Shown here: positions 1 through 64,000 of the stretch, piece by piece | How the letters are laid out: every line of letters begins with the position of its first letter | Position numbering within the stretch: the stretch's first letter is position 1 | Assembly: GCA_945947575.1 (NCBI GenBank) | Contig: CAMEYM010000018.1 | Location: forward strand, 1-64,000 | Origin: Rhizobium sp. Q54 | Lineage (GTDB): Bacteria; Pseudomonadota; Alphaproteobacteria; UBA2966; CAIVPW01 | Length of the DNA: 64,000 bases | Reading direction: 5' to 3' | The notes under the pieces: generated by a model | Told to the model about the DNA's origin: nothing | Database searches by the model: none | Seen by the model: the letters and a program-made list of their open reading frames with translations, nothing else | Made by a program: the position numbers and the translations under genes

Positions 1-391
<391 letters not shown>

Positions 392-574
392 TTTAGCGTC
401 AGGCGGAAACCGGTTTTGACACCGGCGCCGCCAAACTCAAGGACCATCACAAATAGCTTTCGACAACCTGACCTGACAGACCGAAGTCCTTCAGATCGAG
501 TTGCATGTTTAAGAAAGCGCAGTCGTGACGGCCTATTGTTTAGGTTGGCGCGCCGCCGCCCACGCATCTCTTCC

Positions 575-597
575 GTTCTTCACGATGTCCAAGAACT
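575..597 (-). promoter_or_regulatory. Putative boxA antitermination element in rRNA leader
   Basis: On the minus strand, about 185 bases before the 16S start, the leader has GTTCTTGGACATCGTGAAGAAC. This closely resembles the boxA-containing leader of alphaproteobacterial rRNA operons (TGCTCTTTGACA followed by TTGTGAAGA). GTTCTT and AAGAAC also form a six-base stem. The assignment rests on motif similarity and position only. Confidence 0.45.
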
Positions 598-683
598 TCG
601 TGTGCAGCTCAGCTTTCGCCAATCCACACACGACGCAAAGCCCGCAGCGCACTTTAGGGCGCCCTGCGGCCCGCGGAGGCGGT

Positions 684-713
684 GATAAACACCAGGTCCC
701 CTACGGGTGTCAA
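684..713 (-). promoter_or_regulatory. Putative rRNA operon promoter
   Basis: The minus strand has a perfect -35 hexamer TTGACA (713-708) with a weak TTTATC-like -10 (689-684) 18 bases further on, followed by a GC-rich discriminator, as expected for a growth-rate-regulated rRNA promoter. It lies about 290 bases upstream of the 16S 5' end and upstream of the boxA-like element. The -10 is poor, so the start site is uncertain. Confidence 0.45.
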
Positions 714-1140
714 GCCGACGACTTTGCGGCCGATCTCACCGGGCGGAAGCAATGTCCCGCGCGGCGAGGGGCGGAATATGACGCCGGTGTAACCTAATGG
801 CAAGCGGCAAATCAGCCCGCCGACTCGATTTCCTGGGGAAAACTTCGGCGCGGAAACCCGCGGATTCCCTAGAGGCTCGAGCCTGGCGCCCGCCGGCGCG
901 GGCAATCGGTCGCACCCCGACCCGCAGAACGACGGGTAAGCCCATCCAGTGCGGACGTCATGCCCTAGGACGCGGATCCTTGCGGTTTCCGCGTCCTAGA
1001 GCATTCCTCGGGAGGACCCGACGGAACGGCCAGCGCTGACCTCCGCGCCCGACCGTCCCGCCGGACGCGGACATATAGCTGCGCTATCGCACGATCCAAG
1101 CGCTGCCGCAGCAGCCCCTTACCCACCATCGACCCGAATC
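714..1140. other. Long spacer upstream of rRNA operon, no gene seen
   Basis: This GC-rich stretch between the rRNA promoter and a palindromic repeat holds no convincing coding region: the open frames are short, lack ribosome binding sites and show no recognisable protein. It probably contains upstream promoter sequence for the rRNA operon. I see no tRNA or terminator in it. Confidence 0.5.
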
Positions 1141-1219
1141 CCCTCGCCCGCCCTTCGGCGGGAGAGGGTTGGCGCAGCTTGGCGAGCGCAGCGAGCCTAG
1201 CGAAGCCTGGGTGAGGGCG
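1141..1219. repeat. Palindromic intergenic repeat (REP-like)
   Basis: A near-perfect hairpin (CCCTC-g-CCCGCC, loop cttc, GGCGGG-a-GAGGG, 1141-1168) is followed by a GGCGCAGCTTGGCGAGCGCA stretch and AAGCCTGGGTGAGGGC. Text of this kind recurs between genes in many proteobacterial genomes, which suggests a dispersed REP-type element. Only one copy was noticed in this window. It lies just beyond the 3' end of the PIN gene and so near one edge of the accessory operon. Confidence 0.45.
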
Positions 1220-1333
1220 GAAAACTTTCCCGCGTCAGCGCGCCTTCCGCTCTCTCGATACCGCGCCGCTACAGCAGCGCCAACCGTTCGTCGCGACGCT
1301 CGTGGAGCAGCCAAAAACGGGGCGCGGGCGGTT

Positions 1334-1900
1334 CTAACCGCCAATCCAGCGATCCAAAGTCCGACATCCGGCCGCCCTCTCTTTGCCGACGACCGAAATG
1401 ATTCGTTGAACGTCGCTTTCTCGAACTCTCATTCTGCCGATCTGGAGCGCGAGAAACACGACATCGGAATGCGCAGGATCACCGAGTGTCTGCCGAACCT
1501 GCGAATGAAGAAGCAGGTCGACCGTGCTCGAAGTCGCAATCGGGGGGGACTGCAGACGGCAAATCCGAACGGCCTTCGCATCGTCGATTGCGACAGTTGC
1601 GCCAATCCGTGCACCGTACGCGATGGCCGATGCCTCCCCGTCATCCAATGTAGAGGCAGCAGGTCCTATCGTCAGCGACGCGAAGTGCTGCGCGCCGAGT
1701 TCGTCCAGTCGTGCGCGCTCGATGATACCGGCGCGGAGCATCTCCGATGCAAGCGCCGCAGATCGGTGCCCAAGCACAATGCCACGCTCGAACTCCAAGC
1801 GAACGATGTCGGTGACGAACAGCCGATATGGGAGCGACTGCAGGACCTGCGTCGCACGACCAGTAGCACCGATGTTAATTAGGACGCTGGTGTCGAGCAC
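1334..1900 (-). CDS. PIN-domain protein, probable toxin/nuclease
   Basis: This 188-aa protein has the acidic pattern of a PIN (VapC-like) ribonuclease: Asp3 in LDTSVLI, Glu36 in LEFERG, Asp86/Asp87 in LDDGEASAIA and Asp106/Asp107 in AIDDAK. These residues normally bind Mg2+/Mn2+ for RNA cleavage. It is longer than a typical VapC (about 130-140 aa), with a C-terminal extension of unknown role. The GTG start lies 20 bases after the stop of the upstream XRE/ImmA gene, so it is the last gene of a four-gene operon. There is no VapB-like small antitoxin; the HTH/ImmA protein is the likely partner. The fold is confident, the role inferred. Confidence 0.85.
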   Translation of the reverse strand: MLDTSVLINIGATGRATQVLQSLPYRLFVTDIVRLEFERGIVLGHRSAALASEMLRAGIIERARLDELGAQHFASLTIGPAASTLDDGEASAIAYGARIGATVAIDDAKAVRICRLQSPPIATSSTVDLLLHSQVRQTLGDPAHSDVVFLALQIGRMRVRESDVQRIISVVGKERAAGCRTLDRWIGG

Positions 1901-1920
1901 AAGCGCGTCCTGCTGCTCGG

Positions 1921-3117
1921 TCAGAATAGGTCGGCGGCCTCCACCACAGGCCCAGCGTCAACGCCCCCCGCATCGTCGAGTAGCGCGCGGAGCTCTATGC
2001 GATCCAGCTCCAACAGCCGAGCAATCTGACCCTCGCTAAGGAGGCCCTTCTGCCAAACCTGCGCAACTAGCAGTCCGAGACGAAGCGAAACCGATCGTCC
2101 GGCACCATCATCGTCATAGAGCTTCCACAAATCACCGAGCACTTGCCGAGCTTGTTCGTCGGTGATTCCACCATTTGCCTCGAACCAACTCCACGTTCCT
2201 TGCTTTGTTAGCCCTAGCTCTTCGAGGCGCTGCACAGTTGCTTGGCGAGACACTCGAAGCATGTGCGAGAGCACAATGATGTGACGGCGCGTAAGTCTGT
2301 CCGCACCCGCTGTTACTTCCTCAAAGCGGGCCTTTACCGACCGAGCCGGCATCAGGAACGCCCGGGCAAACGCGTTGGCGTAGACCTCCTCCCTAGAGCG
2401 TGCGGGCCGATTCAGTTCTAGGATTTCCGGCTCTCGTCTAGTTGACAGAAAGTGCCCTAGTTCGTGGGCAGCGGTGTGAACGCGACGTGTCAGCGGATGG
2501 TTCGCATTCAACAAGATGCATGCCCCTAGCGCGTCATCAAAGACGAAGAGCCCTGACACCTTGGGGTCAAGTCGGCGCGTATAGACGCGAGCACCAAGCT
2601 CGGTCTCCAAAAGAGTGACGATATCGAGTATCGGAGCGCCTCCGAGCCCGAGCCGGTCCCGGAGTTCTGCTGCGTCGTGCTCCGCTTGATGCACAACATT
2701 GCCCGGCAACAGCGGTCGCTCGGGAGGATAGTTGCGCCGACGACGGACACCCAGAAGGTCTTCTAGCTCAACCTCCGCTTTCGCGAGCGAAGTCAGCGTG
2801 CGAGTTGCGGAATCGACACCTCGCAGACTTGATTCCGGAAGGCGCCGAAACTTTGGCTCAAGGTCCACATGAATTGCCTCCGTACGCATGAGCGCATTGA
2901 CGGTCAGGCCATAGACCCCAGCCAGCTCTTGAATCTCGCCGATTCTCGCTTTGCGCTGCCCCTGCTCAATCGCAAGTAAAGTTGTCCGGGCAACGCCAAT
3001 TCGCTCGGCGACCGTCCCTTGCGTTAGGCCCGCCGCCTCGCGGGCGATACGTAGGCGATTGCCGATCTCAATGTCAGTGATCGGGCTACTAGACTCGTCC
3101 ACTTTAGTTTCCACCAA
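1921..3117 (-). CDS. XRE-family HTH / ImmA-IrrE metallopeptidase
   Basis: This 398-aa protein combines an N-terminal XRE helix-turn-helix (residues about 16-75, with LTQGTVAERIGVARTTL) and an ImmA/IrrE (COG2856) zinc peptidase. Its HELGH motif is at 218-222, followed by the EEVYANAFARAFLMP helix. Proteins of this design act as repressors or antitoxins, or cleave a repressor when a damage or stress signal arrives. A C-terminal part (about 300-398) has no clear assignment. The stop codon of the upstream QueC-like gene abuts the start: TTG at 3117, GTG at 3114 and GTG at 3102 are all possible, and none has a strong ribosome site, so translation is probably coupled. It is the likely regulator of the operon. 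Confidence 0.9.
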   Translation of the reverse strand: MVETKVDESSSPITDIEIGNRLRIAREAAGLTQGTVAERIGVARTTLLAIEQGQRKARIGEIQELAGVYGLTVNALMRTEAIHVDLEPKFRRLPESSLRGVDSATRTLTSLAKAEVELEDLLGVRRRRNYPPERPLLPGNVVHQAEHDAAELRDRLGLGGAPILDIVTLLETELGARVYTRRLDPKVSGLFVFDDALGACILLNANHPLTRRVHTAAHELGHFLSTRREPEILELNRPARSREEVYANAFARAFLMPARSVKARFEEVTAGADRLTRRHIIVLSHMLRVSRQATVQRLEELGLTKQGTWSWFEANGGITDEQARQVLGDLWKLYDDDGAGRSVSLRLGLLVAQVWQKGLLSEGQIARLLELDRIELRALLDDAGGVDAGPVVEAADLF

Positions 3118-4467
3118 CTACGCAGCCCATGCCGACAGAAAGGCCCTCGGTCCCAGGCCGCCCACAAAATCGCTCCACTCTTTCGCATGCCGCAGCGGCA
3201 TGCGGTCAAGACTTCGCCGCGCGTCCTGCGGCAAAACTCCAAGAGTCCGCGCCAGTTCCTGTGCGCGCCGTGGGAGCTGCCTCACGCCAAACTGCGACTC
3301 CGGCAGTGACGCCAAGTGATCAAGATGAAGCGCCCCGGCGATCGCGTACTCCTTGTAACTCCGGTTGATCTTCTCGAAACCTCGGGCGGCGCCGGCGCTG
3401 AAAGTTGTCGAATTCAGGCGCTCCCAAACGTACACGCGCGAATCCTCTTCCTCACCGGTCGCGTGCACGCTCATTCTTCTCAACAAGCACGCAGCACAGA
3501 TGCCGCATTGACGTTTGCGATGTTGTACTGCTGTCCAGCTGCTTCGACGCCAACACGACCAGGTTTCATGCCATTCATCGCCACCGAAACGAGCGAGGTA
3601 TTCTGCAAGCGTTTCGCCTTTTGTGGACCACAGCCTCGGAAAGACGAAACGCGGGTGCCTTCCGAACAGCTGACCCAAGAAGACTTCCATGCGCCGCGTG
3701 AAGGTCGGATGATTTCGATAGTCCTCGTACGCATGTCCAACCGGAACTAGCCATGTCCCCAATGCGCCTTGCCCACTTTCCGGCATTACAACGCGGGTGG
3801 CACCGGAGAGGTGTGCGGCAATCCCACTAAGCATCGCGAACTTGAAGCCACGGGAACGCGCGCTGGACTCCGGCCACCTCACGCCCTCATTGGGCCGGAC
3901 GCTGTACGGCACCGATGCGAATGGGTCCCGCTCCAATCGCCTCGATGTCCACCCCTTGCTACCCAGACGGACTCGCATCAAGCGATCGCCCAACTCGAGC
4001 GACATAAGCGACGCAACTAAGAATGAATCCATTCCGTCGCTGAACGGAAGAACAGCACCTTCGCCAGCAGGAAGATTGAAACGCTGCTCGCGAGGACGAG
4101 GGACAACCTCAGTTCTTTTCCGGAACGAGATGTCCCAACTATCTCCCGTCAAGAGATCGAGAGCCGATCGAAGGCTGTCAGCTGCCATGCCCCAGCGGTC
4201 CGGGTCGTGTACCGGCACGCTGACAGACAGAACTCGCGACCAACCCATCGAAGGTCGCAGCTTTGAGCGGTCGCAGAACTCGACCGCGCCCGCAACGACC
4301 ATTGCGTCGAACACGACGGGATCCCAATCGGCAACGCAGTAGCTTTCCAAGTCGTGCGTGTTGAAGCTGATGTTGGTTTCGATAGTGCAAGGCAGGCGAC
4401 CTGCCCGGGGAAAGTGACCAGCCTCGACCACGTCTACGTTCAGACTCGGCTGAGCGAACGCCTTCAT
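3118..4467 (-). CDS. QueC-like PP-loop protein (defence-type)
   Basis: This 449-aa protein has a QueC-like ATP-pyrophosphatase core. The PP-loop reads SDGMDS (143-148, where QueC usually has SGGxDS), and a zinc-site pattern is formed by Cys305 and the CGICAAC cluster (Cys321, 324, 327). QueC makes the 7-deazaguanine precursor preQ0, but is about 230 aa and lies with queD/queE. This protein has a 135-residue N-terminal extension and sits in a defence-like operon. Both features match the QueC-like subfamily used by Qat (QatC) and type IV CBASS (Cap9) rather than housekeeping QueC. Its ATG overlaps the upstream stop (ATGA). The activity and substrate are unknown. Confidence 0.8.
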   Translation of the reverse strand: MKAFAQPSLNVDVVEAGHFPRAGRLPCTIETNISFNTHDLESYCVADWDPVVFDAMVVAGAVEFCDRSKLRPSMGWSRVLSVSVPVHDPDRWGMAADSLRSALDLLTGDSWDISFRKRTEVVPRPREQRFNLPAGEGAVLPFSDGMDSFLVASLMSLELGDRLMRVRLGSKGWTSRRLERDPFASVPYSVRPNEGVRWPESSARSRGFKFAMLSGIAAHLSGATRVVMPESGQGALGTWLVPVGHAYEDYRNHPTFTRRMEVFLGQLFGRHPRFVFPRLWSTKGETLAEYLARFGGDEWHETWSCWRRSSWTAVQHRKRQCGICAACLLRRMSVHATGEEEDSRVYVWERLNSTTFSAGAARGFEKINRSYKEYAIAGALHLDHLASLPESQFGVRQLPRRAQELARTLGVLPQDARRSLDRMPLRHAKEWSDFVGGLGPRAFLSAWAA

Positions 4468-5027
4468 AGGTCCACTCCATCGTCCACGTCCGACTTCTTC
4501 TCGACTCTGCGAAATGCGCGCCCCTCTCCTCGGACGATCGATCGCGCAAGTTCCTTTAGCGGCGTCCTGGAAAAGGCGGACTCAATCTCCGAGCGCACGT
4601 TGGCGGCACGGTGTTGATTCGATTCGCGGAGGTAGTGCTCCTCAATATTCTTCGCTGCCCTAGCGCACACGTCAGTCAACAGGTCCTCGACGACGGCCGA
4701 AAGATCGACGTCTCTGCCCTCGTTCTGTTCGAGTTCGCAGCGCGTTGCCTCGACGAACGACCGCTGGAGGACGGTCAGGCTTGCATCACGCTCAAGACCT
4801 TCCAAGCGCGCTAGTCGCTCGTCCCCGAGTAGGCCCTCAGGGCACCGGACCACCTTGACGAGCTTGGGCAGCAGCGCGCCACACCCCTCGCCTTCCCAAT
4901 CGTCGAGCAGCGCCTTCGGAATGGCTGCAACGCATTCGTCCGAAGAGTACGCGTCAACGTCCGCTCGCTCCGCCAAAACGCGCCAGCCCCGGCGCATACC
5001 AAGGCTTCTGTGGGGACCATCGCTCAT
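4464..5027 (-). CDS. Unknown 187-aa first protein of QueC/ImmA/PIN operon
   Basis: I do not recognise this protein. It is soluble, highly charged and predicted helical in its second half, with no membrane segment, signal peptide or known catalytic motif. The ATG at 5027 has a good GGAGG site seven bases upstream, and its stop overlaps the start of the QueC-like gene, so the two are made together. In the Qat and type IV CBASS systems a QueC-like enzyme acts with small partner proteins. By position this protein could be the substrate or partner of the QueC-like enzyme, which is inference only. Confidence 0.75.
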   Translation of the reverse strand: MSDGPHRSLGMRRGWRVLAERADVDAYSSDECVAAIPKALLDDWEGEGCGALLPKLVKVVRCPEGLLGDERLARLEGLERDASLTVLQRSFVEATRCELEQNEGRDVDLSAVVEDLLTDVCARAAKNIEEHYLRESNQHRAANVRSEIESAFSRTPLKELARSIVRGEGRAFRRVEKKSDVDDGVDL

Positions 5028-5039
5028 AGGCGACCTCCA

Positions 5040-5076
5040 TGTCAGGATTATCTCTAGAAGTACATGACATTGTCAA
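5040..5076 (-). promoter_or_regulatory. Promoter and operator candidate of the defence-like operon
   Basis: On the minus strand TTGACA (5076-5071), an 18-base spacer and GATAAT (5052-5047) form a near-consensus sigma-70 promoter, unusually AT-rich for this genome. An inverted repeat TGACA-N-TGTCA (5065-5075) overlaps the -35 hexamer. A further TGTCA half-site lies at 5040-5044, between the -10 and the ribosome site. This layout suits a repressor such as the XRE/ImmA protein of the same operon. Confidence 0.65.
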
Positions 5077-5105
5077 TATACGAGGCCAGTAGGTACACAT
5101 CGTAT

Positions 5106-5161
5106 TTGACTCGGTTCGTGTCGTGCGCTACCTTTCGTAGAAACCAAGGAGGAGGTTCGTG
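5106..5161 (+). promoter_or_regulatory. Divergent promoter and strong RBS without a recognisable gene
   Basis: On the plus strand TTGACT (5106-5111) and TACCTT (5129-5134) are 17 bases apart. They are followed by AAGGAGGAGG (5146-5155) and a GTG codon (5159). These are proper expression signals, but the reading frame that follows (first residues MPKSTTSSAAPRPAE) soon runs antisense through the cyclic-nucleotide-binding and symporter genes. It looks like the 5' end of a gene whose body was lost at the edge of the accessory island. Confidence 0.35.
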
Positions 5162-5400
5162 CCAAAATCAACTACCAGCAGCGCGGCGCCCAGACCCGCG
5201 GAAACCGCAGTTCGACCGCTTCCGGGCCGGTCCGCGCAGCCAGAATCGCATTTCCCCGCCCCTCTCGGGGCGAGACAACGTTTTTCGCCCGTGTTTACGG
5301 TGCCTACGGTGGTCGCGGCCGGCCCTGGGGCGGCGCGCGCCGCGCTCTCTCAGCGCGCCGATGCGCTCCGTGACCATACATCGCCCATACTTATGGGCGT

Positions 5401-5886
5401 TCAGCTCGCAGGTGCGGACTGCTTCGGCGGAGTGGGTCCGGCGGGTTTCGCGGGTGCGGCGGCCGGCGGCGCCACGGGTGCGCTGGGCGGCGCGGCGGGC
5501 GCAGCAGGCGCCGCAGCAGCGGCTTCCTTGTCGCGGTTGGCGGCCGCCTTGCGCAGCTTGGCTGTGAGCGAGCGCAGCATGCTGCGCACGAACGGGTCGG
5601 AGCCTTCGAGGCGCTTCTGGAATTCGACAGGCGTCAGGACGACGCACGTCGTCACCTCTTTGGCGATCGCGGTCGCCGAGCGCGGCTGCGCGTCGATCAG
5701 CGCCATCTCGCCGAACATGTCGCCGGCCTTCAGCTGGCCGAGCGGCACTTCCTTGCCGTCGCGCGTCGTCGAGACTTCGACGGCGCCGGATTGGATGAGG
5801 TACGCGCAACGGGGCAAGTCGCCCGCCTTGAAGATGGCTTGGCCGATGGAGAACGTCTCGCGCCGCAGTATCTCGCTGGTGGCCAT
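5401..5886 (-). CDS. Cyclic-nucleotide-binding domain protein
   Basis: This 161-aa protein has a single cNMP-binding domain (about residues 5-120), with the phosphate-binding cassette GEMALIDAQPRSATAIA. An Ala/Pro-rich low-complexity tail follows. There is no DNA-binding domain, so unlike CRP/FNR it cannot be a transcription factor by itself. It may be a sensor or adaptor. The start was placed at ATG 5886 because the homology begins there; the open frame upstream is GC-rich noise. It lies downstream of the symporter on the same strand, with about 220 bases between. Confidence 0.85.
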   Translation of the reverse strand: MATSEILRRETFSIGQAIFKAGDLPRCAYLIQSGAVEVSTTRDGKEVPLGQLKAGDMFGEMALIDAQPRSATAIAKEVTTCVVLTPVEFQKRLEGSDPFVRSMLRSLTAKLRKAAANRDKEAAAAAPAAPAAPPSAPVAPPAAAPAKPAGPTPPKQSAPAS

Positions 5887-6106
5887 GACCGCACCCCAAG
5901 GCTCGCATGCGCCGGGCGCGCGCACTGTGGCGCACCGCACAATTCCACACAATGACCGCGCGGGCGTTCCCTGCGCTGGAACGCCACAAGTACGCGGATT
6001 TGCGCGGCGCAATACGCGGGCATGCGCGGCGGAATCCCCCCGCCGCCCGCGCAATCCCGCGTTATTTGCGCGGCCGTCAGGTGCGCGCGGGCAGTGGCAC
6101 CTGGTC

Positions 6107-7480
6107 CTAGGTTGGCGCGCGCAGCGGCACGCGACGTTCGTAGACGCCGACCGCCACGAACACCGCCGTGGCGACGAGCAGCGACAACAGGAAGGCGTAG
6201 TCCTCGTAGTACCGGCCGAACACGAAGCTGCCGGCAGCGCCCAGCAGCAGCGCGGCGAGCGCCGCGCGCGGTCCCCCGAAGCCGCCGAACAGCCCGACCA
6301 CCACCGTCACGGCAATGCCGGCGGTGCCCCAGGACGACGCGTACGACACCAGCTCGTAGACGCTGTCCGAGCCGGTGGCGATGACGTAGGCGGCGAAGCC
6401 GGCGCCCGCGACCGTGAAGCGGGTCGTCATCAGGCGCTGATCGTCGGATGCCCACTCCATGAGCGGATTGATGAAGGTGCGCGAGGCGAGCGCGGACACC
6501 GCGAGCAGCGTCGAGTCCACCGTGGACAGGATGGCCGAGACCAGCGCGCCGGCGAAGAACACGAACAGCACCGGCGGCAGCAGCTCCTGCGCCAGCAGCG
6601 GCAGGAAGGTGTCGTTGAACTCGAGCCCAAGATCGAGGTGCGAAGCGACCAGGGCGATCAGCGCCGGGATCAACCCGACCACCAGGTAGATGCCGGCCGC
6701 GACGAAGCAGGCGTTGCGCGCGATGGCCGGCGTCTTGGCGCCGAGGAAGCGCGAGATCGCTTCCTGCGCCACCAGCGAGCCGACGATGGGGATCGCCCAC
6801 GAGTCGATGCGCGACAAGAATCCTTCGTCCGGATGGGAGAACCGCAGCTGCTCCGGCTCGATCGAGTCGAGCGCCGGCCCGATGCCGCCCATCGCGACGA
6901 ACACGAACACCAGCAGGATGATCAGTCCGATGATGACGACCGATTCATGAAACAGGTCGTTGATGGCGTCGCCCAAGAGGCCGCCGAGCGCGGTGTAGAG
7001 GACCACGACGCCGAGCGAGACGAGCAGCGCCGTCTCGATCTCCACCGGCGCGACCACGGTGATGACTTCGCCGAGGGCGAGCAGCTGCGCCGCCGCCCAC
7101 ATGATCGAGGTTGGGATCAGGATGAGCACCGCCAACAGCTCGACCAGCCGCCCATAGCGCTCGCGGAAGAAGTCGCCGAGGGTGATGTAGCCGGCCTCGC
7201 GCATCTTGTAGGCGATGAGGAAGGCCATGCCGACCAGGCAGATGGCGTAGCCGAACGGATCGGCGCGGCCGCCGGCCAGCCCCTCCTCGGCGATCGCCGC
7301 CGACGAGCCCATGATCGTCTCGGCGCCGAACCAGGTCGCGAACAGCGAGCCGGACACCAGCACGAGTCCGAGCGAGCGCCCCGCCACCAGGTAGTCGGTC
7401 TCGCCGCTGATGCGACGCGCCGCCCAGAGGCTGATGCCCAGCGAGATCAGAAAGTACGCAGCAACCGCGACCCACAGCAT
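6107..7480 (-). CDS. Sodium:solute symporter (SSS family)
   Basis: This 457-aa integral membrane protein has the LeuT-type architecture of the solute:sodium symporter family, with about 13 hydrophobic segments along its length. Family features include the N-terminal DYLVAGRSLG stretch, FATWFGAETIMG in the second helix and the GGLLGDAINDLF region. Relatives carry proline, pantothenate, acetate or sugars with Na+; the substrate cannot be told from the sequence. It has no sensor-kinase extension. It is followed on the same strand by the cyclic-nucleotide-binding gene and is divergent from the DUF3089 gene. Confidence 0.92.
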   Translation of the reverse strand: MLWVAVAAYFLISLGISLWAARRISGETDYLVAGRSLGLVLVSGSLFATWFGAETIMGSSAAIAEEGLAGGRADPFGYAICLVGMAFLIAYKMREAGYITLGDFFRERYGRLVELLAVLILIPTSIMWAAAQLLALGEVITVVAPVEIETALLVSLGVVVLYTALGGLLGDAINDLFHESVVIIGLIILLVFVFVAMGGIGPALDSIEPEQLRFSHPDEGFLSRIDSWAIPIVGSLVAQEAISRFLGAKTPAIARNACFVAAGIYLVVGLIPALIALVASHLDLGLEFNDTFLPLLAQELLPPVLFVFFAGALVSAILSTVDSTLLAVSALASRTFINPLMEWASDDQRLMTTRFTVAGAGFAAYVIATGSDSVYELVSYASSWGTAGIAVTVVVGLFGGFGGPRAALAALLLGAAGSFVFGRYYEDYAFLLSLLVATAVFVAVGVYERRVPLRAPT

Positions 7481-7650
7481 GGCCCACCCCCCGGTCCGCC
7501 CATCTGTACGCCGAGTCTGCGCACAAACTCGTTAGCGCGCAATGAAGGCGCGGACCCGGGGCGGCGCTGGCGAGGCACCGGCGGCGCGTTTATGATCCCG
7601 CCGCCGTCGCGCACCGCGCTGGCGTACTCGTTCCCGGACAAGTCGTCGTC

Positions 7651-8871
7651 ATGTTGAAGCGCATATTCATTGGTGTGTTGGGCGTCATCGCCGTCGTCCT
7701 CGTCGTCGGCCTGGCGGTCGCCTGGGTGCAGCGCGACCAGCTGGTGTTCTGGTGGTCGAGCCCGCGCATCAACTACGGCGAGCAGCGCACCATCATCCCG
7801 GTCTACCTGTTCGCCGAGCAGTGGGCCGCGCACCCCGACAAGCGCGACAACGCCGACCTGGTGCCGCCCGGCATGACCGACAACCAGGCGACCGCGCAGG
7901 TGGACGTCTTCTTCATCCACGGCTCGTCGTACTTCGGCTACCAGTGGAACGCCGAGGTGCGCGACGTCGCGGTGAACACGATCGTCGATGGCCCGCTGAT
8001 GGCGCTCGACGCCTCCGTCTTCAACGGCTGCTGCCGCGTGTTCGCGCCGCGCTACCGCCAGGCGCATTTCGCCGCCATCGACCAGACCAGCGGCAACGGC
8101 CGCAACGCCCTCGAGCTCGCGTTCAACGACATCACGCGCGCCTGGGACAGCTACGTGATGGACAGCAACAAGGGCCGCCCCGTCATCATCGTCGGCCACG
8201 ACCAGGGCGCGGTGCTCGCCCAGCGCCTGCTCGATCTCCGCATCGAACCGGGCACGCGCCTGTCCGAGCGCATGGTCGCCGCCTACTTGATCGGCGGCGG
8301 CATCGCCGAGCGCCGCTTCGGCGGCAGCTTCAAGAACATCAAGATCTGCGAGACGGCGACCGATGCCCACTGCGTGGTGGCGTGGGAGACGTTCGTCGAA
8401 GGCACCGACCCCGTGGCGCATCCCAACGCCAAAGAGGCGTGGGACAATCGCGCCTGGACGTTCCTCGACGAGGAACGCCGCCTGTGCACCAATCCGCTGA
8501 CGTGGACGGTGAATTCGAAGGCCGACGCCTCCCTGCACCTCGGCGCGCTGCCGCTGGGCGCCGACATCTCGCTCGGCTTCGGCCGCATCATGGGCGCGCT
8601 GCCGACCTCGGACCCGTCGCGCTACAAGTCGCTGCCGGCGCTCATCCCGAAGTACACGTCCGCCGAATGCATCGACGGCTTCCTGTACGTGCCGGAGCCC
8701 AAGGACGCCGCCTTCAAGACCGGCTGGCGCGGCGAGGGCAACCTGCACCTCTCCGACATCACCCTGTTCTACGGCAACCTGCGGCAGAACCTGATCGACC
8801 GCTCGGAAGCGTTCCTGAAGACCTTCGTGCCCGACTCGCTGCGCGCCATGCCCGGCGCGGGAGGACGCTAG
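7651..8871 (+). CDS. DUF3089 alpha/beta-hydrolase-fold protein
   Basis: This 406-aa protein has an N-terminal membrane anchor (residues 3-25) and then a DUF3089 domain: VFFIHGSSYFG (oxyanion region, 87-96), AFNDITRAWDSY and VIIVGHDQGAVLAQRLL. The nucleophile elbow reads G-H-D-Q-G (182-186), where Ser is usual in this family. Aspartate at this place is known from haloalkane dehalogenases and epoxide hydrolases. The C-terminal NLHLSDI segment may supply the catalytic His. It is probably anchored in the inner membrane with its domain in the periplasm. The substrate is unknown. It is convergent with the SNase-like genes. Confidence 0.88.
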   Translation: MLKRIFIGVLGVIAVVLVVGLAVAWVQRDQLVFWWSSPRINYGEQRTIIPVYLFAEQWAAHPDKRDNADLVPPGMTDNQATAQVDVFFIHGSSYFGYQWNAEVRDVAVNTIVDGPLMALDASVFNGCCRVFAPRYRQAHFAAIDQTSGNGRNALELAFNDITRAWDSYVMDSNKGRPVIIVGHDQGAVLAQRLLDLRIEPGTRLSERMVAAYLIGGGIAERRFGGSFKNIKICETATDAHCVVAWETFVEGTDPVAHPNAKEAWDNRAWTFLDEERRLCTNPLTWTVNSKADASLHLGALPLGADISLGFGRIMGALPTSDPSRYKSLPALIPKYTSAECIDGFLYVPEPKDAAFKTGWRGEGNLHLSDITLFYGNLRQNLIDRSEAFLKTFVPDSLRAMPGAGGR

Positions 8872-8873
8872 GC

Positions 8874-9374
8874 TCAGGGACCAAGAATCGGTTTGCCGTC
8901 CATCTGCCGCCACTCCCACGGCGTGGTGAAGCGGATGGTCGGCTGCCACAGGCCGAGGCCCTTGGCGCGGGCCTCTTCCTCGAGGGCGATGTACTTGTCG
9001 GACTGCGGCCGGAACGCCACCGCCCAGCCCTGGCGCACCAGGTCCGCGCCGATGTCGAGCTCGCCCAGCCGGCAGGTCATGTAGGCGATGCCGATGAAGT
9101 TCTTCTCGCCCGAGTCGGTGCAGTTGACCGGGCCGAGGTCGACCAGGGTCTCGAGGGCGCGCTTGGCATTGGTCGCGCAGCCAAAGCGCGTGCGTCCGGC
9201 CAGGCAGTCGTTGTCCTGGTCCGGGTCCGGCGCATCGATGCCGTACAGGCTGATGCGCTGGTTGCCGATGGTGATCTGGTCCGACGTGATCGCCCGCGCC
9301 CGGCCGGTGACTTCTTGTGCCGCCACAGGTGCACTCAACGCGGCGCCCATCGCCGCGATCCACAACGCTCGCAT
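8874..9374 (-). CDS. Exported SNase-like (thermonuclease homologue) protein, copy 1
   Basis: This 166-aa protein has a signal peptide (about 1-20, ending APVAAQ) and a staphylococcal-nuclease-like OB-fold domain recognised by RISLYGIDAPDPDQ, CATNAKRALETLV and GWAVAFR-SDKYIALEEEAR. Classical SNases have an E after the xDAP motif (catalytic Glu43); here it is Asp. Several Cys residues (near 60-70 and 85-100) could form disulfides. The ATG at 9374 has an AGGAA site. It is the last gene of a three-gene set with a 46-aa lipoprotein and a paralogue. Nuclease activity is not assured. Confidence 0.85.
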   Translation of the reverse strand: MRALWIAAMGAALSAPVAAQEVTGRARAITSDQITIGNQRISLYGIDAPDPDQDNDCLAGRTRFGCATNAKRALETLVDLGPVNCTDSGEKNFIGIAYMTCRLGELDIGADLVRQGWAVAFRPQSDKYIALEEEARAKGLGLWQPTIRFTTPWEWRQMDGKPILGP

Positions 9375-9406
9375 GCTTGTTCCTGAACTGAATTGCTGTT
9401 GGAGGA

Positions 9407-9547
9407 CTACTGCGTGCCGACCTTGAACACCGCGAGCGGCGCCAGCGCCTTGTTGATCTCCTGCAGCGTGCCGGTCAGCGCGCTGCGATCGGTGGAATTG
9501 CACGCGGCGATGGTCAGCACCGCCGCGACGAAGAGCAGAGTGCGCAC
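9407..9547 (-). CDS. Tiny lipoprotein (46 aa)
   Basis: A GTG at 9547, directly after the TAG of the upstream SNase-like gene, opens a 46-codon frame. It encodes a short basic start (MRTLLF), a hydrophobic stretch and a lipobox ending at Cys16 (LTIAAC), then a 30-residue mature peptide ending FKVGTQ. The codons look like those of the neighbours. The lipobox, the tight coupling and the clean stop support a real small lipoprotein of unknown function, perhaps working with the two flanking SNase-like proteins. Confidence 0.6.
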   Translation of the reverse strand: MRTLLFVAAVLTIAACNSTDRSALTGTLQEINKALAPLAVFKVGTQ

Positions 9548-10084
9548 CTACGGTCCGAGCAGCGGGCGGCCGTTCATCTCGCGCCACTCCCACGGCAGGG
9601 TGTAGCGGATGCCGTCCTGCCACATGCCCTTCTTCGCCGCCTTGGCCTGCGCCTCGGCCGCAACATACTTGTCCGACTGCTGGCGCAGGGCAAACGCCCA
9701 CCCATCGCGCACCAGGTCTTCGGCAAGGTCGAGGTCGCCGCGCTTGCAGATCATGTACGGGAAATTGACATAGTTGCGCACGCCGGTGTCGGTGCAGGTC
9801 ACCGGGCCGAGATCGACGAGGATCTCCAGCGCCCGCTTGGCGTTGGTGAAGCACCCATAGTACGCGCGCCCGGCAATGCACTCGCGGTCCTGGTCGGGGT
9901 CCGGCGCGTCGATGCCGAACAGCGAGATGCGCTGGGTGCCGATGACGATCTGGTCGGCCTGCAAGGCGCGGGCGCGGCCGCTGATCGGCTCCATCAGAGG
10001 CGCCTGGGCCAAGGCTGCGGCCGGCAGGAGCACGGCGAGCACCGCCGCCGCCACAAGCCTCAACCCCGCCGCCCAACCGCGCAT
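9548..10084 (-). CDS. Exported SNase-like protein, copy 2
   Basis: This 178-aa paralogue of the 8874-9374 product has a signal peptide (about 1-27, ending AALAQA) and a matching domain: RISLFGIDAPDPDQD, CFTNAKRALEILV and GWAFALRQQSDKYVAAEAQA, ending in PLLGP like its partner. The Asp-for-Glu change after DAP is shared, so it predates the duplication. The start was taken at ATG 10084 because the residues upstream are not part of the signal peptide. It is the first gene of the set with the small lipoprotein and copy 1. Confidence 0.85.
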   Translation of the reverse strand: MRGWAAGLRLVAAAVLAVLLPAAALAQAPLMEPISGRARALQADQIVIGTQRISLFGIDAPDPDQDRECIAGRAYYGCFTNAKRALEILVDLGPVTCTDTGVRNYVNFPYMICKRGDLDLAEDLVRDGWAFALRQQSDKYVAAEAQAKAAKKGMWQDGIRYTLPWEWREMNGRPLLGP

Positions 10085-10487
10085 CGCCGCAACTCCGCCC
10101 TTCGAGAGGCGCGGAGTATAGGGGCGGGGGCGCGGGGCGGCTAGGTTGCCGCCCTGCCCGCCCGCGCAGAAAAGGTGGTCACGATTCATGTAGGCGCACC
10201 CCGCTCACCCCGGCGCGAGACCAGCGGCTTGCCTGGCTTTCCCGGGATAGTGGCAGGGTTGCCGCCGCAACGTTCTGTTACCGGCCCAACCTTGCCGCGC
10301 TGGGCGGCGCCATGGCTCAATGCCACTAATTCCCGGACGGCGCCTGTGGTTTGGGTGCTGGCCGCCCCAAGTGCGTCAAACCGGAGCGCGCCTCCGGCGC
10401 GACGGAAACCGCCCCCCAGCGCGTTGTTGGTAGGCGAAATCGCTCGGAGCGAAGCCAGTCCCAGCCACGATCGCCGGCAACCCGTAG
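10085..10487. other. Intergenic region before ECF operon
   Basis: About 400 bases separate the divergent SNase-like and sigma-factor genes. It contains a CCGGAG-CTCCGG hairpin near 10380-10400 but no recognisable gene. It must hold the promoters of both neighbours. I could not find a convincing ECF-type GGAAC/GTC promoter pair by eye. Confidence 0.4.
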
Positions 10488-11075
10488 GTGGCCGTGGGTC
10501 AGCTAGCTCCGATGAAGGCACTCCCGGCGGCGGAGTCCGACGACGCGCTGATGCAGCGCCTCAAGGGCGGCGATGGCGCCGCTTTCGGGGAACTGCTGGG
10601 CCGTCACGCGGGGGCCGTCGCGGGTTTCTCGTATCGGATGCTCGGAAATGCGGCTGAAGCGGATGACATTGCCCAGGAGACCTTCCTTCGCCTTTGGCGG
10701 GGCCGGGAAAAGTGGGAGCCGCGCGCCCAGGTCCGTACCTGGCTGCTGCGGGTCGCCCACAACCTGTGCATCGACCGTTTCCGCCGCCGCGAGGTCGTAA
10801 CGAATGAGTTTCCGGAGGTGGCCGATGGGCGCCCCTCCCCGGCCGCCGAGCTGCAGAGCAAGCAGGTCGGCAGGATCGTACTAGAGGCGTTGGCAGCGCT
10901 CCCCGAGAGGCAGCGCTCCGCAATTGGACTGGTGTACTATGAGGGACTTAGCAACGTCGAGGCAGCGGAGGTGCTGGGGGTCAGCATCGACGCACTCGAA
11001 TCGTTGCTGTCTCGCGGCCGGCGAAGCCTTCGTCACAACCTTTCGCACCTGCATCCTCATCTCGGGGAGGAGTGA
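10488..11075 (+). CDS. ECF-family RNA polymerase sigma factor
   Basis: This 195-aa ECF sigma factor has region 2 (FGELLGRHAGAVAGFSYRML, then DIAQETFLRLW, WLLRVAHNLCIDRFRR) and region 4 (LPERQRSAIGLVYYEGLSNVEAAEVLGVS) joined by a short linker. It recruits RNA polymerase to a dedicated set of promoters. The start may be GTG 10488 or ATG 10512; neither ribosome site is strong. It is followed at once by a membrane protein and a periplasmic sensor, an arrangement like CnrH with CnrY and CnrX, and then by efflux-pump genes, which are its likely targets. Confidence 0.92.
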   Translation: MAVGQLAPMKALPAAESDDALMQRLKGGDGAAFGELLGRHAGAVAGFSYRMLGNAAEADDIAQETFLRLWRGREKWEPRAQVRTWLLRVAHNLCIDRFRRREVVTNEFPEVADGRPSPAAELQSKQVGRIVLEALAALPERQRSAIGLVYYEGLSNVEAAEVLGVSIDALESLLSRGRRSLRHNLSHLHPHLGEE

Positions 11076-11077
11076 AG

Positions 11078-11575
11078 ATGGCAGGCAATGACACTCATCC
11101 CCGTGGCTTCCGCCTTGGGGATGCAACGGTGAACGTCCGCGCCCAACAGATCCTCGCCACCTATGGCGCGGCGCCGCAGCGCTGGCCGCTCGAAGAGCGC
11201 GGCACGGTGCTCGACGCGCTGATCCAGGATCCGTCCATCACCGGCGCGCATCGCCGCGAGGCGGCGCTCGATGAGGTTCTGGCCGAGGCGCCGCGTCACG
11301 CGCCGTCCGCTGCGCTGCTGACGCGCATCCGTGCCGGTGCGGTGCCTGCCGTGCGCCGGGGCTGGCGCGCGACGCTTGCGGTGCTGTTCAGCACGCCTTC
11401 GGTCGGCTTCCTGCGTCCGCTGTCGGCGCTCGCCGGCGCGATCGTGCTGGGCGTGATCGTCGGGGCCATTTGGGCGCCGGCGGATGACGCCAACGCGATG
11501 GCTGCGGAGTTCGTCAATTTGGCTTTCGGCCACGACTTCCAGGGCGAGCCGGCTTTCGGAAGCGGCCTCGAATGA
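11078..11575 (+). CDS. Probable membrane-bound anti-sigma factor
   Basis: This 165-aa protein has a soluble N-terminal part (about 1-110) and one transmembrane helix (about 115-138, LSALAGAIVLGVIVGAIWAP), then a short outer tail. It lies between an ECF sigma factor and a periplasmic sensor and overlaps the latter (ATGA), so by position it is the anti-sigma factor that holds the sigma factor at the membrane. It has no zinc-binding ZAS motif (HxxxCxxC). The ATG at 11078 has GGGGAGG seven bases before it and is preferred over GTG 11072. The assignment is mainly from context. Confidence 0.65.
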   Translation: MAGNDTHPRGFRLGDATVNVRAQQILATYGAAPQRWPLEERGTVLDALIQDPSITGAHRREAALDEVLAEAPRHAPSAALLTRIRAGAVPAVRRGWRATLAVLFSTPSVGFLRPLSALAGAIVLGVIVGAIWAPADDANAMAAEFVNLAFGHDFQGEPAFGSGLE

Positions 11576-12024
11576 CCGCGACCCTGTCGCGCGGCTGGAC
11601 CGCAGTGCTGGTCGCCTCGCTCGGCGCCAATCTGTTCGTCGCCGGATTCGTCGTGGCGCGATCGGTGCGCGGCGATTCGGTCGAGACCCCGCAGGTCGCA
11701 GCGACAGCGGCACCGGCGGCGCCCGCTGCAGCAACGACCCCCGCGGTGCGCCGAGTCATCGAACAGAACAAGGCCTTGCGCCCCAGCCTGGTGGCGGTGC
11801 GACGGGCGAACGAGGCGGTTACCGCCGCTCTGTTGGCGGAGCCGTTCGATCCCCAACAGCTCGACGTGGCGCTTGAGCGTCTGCGCGGCATGACGCTGGC
11901 GAGCCAGGCGGCGCTGCACGGCACGATGTTGGATGCAATTGCGGCCATGACGCCGGAGCAGCGGCGTCAATTTGCCGAGGCTTCACGGCGTTCTCCTGCG
12001 GAACGCGTCTTCCTGGGGCGGTGA
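11572..12024 (+). CDS. Periplasmic heavy-metal sensor-like protein (Metal_resist/CnrX type)
   Basis: This 150-aa protein has an N-terminal membrane anchor (about 8-29), an Ala-rich linker and a helical periplasmic domain. The domain has the family pattern RRANEAVTAALLAEPFDPQQLDVALERLR and ends with MTPEQRRQF, an LTxxQ-like motif. The same fold occurs in CnrX, ZraP and Spy/CpxP, which sense metals or envelope stress. His and Met ligands of CnrX are not obvious, so the signal may not be Ni/Co. Its stop overlaps the start of the MacA-like gene. Confidence 0.75.
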   Translation: MTATLSRGWTAVLVASLGANLFVAGFVVARSVRGDSVETPQVAATAAPAAPAAATTPAVRRVIEQNKALRPSLVAVRRANEAVTAALLAEPFDPQQLDVALERLRGMTLASQAALHGTMLDAIAAMTPEQRRQFAEASRRSPAERVFLGR

Positions 12025-14018
12025 CTATGATGAACGAAGGAATTCGCCGGAGCCGCTGGCCCCGGCGCTTGATGCAAGGTGCCTTGGTCGTCGTCGTGGC
12101 GGGCGGCGCCGGCTACTACTTCCTGCGCTCCAGCGCCGAGGGCGGACCGGTCGAGTACCGCTTCGGTACGGTTGAGCGCGGCACCATCACCAACGTCGTG
12201 TCCTCGACCGGCAAGGTCGTCGCCGTCGGCGAGGTCAAGATCTCCAGCCAGGTCGCCGGCCAGATCATCCAGGTGCTGGCCGACTACAACACCCCCGTGA
12301 CGGCGGGCACAGTGTTGGCGCGCCTCGATCCCGAGGCATTCCTGTCAAAGGTCGCGCAGGCCGAAGCCGACCTCGCCATTTCGCGCGCCTCGCTCTTGTC
12401 GAACCGCGCTTCGGTCGAGCGCTCGCAGTCCGACCTCCGCAACGGCGACGCGTCGCTGCAATCGCTGCAGGCGCAGCTCGCCAACTCGCGCATTTCGCTC
12501 GAGGCGGCCGAGCGCGATTACAACCTGCAGCGCGAGCTCTTCGCCCGCAACGTCGTCGCCACCAAGGCGGTCGACGACGCCACCACCAAGTACGAGCAGG
12601 CCAAGACCAACTTCGACCAGATCACCGCCAACATCCAAGGCTCGCTCGCAACCCAGGAAGGCCGCAAGGCATCCTTGGCACAGTCGAACGCGTCGGTGAC
12701 GACCGCCGAAGCCCAGGTGAAGCAGCGGGAGGCGCAGCTCGCCTCGGCGAAGATCGAGCTCGAGCGCACGGTCATCAAGGCGCCGGTCGATGGCACGGTC
12801 ATCGACCGCACCGCCGAGGTCGGCCAGACGATCCAGAACAACTCGAACACCGCGCTGTTCACCGTCGCCCAAGATCTGCGCCAGATGCAGCTTGAGGTCA
12901 GCGTCGATGAAGCTGACATCGGCAAGATCGCGCAAGGCATGCTCATCAAGTTCAACGTCGACGCGTTCCCCGGCCGCGAGTTCCAGGCGACCGTGCGTCA
13001 GGTGCGCCTTGCGCCTAAGACGGTGCAGAACGTCGTCACCTACACGATCATCGCTTCGGCGCCGAACACCGACATGTCCCTGCTTCCAGGCATGACGGCG
13101 ACGGCGCGCGTCATCATTGAGGAGCGCGCCAACGCGATGCGCATTCCGAATTCGGCGCTGCGCTATGCGCCCGCCGGGTACCAGGCACCGGCAGCGGCTG
13201 CACCCGCGACCGCCGCTGGCGGAGCGGCAGCGATCGCCCAGGCCGGACAGGCGCCTGGCGCTGGGGCCAACCGCGCGGCCCAGGCTGGCGGCGGCGGCCA
13301 GGCCGCCGCCCAGGCCGGTCAGGGCAACCGCAACGCGCAACCGGCGCCGACCGCGCAGACCGGTGGCGCGCCCCAAGGAGGTGCCGGTGGCAACGCGAAG
13401 AACGCCAACCAGGGCGGTGGCGCGGGCGGAGCCGCGGGCGCACTCGCGCAGTTGGGCCAGCTCGGCCTCAGCGAGGCCCAGACCCAACAGGTCACCCAGG
13501 CGATCGCCGCGGCGCGCACCCAGGCGCAGGCCGCTGGCGGCACACAACAGGAAATCCAGCAGCGCCTGCAGCTGGCGCAGCGCCAGGCGATCCTGGCGGC
13601 GCTGACACCAGAACAGCGCACGCGCTTCGAGGCGATCGAGCGGCAACAGGCTGCGGCGGGAGCTGGCGCGGGCCAAGGTGGCCAAGCCGTCGCCGCAACC
13701 ACGGCGCCGGCCAACATCCCGGTTGCTACGGCTGCCGGCGCACGCAATGCGGCGAGTCGTGCTCGCGCCGCACGAGTGTTCGTCCTGGGACCTGAGGGCA
13801 AGCCAGTGGCGATCGACGTCATGATTGGGATCACCGACGGCGGCTTCACCGAGATGGTGCAGGGCGACGTGCAGCCCGGAACCAAAGTGATTACCGGCTC
13901 CAACGAGGTTGCGACAGCGGCCACAGCGAACACCAACAATCCTCTGGGTGGCCTTTTCGGCGTCGGCGTCGGCGGCGGTGGTGGCGGTGGCGCAGCTCCG
14001 CAGGTATTCCTCAAGTAA
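12021..14018 (+). CDS. macA: MacA-like periplasmic adaptor (HlyD family) with large insert
   Basis: This is an efflux adaptor of the MacA type: membrane anchor (about 18-35), lipoyl half-motifs around a long coiled coil (about 95-250, SKVAQAEADLAISRASLLS and AQVKQREAQLASAKIELERT), and a beta-barrel (VDEADIGKIAQGM, FPGREFQATVRQVR). At 665 aa it is far longer than MacA (about 370-400). An insert of roughly 170 residues, first Gly/Ala/Gln-rich, then helical with LTPEQRTRFEAIERQ, separates the barrel from the membrane-proximal end. A Gly-rich tail follows. GTG 12021 overlaps the sensor's stop; ATG 12027 or 12030 is also possible. Confidence 0.88.
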   Translation: MTMMNEGIRRSRWPRRLMQGALVVVVAGGAGYYFLRSSAEGGPVEYRFGTVERGTITNVVSSTGKVVAVGEVKISSQVAGQIIQVLADYNTPVTAGTVLARLDPEAFLSKVAQAEADLAISRASLLSNRASVERSQSDLRNGDASLQSLQAQLANSRISLEAAERDYNLQRELFARNVVATKAVDDATTKYEQAKTNFDQITANIQGSLATQEGRKASLAQSNASVTTAEAQVKQREAQLASAKIELERTVIKAPVDGTVIDRTAEVGQTIQNNSNTALFTVAQDLRQMQLEVSVDEADIGKIAQGMLIKFNVDAFPGREFQATVRQVRLAPKTVQNVVTYTIIASAPNTDMSLLPGMTATARVIIEERANAMRIPNSALRYAPAGYQAPAAAAPATAAGGAAAIAQAGQAPGAGANRAAQAGGGGQAAAQAGQGNRNAQPAPTAQTGGAPQGGAGGNAKNANQGGGAGGAAGALAQLGQLGLSEAQTQQVTQAIAAARTQAQAAGGTQQEIQQRLQLAQRQAILAALTPEQRTRFEAIERQQAAAGAGAGQGGQAVAATTAPANIPVATAAGARNAASRARAARVFVLGPEGKPVAIDVMIGITDGGFTEMVQGDVQPGTKVITGSNEVATAATANTNNPLGGLFGVGVGGGGGGGAAPQVFLK

Positions 14019-14044
14019 TCCGACTCGAACCCGAGGCAGCGCAG

Positions 14045-14794
14045 TTGGCGACGTCCGTCGTACAGACCGTCGATCTCCGCAAGGAGTATCGGATGGGAAC
14101 CAACGTGGTGAACGCGCTGGCTGGCGTTTCGGTGCGCATCGAGCCCGGCGAGTTCGTCGCCGTCATGGGGCCCTCGGGCTCCGGCAAGACGACGTTCATG
14201 AATCTGCTGGGCTGTCTCGATCGGCCTTCCGCGGGGAAGTACCTGTTCGAGGGGCATGAAGTCTCGGCGTACGACCACACCGAGCTCGCGCGCCTGCGCA
14301 ATCAGAAGATCGGCTTCGTGTTCCAGAACTTCAACTTGCTGCCGCGCATCACGGCGCTCGACAACGTCGCGTTGCCGCTCGCTTACGGCAAGTTCGCGCG
14401 CGGCGAGCGCCGCCAGCGCGCCGAGGTGGCGTTGAGGGAAGTCGGCCTCGGCGACCGCATGGACCACCGGCCGGTGCAGTTGTCCGGCGGCCAGCAGCAG
14501 CGCGTCGCCATCGCCCGCGCCATCGTCGGCTCACCGTCGCTGATCCTGGCCGATGAGCCGACGGGCGCGTTGGACACCAAGACCGGCGTCGAGATCATGG
14601 GCATCCTGCAATCGCTCAACGACCGTGGCATCACCATCGTGCTGGTGACTCACGAGCCGGACATCGCCGAGCACGCAAGCCGCGTGCTCAGCTTCCGCGA
14701 CGGCCGCATGATTCGCGACGAAAAGGGCGTTGGCCGCCGCGCCGGCGCCCCCCCAGCCTCACAACCGCACCTGGTGGCCGTAGCAGGCCATTGA
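14045..14794 (+). CDS. MacB-type ABC transporter ATPase
   Basis: This 249-aa ATPase has Walker [11 protein letters not shown]-loop FQNFNLLPR, signature LSGGQQQR, Walker [13 protein letters not shown] and H-loop THEP. It belongs to the LolD/MacB branch ([20 protein letters not shown]). In E. coli MacB the ATPase and permease are one protein; here they are separate genes. The start is TTG 14045, with GAGG eight bases upstream. It should pair with the permease that follows and power export through the MacA-like adaptor. Confidence 0.93.
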
Positions 14795-14807
14795 GGAGTT
14801 CAACGAG

Positions 14808-16037
14808 ATGACCCCCGCCGACCTGCTCTTCTCCGCGCTGCAATCCCTGCGCTCCAACACCATGCGCAGCGTGCTGACGGCCCTCGGCATCATCATCGGT
14901 GTCGGCGCGGTGATCACCATCGTCGCCATCGGCGCCGGCGCCCAGGCCAACATCGAGAAGGTCATCGAGCAGATCGGTTCCAACATGCTGACCATCTCTC
15001 CCGGTCAGGCGCGCGACGGCGGCGCCCAGCAGGGCGCGGCCAGCCGCCCAACCCTGACCGCCGAGGACGCCGACGCCCTGAAGACGGTGCCCGGCGTCTC
15101 GGCCGTGGCGCCCGAAGTCCGCGGACCGGTGCAGGTCATCCTGGGCAACCAGAACTGGCGCACCAACGTCGTCGGCATCACCGAGGACTTCTTCACGGTG
15201 CGCAACTGGAAGCTCAACAAGGGCCGCAACTTCGAGGACTGGGAGATCGACGCCGGCGAGAAGATCGTCATCCTCGGCTCGACCGTCGCCGAGAAGGTGT
15301 TCCCGGGCTCGGACCCCATCAATCAGATCATCCGCATCGACCGAGTGCCGTTCACCGTCATCGGCGTCACGGCCGCCAAGGGTCAATCGAGCTTCGGCCA
15401 AAACCAGGACGACATCATCTTCGTGCCGCTGAAAACAGCGCAACAGCGCATTCTCGGCGGCCGCCTGATCAAGCCCGACTCGGTGCAGCAGATCGCCGTG
15501 CTGGCGCGCACCGCCAAGGAAGTGGACGTGGTCGAGCGCGACCTCGCCGAGCTTCTGCGCGATCGCCACGCGATCGTCCCGGGCCGCGCTGACGACTTCC
15601 AGATCCGCAACACGTCGGAAATCTTCCAGGCTCGGGCCGGCGCCACCGAGGTCATGACCCTGTTGCTCACCGCCATCGCGTCGGTGTCGCTGCTGGTCGG
15701 TGGCATCGGCATCATGAACATCATGCTGGTGTCGGTGACCGAGCGCACTCGTGAGATCGGCGTGCGCATGGCGATCGGCGCCAGCCGCACCGACGTCATG
15801 ATGCAGTTCCTTATCGAGGCGCTGGCGCTGTCCATGATCGGCGGCATCATCGGCATCATCCTCGGCATGATTTGCTCCCAGCTCACGGCCCACTTCGCCG
15901 GATGGCCGCTGCGCATCGAGATGACGTCGATCCTGCTGGCGGTGGGCTTCTCCGCCGCGGTCGGCATCTTCTTCGGCTACTATCCGGCCCGAAAGGCGGC
16001 ACGACTGGACCCGATCGAGGCCCTGCGCTACGCCTAA
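14808..16037 (+). CDS. MacB-type ABC transporter permease
   Basis: This 409-aa permease has one N-terminal helix (about 20-45), a large periplasmic MacB-PCD domain (about 50-270) and the C-terminal FtsX-like three-helix block. Family motifs are SVLTALGIIIGVGAVI near the start, VTERTREIGVRMAIGAS in the cytoplasmic loop and YYPARKAARLDPIEALRYA at the end. It transmits ATP-driven motion to the periplasm rather than carrying substrate through the membrane. It is 13 bases downstream of the ATPase gene. Confidence 0.93.
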   Translation: MTPADLLFSALQSLRSNTMRSVLTALGIIIGVGAVITIVAIGAGAQANIEKVIEQIGSNMLTISPGQARDGGAQQGAASRPTLTAEDADALKTVPGVSAVAPEVRGPVQVILGNQNWRTNVVGITEDFFTVRNWKLNKGRNFEDWEIDAGEKIVILGSTVAEKVFPGSDPINQIIRIDRVPFTVIGVTAAKGQSSFGQNQDDIIFVPLKTAQQRILGGRLIKPDSVQQIAVLARTAKEVDVVERDLAELLRDRHAIVPGRADDFQIRNTSEIFQARAGATEVMTLLLTAIASVSLLVGGIGIMNIMLVSVTERTREIGVRMAIGASRTDVMMQFLIEALALSMIGGIIGIILGMICSQLTAHFAGWPLRIEMTSILLAVGFSAAVGIFFGYYPARKAARLDPIEALRYA

Positions 16038-16135
16038 GCCCTTGCGCCGCAAGGTGCGAACCATCAGTTGCTAGGCACGCGCTGTTCGCCCGGAGTCCTT
16101 CTGGGCACGTGTGTGCGACGCCCAGGAGGCTTTCG

Positions 16136-17476
16136 ATGCGTACAGGGGGAAGTTTCGTTCTCGCGCTGGTGTTCCCGCTGGCGGTGGCAGCGCCGGCTGC
16201 CGGACAGACCCTGACCGACGCGCTCGCGCAGGCGTATCTCACCAACCCGGGCCTCGCGGCGCAGCGCGCCAGCATGCGCGCCACCGATGAGCAGGTGGCA
16301 CAAGCCAACTCGCAGAAGCGGCCGTCCCTATCGCTGAGCACGGGCATCACGACGTCGTACACGTCGAACGGCACCGCCGCGCAATCGACCAACTCCCCCG
16401 CGCTGACGTTGAGCGTCAGCCAACCGCTCTACCGTGGCGGCCGGATCGAGGCGGGCATCGATCAGGCGGAAGCGGCCGTGCTGGGTGCGCGCGCGCGCCT
16501 GCGTACGACGGAACAGACCATTCTTGCGTCGGTGGTCGAGTCCTACATGGGCGTGCTGCGCGACCAGGCGGTGCTGCAGCTGAATACGAACTCGGAGCAG
16601 GTGTTCCAGGGCGAGCTCGCCGCGGCGCGCAACCGCTTCCAGCTAGGCGCCGCGACTTCGACGGATGTCGCCACCGCCGAGTCGCGCCTCTCCAATGCGT
16701 CTGCCGCGCGCATCCAGGCGGAAGGCGCCTTCCGCACCAGCCTGTCCAACTTCGAGCGCATCGTTGGCGTCGCGCCGTCCAACATGGCCACGCCAGATTC
16801 GCTGCTGGTGCTGCCGAACTCGCTTGAGGAAGCGATCGCGATTGCCCTCAACGAAAGCCCGACCGTGCTGACCGCTTTCTATTCGGAAGAGGCCGCCCAA
16901 GCGAGCTTGCGCTCCGCCAACGGCGCGCGCCTGCCCACGGTATCCCTCTCCGCCAGCACGTCGCGGCGTTCCCCCGATTGGCCGGACTTGACGCCGCCGA
17001 CCTTCGCGAGCTCGATCGGCGTCAGCGTCTCGGTGCCGCTCTACCAGTCCGGCGGCGAGTTCTCGTCTATTCGCTCGGCCATGGAGAACCTCACGGCGTC
17101 ACGTCTGAGCCTCGAGGACGCGCGCCGCACTGCCCGCCAGGCGGTGACCCAGTCGTGGCAGGGTCTCGCCACGGCGCGGGCGCAGATTCTTGCGCGCGGC
17201 GACCAGGTGCGCGCGTCGGAGAGTGCGCTGCGCGGCTTCCGCCAGGAATACGAAGTGGGGGCACGCACACTGCTCGAGGTGCTGAATGCCGAGCAGGACC
17301 TGCTCAACGCCCGCGTGTCGCTGGTCACCTCGCGCCGCGACGAGGTCGTCGCCAGCTACGGCCTGCTCTCGGCGATGGGGCGCCTGACCGCCCAGACCCT
17401 GGGCCTGCCGGTTCCGGTCTACGATCCGACCGCGAACTACAATCGCGTCGATAACAAGTGGTGGGGGCTGAACTAG
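16136..17476 (+). CDS. TolC-family outer-membrane efflux protein
   Basis: This 446-aa outer-membrane factor has a signal peptide (about 1-23, ending AAPAAGQ) and two OEP repeats, typical of TolC. Features are LTDALAQAYLTNPGLAAQRA at the mature start, SVSQPLYRGGR, its repeat counterpart SVSVPLYQSGGEFS, and EVGARTLLEVLNAEQDLLNAR near the end. ATG 16136 has AGGAGG six bases upstream, so the long open frame ahead of it is not coding. It completes a MacA-MacB-TolC tripartite pump in one operon. Confidence 0.92.
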   Translation: MRTGGSFVLALVFPLAVAAPAAGQTLTDALAQAYLTNPGLAAQRASMRATDEQVAQANSQKRPSLSLSTGITTSYTSNGTAAQSTNSPALTLSVSQPLYRGGRIEAGIDQAEAAVLGARARLRTTEQTILASVVESYMGVLRDQAVLQLNTNSEQVFQGELAAARNRFQLGAATSTDVATAESRLSNASAARIQAEGAFRTSLSNFERIVGVAPSNMATPDSLLVLPNSLEEAIAIALNESPTVLTAFYSEEAAQASLRSANGARLPTVSLSASTSRRSPDWPDLTPPTFASSIGVSVSVPLYQSGGEFSSIRSAMENLTASRLSLEDARRTARQAVTQSWQGLATARAQILARGDQVRASESALRGFRQEYEVGARTLLEVLNAEQDLLNARVSLVTSRRDEVVASYGLLSAMGRLTAQTLGLPVPVYDPTANYNRVDNKWWGLN

Positions 17477-17592
17477 CCCTCACCCACCTCCCGGCTTGCC
17501 ACGGCCCTGCTTCCGTCCTCGAATAGAGCGGCGGGAGGGGGCCCGCGGCCGGTCCGGCATGCGCTCCACCCCGTTGATGAGGGAGGGAGATC

Positions 17593-17838
17593 ATGAACTG
17601 GCGTTTTTCCATCCTTGCGGCAGCGCTCCTGTCGCTCCTGGCAGGCGTCGCGTCTGCCGCTGAAGTAAAGGGCGTCATCAAGGCGCTCGACCCGGGTCAG
17701 CGGACCGTCACCGTCAACAGCCTGCGCTTCTCGTTCCCGCCGGGCGTGAACATGGCGGGACTCGCCGTCGGTCAGACCGTGACCATCACGTTCGAGGACG
17801 CGAACGGCACCAACTACGTCTCGAAGGTCGCGAAGTAG
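17593..17838 (+). CDS. Small exported DUF1344-like protein
   Basis: This 81-aa protein has a clear signal peptide (about 1-22, ending GVASAAE) and a short beta-rich mature part (GVIKALDPGQRTVTVN, then GLAVGQTVTITF) that matches the DUF1344 pattern. It is periplasmic and of unknown role. The ATG has GGGAGGGAGA just upstream. It is separated from tolC by about 115 bases and ends at a strong hairpin shared with the convergent TfoX-like gene. Confidence 0.8.
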   Translation: MNWRFSILAAALLSLLAGVASAAEVKGVIKALDPGQRTVTVNSLRFSFPPGVNMAGLAVGQTVTITFEDANGTNYVSKVAK

Positions 17839-17848
17839 CGCGCGTGTG

Positions 17849-17878
17849 GTTGGGGGAAGGCAGCGGCCCTCCCCCAAC
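17849..17878. terminator. Bidirectional terminator-like hairpin
   Basis: A nine-base stem, GTTGGGGGA and TCCCCCAAC with a 12-base loop, sits between two convergent genes and touches the last codon of the TfoX-like gene. No long T-run follows on either side, so termination strength is uncertain. Confidence 0.5.
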
Positions 17879-18315
17879 TACCGGCGCTTCGGGCGTTTGG
17901 GGGTCTTCGCTGCGGCCGGCTTCTTCTCCGCGACGGCGGACAACGCCTTCGCTGCTGCCTTGCCCTTCTTGGGCGGCAGCGCGGCGGCGTAGGCGAGCGA
18001 GCGCTGCACCCACGGCTTCGCCCTGTCCGGATCATCCAGCCAGTCGGCGGGCAGCAGCACGTACTCGCGCATCGGCCGGCCGGCCATGGGCTCGAATGGA
18101 CCGGCGCCATCCTCTGCGAGGAGTTCCTCTCGATCGGTTGCCACGAGCCGCACCAGCACGCGACTGCCGAACACGCCCATGAACATCGTGCCGTTCACGA
18201 ATGCGGCGATGTGGCCAAACATGGGCTTGGTGACGACGTTCGGGGCCTCAGGCACCAGATCGCGGAAGAAGGCCATCGCGGCTGGATCGGCTTTGGGGAA
18301 GGAAGACTTCGCCAT
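17878..18315 (-). CDS. TfoX N-terminal-domain protein
   Basis: This 145-aa protein has a TfoX-N domain (about 10-105: KPMFGHIAAFVNGTMFMGVFG, then REYVLLPADW) and a Lys/Pro/Ala-rich tail. It lacks the C-terminal TfoX domain of the competence regulator Sxy, so its role is unknown; single-domain members are common in Alphaproteobacteria. The start was set at ATG 18315, where homology begins. It is divergent from the LuxR-type regulator. Confidence 0.85.
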   Translation of the reverse strand: MAKSSFPKADPAAMAFFRDLVPEAPNVVTKPMFGHIAAFVNGTMFMGVFGSRVLVRLVATDREELLAEDGAGPFEPMAGRPMREYVLLPADWLDDPDRAKPWVQRSLAYAAALPPKKGKAAAKALSAVAEKKPAAAKTPKRPKRR

Positions 18316-18407
18316 CCGACGAGCGTAGCACGGGCGCCCTACCCGAGCGCCCCCGGCCTCCCCATATCTGGATGCACGGGCCCATCCCAGGCCCTGGGGG
18401 AGCAAGC

Positions 18408-19052
18408 ATGCGGCCAGACTCAATTCGACGCAGCACCGGGCGCGTGGCGATCGTCAGCGATGACCCGTTGGCACGCGAGTCCCTTGCGGCGACCCTGCGC
18501 CACCGCGCCGACGTCGCCGCCATGCTCGGCGCCGGCGCGGGCGTTGCCGACACGCTCGCGCAGATCGCGGCGGACGTGGTGATCTGGGATCTTGGTCCTG
18601 CACCGCAACCCGATCTGGCTGGCCTGCGCGCCGCGGTAGACGCGGGGCACACCGTCGTCGCCCTGATCGCCGAGGAGCGCCAGGGCGCGGAGGCTCTCGC
18701 CGCGGGCGCCGCCGGCGTGCATCTGCGCGACGGCGCGCGCGAGCGCCTGCCGCTGATGCTGGCTGCCGCCGCGGAGGGGTTGATCGTTCTCGACGACGCC
18801 CTCAAGGCGCGTCTGGTCGGCTCGCGCCGCATGGCGCTCGATGGCTTGCCGCTCGAACCGCTGACGGCGCGCGAGCGCGAGGTGATGTCCCTGCTCGCCG
18901 AGGGCCGCTCGAACCGCGACATCGCGCTGGCCCTCGGCATCGCCGAGCGCACGGCCAAGTTCCACGTCAACGCCATCCTCGAAAAACTCGACGCGGAGGG
19001 GCGTACGGAGGCGGTGGTGCGCGCCGCGCGCCTCGGACTGGTCGTCCTCTAG
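18408..19052 (+). CDS. LuxR-type response regulator
   Basis: This 214-aa protein has an N-terminal receiver-like domain (about 10-125) and a C-terminal LuxR/NarL helix-turn-helix (LTAREREVMSLLAEGRSNRDIALALGIAERT, about 145-205). The receiver begins IVSDDPLARESLAATL and has Asp in VVIWDLGP at the expected phosphorylation place, but the rest is poorly conserved. ATG 18408 follows GGGGGAG. No sensor kinase is adjacent. It lies 70 bases upstream of the HtrA-like gene and may share its transcript. Confidence 0.85.
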   Translation: MRPDSIRRSTGRVAIVSDDPLARESLAATLRHRADVAAMLGAGAGVADTLAQIAADVVIWDLGPAPQPDLAGLRAAVDAGHTVVALIAEERQGAEALAAGAAGVHLRDGARERLPLMLAAAAEGLIVLDDALKARLVGSRRMALDGLPLEPLTAREREVMSLLAEGRSNRDIALALGIAERTAKFHVNAILEKLDAEGRTEAVVRAARLGLVVL

Positions 19053-19121
19053 TACCTGTCCGGTTTGCCGATAGGCGGTTGCCCTGCCGCCCTCCTACCT
19101 TCTGCACAGCAGGAGGTAGTC

Positions 19122-20003
19122 ATGTCCGACGCCGTCACTCTTTCGAACGCCCTCGCCGCCGTGGTGGATGCCGTGGCGCCGGCCGTGGTGCGCATCGCCG
19201 GCGAGTCCCATCGCGGGACGGGCCTCGCCTGGGGCGACGACTTGGTCATCGCTGCGTCAGACGCGGTCGATGAGGAGGACGCGCTGCAAGTGGTCGGTGC
19301 CGACGGCCGCGAGACGGCCGCCGAGATCGCCGGCCGCGACACAGCCCTCGGCATTGCGGTACTGCGTGCGCCCGGTTTGGGCCGCAAGCGTCCGGCCACC
19401 GCCGATGTCGCCGCGCTGCGTGTCGGACACCTCGTGGTCGCCGTCGCGCGCCCCGGCAAGTCGGCGCGCGCCACCTTCGGCATGATCGGCACGCTCGGCG
19501 ACGCGTGGCGCACGCGTAGCGGCGCGCGCATCGATCGCTACATCGACACAAGCCTGGTGCTGCCCGGGGAGTTCGGGGGCGCCGTCATCGTCGATGCCGC
19601 GGCGCGCCTGATCGGCCTGGGCGTGCCCGGCGGGTGCCGCGAGCGCGGCGTCATCGTGCCCGCGGCAACGCTGGAGCGGGCGGTCGGCGCCATTCTCTCG
19701 GGCAGGTCGGAGCGGCGCGGCTACCTCGGTGTCGCGACCTACCCGGCGCGGCTGCCGCGCGGCGCCGGTCAGGACCGTGGCTTGCTGGTGGTCGATGTCG
19801 AGGACGACAGCCCCGCCACACGCGCCGGGCTGACCCTCGGCGACGTCATTCTGACGATGGGCGGCGCGCCCATCGAGCAGCTCAGCGACCTCTTCGGCGC
19901 CCTCGCCGACGCGGGCGCCGGCGGCGCGGTGAGCGCGCACGTCTTGCGGGCGGGAAAGCCATTGGACCTTTCGATCACCGTGGGCACTCGCCCGCGGGAC
20001 TGA
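19122..20003 (+). CDS. HtrA/DegP-like protein lacking the catalytic triad
   Basis: This 293-aa protein has a trypsin-like domain (about 10-190) and one PDZ domain (about 199-285: GYLGVATYPA, DSPATRAGLTLGDVILTMGG). The nucleophile motif, normally GNSGG, reads GEFGG (149-153), so Ser is replaced by Phe. The His motif (TNxHV) is also lost (VIAASDAVDE); only the Asp-like DTALGIAVL remains. It therefore looks like a pseudoprotease, perhaps a PDZ chaperone or adaptor. There is no signal peptide, so it is probably cytoplasmic. ATG 19122 follows AGGAGG closely. Confidence 0.85.
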   Translation: MSDAVTLSNALAAVVDAVAPAVVRIAGESHRGTGLAWGDDLVIAASDAVDEEDALQVVGADGRETAAEIAGRDTALGIAVLRAPGLGRKRPATADVAALRVGHLVVAVARPGKSARATFGMIGTLGDAWRTRSGARIDRYIDTSLVLPGEFGGAVIVDAAARLIGLGVPGGCRERGVIVPAATLERAVGAILSGRSERRGYLGVATYPARLPRGAGQDRGLLVVDVEDDSPATRAGLTLGDVILTMGGAPIEQLSDLFGALADAGAGGAVSAHVLRAGKPLDLSITVGTRPRD

Positions 20004-20102
20004 TCCCATGGGCCTCCTGCGCCAGTTGTCGGACGAGCTCGGAGCTCTGGCAGCGCGTGCGGCGCCCATGCGCCGCAACTCCGTGGCGCGCCGGCACCGC
20101 TT

Positions 20103-20262
20103 CTGCGTTCCATCATCGACCTCGGCCACAACATGGGGCTCGTCGTGTACGCCGAGGCGTCGAGGCCAAAGACACCCACCAGGCCTTCTGGGCCTCGGCT
20201 GCGACCTCGCCCAGGGGTTCTATTACGGCCGCCCAATGCGGGCCCAGACACCTCCGGGCGCC
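20103..20262 (+). pseudogene. Remnant of EAL-domain (c-di-GMP phosphodiesterase) gene
   Basis: The last 50 or so residues of an EAL domain can be read in three frames: SIIDLGHNMGLVVYAE (20106-20156), GVEAKDTHQAF (from 20156) and LGCDLAQGFYYGRPM (about 20192-20236). The family pattern is 'AEGVE...GCD..QGY..G.P'. Two one-base deletions break the frame, and nothing of the first 200 residues is present because the HtrA-like gene ends just upstream. It is a dead fragment. Confidence 0.7.
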
Positions 20263-20438
20263 TGGCTGCAGACGATCAACGAGCGGCCTACGGCGGCCCT
20301 CGAAAGCCGCAGAAAACTGCGCCTCTCCGGTGGTGTATCGCAGGGGTGGGGTGCGGCGACGGACTACCTTGCAATCTGTAGCGGGCAAGGTACAAGAAAC
20401 CGTGCGCGAGCCATGGTTTCCGCACACGGGGGCGGCCG

Positions 20439-20476
20439 CTTCGGGTTGTGCCGCGTTAACCCGGCACAAGCCGAAG
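20439..20476. repeat. Large perfect hairpin upstream of cytochrome c gene
   Basis: CTTCGGGTTGTGCCG (20439-20453) and CGGCACAAGCCGAAG (20462-20476) pair along 15 positions with one G-G mismatch around an eight-base loop containing GTTAAC. It lies 55-90 bases before the cytochrome start, in the decayed stretch after the EAL remnant. It could be a REP/MITE-type repeat or an mRNA 5' structure; no T-run follows. Confidence 0.5.
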
Positions 20477-20529
20477 CGAGGGCCTTGGTTCCGACAAACG
20501 GCGCCAAGGACGATAGGAGAGGGAAACAG

Positions 20530-20988
20530 ATGATTGATCGTAAGTACGTCGGCGCTGTGGTCGCGGTGGCTGCCGTGGCGGGCGCCGGCATGATGGCGTT
20601 CACCACGAAGAACGTGTCGGCCGCCGAGGCGCACCGCACTGCAATCAGCACTCCGGTCGTCGAGGGCATGCAGGTCGCGCAAGACGCCGCCGCTGGGGCG
20701 ACGGCTTTCGTCCGCTGCCGCGTCTGCCACACGGTGGAGCGCGGTGAACCGAACCGCGTCGGTCCGAACCTGTTCGGCGTCTTCGGGCGCAAGGCCGGTG
20801 AGGTCGCCGGATTCAACTACTCCGCCCCGATGAAGAGCTCGAACATCACCTGGACCGAGGAGAATCTTGAGCGCTACATCAAGGATCCGGCCGGTGTCGT
20901 TCCCGGAAACAAGATGCAGCTCGCGAAGGGCGCCATCAACGACAAGGGCGCAGATGACATCGTCGCGTTCCTGAAGACGAAGATGTAA
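20530..20988 (+). CDS. c-type cytochrome (class I, c2-like)
   Basis: This 152-aa cytochrome c has an N-terminal hydrophobic segment (about 7-24) that anchors or exports it and one heme site, CRVCH (63-67). The c2-like sequence RVGPNLFGVFGRKAGEVAGF follows, with GNKM near 130 giving the sixth (Met) ligand. It carries electrons in the periplasm. ATG 20530 follows GGAGAGGG. The frame is open far upstream, but that part is the decayed region. A strong terminator follows. Confidence 0.92.
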   Translation: MIDRKYVGAVVAVAAVAGAGMMAFTTKNVSAAEAHRTAISTPVVEGMQVAQDAAAGATAFVRCRVCHTVERGEPNRVGPNLFGVFGRKAGEVAGFNYSAPMKSSNITWTEENLERYIKDPAGVVPGNKMQLAKGAINDKGADDIVAFLKTKM

Positions 20989-21015
20989 TCCGCGCAGCCA
21001 CGGCTGCGAAGCTTC

Positions 21016-21050
21016 GAGCCCGCCGGGAGACCCCGGCGGGCTCTTCGTTT
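21016..21050 (+). terminator. Rho-independent terminator of cytochrome c gene
   Basis: GAGCCCGCCGGG, loop AGAC, CCCGGCGGGCTC form a perfect 12-base stem followed by TTCGTTT. It is 28 bases after the cytochrome stop codon. Confidence 0.88.
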
Positions 21051-21088
21051 ATGCGGATCCGGCGATTGTCACAGCGCAAGCGGCGCGC

Positions 21089-22519
21089 CTAGGGCGCCAC
21101 CTCACGCACGAACGCACGCACCGCCGCGTTGAAGGCGGCAGGCTCCTCGACGAACGGATTGTGGCCGGTGTTCGCAAACACCTGCAGGCGGGCACCCGGA
21201 ATGCCCGCGGCGATGATGCGTGCCTGGCGCGCGGTCGTGATCAGGTCGTTCTCCCCGACCACCACCAAGGTCGGCGTGCGAATCTCCGGCAGCCGGGGAC
21301 GCGTGTCGAAGCTGCGGAACTCGCGCGTCGCGATGAGCTGGCGCCAAGCCTCGGCGGACAGGATGACGCGATCCATGAAGGCGTCGGCCGTGGCCTGATC
21401 GGGCGGATCGAAGTACAGAGCAAAGACGCGACGGATGCGCTCGTCGTTGGACAGGCCGGGCACCACGCGGCGTTGCTCCGGCGTGCCGAAGCGTTGAATG
21501 TTCTGGTTCGCCTCGGCGTTGTACTCGTAGCTCGGCGCGGTATCGACCAGGATCAGCGCCGCCAGACGGCCGGGGTACGCCAACGCGTACAGCTGGGCGA
21601 CGAAGCCGCCATACGAATGGCCGAGCAGGACGATGCGATCGAAGCCGAGTTGCTGGCGCAGGCGATCGATCGCCGCCACCGCCCCCGGCACCGAATAGGG
21701 AACGCTCGGCGGCAGGCGTTCGGACAGGCCTTGCCCAGGCTGGTCGATATAGACCACGCGGAAGTCGTCCTCGAGCGACTCGAGGTAGGGGCGGAAGTAG
21801 TTGCTCTCCATGCCCGGTCCGCCGTGCAAGACGAACATCGGCAGGCCGGAACCGCGCTCGACGATGTGGATGCCGAGCCCGTCGACCGCAACGAAGCGGC
21901 CGACCTCGTCGTCCCGGCGCTGCCAAATGCTGGTGAGACGCTTGGTCCACTCGCCTTCGATCGCGAGCACCAGCGGATCGGCCGGGTCGTCATGGATCCA
22001 CAGGGCGGCGCCGCTGTCCGAACGGACGACCAATGCCGGCAACTCCGCGGGTGAGCCGTCGATGCCGATCGGAAAGCGCGCGCGGCGCTCCAGGGCGAAC
22101 GTGCGCGCCTGCACTTGGCGGCCAGGACTGTCGTTGAAGGGGAGGATGGTCCGCGCCCCGGAAGCCAGCGCCTCGTACGCGGCGCGGCTCAGCCAAAGAG
22201 CAGTCGCGTCCCCGCGCGGTCCCCACTCCGCGTCCTGGTAACACTCACAGTGAGTTGTGGCGCGCTCCAGGGTGACTGCGGCAATGGTGCGCACACCGTC
22301 GGCCGCGACGGGCGACGTCGTGAACCACTCGAATTGGAGATCGGGCACCACCTTGAGCACCGTCGCGACGAAGCGATGGGCCGCGGCGCCGGCGCTGACG
22401 TCGTAGGTGAGCTTGGTGCCCAGGCGTCGCGCCCCGCCTTCGTGCAGGGGCGCGGCAGCGGCAACGCCGGCGGCAAGCCAGAGGAGAAGCGCCGCCAGGT
22501 GGCGCACAGCCACGCTCAT
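21089..22519 (-). CDS. Exported alpha/beta hydrolase (proline-iminopeptidase-like)
   Basis: This 476-aa protein has a signal peptide (about 1-23), an N-terminal domain of unknown type (about 24-200) and a C-terminal alpha/beta hydrolase (about 205-475). The hydrolase has HGGPG (232-236), GHSYGG with nucleophile Ser302, GENDLI near 430 (Asp) and NTGHNPF near 455 (His), the complete triad of the proline iminopeptidase group. The N-terminal part has a DUF3108-like look (TKLTYDVSAGAAAHRF), which is tentative. It is probably a periplasmic peptidase or esterase. Its start overlaps the stop of the upstream TPR-like gene. Confidence 0.85.
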   Translation of the reverse strand: MSVAVRHLAALLLWLAAGVAAAAPLHEGGARRLGTKLTYDVSAGAAAHRFVATVLKVVPDLQFEWFTTSPVAADGVRTIAAVTLERATTHCECYQDAEWGPRGDATALWLSRAAYEALASGARTILPFNDSPGRQVQARTFALERRARFPIGIDGSPAELPALVVRSDSGAALWIHDDPADPLVLAIEGEWTKRLTSIWQRRDDEVGRFVAVDGLGIHIVERGSGLPMFVLHGGPGMESNYFRPYLESLEDDFRVVYIDQPGQGLSERLPPSVPYSVPGAVAAIDRLRQQLGFDRIVLLGHSYGGFVAQLYALAYPGRLAALILVDTAPSYEYNAEANQNIQRFGTPEQRRVVPGLSNDERIRRVFALYFDPPDQATADAFMDRVILSAEAWRQLIATREFRSFDTRPRLPEIRTPTLVVVGENDLITTARQARIIAAGIPGARLQVFANTGHNPFVEEPAAFNAAVRAFVREVAP

Positions 22520-23395
22520 CCGGGAAGAGCCGCGATCCCCGCGAGAAGGGCCTGAACCAGATCCTCGGCCTCACCGTTGGCGCGCGGATAGTTGCGCGCG
22601 AATGCTTCGGCCCCGGCGCCATCGTGGAACTGTGGCGAGCCGAACAGCCCAAGACCGAGCAGCCGGTTGGCCTCGCGCAGCGGGTCGGGTTCCTGGGCGA
22701 GTGCGTCGCGCGCGTACCCGCGCCCGTACGCCGCGCCTTCCGCGTCGCCCAAGGCCTGCTTGGCACGCGCGGCACCGGTCTGCGCGACGGCATCCCCCAG
22801 GGCGCTGTCCAACCGGCCGAGCGGATCGAAGGCGCGGCGAAAGTCCTCAAGCGCCTCGGCGGGCCGAGTCAGCAGATGCAGCCAGCCGCGCTGGATGTGC
22901 GCCATCGCCTCGCCGCGGTCATCGCGGTTGACGCGAAACAACTCGGCGGCTCCCGCGAATGCGTCGGCCGCCTCGGCTTCGTCGCCGCGCGCGGCCAAGG
23001 CTGCAGCGAGGCCGACCAGCGCCGGGCCCGCAGCACCGGGATCGGTTGCGGCGAACGCCGCGACCGCGCGCTCATAGGCGGCCTTCGCCGCGGTTGCATC
23101 GCCGCCCAGCCGGTCAGCGTCGGCCGCGCCCAGGATCGCCTCGGCCCGCAGCGCGCGTCGCGTCGGTCGGCTGCGCCGGGTTCGCTTCGATGCCCGCGGG
23201 CGCTGCCGGGGCGGCCTGCTCGACGACAACGCTGCTGTCCCCGGTGCGCTGACCAACCAGAAGAGCCGTCAGGAGCAGGAAGGCAGCCGCTCCGGCTCCT
23301 CCGACCAGAATGCGCGAGCGGTCGCGCAGGGCGAGCCCACCGACGACAGCGACCAGAAGGGCGGCGAGCGCGCCCCAGGTGAGAGGAGCGAACAT
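22516..23395 (-). pseudogene. Membrane-anchored TPR-like protein, frameshifted
   Basis: The 5' part (23395 to about 23150) encodes two hydrophobic segments (MFAPLTWGALAALLVAVVGG and GGAGAAAFLLLTALLVG) and a linker ending NPAQPTDATR. The helical repeat part (LRAEAILGAADADRLGGDA, then AYERAVAAF and ALEDFRRAFDPLG) continues in another frame to 22516. One base too many (or two too few) near 23150, in a CGCGCG run, splits the frame. Without it there is one protein of about 290 residues with a TPR-like scaffold. It may be a real mutation or a sequence error. It overlaps the next gene. Confidence 0.65.
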
Positions 23396-23941
23396 CTAAG
23401 GCTCGCCGCCGCGCATGACGGTGGCGGCGAACTCCCAAGGCGCAATGAACCGCCCGCGAAAGAGGCCGACCCTGGCGGCCTCCGCCACGGCTTCCGCGGC
23501 GAGGTACCTGTCGGTCTGATCGACCAACGCGAGAGCGTGACCGGCACGCACCAACTCCTCGGCAACGTCGCGACCGTCACTGGTGAGGCAGATGCCGTAG
23601 AGGAACGTCCGCCGGGTGCGCTCGGTGTCGCGCTGGACGGTGCAGGTCACCGGCCCTTGGGCCGTGATGATCTGCAACTCGCGGAGCGCGATGCTCTGAC
23701 AGTCGTAGGGTTGGTTGTTGGCGAAGAAGCACGGCTGCGCGAGCTCCGGGCCGTCGGCCCCCCACAGGCGCAGGTAGACGCCATCGACAACGAGCTTGTC
23801 GCTATCGGTCACTCGGGCGGCCCCGCGGACGACTTCACCGGTCTGCACAGGGCGAGTCGCTTGCGCGCCCGCCACCCCCGCAACGAACAGGAGGGTGGCA
23901 ACCGCTACGAGCTGAATCGCCCTGCCGGATCGAACCCACAT
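23396..23941 (-). CDS. Exported SNase-like protein, copy 3 (divergent)
   Basis: This 181-aa protein has a signal peptide (about 1-27) and a diverged SNase-like OB domain: VYLRLWGADGPELAQPC (compare xGIDAPE), the CTVQRDTERTRRTFLYGIC strand-pair and LVRAGHALALVDQTDRYLAAEAVA. Here the Glu after GP is kept, unlike in the two copies at 8.9-10 kb. The overall layout is the same. The start was put at ATG 23941, just before the signal peptide. Its stop abuts the start of the TPR-like gene. Confidence 0.75.
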   Translation of the reverse strand: MWVRSGRAIQLVAVATLLFVAGVAGAQATRPVQTGEVVRGAARVTDSDKLVVDGVYLRLWGADGPELAQPCFFANNQPYDCQSIALRELQIITAQGPVTCTVQRDTERTRRTFLYGICLTSDGRDVAEELVRAGHALALVDQTDRYLAAEAVAEAARVGLFRGRFIAPWEFAATVMRGGEP

Positions 23942-24028
23942 AGGACGAGTATAGGTGCGACGCGGGCCCCGTGAAACGCATGCGGCGCGCCTTCCGGCGC
24001 GCCGCATGCGTCGTTCGAAGCGAGAGGA

Positions 24029-25198
24029 CTAGCGGCCGCCAGCCCCGCCCGGCAGCGGAATGGGCGGAGCCCCCGGCACCATGGCGCCCGGCGGGGTCAA
24101 GCGACCACCCAGGCCAGGAATCGGGGGAAGGCCGATGGTGCCCGGAGCGCCGGGAGTCGGCGTCGTCACCTTGTTCTCGGTCAGCTCGGCGACCGGACGG
24201 TTGAACGCCGGGGCCTTGAAGCCCGGCATCTGGAACAGCCAGCCGTCGGTGGCGGCAGAAATCTGGCGAGCGCGCTCGGCGCCGGCGGCGTTGGGAGCCG
24301 CAGTGGCCTTGAAGCGCGCCCAGGTCTTGCCTTGGATCTCCGCGACTTCGGCCGACAGGGTCATGCCGTCGAAGGTGGTGAAGATGAGCTCGCGCGGATT
24401 GTTCGGGAACTGCAGCATGGACGCGGGGCGCAGGTCTTCGAACTGCAGGGACACGACGGACGATGCCACCTGCTTCACGGCGCTGTCGGCCGCCTGGATC
24501 TTCTCGTCGCGCGGCACGAGCTGGTAGCGCGAGACGCCCGACTGGTCGGTTTCCTTCTCGGTGTTGAGAACGAGCTGGCCGTTCTCCTTGATCTGCAGCG
24601 TCTTGATGTCGGGGCCGGGCACGTGAACGATCTGGCGCTCCATCCAGTCCACGGCGGACGGCGGCAACGCGACGGTGCCGCGCACCAGCCAGGCGCGCGC
24701 ATCGCCCGGCACGCGCACGTACATGCCGCCGAGCGGGTCGAAGGTCATGGTGCCGCTGGTGCGGCCGAGCACGACAGAGGCAAGCACAGTGCCATCCGCC
24801 GCTTCGACGATCAGCTCACGCGAACGCGCGAGCTCGGCGGTGACGTCTTCGACCGCCAAGCTCGCATAGCGAGCGGGCGTATCGGTCTTCGGCTCGAGCT
24901 TGCGTAGCGCCGCCACTGCGGCGATGACGCTGCGGATGTTACTGGTGGCAACCGGGTAGCCGTACCGGTCCGTGAAGCGCCAAGCACCGTCCTTGAATTC
25001 GATTACCGCCGACTCCATGGCAGTGCGATAGGTGATCTTGGCGGCATCGTTGGCGCGCTCGACGAGGCGCGGGAACATGGGCTCGTCGTAGAGCTGTACG
25101 TCGGCACCGACGCGGCTCTGCACGAGGGTAGCGCCGCCGGCAGCGACGACGGCGACCGCCGTCAATCCGGCGAGGATCAGGAAACTACGCGGGTTCAT
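24029..25198 (-). CDS. DUF4340 domain protein
   Basis: This 389-aa protein has one N-terminal membrane helix (about 5-25) and a long periplasmic part made of DUF4340 units (AKITYRTAMESAVIEFKDGA, YGYPVATSNIRSVIAAVAAL, MTFDPLGGMYVRVPGD). It ends in a Pro/Gly-rich tail. DUF4340 proteins regularly follow GldG-type genes, as here, where the start overlaps the gldG-like stop (ATGA). It is presumably the accessory subunit of that ABC complex. The function is unknown. Confidence 0.9.
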   Translation of the reverse strand: MNPRSFLILAGLTAVAVVAAGGATLVQSRVGADVQLYDEPMFPRLVERANDAAKITYRTAMESAVIEFKDGAWRFTDRYGYPVATSNIRSVIAAVAALRKLEPKTDTPARYASLAVEDVTAELARSRELIVEAADGTVLASVVLGRTSGTMTFDPLGGMYVRVPGDARAWLVRGTVALPPSAVDWMERQIVHVPGPDIKTLQIKENGQLVLNTEKETDQSGVSRYQLVPRDEKIQAADSAVKQVASSVVSLQFEDLRPASMLQFPNNPRELIFTTFDGMTLSAEVAEIQGKTWARFKATAAPNAAGAERARQISAATDGWLFQMPGFKAPAFNRPVAELTENKVTTPTPGAPGTIGLPPIPGLGGRLTPPGAMVPGAPPIPLPGGAGGR

Positions 25199-27117
25199 GC
25201 TGTCTTGCCTCCGGCGCTGGCGCGGCCACGGCGCAGCTTGGCGCGCCGCCAGCTTGCCGCGACCATTCCGAAGGCCACGACAAGGATCGGCACCAGCGCA
25301 ATGTTGGCGAACTGGAGTCGGGTTTCGAGCGCGTCGATGTCGGCGTTGAGTGCCGCCCGCACGTCGCGCAGCTGCTGACGCAAGGTCAGCATCTTCTGGT
25401 TGAACTCGATGATGCGGCGCTGCTCGTCCTGGCTCAGCAGCTCGAACGCCACCTCGTCCCGGTTCAGCGCCTGCATCTGCGCGAGTTGACCCTGGGTCTG
25501 GGCGAGTTCCGCCTCCAGTCGCTGCTCCGTAGCAAAGTACTTGGAGCGCGCGTTGTCCTCGATGCGCTCGACCGTCGTGAACGGGCGGTGCGAAAGGCCG
25601 CGGCCGCGCAGGCCGATGAGCGCGCCGCCACCGGCAAGGTTCTCAACCGCGTTGACCACGAAGTCGCCGTTGCTCGAAACCGGTTGGCCGGCCTGATTGA
25701 CGACGTGCGGGTCCGTCAGCATGTCGACGTCGGCGACGACGATCACGTTGATGTTGCCCTCGTTGATCTGCGGCGGCTCCGGCGGCTTCGGCGCGTTGGG
25801 GTTCTGCTGCGCATCCTGGTCCTCGTTCTGCTTGGGGGGACCATCGGAGAAGGCGGTGCGGGCACGGCCGGTAATGCGAACGGCGAGGTTCTGCCGCACG
25901 CCCGACGGCTCGAAGGTCTCGAGCAGACGGCTCGGATCGTCGCGGCGACGGATGGTCGTCACGTCGATGAGCATCGAGTCGCGGCTCGTCTGAATGAGCG
26001 GCGTGACCCGGACTCCGTCGATTCCCGTCTCCTGGATGGCGCCGCCCGACGTGATGCGCATGATCTTCAGCTGGGCTGTGACCGCGTCCTCGGTGTTCAT
26101 GTTCTCCGGCCGGACCTGCAGCCATGGCACGTAGTCGACCACGACGCGGGTCGGACCACCGAAACCAGAAACGCGCAGCGCCATGCTGCGGTCGGCGGCG
26201 ACCTTGTTGGTCGCCATCTGGATGCCCCAGCGCTCGAACAGGTCGGACAGCTCCGAGGTCGGGAACAGGTAGTTCAAGCGGTTCTGCGGATCCGTCGGCG
26301 ACGCCTCTGCGAACGGATCGACGAACACGATCACCGGTCCACCGAGCATCGCGTACTGCTCGATGGCGTAGCGCGTGCGGGGCGTCAGGCCGGCGGGATG
26401 GATCACCATCAGCACGTCCGCGTTCGGCGGAATGACGTTGGCGTTGTACTTGAGCGGGCGCACGTCGTAGCTCGCCTGCATCTGCCGGATGACCGCATAG
26501 GCGGGCGTCTGGTTCTGCTCCTGCCCCATCGCGCCGATGCCGTCGATGACACCGATGACCGGCTTGGCGGGGCGCGCCAGGTTGGCGACCATGCGCGTCA
26601 GGTCGTACTCGAGGAACTGCTCGCGTACCGGGTCGAGGAATGAGATGACCTGCACGTCGTCGACGGAGTTGGTGCCGACGAGGCCGAAGTAGCCCTGCTC
26701 GCCCGCTTGGGTCAGGTTGAACGAGCGCAGCTGGAACTGCAGCGCGCGGTCTTCCGCCGGAGAGAATGGGATCGGATCGATGATTTCGAAGCGCACGCGG
26801 CCGCGGGACAGCTCCTGGTAGGTGCGCAGCAACTCGTTGACGCGATCCGAATAGACGTTGAGCCCCGGCGCACTTTCGAGCAGCGCCGTCGACTGGAACA
26901 GACGCAGGGTCACGGCCTCGTCGAGGTCGCGCAGGACGTTCGTTGTCGACTGGGTCAGCGTGAAGAGCTTGGCCTGGGTGAGGTCGGAACGCGCCGAACC
27001 AAACGTCAGAGCAGAAAACACGTTCACGGCCAGGAACAGGATGATGGCGAGCACGATAGCGATGCTAGCGAGGACCGACCGCTCGATCTTGCTCACTCGT
27101 TCGAGGAGACCGTTCAT
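25195..27117 (-). CDS. GldG-like ABC-associated protein
   Basis: This 640-aa protein has a membrane helix near each end (about 18-40 and 600-620). Between them is the ABC-transporter-auxiliary/GldG domain (KLFTLTQSTTNVLRDLDEAV, RVRFEIIDPIPFSPAED, PVIVFVDPFAEASP), then a coiled coil (about 555-600: EAELAQTQGQLAQMQAL). In Flavobacterium, GldA-GldF-GldG form an ABC complex linked to gliding; proteobacterial relatives have unknown roles in the envelope. It lies two bases after the permease gene and overlaps the DUF4340 gene. Confidence 0.9.
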   Translation of the reverse strand: MNGLLERVSKIERSVLASIAIVLAIILFLAVNVFSALTFGSARSDLTQAKLFTLTQSTTNVLRDLDEAVTLRLFQSTALLESAPGLNVYSDRVNELLRTYQELSRGRVRFEIIDPIPFSPAEDRALQFQLRSFNLTQAGEQGYFGLVGTNSVDDVQVISFLDPVREQFLEYDLTRMVANLARPAKPVIGVIDGIGAMGQEQNQTPAYAVIRQMQASYDVRPLKYNANVIPPNADVLMVIHPAGLTPRTRYAIEQYAMLGGPVIVFVDPFAEASPTDPQNRLNYLFPTSELSDLFERWGIQMATNKVAADRSMALRVSGFGGPTRVVVDYVPWLQVRPENMNTEDAVTAQLKIMRITSGGAIQETGIDGVRVTPLIQTSRDSMLIDVTTIRRRDDPSRLLETFEPSGVRQNLAVRITGRARTAFSDGPPKQNEDQDAQQNPNAPKPPEPPQINEGNINVIVVADVDMLTDPHVVNQAGQPVSSNGDFVVNAVENLAGGGALIGLRGRGLSHRPFTTVERIEDNARSKYFATEQRLEAELAQTQGQLAQMQALNRDEVAFELLSQDEQRRIIEFNQKMLTLRQQLRDVRAALNADIDALETRLQFANIALVPILVVAFGMVAASWRRAKLRRGRASAGGKTA

Positions 27118-27119
27118 CG

Positions 27120-27854
27120 CTAGCTCGCCTTCTTGAGTTCGACGATCTGCGCGTTGATGAACAGGCAGACCGCCATCATCGACAGAAAGAACACGATGGC
27201 GGGGAGCGGCAGCACCCCGTCCGCGATCGTCTGGAAGTGGGTGAGGAACGACAGCGACGACACCATGTCGAGGACATAGGCGGGCGCCCAGCTGCGGAAC
27301 ATGCCGAGCACGAGGTCGAGGCCGCTCATCAGGAACAAAAAGCTCGCCGCCGAGCCGATGACGAAAGCGATGACCTGGTTGCGGGTCAGCGCCGACAGGC
27401 ACGACGCGAGCGCCAGCAAAGCGCCGGCCATCAGCAGGCTGCCGACGTAGCTGGCGAAGATCACGCCGTTATCCGGGTCGCCGAGGTAGTTGACCGAAAT
27501 CCAGATCGGGAAGGTCAACGCGAGGGCGAAGCCGGTGAACATCCACGCGGCGAGGAACTTGCCGACGACCGCCTCGCCGGTAGTGACCGGCAAGGTCATC
27601 AGCAGTTCGATGGTGCCGGTCTTGCGCTCCTCGGCCCACAGACGCATGCCGACGGCCGGAATGAGCACCAGGAACAGCCACGGGTGGAAGCTGAAGAACG
27701 ACTGCAGGTCCGCCTGGCGGCGGCCGAAGAAGTCGCCCATGAAGAAGGTCACCGCACCGGCGCCCGCGAGGAAGGTGACGATGAAGACGTAGGCGAGCGG
27801 CGTCGAGAAGTACGCGGCCAGCTCGCGCTTGGTGATGATCCAGATGTTTCTCAC
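27120..27854 (-). CDS. GldF-like ABC permease
   Basis: This 244-aa ABC-2-type permease has six hydrophobic segments, beginning RNIWIITKRELAAYFSTPLAYVF. The conserved EERKTGTIELLMTLPVT loop between helices 2 and 3 is typical of the GldF/NosY group. GTG 27854 overlaps the stop of the ATPase gene (GTGA). It should form the membrane core with the ATPase at 27851-28813. Confidence 0.92.
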   Translation of the reverse strand: MRNIWIITKRELAAYFSTPLAYVFIVTFLAGAGAVTFFMGDFFGRRQADLQSFFSFHPWLFLVLIPAVGMRLWAEERKTGTIELLMTLPVTTGEAVVGKFLAAWMFTGFALALTFPIWISVNYLGDPDNGVIFASYVGSLLMAGALLALASCLSALTRNQVIAFVIGSAASFLFLMSGLDLVLGMFRSWAPAYVLDMVSSLSFLTHFQTIADGVLPLPAIVFFLSMMAVCLFINAQIVELKKAS

Positions 27855-28813
27855 CGCAACACCGCCTGTTCGTGACCGACGGTAAGCTGACGGAAGACCT
27901 CGTCGAGCTTGCCGACCTCGGTGTGAATCTCGTCGACCTCGATGCTGTTCTGGCGGATGGCCATGCCGACTTCGTCGGCGATGAACTTGCCCCCGCGCGG
28001 CACAACCGACAGCGAGACGCGGCCGTTGTGCGGCGTGCCCGACTCGACGGCAACGACGTTGTTCAGCCCGCGCAGCAGCTTGACCGCCTTGGCCGCCGCA
28101 TCGGCGCGAACCTGGAGCACTACCGAATTGTGCATGCGCGAGCGGGCATGCAGCTCCGCCGGCGTACCGTTCGATACGACGCGACCGCGATCGATGATGA
28201 CGGCGCGGTCGCACACCGCGTCGACCTCTTCGAGAATATGAGTCGAGATGATGATGGCCTTGTTCTTGCCGAGCTCGCGGATGAGCTCGCGCACATGGTG
28301 CTTCTGGTTGGGGTCGAGACCGTCGGTCGGCTCGTCGAGGATGAGCACGTCTGGGTCGTGCAAGATCGCCTGCGCGAAACCGACGCGGCGCTTGAAGCCC
28401 TTCGAGAGCGTCTCGACGCGCTGATAGAGTACCTGTTGCAGGCCCATGCGCTCGATCGAGTACATGATGCGTTGCTTGGCCTTCGAGCCCGCGAGCTGCC
28501 GGATCTCGGCGATAAATTCGAGCAACGACATCACCGTCATGTCGCCGTAGAGCGGCGCGCCCTCCGGCAAGAAGCCGATGCGCTTCTTCACCTCGACCGG
28601 CTCTTTCTGGATGTCATGGCCGAGCACGCGCGCCGTGCCAGCGGTCGGCGGCAGATAACCAGTGATGACGCGCATGGTCGTCGACTTGCCGGCGCCGTTC
28701 GGCCCCAGGAAGCCCATGACAACGCCGCGCGGCACGCTGAAAGTCACATCGTCGACGGCGACGATCGACCCAAAGCGCTTGCTCAAGGATTGGACTTCGA
28801 TGAGATCGGACAT
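27851..28813 (-). CDS. GldA-like ABC ATPase
   Basis: This 320-aa ATPase has Walker A GPNGAGKSTT, Q-loop GFLPEGAPLY, signature LSKGFKRR, Walker B LILDEPTDGLDP and H-loop STHI. A C-terminal domain of about 90 residues ends the protein, as in GldA and other DrrA-type ATPases. It is first in a tightly overlapping set: ATPase, permease, GldG-like, DUF4340. Such four-gene sets are widespread in Proteobacteria, and the exported substrate is not known. Confidence 0.93.
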   Translation of the reverse strand: MSDLIEVQSLSKRFGSIVAVDDVTFSVPRGVVMGFLGPNGAGKSTTMRVITGYLPPTAGTARVLGHDIQKEPVEVKKRIGFLPEGAPLYGDMTVMSLLEFIAEIRQLAGSKAKQRIMYSIERMGLQQVLYQRVETLSKGFKRRVGFAQAILHDPDVLILDEPTDGLDPNQKHHVRELIRELGKNKAIIISTHILEEVDAVCDRAVIIDRGRVVSNGTPAELHARSRMHNSVVLQVRADAAAKAVKLLRGLNNVVAVESGTPHNGRVSLSVVPRGGKFIADEVGMAIRQNSIEVDEIHTEVGKLDEVFRQLTVGHEQAVLR

Positions 28814-29093
28814 GGAACCTGTCTGAGTGTGGCCTGGACCGGCCGGCGTCTCCCCCGCCGCTCGGGCGGCGTGCGTTGCCGCCCGTTACCGGCGGTACGT
28901 CACTCCGCGTCGCAGCTTTGCGGCGCCGTTCACCGTCCAAGACCTCCCCGTACTCGGCGGGTGTCATAGTCGGAATAGCGGCCTCAATCAAGGTTTACGG
29001 GCCAAATCGGCCTGGCGGAAGCGCAACAGATGGTTGCCTGGCATGGGCTTGGCGCCGCCGCGCAGGGCGCGCAAGTGGCGCGGCGCCAAAGGA

Positions 29094-29123
29094 AAAGGGC
29101 CGCCTGTCGCCCGGCGGCCCTTT
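29094..29123 (-). terminator. Terminator of cold-shock gene
   Basis: The minus strand reads AAAGGGCCGCC, an eight-base loop, GGCGGCCCTTT, then TCCTTT, a perfect 11-base stem just after the csp stop codon. A second GC hairpin (about 29050-29090, TTGGCGCCGC type) follows it. The rest of 28814-29090 holds no gene. Confidence 0.85.
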
Positions 29124-29142
29124 GGGTCACATCCGCGTGGCT

Positions 29143-29352
29143 CTAGTTGGCTACGGAGAGGTTCTCCGCGGAAACCCGACCGTCGCGGCCGGATTTGACC
29201 TCGAAGTTCACTCGCTGGCCCTCGTTCAATCCGGGAAGATTGGCCTGTTCGATGGCGGACACGTGGACGAAGACGTCCTTGTCGCCGCCATCGGGCGCGA
29301 TGAACCCGTATCCCTTAACCTTGTTGAACCACTTAACGATGCCGGTCTGCAC
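29143..29352 (-). CDS. Cold-shock domain protein (CspA family)
   Basis: This 69-aa single-domain cold-shock protein has RNP1 KGYGFIAP and RNP2 VFVHVSAI, the aromatic surface that binds single-stranded RNA and DNA. It starts with GTG 29352 ([11 protein letters not shown]), with AAGGAGA seven bases upstream. It probably acts as an RNA chaperone. The region upstream, to about 29560, is likely a long 5' leader, as is usual for csp mRNAs. Confidence 0.95.
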
Positions 29353-29769
29353 GATCGCGTCTCCTTGGAGATATCGTTGCGGCCGAACCCCACGTCCGAC
29401 GGCACTCTCAACCAACCCGCGGATGACTTGGCTCGGTCGACGACCAGGCAGGCACCGCAGTTTCGAGTAGCCCGGAAAGTCTAGGCGGCGGCCGCACACC
29501 AGCAAGCGCGCGGCAGGGTTAGAGCGCCTTCGCGCGCAGCGGCAGCGACATACCTTCCTCGGGCGGAAACGGGGCAATGCCTCCCGTTCAAGCTATGCAC
29601 ATCGCGCTATAGTGCGCGTCGAAAGTGCAACGCCGCAGCCGTTGCGTTCACAGCGCCATGATCGGGTGTGCCCGAAACGCACACGCGCAAACCCAAGCGA
29701 ACCGCCGCGCTGGCGCTTCGCGGGCCTCTCCCTTCCGTGCTCGCGGTGCGTGTACCCCGAGCGGGATAG
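29353..29769. other. Intergenic region upstream of csp gene
   Basis: About 417 bases lie between the cold-shock gene and the convergently placed end of the cupredoxin gene upstream. I see no gene. The csp promoter and 5' leader should lie here. A TATAGC hexamer on the minus strand near 29610 is the only -10-like site I noticed. Confidence 0.4.
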
Positions 29770-30210
29770 CTAGCGAGTGACCTGCGCAACCAGCGCGGTT
29801 AGGCGCTGGTTAGCGAGCGGCACGTTGAGATCGACCTGCTTCACCGCATTCAAGTTCGACGTGTCGTTGCCGACAACGATGATCCCGACCATTCCTAGGC
29901 TGCGATGTGACGTGCACTCGTAGACATAGATGCCCGGCACGGTGAACTCGAGGATGTAGTCCTCGTTGCGCCTGCTGTTGAAAGCCGCGGCGGCGGCCGG
30001 GATGCCGCCGCGCACCGAGGTCACCTGATGGTTGCGATCGCTCGCGGTGAACTTCACGAAGTCGCCGACGCCGATACGCACAATGCCGGGCTCGAACACG
30101 AACGTGCCGCCCTGCCCGGCATTGAGCTGCTTCACTTCGACCATGGCCGCCGAAGCAACGCCTGCCCCGAACGACACGCCCAACGCGGTGAGTAGTGCAG
30201 CGACGCGCAT
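29770..30210 (-). CDS. Exported cupredoxin-like protein
   Basis: This 146-aa protein has a signal peptide (about 1-22) and a plastocyanin/pseudoazurin-like beta sandwich: GTFVFEPGIVRIGVGDFVKF, DRNHQV with the first His ligand, and the C-terminal copper loop C-TSH-RSLGM (Cys, His, Met). All four type-1 copper ligands appear present, so it is probably a periplasmic electron carrier. The start was placed at ATG 30210. It is one base downstream of a broken cytochrome P460 gene, so the pair was probably a redox unit. Confidence 0.85.
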   Translation of the reverse strand: MRVAALLTALGVSFGAGVASAAMVEVKQLNAGQGGTFVFEPGIVRIGVGDFVKFTASDRNHQVTSVRGGIPAAAAAFNSRRNEDYILEFTVPGIYVYECTSHRSLGMVGIIVVGNDTSNLNAVKQVDLNVPLANQRLTALVAQVTR

Positions 30211-30211
30211 G

Positions 30212-30518
30212 TCACATCGCTCCTGCGGCCGGGGCCGGCTCGCGCATCTCACCAACCACGTAGGCAAAGTCGTAGCCGGCAGCACCCAGCGGACCGTGGC
30301 ACTCGAAGCAACCCTGCAGGTTGCCAGAGCGCGGCGCGCCGTCCGCCGCGAAGGTCGCGTACTCCCAATTACCGTTGCGCCATTCCGGCGGATACTCCCC
30401 GCCCCAACCGGCGCGCTTCTCCATGATGTTGATGCCGTTGACGACGTCGCGCACCAGGCGGCCCTTGGCGTCTATCGATGGCGACCTTGTTGGCCCAGAT
30501 GACGGCAACCATCGACAT
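30212..30518 (-). pseudogene. Cytochrome P460-like gene, truncated and frameshifted
   Basis: The 3' part encodes a P460-type C-terminus: DAKGRLVRDVVNGINIMEKR, GWGGEYPPEWRNGNWEYATF and the heme site CFECHGPL, ending at 30212. Upstream, ATG 30518 has a good GGAGGGGAG site and begins MSMVAVIWANKVAID, but in a different frame. The joined length (about 100 residues) is well short of the family's usual length, and no signal peptide can be found. A deletion plus frameshift near 30480 seems to have ruined the gene. Confidence 0.65.
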
Positions 30519-30734
30519 GTCGCTTGCTCCCCTCCGTTGCGCTCATCCGCCGCGCGCGACCGCCCGCTTGGCAGCCATCGGCACGACCCTAGGCCGAATC
30601 GGGAGAACACAACAACCAATGGCGGCAATCGGGTGCGCCAACGCCTGTCACGCGCGCGTGAGCAAGAGGTCCGAAAACGCAGAACGCTGCCCCCAGGGAT
30701 TCCGGGGACAGCGTTCCACCGCGAGCGACGAAGT

Positions 30735-30811
30735 TGGTAGCGGGAGAGGGACTTGAACCCCCGACCTAAGGATTATGATTCCTCCGCTCTAACCAGCTGA
30801 GCTACCCCGCC
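30735..30811 (-). tRNA. tRNA-Met (CAT anticodon)
   Basis: The minus strand folds as a 77-nt cloverleaf including encoded CCA: acceptor GGCGGGG/TCCCGCT, D arm GCTCAGCTGGTTAGAGC, anticodon loop ATCATAA (anticodon CAT) and T arm with GTTCAAGT. It lacks the unpaired first base of the initiator, so it is elongator tRNA-Met; a tRNA-Ile2 with lysidine at C34 cannot be excluded without identity-element analysis. Confidence 0.93.
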
Positions 30812-30872
30812 AACAACCGCGTCGTTCGAGTACCGAAAGAGCGCGGGATATAAGGACGCGCGCCCGAGTCCG

Positions 30873-31997
30873 TCAAGCAGAGGCCGCCAGCCCGTTCGGC
30901 ACTGCCGCCAACTCCGCCTGTTTCTCGATCCAACCACCGCCCACAACGCGCCCGCCGTGGAATGCAACGCAGGCCTGTCCGGGCGCCACCCCCAGCTCGG
31001 CCACGTCAAGCTCGACCCGCACGCGGCCGTCCGGCAAGGGGTGCAGCGTGGCGCCCGCCGGTGGCCGCATCGAGCGGACCTTCACGGCAGCGCGCAGCGC
31101 CCGGACCGGCGGCGCCGACAACCAGTTGAATTCGCGCACGGCGAAGCTCGATACCGCCAATGCGGAGCGTGGACCGACGACGACGCGGCGCGTGTCCGCC
31201 TCGAGACGAAGGACGTGAAGCGGCGCCCCGCCCCCGAGCCCGAGTCCATGACGCTGGCCGACCGTGAAATGCACGACTCCCTTGTGGCGTCCGAGGACGC
31301 GACCGTCGACATGGACGATCTCGCCGGCCTGTTCCGCATCGGGACGCAGCTTGCGCACGACGGCGGCGTAGTCGCCGGAGGGGACGAAACAGATGTCCTG
31401 GCTGTCGGCCTTCGCGGCGACGGGCAAGGCGAACCGGCGCGCGTGCGCGCGCGTCTCGCTCTTGACCATGCCGCCGATCGGGAAGCGCAGGAAGGCGAGT
31501 TGCGCGGGTGTCGTCGCAAAGAGGAAGTAGCTCTGGTCGCGGCTGGGATCCGCGGCGGCGTGCAACTCCGGACCGTGCGGTCCCTCGATGCGCTGCACGT
31601 AGTGGCCTGTGGCGAGGAAATCCGCGTTCAGATCACGCGCGACCTCCATCAGATCGCGGAACTTGATGCGCTGGTTGCAGCGCACGCACGGCACCGGCGT
31701 TTCCCCCGCCTCGTAGGTCGCGGCGAAGTCGTCGATTACTGCGGCACGGAAACGCTGCTCGTAGTCGAGAACGTAGTGCGGGATGCCGAGCGCAGCAGCG
31801 ACCCGGCGCGCGTCGGCGATATCGCGGCCCGCGCAGCAGGTGCCGGACCGTCCCGTTGCCACGCCATGGTCGTAGAGCTGCAAGGTAACACCGACGACGT
31901 CGTAGCCCTGCTCCTGCAGCAGAGCAGCGGCGACAGACGAGTCGACGCCGCCCGACATGGCGACAACGGCACGGCGGCGCGGCGCGGCACTCAGCAT
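30873..31997 (-). CDS. mnmA: tRNA-uridine 2-sulfurtransferase MnmA
   Basis: This 374-aa enzyme thiolates U34 of the tRNAs for Lys, Glu and Gln. It has the PP-loop [12 protein letters not shown], catalytic [11 protein letters not shown] and [10 protein letters not shown] cysteines, [13 protein letters not shown], and the C-terminal beta-barrel ([18 protein letters not shown]). The length is typical. The ATG at 31997 is where homology begins; the open frame continues upstream over the M23 gene but is not coding there. It lies about 60 bases before tRNA-Met on the same strand. Confidence 0.96.
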
Positions 31998-32106
31998 GGC
32001 GGCGAATATAGGCGGGATGCCCTGCAGCGCAACCGAACGGGGAGGATGAAAGACCCTCGGCTGCTGCGAATCAGTCGCAACAGGCGCAGCGCGAGGCCCC
32101 GCCGCG

Positions 32107-33118
32107 CTAAACCTTGCCGAGGTACTTGAACCAGTCGGCGGTGGCGCCGGCGATCTTCTCTGGGGTCCAGACCGGAGCATCGCGCCAGTACTCGATGTGT
32201 TCGAGCCGGCCAGCGTGCCGCGGAGCGGCGCAGGCCGTTGTACGTCATGCGGCTGGCCCAGTGCTGGGTGCTGGGCTCGGTCGTGGCGTCGACGACGGCG
32301 CGCCCGTCCGGCGCGACGATGCGCACGCGGGTGCGGTCGCCCTTGGCCATGCCGAACACCTCGACCCAGAACACCATCGCCGGCGCGTCGGCCGCGAGGG
32401 TCGGTTCCTGTTGCTGACCGGCCATGATCTGGGCGCTTTCCGGCGGCGCGCTGGCGAAACCGGCGTTGAGCACGCCGGTCGCCCGATAGCCGAGTTGCGC
32501 GAGCGCCTCGGCGCTCCACAACGGCCGCCGCTCGGCGCCGCACAGGGCGGGCGCCGCGATGCCGACGAATGGATCCACGTTCCGTTCCTGATACCGAAAC
32601 GCGACATGGACGTGCGGAAACTCGGCATGGCCCGACATTCCGACCAGGCCGATGACCTCGCCGGCCGCCACCGTCTGGCCGCCGCGAACCTGCACGCTGC
32701 CCTGACGCAAGTGGCAGTACTGCGTAACCCATCCGCCGCCATGGTCGAGGACGACACCATTGCCGCACTCGGTCCCCGCGACCGTTTCCACGCCGATTTC
32801 GCGAACATTGACGTCACGCACGCCATCACGGCGACCGACAACGGTGCCGGCAGCGGCCGCTAGCACGGGGACACCGCGCGCCACGAAGGTCATGTTGGGG
32901 ACGCGAATGTCGGTGCCGTCGTGGCCGTTGTAGGCGAGATCGCCGCACGTGTAGTCGGCGACGCCGGGGCCGGGGTCATGGTCGATGTAGTTCTGCACCG
33001 TGCAGACGATGCCCATCTCGCACGCTACCGGTAGACCGAAGACGGGCTGCGCCGAGGCCGGGCGCACCGCGACAGCGACCAGGAGAACGAACGCGAACGC
33101 CAGCACGCCCCGAAGCAT
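32107..33118 (-). CDS. Exported M23-family (LytM-like) protein, frameshifted near 3' end
   Basis: The product has a signal peptide (about 1-24) and an M23 peptidase domain ([12 protein letters not shown] near 65, [19 protein letters not shown] near 120-140, FPHVHVAF near 168). A C-terminal domain ends in WFKYLGKV. The zinc pattern HxxxD, HxH is recognisable, so it may cut peptidoglycan. Near 32230 the frame must shift by one base for the ending ([17 protein letters not shown], stop at 32107) to be read. Without the shift the frame continues to 31991 with nonsense residues. This is either a sequence error or a recent mutation. Confidence 0.75.
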
Positions 33119-33166
33119 GACGCGTATCTTAGCGGCCGGTTCGGGCGAAAAGGTGGCCTTTGCGGG

Positions 33167-33592
33167 TCAGCCGCGCTCGCCCTGCTTGATGCGGTTCTGG
33201 GTGAGGGCGATCTCATCCAGCTCCAGGCGCTCGACGCGCGCGACGTCCGCGTTCTTGCGCGCCTGGTTGCGCTCCTCGGCCAGCTCGTACTTGCGCATCT
33301 CGCGCCACGCGGCGTTGACCGCGTCGCGCGCCACGTCGATGCGCTTGTCCACGTCCGCGAGGGTGCGCTTCAGCGTCTCGCGCCGCTGGATCACCGCCTT
33401 GGCGTATCCCGCATAGGTCCAGGCGCCCTCGACGCCGCTCTTCGCGGACAGCTGCTCGCGCACCACTTCGGATTCGAGCTCGTTCTGCTGACGCACCAAG
33501 TCGGTGCGCAGTCCTTGTAGTGCGGCAAGGGCGCGGCGCTTCTCTTCGAGCGTCCACTTGTTGAGGCGAATCAGGGACACCAGGCTCTTCAT
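33167..33592 (-). CDS. fliJ: Flagellar protein FliJ
   Basis: This 141-aa all-helical, coiled-coil protein (LIRLNKWTLEEKRRALAAL at the start, a basic and acidic heptad pattern throughout) lies just after fliI, where FliJ is expected. FliJ is the central stalk and chaperone-escort of the flagellar export ATPase complex. The sequence alone is weakly conserved, so the call leans on context, size and coiled-coil nature. The gap to fliI is 34 bases. Confidence 0.85.
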   Translation of the reverse strand: MKSLVSLIRLNKWTLEEKRRALAALQGLRTDLVRQQNELESEVVREQLSAKSGVEGAWTYAGYAKAVIQRRETLKRTLADVDKRIDVARDAVNAAWREMRKYELAEERNQARKNADVARVERLELDEIALTQNRIKQGERG

Positions 33593-33626
33593 GCCGGCGT
33601 CCCCGAAACGGTTTGGTCAACGCGCA

Positions 33627-35012
33627 TCATTTCTTTGCTGCGGCAACTTTCGGTGTGCCGACGATCTTGGCGAGGGTCGCGTAGCCCGCCGCCAGCTCGG
33701 AACGCTCCGTCTTGCCCTGCCCCAGGAAACGCTCGAGGCCGTCGCGATGCTTGATCGCTTCGTCGATGGCCGCGTCCGATCCGGCACGGTACGCACCGAG
33801 GCGAATCATGTCGGCCATCTCCTCGTACGTCGATACGAGGGTACGTGCGCGCGACACCAAGTCGTTCTCTTCCTTGGTGTTGCAGTCGGGCATCGAGCGC
33901 GAAACGCTGCGCAGGATGTTGATCGGGGGATAGCGGCCGCGCTCGGCGATCGAGCGGTCCAGGACGATGTGGCCGTCCAGAATGCCGCGCACCGCGTCGG
34001 CAACCGGTTCGTTGTGGTCGTCGCCCTCGACGAGGACGGTGAAGAGGCCCGTGATGGTGCCGGCGCCGATACCAGTGCCCGCGCGCTCCAGGAGGCGCGG
34101 CAACTCGGCGAACACGGTCGGCGTGTAGCCTTTGCTGGCCGGCGGCTCGCCGCCCGACAGACCGATCTCGCGTTGGGCCATAGCAAAGCGTGTGATCGAA
34201 TCGATCATGCACAGCACGTCCTTGCCTTGGTCGCGAAAATGCTCGGCAACGGCGAGCGTCATGTACGCGGCCTGACGGCGCATGAGCGCCGACTCATCGC
34301 CGGTCGCGACGATGATGATGCTGCGCTTGAGGCCTTCCGGCCCCAAGTAGTCCTCGATGAACTCTTTCACCTCGCGGCCGCGCTCGCCGACCAGGCCGAT
34401 GACGTTGACGTCGCTGGTCGCGTACTTGGCCATCATCGACAGCAGCACCGACTTGCCGATGCCGGAGCCGGCAAAGATGCCCATGCGCTGACCGAGGCAG
34501 ACGGTGGTGAACGTGTTGATGGAGCGCACGCCGAGATCGATCTTGCCGCCGAGACGGCGGCGACGCGCCGCGATCGGCGCGGATGCGCGCAGCTGCATGC
34601 CCTGCGGGCCCTGCGGCAGCGGCGGGCCACCGTCGATCGGCTCACCGAGCGCATTGACGACGCGGCCGAGCCACGTCGCGTGCGGATACACGACGGCGTC
34701 GTGATCCGCGACGATGGTCTTGGCGCCAAGCCCGATGCCGTCGAGCGAGCCGAACGGCATCACCAGCGCGCGGCCGTCCTTGAAGCCGACGACCTCGCCG
34801 GCGATCTGCGCACCGCGCCGCCCGGCCATGCTGACGCGGGTGCCGATGCTGACCGCACTGAACAAGCCACCGACAGCAACGAGCAGACCTTGAATGCCGG
34901 CAACCCGGCCAAAGGTGCGGTGGTCGGGCAGGCGATCGACTTCGGCAATGAGGCTATCCACGGCGGCCTCCGGTCCTTGCACAGCGGCGGAGAACCGCCG
35001 TTTTTGAGACAC
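33627..35012 (-). CDS. fliI: Flagellum-specific ATPase FliI
   Basis: This 461-aa F1-beta-like ATPase drives flagellar type III export. It has an N-terminal beta-barrel (about 30-100), Walker A AGSGIGKSV (181-189), DSITRFAMAQREIGLSGGEPP and GYTPTVFAELPRLLERAG. The last two are specific to FliI/SctN. The start is GTG 35012. It is first of a fliI-fliJ pair and divergent from ctrA; a CtrA-type box lies 22 bases upstream of its start. Confidence 0.96.
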   Translation of the reverse strand: MSQKRRFSAAVQGPEAAVDSLIAEVDRLPDHRTFGRVAGIQGLLVAVGGLFSAVSIGTRVSMAGRRGAQIAGEVVGFKDGRALVMPFGSLDGIGLGAKTIVADHDAVVYPHATWLGRVVNALGEPIDGGPPLPQGPQGMQLRASAPIAARRRRLGGKIDLGVRSINTFTTVCLGQRMGIFAGSGIGKSVLLSMMAKYATSDVNVIGLVGERGREVKEFIEDYLGPEGLKRSIIIVATGDESALMRRQAAYMTLAVAEHFRDQGKDVLCMIDSITRFAMAQREIGLSGGEPPASKGYTPTVFAELPRLLERAGTGIGAGTITGLFTVLVEGDDHNEPVADAVRGILDGHIVLDRSIAERGRYPPINILRSVSRSMPDCNTKEENDLVSRARTLVSTYEEMADMIRLGAYRAGSDAAIDEAIKHRDGLERFLGQGKTERSELAAGYATLAKIVGTPKVAAAKK

Positions 35013-35033
35013 CGTCAGAGTGCCCGATTACGC

Positions 35034-35048
35034 TTAACGGACGGTAAA
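35034..35048. promoter_or_regulatory. Candidate CtrA binding site between fliI and ctrA
   Basis: TTAA-N7-TAAA (35034-35037 and 35045-35048) differs by one base from the CtrA consensus TTAA-N7-TTAA. A third TTAA lies at 35059-35062. It sits in the divergent fliI/ctrA promoter region, and flagellar genes and ctrA itself are classical CtrA targets in Alphaproteobacteria. Confidence 0.5.
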
Positions 35049-35144
35049 GGATCGGCCGTTAAGGTCTGGCCTACCTACAAGGATTACCTCTTTGGAGGGA
35101 AAAGGTACCACCGTGGTGCAACCGAGATATCCCTATGGTATGGT

Positions 35145-35166
35145 GCCATTAACGATGATTAATGGC
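35145..35166. promoter_or_regulatory. Perfect palindrome upstream of ctrA
   Basis: GCCATTAA (35145-35152) and TTAATGGC (35159-35166) form a perfect eight-base inverted repeat with a six-base spacer, 56 bases before the ctrA start. It contains TTAA-N6-TTAA, one base short of the CtrA spacing. It may be an operator for CtrA or another dimeric regulator, or a 5' UTR hairpin. Confidence 0.45.
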
Positions 35167-35221
35167 CCGCCCCCGGGGGAACGTTCTGGTTGGGGCGCGG
35201 TTCGCAACGGAGGGGATGCCG

Positions 35222-35923
35222 ATGCGCGTTCTGCTGGTTGAAGACGATCCGGTAACCGCCCGCAGCGTCGAGAAGATGCTGACCGGCGAAGGGTTCAACG
35301 TCTACACGACCGACCTGGGCGAGGAAGGCCTCGACCTCGGCAAGCTGTACGACTACGACATCATCGTTCTCGACCTGAACCTCCCCGACATGCACGGGTA
35401 TGAGGTTCTCAAGCGCCTGCGCAACTCGAAGGTGCGCACGCCGATCCTGATCCTCTCCGGCGACTCGGAGCCCGACGACAAGGTCAAAGGCCTGGTCTTC
35501 GGCGCTGACGACTACCTCACCAAGCCGTTCAACAAGGCCGAACTGGTCGCGCGCCTGCACGCCATCGTGCGCCGCTCCAAGGGCCACGCCGAGTCGGTCA
35601 TCAACATCGGCAAGCTGTCCGTCAACCTGGATGCCCACACCGTGGCGTCCGCTGGCATTCCGGTGCACCTGACGGGCAAGGAATACAGCGTTCTCGAGCT
35701 CCTCGCCCTGCGCAAGGGCACCACGCTGACCAAGGAGATGTTCCTCAATCATCTCTACGGCGGCATGGACGAGCCGGAGCTCAAGATCATCGACGTGTTC
35801 GTCTGCAAGCTGCGCAAGAAGCTCGCGGCGGCCACCGGCGGCGACCACTACATCGAGACGGTGTGGGGCCGCGGCTACGTCCTGCGCGACCCGTCCAATC
35901 AATCCGCCATCCACGCGGCTTGA
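35222..35923 (+). CDS. ctrA: Cell-cycle response regulator CtrA
   Basis: This 233-aa OmpR-type regulator has a receiver ([10 protein letters not shown], phospho-acceptor Asp51 in VLDLNLPD, Lys in LTKPFNK) and a winged helix ([38 protein letters not shown]), the latter nearly invariant in CtrA. It controls flagellar, chemotaxis and division genes and in Rhodospirillales is often non-essential. It receives phosphate through ChpT (here at 37 kb). ATG 35222 follows GGAGGGG; the frame upstream is not coding. The C-terminus ends IHAA; the Ala-Ala end resembles the degradation signal of Caulobacter CtrA. Confidence 0.96.
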
Positions 35924-35925
35924 CC

Positions 35926-36141
35926 ATGAATCGCCGACCACGTCCGTTCGCGGAGCGCGCGGCGGCTCGTACTCGCTTGGCTGAGCGCGCACGCAAGCGC
36001 AGCGGTCCCCGCGTCGTCCGCCTCGATCAGGCGGGCCTGTCGCGGCACGGCGGCGCCGGAGAGCGCGGTCTTCTCCACTTCGGCGAGCGCAGCCCGCTGC
36101 TGCGCGAGGATCCCGAGTCGCCGCTGCTACCGCGGCACTAG
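35926..36141 (+). CDS. Short Arg-rich ORF after ctrA, doubtful
   Basis: A 71-codon frame starts at ATG 35926, three bases after the ctrA stop, and ends at 36141. The product is very basic at its start (MNRRPRPFAERAAARTRLAE) and has no recognised domain. There is no ribosome site, so it would depend on coupling to ctrA. It may be a real small protein or simply open by GC bias. Confidence 0.3.
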   Translation: MNRRPRPFAERAAARTRLAERARKRSGPRVVRLDQAGLSRHGGAGERGLLHFGERSPLLREDPESPLLPRH

Positions 36142-36152
36142 GACGCTGTTTC

Positions 36153-36869
36153 GTGGCTACCCGCGGGCTCGTTCAAGCCGTCAAGGACCTCACTGAGGTT
36201 GTGCGACTGTCCGGCGCACCGATCAAAGATCCTTTCCGCTACGAGGTTCATCTGCCTGGGAGCCACAACCCCGACTTGCCGGAGGGTTCCCGAGCCGTAT
36301 ACGCCTTCCTGTGCGGAGATACTTCGCTGAAGGTCGGGAAGGTGGGCCTTCGGAGTGCCGCCCGGTTCGAGTACCAGCATTACCAAGGTGGGGCCCAAAG
36401 CACCTTGCACGCGTCCCTCACGACCGAAGTGATGGCCCTCAGACTCTCGGCACGCGGCGTTCAGATTGATCGGGTACTCACGGAAGAGGGAGAGGCAGTC
36501 TACCGGGCACCCCACGCCGAGGTGCGGCCGACGGTTCCCAATCTGGATCGCACTAGCCCCGAGAAGGATCGTCCGAACCTCGACCGCTCACTCATATCGG
36601 TCAGCGCAGCCGCCATCAAGCACGTCCACGACCGAGTATTCGCCGAAAGTCCCTTTGAGCCGCACGATCTTGCGCGACTTGATGAGCGCTTTGGGATTGG
36701 CGACCGCCGGGCCGCACCAGTCCAAACTGTGGAGCAGTGGATTCGCGGTCGAACTGAGCGGATCGACATATTCGTACCGGCGGCGCTAGGTCCGGCAATG
36801 GCCTCGCTCGTCGAGGCATTTTTGCACGCGCGCTGGAGCCCAAGATACGAGGGCCGAACGCGAATCTAG
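36153..36869 (+). CDS. GIY-YIG-like protein with internal insert
   Basis: This 238-aa protein shows the two halves of a GIY-YIG-like nuclease domain: AVYAFLCGDTSLKVGKVG, SAARFEYQHY and STLHASL near residues 48-90, and VEQWIRGRTERIDIFV, LVEAFLHARWSPRYEG near the end. About 110 residues without assignment lie between them. The GTG start has no strong ribosome site. GC content is visibly lower than in ctrA and chpT on either side, and the gene interrupts the ctrA-chpT neighbourhood, so it was probably acquired. The role is unknown; related proteins sit in accessory regions. Confidence 0.7.
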   Translation: MATRGLVQAVKDLTEVVRLSGAPIKDPFRYEVHLPGSHNPDLPEGSRAVYAFLCGDTSLKVGKVGLRSAARFEYQHYQGGAQSTLHASLTTEVMALRLSARGVQIDRVLTEEGEAVYRAPHAEVRPTVPNLDRTSPEKDRPNLDRSLISVSAAAIKHVHDRVFAESPFEPHDLARLDERFGIGDRRAAPVQTVEQWIRGRTERIDIFVPAALGPAMASLVEAFLHARWSPRYEGRTRI

Positions 36870-36909
36870 CGTGCTGCCCCCGCGCCTCACTGCAGCGGGG
36901 TGATAGGTG

Positions 36910-37535
36910 CTAACCGGGCGGCAACGCCGCCGTCAGCACCACCCGATCGGAGGTGGCCGCGGTGACGATGGCGCTACCGAGCGAGCGCGCCAGGGCGCCC
37001 GCGTAATACGGCTGCACCAAGCGTGCGTTGAGCGCTGCGGCATCGCCGGACAGCGCCACCTTCCTTTCCTCGGCGAGAGTCGCCCCCTGCCCGCCGCGGT
37101 CACCTCGACCCGGCGATCCTCCAGCGCGACCGAGACGGTACCGCCGCGCGGCAGCGCCTCGGCGCAGATCATCACGAGACTCAGCGTCAGCTTGACGACA
37201 GGTTGCGGCGCGTCCGCGGCCGTGCCGCGGGGCCAATCGACCTTCACCTTGCGTCCCTCGAAGAAGGCGGTCACCTTCGCGCGCGCCTCGTCGAGCGGCT
37301 GGCGCGAGCCGAGCCCCCCGGCGGCGCCGAACGCCAGGCGGAAGAACTCCAGGCGGCGCAAGGTCTCGCGCGCGCTGAACTCCAGAAGGTCGAGGGCACC
37401 GGCATCAACGCCGCCCTTGCCGCTCTCCTCGCGCAACATCTCGATGCCGTTGCCGACCGCGCCGGCGGAAGCCGCGAGGTCGTGCATCAGGCGAGAGACG
37501 AGCAGCGATGCGAGAACGAGTTCGTCGGAGGACAT
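36910..37535 (-). CDS. chpT: Histidine phosphotransferase ChpT, frameshifted in this sequence
   Basis: The 5' part (37535 to about 37090) encodes the phosphotransfer helices, with the family motif SRLMHDLAASAGAVGNGIEML containing the phospho-His, and the first half of the HATPase-like domain. The C-terminal part (ATLAEERKVALSGDAAALNA to VVLTAALPPG) continues in another frame to 36910. One base seems to be missing in a G-run near 37085. ChpT passes phosphate from CckA to CtrA and CpdR. Its ATG overlaps the stop of the ModE-like gene. Because the gene is normally needed, a sequence error is a likely cause. Confidence 0.8.
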
Positions 37536-37954
37536 CAACCCGACGAGCGCTTGCGCGGTGCGGCCAGGAGTTCGCCGAGCGAGGCGACCTCCCCCTCCAC
37601 CACCGAGCGCACCTTCGCTTCGATCGTGTGGTAGCGCGCCAGGGCCGTCTCGCCGAGTTCGGTGAGACGCGCGCCGCCACCGCCTTTGCCACCGGTCGTC
37701 GTCTCGACCAGCGGCTCGCGGAACAGGTGGTTGACCTCGTCGATGAGGACCCAGGCGCGCCGGTAGGACATGTTGGCCGCCCGCGCCGCGGCCGAGATCG
37801 ATCCGGTGCGGCCGACGGCCTCCAGAAGCTTCACCTTGCCCGGACCCAGCGGATACGAGGAGCCAAAAAGGATACGCACCTGGGGCGCCTCGACCACTTT
37901 GGGCCGGGGCGGCCGGTTGGCCTTGGTGGCAACTTTGCCGGGGGCTGAAGCCAT
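37535..37954 (-). CDS. ModE-type winged-helix regulator (N-terminal domain only)
   Basis: This 139-aa protein has the LysR-like winged helix of ModE: LGPGKVKLLEAVGRTGSISAAARAANMSYRRAWVLIDEVN, then TTTGGKGGGGARLTELG. It has no molybdate-binding TOBE domain, so it may respond to something else or to another protein. It is divergent from moaA, the first enzyme of molybdenum cofactor synthesis, which makes control of moaA likely. ATG 37954 starts the homology. Its stop overlaps the chpT start. Confidence 0.88.
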   Translation of the reverse strand: MASAPGKVATKANRPPRPKVVEAPQVRILFGSSYPLGPGKVKLLEAVGRTGSISAAARAANMSYRRAWVLIDEVNHLFREPLVETTTGGKGGGGARLTELGETALARYHTIEAKVRSVVEGEVASLGELLAAPRKRSSG

Positions 37955-37978
37955 CGTGATTGTGGGATCGGACGCTTT

Positions 37979-38002
37979 GCTTATATTCTGCGGATCATAA
38001 CG
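37979..38002. promoter_or_regulatory. Candidate ModE-like operator between modE-like gene and moaA
   Basis: GCTTATATTCTGCGGATCATAACG has imperfect inverted half-sites (TTATATT and ATCATAA) and resembles the E. coli Mo-box halves (TATATA and TATAACG). It lies between the divergent ModE-like and moaA genes and is AT-rich against the surroundings, so it may also contain the promoter -10 regions. Confidence 0.4.
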
Positions 38003-38064
38003 GCCCTGCCCCCTCGGTGCGATACTTGGGTGCGACAGGGTTAGCCACGTCCCGGGAGGACGCA

Positions 38065-39105
38065 TTGGACGGTTGCGAAACCATCGTCGCTGATAAGAGC
38101 ACCTCCAGCAAGCTGGTCGATCCGTTCGGCCGCACGGTCAGATACCTGCGCGTGTCGGTGACCGACCGCTGCGACTTCCGCTGCCAGTACTGCATGGCGG
38201 AAGAGATGACGTTCCTGCCCAAGTCGGAGGTCCTCTCGCTCGAGGAGATCGATCGCGTCTGTGCGGCCTTCGTGCGCAAGGGCGTCGAGAAGATTCGCCT
38301 GACGGGCGGCGAGCCGCTGGTGCGCAAGGACATCATGGTCCTGGTCAACCGCCTGGCGCGGCACCTGAAGACCGGCGCGCTCAACGAACTGACGGTCACC
38401 ACCAACGGCAGCCAGCTCACCAAGCTGGCGCCCCAACTGGCCGCCGCGGGCATCAGGCGCATCAACGTCTCGGTCGACTCGCTCAAGGCCGACAAGTTCC
38501 GCGAGATCACGCGGCGTGGCGACCTCGACGTCGTGCTCGCCGGCATCCGCGCCGCGCGCGACGCCGGCATGCAGGTCAAGATCAACGCCGTGGCGCTGAA
38601 GGGCGTCAACGACGACGAGTACGACGACATGATCCGCTGGTGCGCCGAGACGCAGACGGACATGACGCTGATCGAGACCATGCCGATGGGCGAGGTCGAT
38701 CACGACCGCACCGACCACTACCTGCCGCTCAGCCTGGTGCGTGCGCGCCTCGCCGAGAAATGGACGCTGGAAGACCTCGACTACAACTCCGGCGGCCCGG
38801 CGCGTTACGTGCGCGTCAAGGAGACCGGCCGCAAGATCGGCTTCATCACGCCGCTCAGCCACAACTTCTGCGAGTCGTGCAACCGCGTGCGCCTGACGTG
38901 TACCGGCACGCTGTACATGTGCCTCGGCCAGAACGATGCCGCCGACCTGCGCTTCCCGATGCGCGTCGAGAAGGACTCGGACGAGTTGCTCGACGCCGCG
39001 ATCGACGAAGCAATCGGCCGCAAGCCGAAGGGCCACGACTTCATCATCGACCGCCGCCACAAGGGCCCGGCCGTCTCCCGCCACATGAGCGTCACCGGCG
39101 GCTAA
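38065..39105 (+). CDS. moaA: GTP 3',8-cyclase MoaA
   Basis: This 346-aa radical SAM enzyme makes the first intermediate of molybdenum cofactor from GTP. It has the N-terminal cluster CDFRCQYC (Cys36, 40, 43), the GGEPL motif, the C-terminal cluster [18 protein letters not shown] and the conserved final Gly-Gly (MSVTGG). The TTG start at 38065 has GGGAGG six bases before; the longer frame upstream is not coding. It is divergent from the ModE-like regulator. Confidence 0.96.
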
Positions 39106-39111
39106 GGCCGC

Positions 39112-39957
39112 CTAACGCTTGTCGTCGAACGGATTGAAGTGCTTCCGGTTCGGATCGATCCGGAACGGATTGCCGCGTTCTTCCCTGCGGTCCGGGGCGC
39201 GGTCGTCCCAACGCGTGTTCTCGTAGCCGGGCGGCACCGATAGGTGCGGGCCGCGGAAGTTGAGGACCGGCACGCCACGTTTCTTGAACACGAACACCAG
39301 CACCATGCCGGCGAGGAAGCCGCCGATGTGCGCCCAGTACGCGGTGCCACCGCCCTCGGTGGGCGTGGTGCCACCGGCGAATAGCTGCAGAACGAACCAC
39401 AGGCCCAGCACGATCCACGCCGGGATTCGCATCGGATGCAAGATGATACCGAGCGGGATGATGACCAGCACCTTGGCGTTGGGGTGCAGCAAGATGTAGG
39501 CGCCGAGCACTCCGCCGATCGCGCCGGACGCACCGATCATCGGTATTTCGGAGGACGGGTCCTGGAAGGCCTGCGCCAGGGCAGCAGCGACGCCGCACGC
39601 CACGTAGAAGACGATGTAGCGGGTGTGGCCCATCGAGTCTTCGACGTTGTTCCCGAAGATCCACAGGTACAGCATGTTGCCGGCGAGGTGCATGAAGCCG
39701 CCGTGCATGAACATCGAGGTGAGGATCGTCATCCACGGCGCCACGACCGCGAGGTCGGGCGGTAGATCCGCCTCGCCGAACAGGACCGCGGGGACCAGGC
39801 CGTAGGAGTAGAAGATCTCCTCGCCCGCCGCGCCGGTATTGGTCAGCTGCCAGAGGAAGACCAGAACACAGGCAACGATGATGCCGACCGTGACGCGGGG
39901 TGCGGTGGCGGATGGCTGGTCGTCGTGGAGGGGGATCATGGGCGCCTCGTCCGCCAC
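39112..39957 (-). CDS. Rhomboid-family intramembrane serine protease
   Basis: This 281-aa membrane protein has six hydrophobic segments, [19 protein letters not shown] with the oxyanion residues, nucleophile Ser144 in GASGAIGG and general base His210 in [10 protein letters not shown] hydrophilic tail of about 55 residues (ending NPFDDKR) follows. It cleaves substrates within the membrane; the targets are unknown. The GTG at 39957 and the ATG at 39939 are both possible starts. It is convergent with moaA. Confidence 0.94.
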
Positions 39958-40060
39958 CTCTAGCGCGCTGGCAGGGCCAGCACCAGCGTTCCGACGCCCT
40001 AGAGGCGCGGGGTATACTGCGGGCGTTTCCAGCCGATCCTACTCTCGCAGGCGCATCCCA

Positions 40061-40930
40061 TTGGCGAAACCGAAGGCACCTAAGCGTGGGCCCAGCGCGC
40101 CGCGCCGCGGCACGACAGCGCGGCGGGGCGCGACTACCGGCCGGACGCGGACCGAAGTGGCGTTCGTCGCCGACGCGACCAAGGCGGCGCGCGATGCGCG
40201 GCGGGCGTGCATCAAGCTGTATGGCGACGCGCCCATCGAAAGGGCCGGCATCGTCGTTGCGCTGGGTGGCGACGGCTTCATGCTGCACACCCTCCACCAC
40301 ACGATGGATGGCGTACCGGTGTACGGCATGAACGTCGGCACCGTCGGATTCCTGATGAACGCGTACCGGCCCGAGGGCCTGCTCGAGCGGCTGGGGCGCG
40401 CCAAGGAAGTCCGCCTGCACCCGTTGCGCATGGTCGCCAAGACCCGCTCCGGGCGCCGCATCACCGAGATCGCCATCAACGAGGTGTCGCTGCTGCGGGC
40501 CTCCGGTCAGATGGCGAAGCTTGCCGTCTCCATCGACGGCGTGGTGCGCATGCCGGTGCTGGCGTGCGACGGGGCGCTCGCGTCGACCACGGCGGGATCG
40601 ACTGCCTACAACCTGTCGGCGCACGGGCCGATTCTGCCGCTGGGGTCGCGCCTATTGGCGCTGACGCCGATCAGCGCGCACCGCCCGCGGCATTGGCGCG
40701 GCGCGATCCTCCCGGCTGACGCCAAGATCCGGTTTGAGACGCTGGAGGCGGACAAGCGACCCGTGAACGCCAGCGCCGACCACCGCGAGGTGCAGGACGT
40801 CGCCTGGGTGGAGGTTGCGGAGGCCAAGGACCGCTCGATGTCCTTGCTTTTCGACCCCGAGCACCACCTCGAGGAGCGCATCCTACGCGAGCAGTTCGCG
40901 GCCTTCGTAGGCGGCGGCGAGCCGGCCTAG
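40061..40930 (+). CDS. nadK: NAD kinase
   Basis: This 289-aa enzyme phosphorylates NAD to NADP. It has [14 protein letters not shown] (GGDG at 69-72), [44 protein letters not shown] and the C-terminal DHREVQDV and [15 protein letters not shown]. An Arg/Lys-rich stretch of about 30 residues precedes the core. The start is TTG 40061. It is divergent from the rhomboid gene. Confidence 0.95.
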
Positions 40931-41038
40931 CAGCCGCCCGCGTTCCTCAGCCGTCCATACGGGATCGGCCGCATTGCGGGCCTTGTCAGGCGTACCTAGG
41001 TTACATGGGTACCCAACAAGACAGAGGAACGGTGGCCG

Positions 41039-41593
41039 ATGAAGATCCCCCTCCAGATCACCTTCCGCGATTTCGACTCGTCCCCTGCCGTTGACGCGCG
41101 CGTGCGCGAGGAAGTGGACAAGTTGGAGCGCTTTCACCCGAGCATCATTTCGTGCCGTGTCGTGCTGGAGCGGCCACACCGGCAGCACAACAAGGGCAAC
41201 GTCTTCCACACGGCGATCTACGTCACGTTGCCGGGCAACGACGTCGAAGTGAACCGCGGCGAGCGGCCAGAGTACGCAGATATCTACATTTCGATCCGCG
41301 ACGCCTTCGATGACGTGCGCCGGCGCCTCGACGATCAGCGCGACCTGCAGCGCCACGCGGTGAAACGCCATGACGCGCCGCCGCACGGCGCGGTCGAACG
41401 GCTATTCCCCGACCACGGCTTCATCCGCACCGCCGACGGCCGCGATGTCTACTTCCACCGCAACGCGGTGTTGAACGACGCGTTCGAGCACCTCGAAGTA
41501 GGGGCCGCGGTGCGCTTTGCCGAGGAGATGGGTGACAAGGGGCCGCAGGCGTCAACCGTCGCCACGATCGGCAAGCATCACATCGTCGGCTAG
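41039..41593 (+). CDS. HPF/RaiA-like protein fused to a cold-shock domain
   Basis: This 184-aa protein joins an N-terminal ribosome-hibernation-factor domain (about 1-100: IPLQITFRDFDSSPAVDARV, YADIYISIRDAFDDVRRRL) to a C-terminal cold-shock domain (about 118-183: GFIRTADGRDVYFHRNAVL). The first binds the 30S mRNA/tRNA channel in the HPF family. In long HPF the C-terminal part is a dimerising domain; here it is an RNA-binding one. It probably modulates translation under stress. The ATG at 41039 follows GAACGGTGG, a modest ribosome site. Confidence 0.88.
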   Translation: MKIPLQITFRDFDSSPAVDARVREEVDKLERFHPSIISCRVVLERPHRQHNKGNVFHTAIYVTLPGNDVEVNRGERPEYADIYISIRDAFDDVRRRLDDQRDLQRHAVKRHDAPPHGAVERLFPDHGFIRTADGRDVYFHRNAVLNDAFEHLEVGAAVRFAEEMGDKGPQASTVATIGKHHIVG

Positions 41594-41602
41594 GGCCGCA
41601 GC

Positions 41603-42283
41603 TTACGGGTGGTAGCCCGGCACCACGAAGCCTGAGAGCACCCGCTCCAGCGCGATGCGATCTTCCATGCCGCGCAGGAGCACGAGGCGGACGGCCCGGT
41701 CGAGCTGAATGGGATCGAGGGCGGTGCCCATCCGCCGCGCCTCGAGGACGGTGCCGGTGAGCGCGCCGACGAAACCGGCCGTGAGTTCCTTTACCGGCAG
41801 GTCCGTGCGGAACGTGCTCCGCAGCCAGCCGAACTGGATGATGCCCTCGATGGTCCGGTACAGGTGGCTGAACAGGCGGCTGGTGCGCGCCGCGATGCGC
41901 CCCTCATTGCCCGCGTATTCGGTGCCCATGAGCACCAACAGAGCCATGCGGTTGGAACGGCCGTGCTGGGCGCGGGTCAGTGTCTCAATGAAGGCACCGA
42001 GCTTCGCTTCCGCGGTCGAGGGCGCCTTCGACACCTCGGAAATCATCGCCTCGATGACGTCCTGCTCGATGTCGTCGAGCACCTTCAGCGTCACGCCTTC
42101 GATGTCTTCGGCGTACTTGCGCACGGTGTCTTCGTGCAGTCCCGATGCGCGCACAACGTCGGCATATGTCGTCGCCTTGACGCCCTGCCGCAACATAAGG
42201 GTCAGCGACGCGCTCAACATACGGTCGAGCTCGGGCGGATTCTGGCGTTGCGGTGCGCGTGGCGCAGCTAGGGCGGGGGGCAC
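41603..42283 (-). CDS. TetR-family transcriptional regulator
   Basis: This 226-aa protein has an N-terminal TetR helix-turn-helix (about 20-75: LTLMLRQGVKATTYADVVRASGLHEDTVRKY) and an all-helical ligand domain (about 80-215). The DNA-binding part is somewhat atypical but the size and layout fit. The ligand and targets are unknown. It is convergent with the HPF-fusion gene and not close to an obvious target gene. Confidence 0.85.
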   Translation of the reverse strand: MPPALAAPRAPQRQNPPELDRMLSASLTLMLRQGVKATTYADVVRASGLHEDTVRKYAEDIEGVTLKVLDDIEQDVIEAMISEVSKAPSTAEAKLGAFIETLTRAQHGRSNRMALLVLMGTEYAGNEGRIAARTSRLFSHLYRTIEGIIQFGWLRSTFRTDLPVKELTAGFVGALTGTVLEARRMGTALDPIQLDRAVRLVLLRGMEDRIALERVLSGFVVPGYHP

Positions 42284-42444
42284 GTTGCCGCGACTGTACG
42301 AACGGCGCAGGGGTTAAGTCAAAGGCCCCTCGGGTCCGGTTGTATCAGGCATGTATCCGCGTGTGACAACAGCAGCGCGGTGCATCGCTGCAGCGTTGCC
42401 TGTGCACGCGCCGCCGCGCAACCGGCGGCTGCAATGGTCGCCCG

Positions 42445-42873
42445 TCACAATGTTCGACCGACTAGCAGCTCGGCTCGCCCTAGACTGGTAGCAGGTGGCC
42501 ATGGTGATCCCGGTAAGTCGCGCACGGCAACCTTGGCGAGGTCCTTGTTGAGCTCGCCTGCGACCATCTTGCGCAACTCCGGCGTCATTGCGTCGCGGAG
42601 GTCGCCAAGCAACTGCGGCGGCGCCACCAGGTAGACACGCTGGAAGGCGTTGTGGCGGCGGGCATCGTCGAGGGTGCGCACGATCTCGCGCGCGAAGCGA
42701 TACTTGCGGTTGCGAGCCGGGTCGGTTGACGGATCGAGCGCGTGGCGAAACGGCCCGTGGCTGTCGCGCGTGCTGCCCGGCCGGTCCGAGTCGATCTCGC
42801 GGCTCGCCAACACCTTCTGGGACATCTCGCGCTCGAGATTGAGGCCGTGGCTCGGTCCATCGTTGACCAGCAC
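42445..42873 (-). CDS. Host-attachment protein family (start uncertain)
   Basis: The product resembles the 'protein required for attachment to host cells' family (eRF1-domain-2-like fold): GPSHGLNLEREMSQKVLASR, HNAFQRVYLVAPPQLLGDLR, MVAGELNKDLAKVAV. Homology extends upstream of GTG 42873 in the same frame (NHQLVVVTDAGQARV, to about 42915), but no start codon is available there. An ATG nearby is in another frame. A small indel near 42915 may have damaged the start. The family's cellular role is poorly known. Confidence 0.6.
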   Translation of the reverse strand: MLVNDGPSHGLNLEREMSQKVLASREIDSDRPGSTRDSHGPFRHALDPSTDPARNRKYRFAREIVRTLDDARRHNAFQRVYLVAPPQLLGDLRDAMTPELRKMVAGELNKDLAKVAVRDLPGSPWPPATSLGRAELLVGRTL

Positions 42874-42998
42874 ACGCGCCTGACCGGCATCGGTGACGAC
42901 AACCAGCTGATGATTGGACGCATCTCGGACACCGTTGTTGTGAGACGTCCATCAAATCTAGGGAGCGCAGCGCGAGCCTCAAGCCGCGCAAGAGGTAG

Positions 42999-43258
42999 TC
43001 AAGGCGCGTCCTTGCGGCGCGACGGGAATTTCGGAGCGGCCTTGGCTTCGGCAGCGCGCGGCCGCCACGCCATGTTCATGTAGCCCTCACCGGCCGCTAG
43101 CTCCGCCAGCATCGGGTCGATGCGCCTCTGCGGTGTCGCGGCGCGCGCGGCGCGCCGAAGCCGATGTAGTCGTTGCGCTGATAGGCGGGGCGCGCGCGAT
43201 ATGCGCCGACGAGCTTGCGTTGCTTGAGCACGCGCGCCGTGTCTGCATAAAGCGTCCT
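42999..43258 (-). pseudogene. Fragment of a YdeI/OmpD-associated-like gene
   Basis: Two segments in different frames, LYADTARVLKQRKLVGAYRA with RPAYQRNDYIGFG (about 43250-43150) and RRIDPMLAELAAGEGYMNMAW (about 43125-43060), together resemble the C-terminal part of YdeI/OmpD-associated family proteins. No start codon or N-terminal part is present. It looks like a decayed remnant. Confidence 0.4.
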
Positions 43259-43458
43259 CCGTCAGCCTACGGCTTGGGCACCCGTTAACTTGTGCGCGGG
43301 GTTTGAGCAATTCCCCCGCACGCGCGAATCGCGTGCGAACTCGAATTTCCATGAGATTGCAACGAGTTGTGGGCGCCCTCCGGACCGGCACGGTCTTTGT
43401 ACTGGGTGGTCGCGGTTGCCGGCGGCGCGGCCGCGGCGAAACGGAGAGGGAATGTTCC

Positions 43459-44205
43459 ATGAATCGTGGTGGAGAAGGAATCAACGACACTCGGATGGCG
43501 GCGCGGGCGTCGGCGCGCAAGGGCTGGCTGATGTCGGCAGCCGCCGCCGCGGGACTGCTGCTCGCGGGCGCGGCGCAGGCGCAGGCCATTTCGGTCAACG
43601 TCAGCGCCGTCACCGATTATGTGGTGCGCGGCATCAGCCAGACCAACGAGGGCGGAGCGCTGCAAGGCGGTATCGACCTCGGGATGGGCCCCGGCTACTT
43701 CGGCATCTGGGCGTCCACCGTGGACTTCGGGAACGGCACGGACACCGAGGTCGATGTCTACGGCGGCATCAAGCCGTCATGGATGGGCATCACCTTCGAC
43801 ATCGGTGCTATAGCGTACCGGTACTTCGGCCAGCCCGACGACGCCAACCTCGGCTACTACGAAATCAAGGGCGCGGCGTCCTACGCGTTCGATTTCGCCG
43901 CGATTGGCACAGCGATCTACTGGTCGCCGAACTTCGGCGGCGCCGGCTCCATCGAGGCCACCTACTACGAGATCAACGCCGCGGTCCCCGTGCCGGTGGT
44001 CGCGAACCTGTCCCTGACCGGCGCCTACGGGCGCCAGACGATGCAGGGGACGGGTGACTACAACACCTGGAACGTCGGTCTCAACTGGGCCCCGATCAGC
44101 TGGCTGTCGCTCGATGGCCGCTACTGGGATACCGACGAGCACGGACTCGGCACCAACTACGAGGAGCGCGCAGTAGGCGGCATCAAGGCGACGTTCGCGT
44201 TCTAG
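43459..44205 (+). CDS. TorF-family outer-membrane protein, copy 1
   Basis: This 248-aa protein has a signal sequence (hydrophobic core about residues 25-42, ending AQAQA) and a Gcw_chp/TorF-type beta-barrel: VSAVTDYVVRGISQTNEGGALQGGID, GPGYFGIWASTVDF, then amphipathic strands to the C-terminal aromatic (TFAF). It is probably a small porin. ATG 43459 follows GGAGAGGG; ATG 43495 would also give a signal peptide. It is a clear paralogue of the next gene. Confidence 0.88.
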   Translation: MNRGGEGINDTRMAARASARKGWLMSAAAAAGLLLAGAAQAQAISVNVSAVTDYVVRGISQTNEGGALQGGIDLGMGPGYFGIWASTVDFGNGTDTEVDVYGGIKPSWMGITFDIGAIAYRYFGQPDDANLGYYEIKGAASYAFDFAAIGTAIYWSPNFGGAGSIEATYYEINAAVPVPVVANLSLTGAYGRQTMQGTGDYNTWNVGLNWAPISWLSLDGRYWDTDEHGLGTNYEERAVGGIKATFAF

Positions 44206-44472
44206 TCGTCGTATGGGCAGTAGCAGCCGGCCCTCGCTGAGCTGCCGCCGGCCGGGGTAGGGGCGTCTCCCCTTGTCTACGGCTGGCGGCAACTCGGCCT
44301 TTTCCGCAGGTTTTGGGCCGAGGTGAAGGCGGCAATTGCTAGTCGCGCACGAATTGGCCACACTGTTGCCTGATTGCGACTTTGCAACGGCTAGTGGTGA
44401 GTCCGGCCGGGCAGCAGCAGTCGCGCAGCGATCGGGCGAGACCGATTGCCACTGTAGGCAAAGGCAACCGAG

Positions 44473-45156
44473 ATGAAATTGCGTGCGTTCCTTGTCGCCG
44501 CCGCCATGGGCCTGGGCCTGTTTGCGGGCTCCGCCTCGGCGCAGATTGTGCTGAACGTCGGCGCGACCACCGACTACGTCTTCCGCGGCGTAAGCCAGAC
44601 CAACGGGGGCGCAGCCATCCAGGGCGGCGCCGATATTGCCATTGGCAAGGGCTACTTCGGCGTGTGGGCCTCCAATGTCGACTTCAACACCACGGCGGAC
44701 GCTGAACTCGACATGTACGTCGGCTACAAGCCGACGTTCATGGGCCACACGTTCGACATCGGCTTCATCAACTACACCTACATGGGCGGCGGCGGCGGCG
44801 ACCTCGCGTTCTACGAGTTCAAGCTCGCCACGTCGATGCCGGTTGGCCCCGCCACGCTCGGTGCGGCGCTGTTCTACACCCCGGATTTCCCGGGTACCGG
44901 CCCGCATGACGCCCTGTACGGCGAGATCAACTTTGCGATGCCGGTTCTGCGCGACTTCACCGTCGGCGGTGCATTTGGCAAGCAGTGGGTGCAGGACAAG
45001 GCCGGCGAGTACGGCACTTGGAACGCCGGCGTCACCTGGACGCCGGTTTCCTGGATGTCCCTCGACGCCCGCTACCACGACACGGACGAGCACGGCCTCG
45101 GCACGACCTACGAAGCGCGCGCCACCGCGTCAGTGAAGTTCACTTACACGTTCTAG
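44473..45156 (+). CDS. TorF-family outer-membrane protein, copy 2
   Basis: This 227-aa paralogue has a clean signal peptide (about 1-23, ending GSASAQ) and the same barrel pattern: VGATTDYVFRGVSQTNGGAAIQGGAD, GKGYFGVWASNVDF, GTWNAGVTWTPVSWMSLDAR and a C-terminal Phe (FTYTF), the outer-membrane insertion signal. It follows copy 1 by 267 bases with its own leader, so the two may be expressed separately. The solute is unknown. Confidence 0.88.
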   Translation: MKLRAFLVAAAMGLGLFAGSASAQIVLNVGATTDYVFRGVSQTNGGAAIQGGADIAIGKGYFGVWASNVDFNTTADAELDMYVGYKPTFMGHTFDIGFINYTYMGGGGGDLAFYEFKLATSMPVGPATLGAALFYTPDFPGTGPHDALYGEINFAMPVLRDFTVGGAFGKQWVQDKAGEYGTWNAGVTWTPVSWMSLDARYHDTDEHGLGTTYEARATASVKFTYTF

Positions 45157-45187
45157 CTTGGCGGCGCGCAAGCGCCGCGCACGAAAT

Positions 45188-45218
45188 CGCCTGCCCGGGG
45201 GAAACCCCGCGGCAGGCG
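45188..45218 (+). terminator. Terminator after TorF copy 2
   Basis: CGCCTGCC (45188-45195) pairs with GGCAGGCG (45211-45218) around an inner GGGG-aaa-CCCC stem. AATTCATTT follows, a weak T-rich tail. It lies 31 bases after the stop codon and just before the convergent tRNA-Leu. Confidence 0.65.
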
Positions 45219-45239
45219 AATTCATTTCAGGCCCAACCC

Positions 45240-45325
45240 TGGTGCCCGCTGCTGGACTCGAACCAGCACGGCCCGAAGGCCAAGGGCTTTTAAGGCCCTT
45301 GCGTCTACCATTCCGCCAAGCGGGC
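45240..45325 (-). tRNA. tRNA-Leu (TAA anticodon)
   Basis: The minus strand gives an 86-nt class II tRNA: acceptor GCCCGCT/AGCGGGC, anticodon arm AGGGC-CTTAAAA-GCCCT (anticodon TAA), a long variable arm (TGGCCTTCGGGCCGT), T arm GTTCGAGT and encoded CCA. Confidence 0.95.
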
Positions 45326-45387
45326 GAGCGCGCCGACCATAGCATTGGCGAGGGTTGGCGCGCGGCCCCGCCGCGCCAAAGAGACGA

Positions 45388-45954
45388 TCAGCCGGCGTGG
45401 GGTCCGCGTTGTGCGGCCGCACGTGCGAAGGCGAGGTCCGGCCAGGCGAACGCGAATTCCTGGATGGCGCGTCCGCCCATCCGGATGGTGCGCGTCGCCA
45501 CCTTCTCCGCACCGAGGCGCTCGTAGAACGCGCGGGCGGGGTTGCCCGCCAGCACCCAGACGACGAGGCCGTTGAAGCCGAGCTCGTGCAAACGGTCGGC
45601 CGCAGCAGACATCAGCTTGGTGCCGAACCCGCGACGCTGGTAGCCATCGAGCAGGTAGAGCGTGTAGACCTCGGCGCGCCGCAGGGTACCGCCCGTGCGC
45701 TCCGAGCCTGCCGAAATGAATCCGACGATGCGGCTGTCCTGATCCTCGATGACCCGCGTCACCGTCTGACTGCGCTGCGAGCAAAGCGCCGTCCACCAGA
45801 ACAGCGTCTCGCGCACTTCGCTCATGCCGTTCAGGATCGCGTCGGGAAGGAGCCCGCCATAGGTCGAGCGCCAGCTGCTGACGTAGACGCGCGCGATTGC
45901 GCTCGCATCGACGGGCGAAGCCTTGCGCACGCGAAACTCGACGTTTGACGCCAT
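45388..45954 (-). CDS. GNAT-family N-acetyltransferase
   Basis: This 188-aa acetyltransferase has RKASPVDASAIARVYVSSWRSTYGGLLPD at the start, VYTLYLLDGYQRRGFGTKLM (acetyl-CoA loop Q-R-R-G-F-G) and NPARAFYERLGAEKV. The substrate cannot be told. The start at ATG 45954 matches the beginning of homology. It lies upstream of tRNA-Leu on the same strand with about 60 bases between. Confidence 0.9.
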   Translation of the reverse strand: MASNVEFRVRKASPVDASAIARVYVSSWRSTYGGLLPDAILNGMSEVRETLFWWTALCSQRSQTVTRVIEDQDSRIVGFISAGSERTGGTLRRAEVYTLYLLDGYQRRGFGTKLMSAAADRLHELGFNGLVVWVLAGNPARAFYERLGAEKVATRTIRMGGRAIQEFAFAWPDLAFARAAAQRGPHAG

Positions 45955-46147
45955 ACCGCTCGGCACACCGGCCCGTAACAAGTCACGATGCCCTCCCACA
46001 AGGGCAGGCGCAGTCTAGCGCGGCGCCGGGGGCGGTTCTATCGGACCGGTGCTAGCCTTCGTTCGGGCCACGCCTACTCCCGTTGGAGTAGGGAGGGCCG
46101 CCGCCAGCGCTTGAACGGAGCCACCGGCGGGCTACCTTGTCCGGCGA

Positions 46148-46870
46148 ATGCTGTTCCCGAGCCCTCTGGCGCGCGGCCGCCTGCTGCGTCGCTACAAGCG
46201 GTTTCTCGCCGACGTTCTGTTGGAGTCCGAGCCGTGGGCGGGGCGCACCGTGACCGCGCATTGTCCCAATCCCGGCGCCATGCTCGGCCTGACCGAGAGC
46301 AACGCCGAAGTCTGGCTGTCGCGCTCCGACGATCCCAAGCGGTCGCTGCCGTGGACCTGGGAGCTGATCCAGGTTGGCGAACATCCCACAGCGGGCCTGG
46401 TGGGCATCAACGCCGCTCGCCCGAATCGGATTGCCGAGGAGGCGATCGCCGCCGCCGCCGTACCTGAGCTCGCCGGCTACGACCGGATTCGCCGCGAGGT
46501 GCGCTACGGCGAACGCAGCCGTGTCGATCTCGTGCTCGAGCGCGGCGAAGAGCGCTGCTTCGTCGAGATCAAGAACGTGCACCTGATGCGCGAGCCGGGC
46601 GTGGCAGAGTTCCCGGATTCCGTCACGGCACGGGGCGCGCGCCACCTGCGCGAACTCGCCGCCGTGGCCGCCGATGGCGTCCGGGCGGTGGTGCTGTTCG
46701 TCGCCCAACGGGAGGACGCACGGCGCTTCGCGGTGGCCGGGGACATCGACCCGACGTTCCACGCCGCGGCCCAGGCCGCGCGGGCCGCGGGGGTGGAGAT
46801 GCTCTGCTACGGCTGCGCTCTCTCGCCTCAGCAAATTGTGCTAGACAGGGCCATGCCGGTGGCGGTTTAG
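46148..46870 (+). CDS. sfsA: SfsA family protein
   Basis: This 240-aa protein has the SfsA signature throughout: RGRLLRRYKRFLADV (OB-fold start), VTAHCPNPGAMLGL, RVDLVLERG, CFVEIKNVHLM, FPDSVTARGARHLREL, VLFVAQRED. SfsA was first linked to maltose metabolism in E. coli and has a nuclease-like core; its real role is unsettled. It is followed 18 bases later by the first methionine aminopeptidase gene, probably in one transcript. Confidence 0.95.
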   Translation: MLFPSPLARGRLLRRYKRFLADVLLESEPWAGRTVTAHCPNPGAMLGLTESNAEVWLSRSDDPKRSLPWTWELIQVGEHPTAGLVGINAARPNRIAEEAIAAAAVPELAGYDRIRREVRYGERSRVDLVLERGEERCFVEIKNVHLMREPGVAEFPDSVTARGARHLRELAAVAADGVRAVVLFVAQREDARRFAVAGDIDPTFHAAAQAARAAGVEMLCYGCALSPQQIVLDRAMPVAV

Positions 46871-46888
46871 GGCGGCCCAGGAGACCCA

Positions 46889-47731
46889 ATGAATCGGACA
46901 TCGGCGGCGCTCAACGACACGCCGACCTTCCAGTCGCCGCGCTACCCCTCGCCCATTCGCGTGCACGGCGCCGAGGCGTTCGCCGCCATGCGCAAGGCCG
47001 GACGCCTGGTCGCCGAGACCCTCGACTACATCACGCCGTTCGTGAAGCCCGGCGTCTCCACCGACCGTCTCGACGCGCTCTGCTACGACTTCATTGTCGC
47101 GCACGATGCGATCCCGGCGCCGCTCAACTACCGCGGCTTCCCCAAGTCGATCTGCACGTCCGTGAATCACGTCGTGTGTCACGGCATCCCCAGCGACAGG
47201 CTGCTGAAGGATGGCGACATCCTCAACATCGACGTCACCGTCATCGTCGATGGCTGGCATGGCGACTCGAGCCGCATGTACTTCGTGGGTGACGTCGGCC
47301 GCAAGGCGGCGCGCCTGTGCGAGGTCACCTACGAGACGATGATGCTCGGCATCGGCGTCGTCCGTCCGGGCGCCACGACCGGCGACATCGGCCATGCCAT
47401 CCAGTCCTTCGCCGAGCACCACCGCTACTCGGTGGTGCGCGACTTCTGCGGCCACGGCATCGGCAAGGTCTTTCACGAGCCGCCGAACATTGTCCACTAC
47501 GGCGACCCCGGCACGGGCGTGAAGCTGGTGCCCGGCATGATCTTCACGATCGAGCCGATGATCAACCTCGGCAAGTGGGAAGTGCGCATGCTCCCCGACG
47601 GCTGGACCGCGGTGACGCGTGACCGCTCTCTGTCGGCCCAGTTCGAGCACTGCATTGGCGTGACGAGCGACGGCCACGAGATCTTCACGACGTCGCCGCA
47701 GGGCCTGGACCGCCCGCCCTACCCCACCTAG
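46889..47731 (+). CDS. map: Methionine aminopeptidase type I, copy 1
   Basis: This 280-aa enzyme removes N-terminal Met from new proteins. It has His98 (NHVVCHGIP), metal ligands Asp115 (NIDVTV) and Asp126 (HGDSS), His in FCGHGIGKVFH, Glu in TIEPM and Glu in FEHCIGV: the full set. It has a short N-terminal extension of about 22 residues. A second, very similar gene follows 17 bases later, so the two arose by tandem duplication. Confidence 0.95.
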   Translation: MNRTSAALNDTPTFQSPRYPSPIRVHGAEAFAAMRKAGRLVAETLDYITPFVKPGVSTDRLDALCYDFIVAHDAIPAPLNYRGFPKSICTSVNHVVCHGIPSDRLLKDGDILNIDVTVIVDGWHGDSSRMYFVGDVGRKAARLCEVTYETMMLGIGVVRPGATTGDIGHAIQSFAEHHRYSVVRDFCGHGIGKVFHEPPNIVHYGDPGTGVKLVPGMIFTIEPMINLGKWEVRMLPDGWTAVTRDRSLSAQFEHCIGVTSDGHEIFTTSPQGLDRPPYPT

Positions 47732-47748
47732 AGGCGGCGCGGCGGACG

Positions 47749-48561
47749 ATGTCCGAATACGCGACAGCACCACGCATTCGGCGCGCGGCGGCTCCCGCTA
47801 CGGTCGGCGACTTCACCGGCATGCGCGTCGCAGGTCGCCTCGCGGCCGACACCCTCGACCACATTGCCCGGTTCGTGCGGCCCGGCGTCAGCACGAACGA
47901 TCTTGATGCCGAGTGCCATGCCTTCATCGTGGCGCGCGGCGGCATCCCCGCACCGCTCCACTACTGTGGGTTCCCGAAGTCCATCTGCACGTCGGTCAAC
48001 CATGTGATCTGCCATGGCATCCCCGGCGACAAGGTGCTGCACGAGGGGGACATCATGAACATCGACGTCACGGTGATCGTCGATGGCTGGCACGGCGATA
48101 CGAGCCGCATGTATTTCGCCGGCGACGTCGGCCGCAAGGCAGCACGCCTGTGTGACGTAACCTACGAGGCGATGATGCGCGGCATCGGGGCCGTGCGTCC
48201 CGGGGCGACCACGGGCGACATCGGTCATGCCATCCAGGCCTACGCCGAGGCCGAGCGCACCTCCGTGGTGCGCGAGTTCTGCGGACACGGCATCGGACTC
48301 ATCTTCCAGGGCCCGGAGATCCTGCACTACGGCGAGGCCGGCGAAGGCGCGGTCCTGGCCGAAGGCATGTGCTTCACCATCGAGCCCATGCTCAACGCCG
48401 GCAAGGCGGGCATTCGCATGCTTGCCGACGGCTGGACCGCGGTGACGCGCGACCGCTCGTTGTCAGCGCAATTCGAGCACACCATCGGCGTGACCGCGGA
48501 CGGGTACGAGATCTTCACCCGCTCGGCGAGCGGCCGCGACCGCCCGCCCTATGCCGACTAA
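47749..48561 (+). CDS. map: Methionine aminopeptidase type I, copy 2
   Basis: This 270-aa paralogue keeps every metal ligand and the catalytic His ([52 protein letters not shown]). It differs from copy 1 mainly in the N-terminal 25 residues and in the substrate-pocket loop ([12 protein letters not shown] for GKVFHEPPNIVHY). Its 3' end overlaps the radC start by about ten bases. Confidence 0.94.
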
Positions 48562-49249
48562 GAAGACCGAAGCAGCCGAGGCGGCCCCGCACTACCTCGG
48601 CCACCGGCAGCGGCTCAAGGCGCGCTTCTACGAGGCGCCCGCGTCTTTCCAGGACTACGAGCTTCTCGAATTGCTGCTCACGTTCGCCATCCCCCGCAAG
48701 GACACCAAGAAGCTCGCCAAAGACCTGCTACGCGAGTTCAGCACGTTCGGCGACGTGCTGGGCGCCGACCCCGCGCGCCTTGAGGCGCTTGAATTGTCTC
48801 CGAACGCCGTCGCCCTGCTGAAGACAGCCTATGCGGCGGCGGCACGGGTCGCGCGCCCGGAGGCACGCAAGCGCAGCGCGCTCTCGTCGATGGATGCGGT
48901 CATCGAGTACTGCACGGCGGCCATGGCCCATGAGTCCGTCGAGCAGTTCCGCGTGCTATTCCTCGACCGCAAGAACGCCCTCATCAAGGACGAAGCGCAG
49001 CAGAAGGGCACCGTTGACCACACCCCGGTCTACCCGCGCGAAGTGGTCAAGCGCGCCCTCGAGCTGTCGGCGTCGGCGGTAATCATCGTGCACAACCATC
49101 CGAGCGGCGACCCCACCCCTTCCGCCGCCGATATCGACATGACCCGCCAGGTCCAGGACGCCTGCCAGAAGCTTGGCCTTGTGCTGCACGACCATGTCGT
49201 GATCGGGCGCGGCAAGCATGCCAGCTTTCGCGCCCTTGGCCTCTTGTAG
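48551..49249 (+). CDS. radC: RadC-family JAB-domain protein
   Basis: This 232-aa protein has the N-terminal UPF0758 helical part ([28 protein letters not shown]) and the RadC JAB1/MPN+ domain with the JAMM motif [16 protein letters not shown] near 178-193. Despite the name, a role in recombination repair was not confirmed; the biochemical activity is unknown. It overlaps map copy 2 and is followed nine bases later by rpiA. Confidence 0.95.
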
Positions 49250-49258
49250 GAGCCCTTC

Positions 49259-49918
49259 GTGAATCAGGACGAACTGAAGGCGATGGTGGCACGCGCCGCC
49301 CTCGAGCACGTCAAGGCGGGAAGCATCGTCGGCGTCGGCACGGGCTCGACGGTGAACCTGTTCATCGACGCCCTCGCCACCATCAAGGACCGCATCCAGG
49401 GCGCCGTCTCCAGCTCGGTGAAGAGCACGGAGCGCATGCGCGGCCATGGCATCCGCGTGTTCGAGGCAAGCGAGGTCGAGCGCATTCCGGCCTACATCGA
49501 CGGCGCCGACGAGATCGACCATCGCGGCAACATGATCAAGGGCGGCGGCGCGGCGCTCACCCGCGAGAAGATCGTCGCGGACCTCGCCGAGCGCTTCGTC
49601 TGCATCGCCGATGCCTCCAAGCTCGTGGAGGTGCTGGGCAAGTTCCCGCTGCCTGTCGAGGTCATCCCGATGGCGTCGGCCCAGATCGTGCGGCGCTTCA
49701 AGGCAATCGGCGGCGACGCGCAGGTGCGCGCCAACGTCGTCACCGACAACGGCAATCAGCTGCTCGATGTGCGCGGCCTCGCGATCAAGGACCCGCCGGG
49801 CATGGAGATCGAGGTGAGCATGTGGCCGGGCGTCGTCGAGGTCGGCATATTTGCCAAGCACCGCGCCAGCGTCTGCCTGCTCGGGACGCCCACCGGCGTC
49901 AAACGGATGGACTTCTAG
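49259..49918 (+). CDS. rpiA: Ribose-5-phosphate isomerase A
   Basis: This 219-aa enzyme interconverts ribose-5-phosphate and ribulose-5-phosphate. It has [14 protein letters not shown], the SSVKSTER loop, YIDGADEID with the catalytic Asp, [14 protein letters not shown] with the catalytic Lys, and [11 protein letters not shown]. The start is GTG 49259. It supplies PRPP for the nearby purine pathway and ends a tight sfsA-map-map-radC-rpiA run. Confidence 0.96.
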
Positions 49919-50319
49919 CGCTCGCAGGTACCCCAGCTGACCGCAAGGGGCTCGCGGGTAAGGCCTTGCGGGGGTGCCTCGTCCGTTACCAAGCCGGCAA
50001 GGCGGCTCATGGCGAATTGTCCGCTGGCGCGCTGCATGACGAACAGACGGAGGCCGTCGCTACAGGTCCATACTTCGCCGTCGCCGCCGCAGCGGAAGCT
50101 GAACGAGCGGCCGCCCTCGAGGGTGAGCGCCATGGTCGGCAGGTCGACGAACAGGCTGAAGCGCGCGCCGACGAAGCGCACCCGCTCGGGCTGCCCGGCC
50201 TCCAAATGGAAGCCCACCGAGTCGCGCTCTTCGCAGAAGAAGAGGTCGGCAGCACTTGCGACCTCAGGCTGGACCATGAGAAACACAGTGGCGCAACGCC
50301 ACAAGATGCCGGCGCGCAT
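49915..50319 (-). CDS. Small exported protein of unknown function
   Basis: This 134-aa protein has a signal-like N-terminus (about 1-24, [15 protein letters not shown] to ASAAD) and a mature beta-rich part with Cys residues near 30, 77, 85 and 132 that could form disulfides. I do not recognise the family. ATG 50319 follows GGGGAGGAA. It is convergent with rpiA (four-base overlap at the stops) and divergent from purB. Confidence 0.6.
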
Positions 50320-50385
50320 GCGGATGTTTCCTCCCCGTAGGTGCCCCAGGCGGCCCGTGAACATAGCACCCCCAAGGACGACCGG

Positions 50386-51723
50386 ATGATCCCGCGCTAC
50401 AGCCGCCCGGAAATGACTGCCATTTGGGAGCCGGAGACGCGTTTCCGCATCTGGCTCGAGATCGAAACCCTGGCGGCGGAAGCCATGGCCAACCTCGGCC
50501 AGGTGCCGAGCTCGGTGCCGAAGGCCCTGCGCGCCAAGGGCAACTTCGATATTGCCCGCATCGATGAGATCGAGCGCGAGGTGAAGCACGACGTCATCGC
50601 CTTCCTGACCTCGGTCGCCGAGTTCGTGGGACCCGAGGCGCGCTTCGTGCACCAGGGCATGACGTCATCCGACGTCCTCGACACCTGCTTTGCGGTACAG
50701 CTGACGCGCGCCAGCGACATCCTCCTCGCCGACCTCGACGGCCTGCTGGAAGTCCTGAAGCGGAGGGCGATCGAGCACAAGGACACCGTCACCATCGGGC
50801 GCAGCCACGGCATCCATGCCGAGCCGACCACCTTCGGCCTCAAGCTTGCCTATGCGTATGCCGAGTTCCAGCGCGCCAAGACGCGACTGCAGACGGCGCG
50901 CGCGGAGGTCGCCACCTGCATGATCTCGGGCGCGGTCGGCACGTTCGCGAACGTCGATCCAGCGGTCGAGGAGTACGTCGCCGCGAAGCTTGGCCTGCAG
51001 CCGGAGCCCGTCTCCACCCAGGTCATTCCGCGCGACCGCCACGCCATGTTCTTCGCAACGCTCGGCGTGATCGCGAGTTCCATCGAGCGCATCGCCATCG
51101 AAGTGCGCCACCTGCAGCGCTCGGAAGTGCGCGAGGCGGAGGAGTTCTTCTCCAAGGGCCAGAAGGGCTCGTCGGCCATGCCGCACAAGCGCAACCCCGT
51201 GCTGACCGAGAACCTCGTCGGTCTGGCGCGCGTGGTGCGGGCCGCCGCGATCCCGGCGATGGAGAACGTTGCGCTATGGCACGAGCGCGACATCTCGCAC
51301 TCTGCCGCGGAGCGCATCATCGCGCCCGACACCACCGTGGCGCTCGACTTCGCGCTGGTTCGCCTGACCCAGGTGATGGACAAGCTCGTCGTCTATCCCA
51401 AGCGGATGCGCACCAACCTCGAGCAGAACGGCGGCATCGTGTTCTCCGGAACCGTGCTGCTCGCCCTGACCGAATCAGGCATGTCGCGCGAGGACGCCTA
51501 CAGGGTCGTGCAGCGCAACGCGATGCACGCGTGGGACACCGACACGAGCTTCCGCCACTGGATCGAGAAGGATCCGCAGGTGCAGAGGGCGCTGTCGAAG
51601 AAGAAGCTCGACGCCGCGTTCGACCCGTCGCGCCACACGCGGCACGTCGACACGATCTTCCAACGCGTGTTCGGAAATGCAGGCGGCCCAAGCAAGGCGC
51701 GCCGCCCGAAGCGCAAGAAGTAG
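50386..51723 (+). CDS. purB: Adenylosuccinate lyase
   Basis: This 445-aa enzyme catalyses two steps of purine synthesis (SAICAR to AICAR and adenylosuccinate to AMP). It has RYSRPEMTAIW at the start, TSSDVLDTC, TIGRSHGIHAEPTTFG with the catalytic His, and the signature SSAMPHKRNPVLTENL. It lies about 570 bases from purC, with the DUF1476 gene between. Confidence 0.96.
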   Translation: MIPRYSRPEMTAIWEPETRFRIWLEIETLAAEAMANLGQVPSSVPKALRAKGNFDIARIDEIEREVKHDVIAFLTSVAEFVGPEARFVHQGMTSSDVLDTCFAVQLTRASDILLADLDGLLEVLKRRAIEHKDTVTIGRSHGIHAEPTTFGLKLAYAYAEFQRAKTRLQTARAEVATCMISGAVGTFANVDPAVEEYVAAKLGLQPEPVSTQVIPRDRHAMFFATLGVIASSIERIAIEVRHLQRSEVREAEEFFSKGQKGSSAMPHKRNPVLTENLVGLARVVRAAAIPAMENVALWHERDISHSAAERIIAPDTTVALDFALVRLTQVMDKLVVYPKRMRTNLEQNGGIVFSGTVLLALTESGMSREDAYRVVQRNAMHAWDTDTSFRHWIEKDPQVQRALSKKKLDAAFDPSRHTRHVDTIFQRVFGNAGGPSKARRPKRKK

Positions 51724-51728
51724 CGGCG

Positions 51729-52046
51729 CTACTCCTTCATCAGCTGTTCGCGTGCTTCCGCCAACAGCTCTTCCATGCGCTTGCGCAGGCGGTGATCGGA
51801 GACATCGACCTTCTTCGCCTTGAGGTCGGCCATCACCTTGCGGAACACGTCCTCGTCGCCCGACTCCTCGAAGTCCGACTCGATGACCGTCTTGGCGTAG
51901 GCCGTGGCGGCGTCGCCCTTCAGGCCCATCTGCTCGGCGGCCCATAGGCCGAGGAGCTTGTTGCGGCGCGCACCGACCTTGAACTGAAGCTCTTTGTCGC
52001 GGGCGTATTTGTCTTCGAATGCCTTCTTGCGATCGTCCATCGCCAT
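51729..52046 (-). CDS. ATPase inhibitor zeta-type protein (DUF1476)
   Basis: This 105-aa all-helical protein (DDRKKAFEDKYARDKELQFKV, LLGLWAAEQMGL, SDFEESGDEDVFRKVMADL) belongs to DUF1476, whose Paracoccus member is the zeta subunit that inhibits the F1-ATPase. The family is essentially alphaproteobacterial. The N-terminal segment is the inhibitory part. It probably stops ATP hydrolysis when the proton gradient falls. Start at ATG 52046 or ATG 52040. It lies alone on the minus strand between purB and purC. Confidence 0.93.
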   Translation of the reverse strand: MAMDDRKKAFEDKYARDKELQFKVGARRNKLLGLWAAEQMGLKGDAATAYAKTVIESDFEESGDEDVFRKVMADLKAKKVDVSDHRLRKRMEELLAEAREQLMKE

Positions 52047-52289
52047 GGAGCGGCTCCCTGTTGGTGCGGGCGGCGGGAGGCAGAGGGATAGCCTTGCGGG
52101 CCGCCCAAATCAATCGCCAAGGCGCCGCAGCGAACCCCGTACGACCTGGCCGGATTGCCAGGATTTCCGCCCCTTTCGGCGCGTTGTGGCCCCCTGGCGA
52201 TTGAGATATGGTCCCCACTCCCAGCCGCCAGGCCGACCCCGACGAGCCGCTCCAGAAGCGGGGCGCAGAGCCGTTCCTTCAGGACAGGT

Positions 52290-53057
52290 ATGACGCGACG
52301 CAAACAGATCTACGAAGGCAAGGCCAAGGTGCTGTTCGAGGGCCCCGAGCCCGGCACGCTCGTCCAGTACTTCAAGGATGATGCGAGCGCGAACAACAAC
52401 CAGAAGAAGGGCACCATCACCGGAAAGGGCGTGCTCAACAACCGCATCTCCGAGTACTTGATGACCAAGCTCGGCGAGATCGGCGTGCCGACGCACTTCG
52501 TGCGCCGCCTGAACATGCGCGAGCAGTTGATCCGCGAGGTCGAGATCATTCCCCTCGAGATCATCGTGCGCAACGTCGCCGCCGGTTCGATTTCCAAGCG
52601 CCTCGGCATTCCCGAGGGCACCACTCTGCCGCGCTCGATCGTCGAGTTCTGCTACAAGGCCGACGAGCTTGGCGACCCGTTCGTCTCGGAAGAGCACATC
52701 ACCGCGTTCGGCTGGGCGACGCCGCAAGAGCTTGACGAGATCATGTCGCTCTCGCTGCGCATCAACGACTTCCTGTGCGGACTGTTCCTCGGCGTCGGCA
52801 TCCGGCTGATCGACTTCAAGCTCGAGTTCGGGCGCTACTACAACCAGAACGACGAGATGAGTATCATCCTCGCGGACGAGATCAGCCCCGACTCGTGCCG
52901 CCTGTGGGACGTGCGCACCAACGACAAGATGGACAAGGATCGCTTCCGCAAGGACCTCGGCGGCGTCGCCGAGGCCTACCAGGAGGTGGCCCAGCGCCTC
53001 GGCATCCTGCCCGAGAGCGGTCCGCGCGACATGCCCGGCCCCAAGGTGATGCAATAG
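52290..53057 (+). CDS. purC: SAICAR synthetase
   Basis: This 255-aa enzyme joins aspartate to CAIR. It has [57 protein letters not shown] and [14 protein letters not shown], all family motifs. It begins a purC-purS-purQ-purL run. ATG 52290 follows CAGGACAGG. Confidence 0.96.
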
Positions 53058-53074
53058 CCGCGACGGAGACGTTC

Positions 53075-53317
53075 TTGAAGGCAAGAGTTCACGTGACGCT
53101 CAAGCAGGGCGTCCTCGATCCGCAGGGCAAGGCGATCGCCAATGCCCTCCACGCGCTCGGCTTCGACAGCGTCGAGGGCGTCCGCCAGGGCAAGTTCCTC
53201 GAGCTCGACCTGAAGGACACCGACAAGGCGAGCGTGGAGAAGAACGTGAAGAGCATGTGCGAGCGCCTGCTCGCCAACACGGTCATCGAGGACTACGCGT
53301 TCGAAGTCCTGAAGTAG
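53075..53317 (+). CDS. purS: FGAM synthase subunit PurS
   Basis: This 80-aa protein (KARVHVTLKQGVLDPQGKAI, GVRQGKFLELDL, CERLLANTVIEDYAFEV) bridges PurL and PurQ in the three-part FGAM synthase. TTG 53075 has GGAGA six bases before. It lies 17 bases after purC. Confidence 0.95.
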   Translation: MKARVHVTLKQGVLDPQGKAIANALHALGFDSVEGVRQGKFLELDLKDTDKASVEKNVKSMCERLLANTVIEDYAFEVLK

Positions 53318-53335
53318 CCTTGGCGAAGTCCTGAC

Positions 53336-56265
<2,930 letters not shown>

Positions 56266-56281
56266 GGTTTGGGGGCAACCC

Positions 56282-56515
56282 ATGGCGATGAAGGCCGACG
56301 AAATCGAGCGCCTGATCAAGGAGGCGTTCCCCGACGCGGTCGTGAAGATCGACGACCTGCGCGGCGACGGCGACCACTATGCCGCGCGCGTGATCTCGAA
56401 GGCCTTCGTGGGCGTGCCGCGGGTGCGGCAGCACCAAATGGTATACTCGGCCCTCAAGGGCCGCATGGGCGGCGAGTTGCACGCACTGGCGCTGCAGACC
56501 GAAACGCCCAAGTAG
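56282..56515 (+). CDS. BolA-family protein
   Basis: This 77-aa protein has the BolA fold pattern: [50 protein letters not shown]. The conserved His (RQHQ) and the lack of Cys in the loop fit the BolA2/IbaG-like type. With the monothiol glutaredoxin that follows 11 bases later it should form a [2Fe-2S]-bridged complex in iron-sulfur trafficking. Confidence 0.95.
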
Positions 56516-56526
56516 GAGGAGAACCG

Positions 56527-56877
56527 ATGAGCGAGACCACAGCCGGCAATCCGGTCCACGACCGCATTCGCCAGGAGATCAAGGACAACTCCGTCGTCCT
56601 GTTCATGAAGGGCACGCCCGCCTTCCCGATGTGCGGGTTCTCCGCCGCGGTGGTGCAGGTGCTCAACAACATGGGCGTGCAGTACAAGGGCATCGACGTC
56701 CTCACCGATCCCGGCCTGCGCCAGGGCATCAAGGAATTCTCGGACTGGCCGACGATCCCGCAGCTCTACGTGAAGGGCGAGTTCATCGGCGGCTGCGACA
56801 TCGTCCGCGAGATGCAGACGTCGGGCGAGCTCAAGACCTTGTTCGCCGACAAGGGCGTGGCGACCAAAGCCGCGTAG
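56527..56877 (+). CDS. grxD: Monothiol glutaredoxin GrxD
   Basis: This 116-aa glutaredoxin has [12 protein letters not shown] (CGFS at 36-39), [20 protein letters not shown] and the GSH-binding TVP-like region. CGFS glutaredoxins carry [2Fe-2S] clusters together with BolA. ATG 56527 follows GGAGGAGAA. A strong terminator comes 22 bases after the stop. Confidence 0.96.
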
Positions 56878-56899
56878 CGCGCCAAACACGCTGCGAACG

Positions 56900-56929
56900 A
56901 AGGGCGCCCATCGGGCGCCCTTTTCGTTT
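56900..56929 (+). terminator. Rho-independent terminator of pur-bolA-grxD run
   Basis: AAGGGCGCCC (56900-56909), loop ATC and GGGCGCCCTT (56913-56922) form a perfect ten-base stem followed by TTCGTTT. It ends the purC-to-grxD run just before the convergent MFS gene. Confidence 0.9.
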
Positions 56930-58168
56930 CTATTCGGCCGGTTGCGGCGCGCGCTGCTTCGCGATGAGGAACAGCACGGCCCACGACGCAAAGATGCACA
57001 CGCCGCCCAGCACGAAGGGCGTGTGGATGTCGAGCACCGCTGCGCCAACTCCGCCGATCGCGGGCGCCAGAGCGGCACCTAGGGCCATGAGGGAGCCGTT
57101 GATGCCGAGCGCGACGCCTTGGCGCTGCGGCGACACCGCGCGGCTGATGAGCGCGGGCATGTTGGCCATGGTCAGTCCCTGCGGGATGGAGGTGAAGGGG
57201 ATCAGCGCGATCACCAGCCACCACGTCGGCATGAACGAGAACACCACCATGCTGGCCGCGACGGTCAACATGGAGACGCGCAGGATCGCACGCTCCGAGA
57301 ATCGCGTCGTCAGGACCCGCAGGACGACCAGTTGTGCGAAGGTGACGCACAGGCCGACGGCCGCGAACGCCATGCCGACTTGCGCGGCATTGAAGCCGAG
57401 CTCGTTCACCAGGAACACGCCGTAGAACGGCGGCAGGAAGCCGAACCCCAAGAGGTAGAGGAACGACGCGGCGTAGAGCGTGCGCGTGTCGGCGTCGCGC
57501 ACGGCGGCGGCGATGTTGCGGGCGCCCTTCCACACCGTGAAGGCCGTCCGCGCCAGTGCGGCGCGCGTGTTGGTCTCGGGCAGGAACAGCGCAACGAACA
57601 GGACATTGAGCGTGCCCAGCGCACCGGCCACCCAGAACGGCATGGCGGGATCGTCGGTAAACCCGGCGATCCAACCGGACAGCAGCGGCCCCAGGATGAA
57701 CCCGATGCCGAACGCTGCACCGATCAGACCGAAGTTCTTGGCGCGGTCCTTCGGCGCCGTGACATCGGCGATGGTCGCCTGGGCAATGGCGGCGTTGCCG
57801 GCGGCGATGCCGGCGATCGCCCGTGCGAAGAACAGAAGTGCGAGCGACTCGATCTCGACGCCGACACCGAAAAGGACCTGCGATGCGGCCAGGACGCCGA
57901 CACCCACGATCAGCAGGCGCTTGCGTCCGAAGCGATCGGACAGCTCACCGGCGATGGGTGCGGCGATGAACTGCGTCACGCCCCACAGCGCCATCAGCAC
58001 CCCCGCCATCAGGAACTGCATGCTCTGCGAGTAGCCGTCGAGCAGGAACCCCGGCGAGGACGGGTCGGTGAACAGGATCGGGATGATCGGGATCACCATG
58101 CCGAACCCGATCATGTCGAGCAGCAGGGTGGCGAACAGCACCGGCAGAACGCGTGGTTGCGGATTCAT
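56930..58168 (-). CDS. MFS transporter, TetA-like
   Basis: This 412-aa transporter has 12 hydrophobic segments with motif [15 protein letters not shown] and the TetA/MdtG-like features [15 protein letters not shown] and [20 protein letters not shown]. It is probably a proton-driven drug or metabolite exporter; tetracycline itself need not be the substrate. It follows rpsD on the minus strand but is separated from it by a strong terminator, so it has its own promoter or depends on read-through. Confidence 0.92.
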
Positions 58169-58181
58169 CGGCCTCGGAACT

Positions 58182-58218
58182 CCAAACGAAAAGAGCCGCG
58201 GGGGCGACCCGCGGCTCT
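58182..58218 (-). terminator. Rho-independent terminator of rpsD
   Basis: On the minus strand AGAGCCGCGGG, a five-base loop and CCCGCGGCTCT form an 11-base stem (58218-58192) followed by TTTTCGTTT. It lies 26 bases after the rpsD stop. Confidence 0.92.
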
Positions 58219-58243
58219 GTATCTCAACCTTGGTGCGGCGCGA

Positions 58244-58861
58244 CTAGCGTGAGTAGAACTCGACGACCAGGTGCGGCTGCATCTGCACGGGGTACGGAAC
58301 CTCGGCGAACGCCGGGATGCGCAGGAAGGTGCCCTTCAGGTTGGCTTGATCGACCTGGAGGAAGTCCGGCACTTCGCGCTCGCCCGACTGGGCGGCTTCG
58401 AGCACGTTGGCGTTCTCGCGCATCTTCGGGGCGACCTCGATCACGTCACCCGGCTTCAGCATGTAGCCGCCGACGTTGACGCGCTTGCCGTTGACGCGGA
58501 TGTGGCCGTGGTTGATGAGCTGGCGCGTCGCGAACACGGTCGGCGCGAACTTCATGCGGTAGACGACCGTCGACAAGCGGCGCTCCAACAGCCCGATCAG
58601 GTACTCGGACGTGTCGCCCGGCAGGCGGATCGCCTCGCGGTACAAGTTGCGGAACTGGCGCTCGCCAATCTCGCCATAGTAGGCCTTGAGCTTCTGCTTG
58701 GCGGCGAGCTGGTTGCCGTAGTCCGACAAGCGGCGGCGGCGCGCCTGGCCGTGCTGGCCCGGGCGGTAGTCGCGGCGGTTGATGGCGCTCTTCGGCCGGC
58801 CCCACAGGTTAACGCCCAGGGCGCGATTGATCTTGTACTTGGACGTGGCGCGTTTGGTCAT
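58244..58861 (-). CDS. rpsD: 30S ribosomal protein S4
   Basis: This 205-aa primary 16S-binding protein has [21 protein letters not shown], the S4 RNA-binding fold [29 protein letters not shown], and the C-terminal VEFYSR. The zinc cysteines of some S4 types are absent (C-minus form). The ATG at 58861 starts [10 protein letters not shown]. It is a single-gene unit here with its own terminator, apart from the alpha operon, as in other Alphaproteobacteria. Confidence 0.97.
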
Positions 58862-59081
58862 GTGGTCCTTGGCTGGCGGCGGCCGGGGTCGCGGCCCTTT
58901 TCGGGCCGTGGCCTTGGCCACAATAGGTGCTTAAGCGCCCGGAAGACCGTGGCCCTCGGGGCGCGGGTACTTAGCCCAGGGGGCCGCGCCTTGTCAAACC
59001 AAGGCTGGGTCCCGAAGCCCGCAAGCGGGCCCTTTCGAATTGGCCCACAGCGCAGGGCGGCCAGGCGTGCTTAGGTGGGAC

Positions 59082-59453
59082 ATGGTCACCTCCAGCGCGA
59101 CCCTCGGCCTGCTCCGCGAGGCGATCCGCGCCCGCCGCCACGTGCGGTTCATGGCCAATGGCAACGAGCGCGAGTTCTCGCCCCACGTCCTGGGCACCAA
59201 GGATGGCTCCTGGCGGGTTTTCGGCTGGCAGTCCGCCGGAGGTTCGGGGACCAAGCTGAAGGCAGGGGGCGACTGGCGCTGCTTCGCGCTGGAGAAGGTC
59301 ACCGCCCTGCGGCTGTCCGAGGACCCCTGGTCGATCGGCGACCCCACCGGGGAGTATGGGCTGAGCTGCATCAGCCTGATCGACACCGCCGCCGACCTCG
59401 AATACGCCGCCAAGTCCCTGCAACGCACCAAGCGCAGGCCGCACCAGACCTAG
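59082..59453 (+). CDS. Small WYL-like protein of unknown function
   Basis: This 123-aa protein (LREAIRARRHVRFMANGNER, FSPHVLGTKDGSWRVFGWQ, GDWRCFALEKVTAL) reads like a free-standing WYL-type domain without the usual helix-turn-helix. WYL domains bind nucleotides or nucleic acid in regulators. ATG 59082 has AGGTGG five bases before. It is convergent with trmJ (stops overlap by four bases) and divergent from rpsD. Confidence 0.65.
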   Translation: MVTSSATLGLLREAIRARRHVRFMANGNEREFSPHVLGTKDGSWRVFGWQSAGGSGTKLKAGGDWRCFALEKVTALRLSEDPWSIGDPTGEYGLSCISLIDTAADLEYAAKSLQRTKRRPHQT

Positions 59454-60232
59454 GTCCGCTTGCGCTTCGGGCTGCCCTCGGCGAGGGCCTTGATGATGCC
59501 GCGCAGGGTGCGCACGTCCTGCTCGCTGAGGCCGGCACGCTGGAACATGTTGCGGATGTTGCGCGTCATGCGCTTTGCCTTCTCGCTCGGCCAGAAGAAT
59601 CCGGCCGCATCGAGTTCGCTTTCGAGGTGCAGGAACATATCCATCACCTCCTTGCTCGAGGCCTTGCCGGAGTGACGGCCGCGGCGGCGCACGGGCCCCC
59701 GGCTGCCCGGCTGGTCGCCGAGGCAGAACCACTCGTAGCCGATCAGCAGCACCGCATGGGCGAGGTTGAGCGAAGCGAAGCCCGGATTGGCCGGGATGAC
59801 GATGACCGCGTCCGAGATGGCGAGGTCATCGTTGTGCAGACCGGTGCGCTCAGGCCCGAACAGCACGCCGGCTGCTTCGCCCTTGGCGACGTGCTCGCGC
59901 AGGCGCTTGGCGCCCTCCTCCGCGGTGAGCACGGTCTTCGCCATGTCTCGCGGCCGCGCCGAAGCGGCGTAGATGAACTGCAGGTCAGCGATGGCGTCGG
60001 CGGTGCTTGCGTAGACTCGCGCGCGTTCGGTGACCGCCTCGGCGCCCGAGCTCGACGCGATCGCCTTCTCGTTGGGCCACCCTTGGCGTGGCTCGACGAG
60101 GCGCAGGTCGGACAGGCCGAAGTTCAGCATGGCGCGCGCGGCGCTGCCGATGTTCTCGCCGAGCTGCGGCTTCACCAGGACGAACGCCGGTCCGCCGAGC
60201 ATGAGCGCTTGGGTGCGATCGGTACCGGCCAT
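59450..60232 (-). CDS. trmJ: tRNA (cytidine/uridine-2'-O-)-methyltransferase TrmJ
   Basis: This 260-aa SPOUT methyltransferase has FVLVKPQLGENIGSAARAMLNFG, LRLVEPRQGWPN, the knot region VLFGPERTGLHNDDLAISD and VIPANPGFASLNLAHAVLL. A helical C-terminal part follows. It should methylate position 32 of tRNA. ATG 60232 follows the rarD stop by two bases, so they are co-transcribed. Confidence 0.93.
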   Translation of the reverse strand: MAGTDRTQALMLGGPAFVLVKPQLGENIGSAARAMLNFGLSDLRLVEPRQGWPNEKAIASSSGAEAVTERARVYASTADAIADLQFIYAASARPRDMAKTVLTAEEGAKRLREHVAKGEAAGVLFGPERTGLHNDDLAISDAVIVIPANPGFASLNLAHAVLLIGYEWFCLGDQPGSRGPVRRRGRHSGKASSKEVMDMFLHLESELDAAGFFWPSEKAKRMTRNIRNMFQRAGLSEQDVRTLRGIIKALAEGSPKRKRT

Positions 60233-60234
60233 GG

Positions 60235-61116
60235 CTAGGCCACTTGGGCCCGCGCGGCGCGGGGCCACGCGTAGAGGGCGAGCGCCACCCAGATGCAGCC
60301 GAAGGTCACCATGTCCGCTGTTGCAAACGTCTCGCCGAAATAGGTCACGGCCAGGATGAATTGAATCGAGGGCGACAGGAACTGCAGGATGCCGATGGTC
60401 GCAAGCCGCAAGCGCCGCGACGCCGCAGTGAACCATACCAGCGGCAACGCGGTGGTGATGCCGGCGAGCACCAGGGCAAGGCTGAGGCCGGCGTTGTCCG
60501 GCCCGAACACTCCCGCCGCGCCAGCGTACCAAAGGTAGGCCAGCGCGAACGGAGCGAGCCATAGCACCTCGATGGTCAGCCCTTCGAGCGACGACGGCTG
60601 CGCGATCTTGCGCAAGTAGGAGTACAGGGCGAACGAGCTTGCCAGCCACAGGGCGATCCATGGCCACTGGCCGAAGGCCACGGCATGGTTGACGACGCCG
60701 ACCATGGCGAGGCCGACCGCCACCGATTGCGGCCAGCTCAGACGCTCGCGCAGCAGCGCGATGCCGAGGAGCACCGAGAACAGGGGGCTGATGAAATAGC
60801 CGAGGCTCGACTGCAGCACCTGTCCGCGGTTGACCGCGAAGATGAACCCAAGCCAGTTGGAAGCGATCAGCAACGCGGTGACCGCCAACAACAGCAGGGC
60901 CCTGCGGTCGGCCAGGTGCACCCGCAATAGCTGCGCCCGGTCCTTGATCCAGCACAGGACCAGCACGATGGCGAGCGACCACAGGGTACGATGGGCGATC
61001 ACCTCGCCCGGCGGGACGGGCCGAAGTGTGTCATAGAGCAGCGGGATGAAGCCCCACACCGCGATGGCGGCGAGCGCATAGGCGACGCCGGCGCGCGCCG
61101 AAGACGTCTCGCTCAC
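60235..61116 (-). CDS. rarD: RarD/EamA-family transporter
   Basis: This 293-aa membrane protein has ten hydrophobic segments and RarD-specific features: GVAYALAAIAVWGFIPLLY at the start, HRTLWSL, ASNWLGFIFAVNRGQVLQSS, LGYFISPLFSVLLG and QFLSPSIQFILAV. It belongs to the drug/metabolite transporter superfamily; the substrate is unknown. GTG 61116 is chosen because the upstream residues are the tail of the preceding gene read in another frame. Confidence 0.92.
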   Translation of the reverse strand: MSETSSARAGVAYALAAIAVWGFIPLLYDTLRPVPPGEVIAHRTLWSLAIVLVLCWIKDRAQLLRVHLADRRALLLLAVTALLIASNWLGFIFAVNRGQVLQSSLGYFISPLFSVLLGIALLRERLSWPQSVAVGLAMVGVVNHAVAFGQWPWIALWLASSFALYSYLRKIAQPSSLEGLTIEVLWLAPFALAYLWYAGAAGVFGPDNAGLSLALVLAGITTALPLVWFTAASRRLRLATIGILQFLSPSIQFILAVTYFGETFATADMVTFGCIWVALALYAWPRAARAQVA

Positions 61117-61120
61117 GGGG

Positions 61121-61723
61121 TCAGCGACGGAACTGCTTTTCGAGCATGTCGACCACGTTCTCGGCATCGCCGAGATCGCAGTCCGGGGCGCGCTCGGCGC
61201 CCACTTCGGACTCCATGCGGCGCAGCATGGGTTCCGTCTCGCGCACCGCCATGATGGCGGGATTGAGGAACGTAGTGGCGGCGAACGACAGTCCGTTGTG
61301 CGGCGCCAGCATGCGCAGGCCGCCGCGCGCCTCCTCGTAGCTCGCGTAGAAGCTGATGATGCGCAACACGTAGGACGATGGCAACACGCCGACCTTGTCG
61401 ACCAGGCGCTCGAACAGCACGGGCGCCGGCGGCATGTTCTCCGCGATGAACTCCTCGCCGAGGTCGGCGTGGCGCATGGCCTTGTCGGCGACCAGACGCG
61501 CCACCACGGCGACCTTCTCGCGCAGCACGACGATCTCGCCGTAGAGCGCCGCCAGGATGGCGCGCGTCTCGTTGAGGCGGCGCTCGGCCTCGCGCCGGCG
61601 CGTGGCGCGCGCGTTGAGGTTGAGCGAGATCACCAGCAGGAGGAAGCCGGTGAGGATGGCGATGCCTTCCTGCCAATCCTTCAGGATTGCGAAGAACGCG
61701 TCGAACGACGAGAGCGCAGGCAC
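61121..61723 (-). CDS. Membrane protein of unknown function
   Basis: This 200-aa protein has one transmembrane helix (about 20-37, GIAILTGFLLLVISLNLNA), then a basic helical stretch (ARATRRREAERRLNETRAIL) and a mostly helical cytoplasmic part. I do not recognise the family. It starts three bases after the cimA stop and ends four bases before rarD, so it sits inside the cysS-cimA-rarD-trmJ run. Confidence 0.75.
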   Translation of the reverse strand: MPALSSFDAFFAILKDWQEGIAILTGFLLLVISLNLNARATRRREAERRLNETRAILAALYGEIVVLREKVAVVARLVADKAMRHADLGEEFIAENMPPAPVLFERLVDKVGVLPSSYVLRIISFYASYEEARGGLRMLAPHNGLSFAATTFLNPAIMAVRETEPMLRRMESEVGAERAPDCDLGDAENVVDMLEKQFRR

Positions 61724-61726
61724 GGC

Positions 61727-63346
61727 CTACTCAGCCGCCTTGATCACCGCGGCGGGCGCGCCGGAGCGGTAGAGCTTGTAGACGATCGAGTCGAACAGCG
61801 CCTGGAACGACGCGTCGATGATGTTGGCGGAGACGCCGACGGTGCCCCAGCGGTGGCCCTTGGCGTCGCGGCTTTCGATCATGACGCGCGTCACGGCGCC
61901 GGTGCCCTGGGTGAGGATGCGCACCTTGAAGTCGACGAGTTCGAGGTCGGCGAGGTAGGCCGAGTACTTGCCGAGCTCCTGACGCAGCGCGTGGTCGAGG
62001 GCGTTGACCGGGCCGTTGCCCTCGCCCACCGACAACAGCGTCTCGCCGTCGACTACGCTCTTCACCATGGCGTCCGAGGTCGTCACCAGGTCGCCGCGCT
62101 GGTTGTAGCGGCGCTCGACGATGACCCGGAAGCTCGCGACATGGAAATACTCTGGGATACGGCCCAGCGCGCGCAGCGCCATGAGCTCGAAGCTCGCCGG
62201 CGCGTCGTCGTAAGAGTAGCCCTGGTGCTCGCGCTCCTTCATGTCGGTGATGAGACTGGTGAGGCGCGGGTCGTCCGAGGCAACGTCGATGCCGACCTCT
62301 TTCAGCCGCAGCACCACGTTCGCCTTGCCAGCCTGATCCGAAACCAGCACATGGCGCCGGTTGCCGATCGTCTCGGGCGGCACGTGCTCGTAGGTGCGCG
62401 GATCCTTGGCAACCGCCGAGCCGTGCAGGCCGCCCTTGTGCGCGAAGGCGGCAGCGCCGACGTACGGCGCATGGATGTTGGGCGCGCGGTTCAGGCGTTC
62501 ATCGAGCAGGCGCGACACATGGGTCAGATGCTCCAGGCCGCCGGCGGTGATGCCGGTCTCGAACTTGTCGGAAAAGCCCTTCTTGAGCAGCAGCGTTGGG
62601 ATGATCGACACCAGGTTTGCGTTGCCGCAGCGCTCGCCGATGCCGTTGAGGGTGCCCTGGACTTGGCGCACGCCGGCACGCACCGCCGCGAGGCTGTTGG
62701 CGACGGCGTTGTCGGTGTCGTTCTGCGCGTGGACGCCGAGCCGGTCGCCCGGAATGTGCTTGGCCACTTCCGCCACGATGCGCTCGACCTCGTGCGGCAG
62801 GGTGCCGCCGTTGGTGTCGCACAGCACGATCCAGCGCGCGCCCGCGTCGAGGGCGGCGCGCGCGCAGTCGAGGGTGAACTTCGGATTGGCCTTGTAGCCG
62901 TCGAAGAAGTGCTCGGCGTCGAGCATTGCTTCGCGGCCGCGCGCGACGGCGGCGGCGATGCTTTCGCCGATGAGCTTGACCGCCTCGTCCAAGGTCGTGC
63001 CGAGGGCGAGCTCGATCTGCCAGTCCCAAGTCTTGCCTACGAGACAGGCGGCGGGCACGTCCGCGTCGAGAACGGCCTTGAGACCGGGGTCGTTGGATGT
63101 GCTACGGCCTGGGCGCCGCGTCATGCCGAACGCGGTCATCTTGGCGCGCTTCAGCTTGGGCGGCGCCGCGAAGAACGCCGTGTCGGTCGGATTGGCACCC
63201 GGCCAGCCGCCCTCGACATAGTCGATGCCGATGCCATCGAGCGCTTCGGCAATGGCGCGCTTGTCCTCGACCGTGAACGCGACGCCCTGGCTCTGGGCGC
63301 CGTCGCGCAGGGTCGTGTCGAACAGGTAGAGGCGTTCGCGCTTCAC
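61727..63346 (-). CDS. cimA: Citramalate synthase
   Basis: This 539-aa enzyme of the LeuA/HMGL family condenses pyruvate and acetyl-CoA to (R)-citramalate, the start of the threonine-independent route to isoleucine. It has LFDTTLRDGAQSQGVAFT, GIDYVEGGWPGANPTDTAFF (CimA-type rather than LeuA), LGVHAQNDTDNAVANSLAA, QGTLNGIGERCGNANL and HKGGLHGSAV, and a C-terminal allosteric domain. GTG 63346 overlaps the cysS stop. Confidence 0.95.
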   Translation of the reverse strand: MKRERLYLFDTTLRDGAQSQGVAFTVEDKRAIAEALDGIGIDYVEGGWPGANPTDTAFFAAPPKLKRAKMTAFGMTRRPGRSTSNDPGLKAVLDADVPAACLVGKTWDWQIELALGTTLDEAVKLIGESIAAAVARGREAMLDAEHFFDGYKANPKFTLDCARAALDAGARWIVLCDTNGGTLPHEVERIVAEVAKHIPGDRLGVHAQNDTDNAVANSLAAVRAGVRQVQGTLNGIGERCGNANLVSIIPTLLLKKGFSDKFETGITAGGLEHLTHVSRLLDERLNRAPNIHAPYVGAAAFAHKGGLHGSAVAKDPRTYEHVPPETIGNRRHVLVSDQAGKANVVLRLKEVGIDVASDDPRLTSLITDMKEREHQGYSYDDAPASFELMALRALGRIPEYFHVASFRVIVERRYNQRGDLVTTSDAMVKSVVDGETLLSVGEGNGPVNALDHALRQELGKYSAYLADLELVDFKVRILTQGTGAVTRVMIESRDAKGHRWGTVGVSANIIDASFQALFDSIVYKLYRSGAPAAVIKAAE

Positions 63347-64000
63347 GCGCGCCTCCACATAGTTCCCTTTGCCGAGTCCTCGAGCACGATCTTTCTGGCT
63401 TCCAGTACCGCGCGGATGCGATCCGCCTCGGCAAAATTGCGAGCCTTCTTGGCCGCGGTGCGCTGGGCGATGAGCGCGTCGATGTCGGCATCTCCGGCCC
63501 CTGCGGGCCCACGAAACCACGCCTCGGCGCCTTTGGCGAGGACCCCCATGACGCCCGCCGACGCCTTGAGTGCCGCCCGGGCGCCCACGTCGCCCGCCAG
63601 GCCCCGGTCGGCCAGGCCGTGCAGGCGCGCGATCGCCTGGGGCGTGTTGAGGTCGTCGTCGAGGGCGGCGAGGAACTCGGAGTCCGGTTGGCCCGCCGCG
63701 GCATCGCCGGCAGCGCGATACCACCGGTCGAGCGCCTTCTTGGATTGCTCGATGACCTCGTCGGTCCAGTCGAGCCCCTGGCGATAGTGCGCCGATAGCA
63801 GCGTGAGGCGGATCGTCTCGCCGTCATGGGCCTTGAGCAGGTCGTTGGCGAGGACGATGTTGCCGACCGACTTCGCCATCTTCTCGCCGCGCACGGTGAT
63901 GAAGCCGTTGTGCACCCAATACTGCGCCAGCGGCGCGCCGTCGTGCGCGCACCGGCTCTGGGCGATCTCGTTCTCGTGGTGCGGGAAGATCAGGTCCTGG
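63343..64000 (-). CDS. cysS: Cysteinyl-tRNA synthetase, C-terminal part
   Basis: The sequence enters the window inside the gene: the zinc-site stretch FPHHENEIAQSRCAH (about 63990-63945), the KMSKS loop as GEKMAKSVGN, and the C-terminal helical DALR domain, ending GTMWRRA at 63343. It charges tRNA-Cys. The 5' half lies beyond the right edge. Its stop overlaps the cimA start. Confidence 0.96.
   Translation of the reverse strand, partial: QDLIFPHHENEIAQSRCAHDGAPLAQYWVHNGFITVRGEKMAKSVGNIVLANDLLKAHDGETIRLTLLSAHYRQGLDWTDEVIEQSKKALDRWYRAAGDAAAGQPDSEFLAALDDDLNTPQAIARLHGLADRGLAGDVGARAALKASAGVMGVLAKGAEAWFRGPAGAGDADIDALIAQRTAAKKARNFAEADRIRAVLEARKIVLEDSAKGTMWRRA

What the first reader, a model, noticed from the sequence alone, without database searches (positions are those of the whole stretch)
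13170..13720. MacA-like adaptor with a Gly/Ala/Gln-rich insert carrying an LTxxQ-type helix
About 170 extra residues interrupt the membrane-proximal part of the adaptor. The second half is helical with LTPEQRTRFEAIERQ, strikingly like MTPEQRRQF of the sensor encoded just upstream and like Spy/CpxP LTxxQ motifs. The adaptor may itself hold a stress- or substrate-sensing module or bind the sensor.
Basis: seen in the sequence. Interest (0 to 1): 0.55.

Follow-up and report, generated by a model that had tools for sequence, protein, structure and literature searches.

The report
Efflux-pump adaptor with built-in Spy-like module
The connector protein of a MacAB-TolC-like export pump carries, in the part that touches the pump motor, a small helical domain related to the periplasmic chaperone Spy, shared by many related bacteria, which suggests that the pump has its own arms for catching what it exports.

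Summary
Confirmed and extended. The MacA-like adaptor (window 12030-14018) carries a 204-residue insert where seven module-less relatives have 14-24. It is a disordered Gly/Ala/Gln linker, a 75-residue four-helix module with two LTxxQ-type motifs (LSEAQ, LTPEQ), and a second linker. It is not a private oddity: 49 of 75 MacA-like adaptors put on a tree (a chosen set, not a frequency) have the module at this site, 48 of them on one side of a supported branch, and all 45 with enough contig downstream are followed by a split MacB. A 12-module profile finds Spy first in the PDB (E 5.7e-6; reversed control best 0.17, no Spy). HHalign of 46 modules against 28 separately gathered LTXXQ proteins gives 96% (50 shuffled controls at most 0.4%). 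The modelled module's best structural matches are Spy, Spy, CnrX, Spy, at modest Z. The upstream Metal_resist sensor is not a general partner: 9 of 49 module loci have one nearby, and its profile does not match the module. The modules have no Cys and almost no His, so metal sensing is unlikely. Best reading: a tethered Spy-like client-catching arm beside the MacB entry. Relatedness to Spy/LTXXQ is well supported; function is inferred.

The parts
12030..14018 (+). MacA-like periplasmic adaptor, 662 aa from ATG 12030 (665 aa from GTG 12021)
   Evidence: Pfam HlyD_3 and HlyD_D23 over cut-off, NCBIfam RND_mfp over cut-off; best solved relatives MacA
12030..13160 (+). adaptor core (residues 1-377): TM anchor, lipoyl/barrel-sandwich, long alpha-hairpin (about 101-245), beta-barrel, first strand after the barrel
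   Evidence: hairpin confident in the model, barrel and lipoyl parts are not
13161..13427 (+). linker 1 (residues 378-466), Gly/Ala/Gln-rich, predicted disordered, indel-rich between congeners
   Evidence: pLDDT about 24-27; 17-20 gapped positions
13428..13652 (+). Spy-like LTxxQ module (residues 467-541), four helices
13467..13481 (+). first LTxxQ-type motif, LSEAQ
13602..13616 (+). second LTxxQ motif, LTPEQ
13653..13772 (+). linker 2 (residues 542-581), Ala/Gly-rich
13773..14018 (+). return to the membrane-proximal domain (RVFVLGPEGKPVAIDV...) and Gly-rich C-terminus
   Evidence: module-less relatives align here to E. coli MacA after its SALG
10488..11075 (+). ECF sigma factor
   Evidence: Pfam Sigma70_r2 and r4_2
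11072..11575 (+). protein with one hydrophobic segment, anti-sigma-like by position only
   Evidence: no Pfam match; hydropathy
11572..12024 (+). Metal_resist (PF13801) sensor-like protein, one hydrophobic segment
   Evidence: E 3e-12, 47.2 bits against cut-off 29.2; hydropathy
14045..14794 (+). MacB-type ATPase (separate gene)
   Evidence: best NCBIfam match PRK10535 MacB, below its equivalog cut-off
14808..16037 (+). MacB-type permease (MacB_PCD + FtsX)
16136..17476 (+). TolC-like outer membrane factor
   Evidence: Pfam OEP 2.4e-67; start

Best explanation
The insert is a Spy/CpxP-type (LTxxQ) four-helix module spliced between two flexible linkers into the membrane-proximal domain of a MacA-like adaptor that works with a split MacB and a TolC-like exit duct. 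SHOWN by computation: its relatedness to LTXXQ/Spy proteins, its position, its conservation, and that the module-bearing adaptors examined are, with one RND-type exception, encoded beside MacB wherever the contig reaches. INFERRED: in the assembled pump the adaptor ring carries several such modules around the periplasmic domain of MacB. They act as tethered ATP-independent capture arms that bind partly unfolded or amphipathic peptide/protein clients in the periplasm, keep them soluble and hand them to the MacA-MacB cavity. The disordered linkers give reach and may help client release, as the disordered N-terminus does in Spy.
For: Profile of 12 modules: top four PDB sequences are all Spy, E 5.7e-6 to 1.3e-5, both LTxxQ motifs in register in the three alignments shown; reversed profile best 0.17, no Spy. 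HHalign of 46 modules against 28 separately gathered PF07813 proteins: 96.2%, P 2.4e-9; 50 column-shuffled controls at most 0.4%. Pfam's LTXXQ model in the six-frame search reaches its cut-off on four adaptor genes, G135, G362, G238 and G392. Module model: four helices; best matches Spy Z 6.8, Spy 5.8, CnrX 5.8, Spy 5.7. Tree: 49 of 75 adaptors with the module, 48 on one side of a branch with support 96/86 (59 rows); 6 label changes against 21.7 in shuffles. 45 of 49 module loci show MacB ATPase and permease downstream; the other 4 end at contig edges. The four module-less congeneric paralogues have no MacB pair beside them. The insertion point maps to MacA just after SALG; passages of a review say the MacA MP ring contacts the MacB periplasmic domain, that a periplasmically accessible cavity forms between them, and that substrates, small proteins included, are taken from the periplasm (PMC5985334). 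Precedent for a substrate-binding domain fused to an adaptor: SilB with a CusF-like C-terminal domain (PMC4446572). Spy's disordered N-terminus aids client release (PMC9122904).
Against: No functional data. The window's own copy is below Pfam's LTXXQ cut-off (17.5 bits against 24.3 for the module alone; E 0.64 for the longer insert). Scanned as whole proteins, only 1 of 9 chosen adaptors passes that cut-off (L138 of G135, 26.8 bits); G238, G362 and G392, which passed, give 20.6-21.9 here, one more (L143) is below cut-off, and four show no LTXXQ at E<=0.1. Plain Foldseek gave no match at E<=0.001; Z under 13 is weak for helical bundles, and an unrelated ribonucleotide reductase chain follows Spy/CnrX at Z 5.1. 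The full-length model is poor (pLDDT 46), so placement in the ring is not modelled. 21 of 25 module-less adaptors also sit beside MacB, so the module is not required for such pumps. In the aligned register the hairpin is shorter than Spy's, and dimerisation, which makes Spy's cradle, could not be tested.
Confidence: 0.55

Rival explanations
1. The module is a structural brace: Spy-like hairpins pair between neighbouring adaptor subunits, or pack on the MacB periplasmic domain, and stabilise the adaptor ring. It binds no client.
For: Spy is a dimer (PMC9122904); the MP ring contacts MacB (PMC5985334); strongest conservation is in hydrophobic positions and the two motif Gln columns; close link to MacB-type adaptors.
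Against: Flanked by long, indel-rich linkers predicted disordered, odd for a rigid brace; absent from 10 adaptors on the same side of the branch, 6 of which still have both MacB genes.
Confidence: 0.22
2. The module is a regulatory contact: it binds the Metal_resist sensor encoded just upstream and reports pump occupancy to the ECF sigma factor.
For: Sensor genes precede the adaptor in the window and its family f1 relatives and in three of four f31 loci, mostly with a sigma-factor gene in view, and one further locus has both divergently; the sensor carries MTPEQRRQF near its end.
Against: 36 of 45 module loci with both MacB genes lack a sensor homologue nearby, 32 of them with at least 2 kb upstream in view; L047 keeps sigma factor and sensor with a degenerate module; sensor and module profiles do not match.
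Confidence: 0.1
3. Metal-binding module of the CnrX/ZraP kind that feeds or senses a metal.
For: CnrX is among the top structural matches; the neighbouring gene is of the Metal_resist family.
Against: No Cys in 46 modules and one His in only 5 of 46; the window adaptor has no His or Cys at all. The neighbouring pump is MacB-type, not a heavy-metal RND.
Confidence: 0.04
4. Low-complexity expansion without function whose helices resemble LTxxQ by chance.
For: Gln/Ala/Gly-rich; the linkers evolve fast.
Against: Conserved across many families and in three adaptors from outside the class; shuffled and reversed controls fail; few gaps and dN/dS below 0.25 in the module.
Confidence: 0.03

Closest known systems
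Spy / LTXXQ family (PF07813), with CpxP, ZraP and CnrX as recalled relatives
   Same: Two LTxxQ motifs, short helix - hairpin - helix plan, profile match in register, best structural match of the model
   Different: Embedded in an adaptor rather than free in the periplasm; shorter hairpin; no metal ligands; window copy below Pfam's cut-off
MacA of MacAB-TolC (PDB 5nik, 9qgy)
   Same: Core architecture, insertion site mappable, partner ATPase/permease and TolC-like duct
   Different: MacA has no insert there; a longer hairpin region here (window 126-214 against MacA 119-151 unaligned); ATPase and permease are separate genes; below the MacA equivalog cut-off
SilB of Cupriavidus metallidurans (adaptor with a CusF-like C-terminal domain)
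   Same: Adaptor carrying a fused periplasmic substrate-binding domain that also exists alone (passages of PMC4446572)
   Different: Metallochaperone domain at the C-terminus of a metal RND adaptor, not a helical Spy-like module inside the MP domain of a MacB adaptor
CnrYXH-type sigma control with a CnrX sensor (recalled)
   Same: Sigma factor, membrane protein and Metal_resist protein in a row upstream
   Different: The sensor family found no CnrX in the PDB search; not shown to sense metal

Membership tests
LTXXQ / Spy (PF07813) | two LTxxQ motifs bracketing a helical hairpin | tested here: met
   LSEAQ 480, LTPEQ 525; four helices
LTXXQ / Spy (PF07813) | profile similarity of the module family to Spy/LTXXQ | tested here: met
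   with controls
LTXXQ / Spy (PF07813) | Pfam gathering score reached by the window's own protein | tested here: not met
   17.5 bits (module alone) against 24.3; reached by four adaptor relatives, of which one (G135) also as a whole protein. Hence called a relative of the family, not a Pfam member
LTXXQ / Spy (PF07813) | Spy fold | tested here: inconclusive
   VIA-align Z 6.8 to Spy is the top row, but Foldseek alone has no hit at E<=0.001
LTXXQ / Spy (PF07813) | dimeric cradle and chaperone activity | not testable with these tools
   needs protein
Periplasmic adaptor, RND_mfp (TIGR01730) | score over the curated cut-off | tested here: met
   138.2 against 94.9
MacA proper (PRK11578) | equivalog cut-off | tested here: not met
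   98.7 against 342: MacA-like, not MacA
MacA-type adaptor | encoded with MacB-type ATPase and permease | tested here: met
   adjacent genes; 45 of 49 module loci, the rest at contig ends
Metal_resist sensor (PF13801), for the upstream gene | Pfam gathering score | tested here: met
   47.2 against 29.2
CnrX-like metal sensor, for the upstream gene | similarity to CnrX structures | tested here: inconclusive
   no CnrX among 7 weak PDB hits; one His conserved in all 6 aligned sensors

The most novel reading that the evidence does not exclude
A class of chaperone-armed tripartite pumps: MacB-type exporters whose adaptor ring bears built-in Spy-like holdase arms that collect unfolded or amphipathic periplasmic clients and feed them to the pump, coupling periplasmic protein quality control to export. 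A second fusion (L140: RND-type adaptor beside two RND transporters, module at its C-terminus) suggests that the combination arose more than once.
Probability: 0.35. Interest if true: 0.78.

Novelty: new variant of a known kind. Interest (0 to 1): 0.6.

Why it matters
How MacAB-type pumps recognise periplasmic substrates is open (passages of the review PMC5985334 ask for substrate-bound structures and a better view of the substrate range). An adaptor family with a removable Spy-like module at the MacB-facing domain makes the question testable: delete or swap the module and ask which substrates are lost. It also extends fusion of a substrate-binding domain to an adaptor, known for the metallochaperone domain of SilB, to a protein-chaperone-like domain, and offers a domain label for proteins whose module-less plasmid relatives are mostly annotated only as 'efflux RND transporter periplasmic adaptor subunit'.

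Tried and rejected
Sensor partnership as the general explanation: rejected by distribution and by the profile comparison. Metal binding: rejected for lack of ligands. Chance or low complexity: rejected by controls and conservation. Full-length structure: only three close sequences went in, the model is poor and no ring placement was attempted. Foldseek alone: no hit at E<=0.001. Whole-protein Pfam scan of nine chosen adaptors: LTXXQ over cut-off in 1, listed below cut-off in 4, not listed at E<=0.1 in 4.

Plasmid survey with L048's adaptor (540 aa given): 27 records matched and none covered 80% of the query; 26 of the 27 listed matches end at query 356-357, before the module, and one ends at 285. 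Six were fetched; their adaptors are 430-484 aa by annotation and give no module match at E<=1. No plasmid-borne or cultured, named example of the module was found; the named records with it are metagenome-assembled (L005, L007).

Rows dropped or labelled by hand: of 50 stretches first pulled out with the module profile, three (L152, L153, L154) have no adaptor match and were dropped before the 46-row comparison, as was the RND-type L140; the conservation figures still include these four. L230 (wrong frame picked) and L221 (long frame) were dropped from the LTXXQ set. In the tree L187 and L142 were labelled module-bearing by hand: L187 runs off its contig, and the rest of the gene appears to lie on L155 of the same genome with module and MacB; L142 has a weak match (E 4.9e-4). 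The 75 tree rows are those I fetched, 20 of them chosen from the matches, so 49 to 25 is no frequency. My first neighbourhood script used a wrong reading frame as TolC query; those TolC rows are not used, and the gene was re-read.

Literature: no paper holding both LTXXQ and HlyD; 13 papers hold LTXXQ, none on adaptors by title (listing only); other listings; the 2026 adaptor review has no occurrence of Spy, chaperone, inserted or fused in its main text (term search). Most subscription journals are not in that library.

Full report
WHAT IS THERE. The adaptor reads as 662 aa from ATG 12030. Pfam and NCBIfam place it among periplasmic adaptors (HlyD_3 55.8 bits, HlyD_D23 49.6, RND_mfp 138.2, all over cut-off), below the cut-off for MacA proper (98.7 against 342). 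The best solved relatives by sequence are MacA chains. Between MRIPNSAL and RVFVLGPE lie 204 residues (378-581, window 13161-13772), where seven module-less relatives have 14-24. The stretch divides into a linker to 466, a helical module 467-541 and a linker 542-581. The module holds two LTxxQ-type motifs, LSEAQ (480) and LTPEQ (525), and no other string of the form L[STND]xx[QR] occurs in the protein. A profile of ten module-less relatives aligns nearly end to end with E. coli MacA and places the insertion point just after its SALG, where the chain passes from the beta-barrel into the returning half of the membrane-proximal domain (the domain assignment is recalled).

OPERON. Upstream lie an ECF sigma factor, a protein with one hydrophobic segment and no Pfam match, and a Metal_resist protein; downstream lie a MacB-type ATPase, a MacB-type permease as a separate gene, and a TolC-like protein.

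IS IT REAL. Single-sequence searches are weak: LTXXQ at E 0.64 for the long insert and 0.0071 for the module alone. The family signal is strong. Of 12 modules from this and other families, 9 match Pfam LTXXQ at E<=10, best 3.6e-6. Their profile finds four Spy sequences first among 177,635 distinct PDB sequences (5.7e-6 to 1.3e-5), with both motifs in register in the three alignments shown; the reversed profile finds no Spy and nothing under 0.17. Pfam's LTXXQ model run six-frame over 40 genomes of my choice reaches its cut-off on four adaptor genes, and finds nothing at E<=0.001 in the window's own genome. As whole proteins only one of those four passes (nine adaptors scanned: 1 over, 4 below, 4 not listed). 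HHalign of 46 modules against 28 proteins gathered with the Pfam model gives 96.2% (P 2.4e-9), against at most 0.4% in 50 column-shuffled controls and 0.6% for a reversed control made from the 50-row set. Within the genus the 75-codon module has 0, 1 and 1 gapped positions and dN/dS 0.14, 0.16 and 0.24 in three comparisons; the first linker has 17-20 gaps and 0.24-0.44 (several dS values are near saturation).

STRUCTURE. The module alone, with two close homologues, is predicted as four helices, pLDDT 85-89 in the helical blocks. Foldseek alone gives nothing at E<=0.001. VIA-align on 58 candidate chains ranks Spy 5wo3 (Z 6.8, 62 residues, 2.5 A), Spy 6owz (5.8), CnrX 3zg1 (5.8) and Spy 5wo2 (5.7) first, with an unrelated enzyme next at 5.1. 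Such Z values are weak for helical proteins, so this only agrees with the sequence result. In the full-length model the long alpha-hairpin is confident, the module blocks lie at 56-76, the first linker at about 24-27, and the rest is poor.

DISTRIBUTION. In a class-wide sample 41 of 385 genomes match the module profile. By my count 33 of these are MacA-like adaptors (all 33 are in the tree) and one is an RND-type adaptor (L140). Of the other seven, three (L084, L085, L087) read as stand-alone Spy-like proteins, one (L152) reads as no adaptor, and three, in frames of 163-180 aa, were not read. In a phylum-wide sample 42 of 398 match; three MacA-like adaptors lie outside the class (G707, G702, G615), and the other matches outside the class lie in frames of 129-396 aa that were not read as proteins, save that L154 shows no adaptor match. 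On a maximum-likelihood tree of 75 adaptor cores, made without the insert, 49 are labelled with module, 25 without and 1 degenerate. One side of a branch with support 96/86, 59 rows, holds 48 of the 49; the module label needs 6 changes (3 forced by well-supported branches) against 21.7 in shuffles. The single row outside, L134, is a very long branch, and the root is drawn at the midpoint. Within the window's family the branch with the orphan paralogues and the degenerate L047 has lost it. The module thus looks old in this group, with later losses. Of the 49, 45 have both MacB genes downstream and 4 run into contig ends; 9 of 49 have a sensor homologue nearby; of the 36 with MacB and no sensor, 32 show at least 2 kb upstream. 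21 of 25 module-less adaptors also have MacB; the other 4 are the orphan paralogues of the genus.

HOW IT MAY WORK. [quoted passage not shown] A figure legend of an adaptor review links MP domains to transporters with prominent periplasmic domains and suggests substrate presentation; the same review describes SilB, an adaptor with a CusF-like metallochaperone domain. Spy binds clients on a positively charged concave face, and its disordered N-terminus speeds release (passages). By inference, this module is a tethered client-catching arm. Metal sensing is unlikely: no Cys in 46 modules, one His in 5 of them. Partnership with the upstream sensor is not general. A structural brace remains the main rival.

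NOVELTY. Both parts are known; the combination, its site and its spread were not found in print in the searches run (as listings; passages or term searches). I rate it a new variant of a known kind.

Noticed in passing
   Followed up: partly
own genome C1:90592-91971 (L039): Orphan paralogue of the adaptor without module and without a MacB pair, next to genes that read by eye as RpoN and PtsN; similar module-less, MacB-less copies in congeners (L042, L044, L045).
   Followed up: partly
window 11572-12024: One His is invariant in the six aligned homologues of the upstream sensor, followed by Met three residues later in 4 of 6; whether it binds a ligand is unknown.
   Followed up: no
window 12030-14018: The 662-residue adaptor contains no histidine and no cysteine.
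   Followed up: yes
window 8874-10189, minus strand: Two neighbouring open frames share a SLYGIDAPDPDQD / SLFGIDAPDPDQD stretch and more (by eye), apparently a tandem duplicate.
   Followed up: no
L239 2033-7169 (Leisingera caerulea plasmid): A module-less adaptor with ABC ATPase and permease, preceded by annotated anti-sigma, sigma-70 family and cupin genes: another sigma-linked arrangement of this pump type.
   Followed up: no
G000 whole genome: Pfam LTXXQ finds no match at E<=0.001 in the window's genome, so the adaptor module may be its only LTxxQ-type domain besides the Metal_resist sensor.
   Followed up: partly
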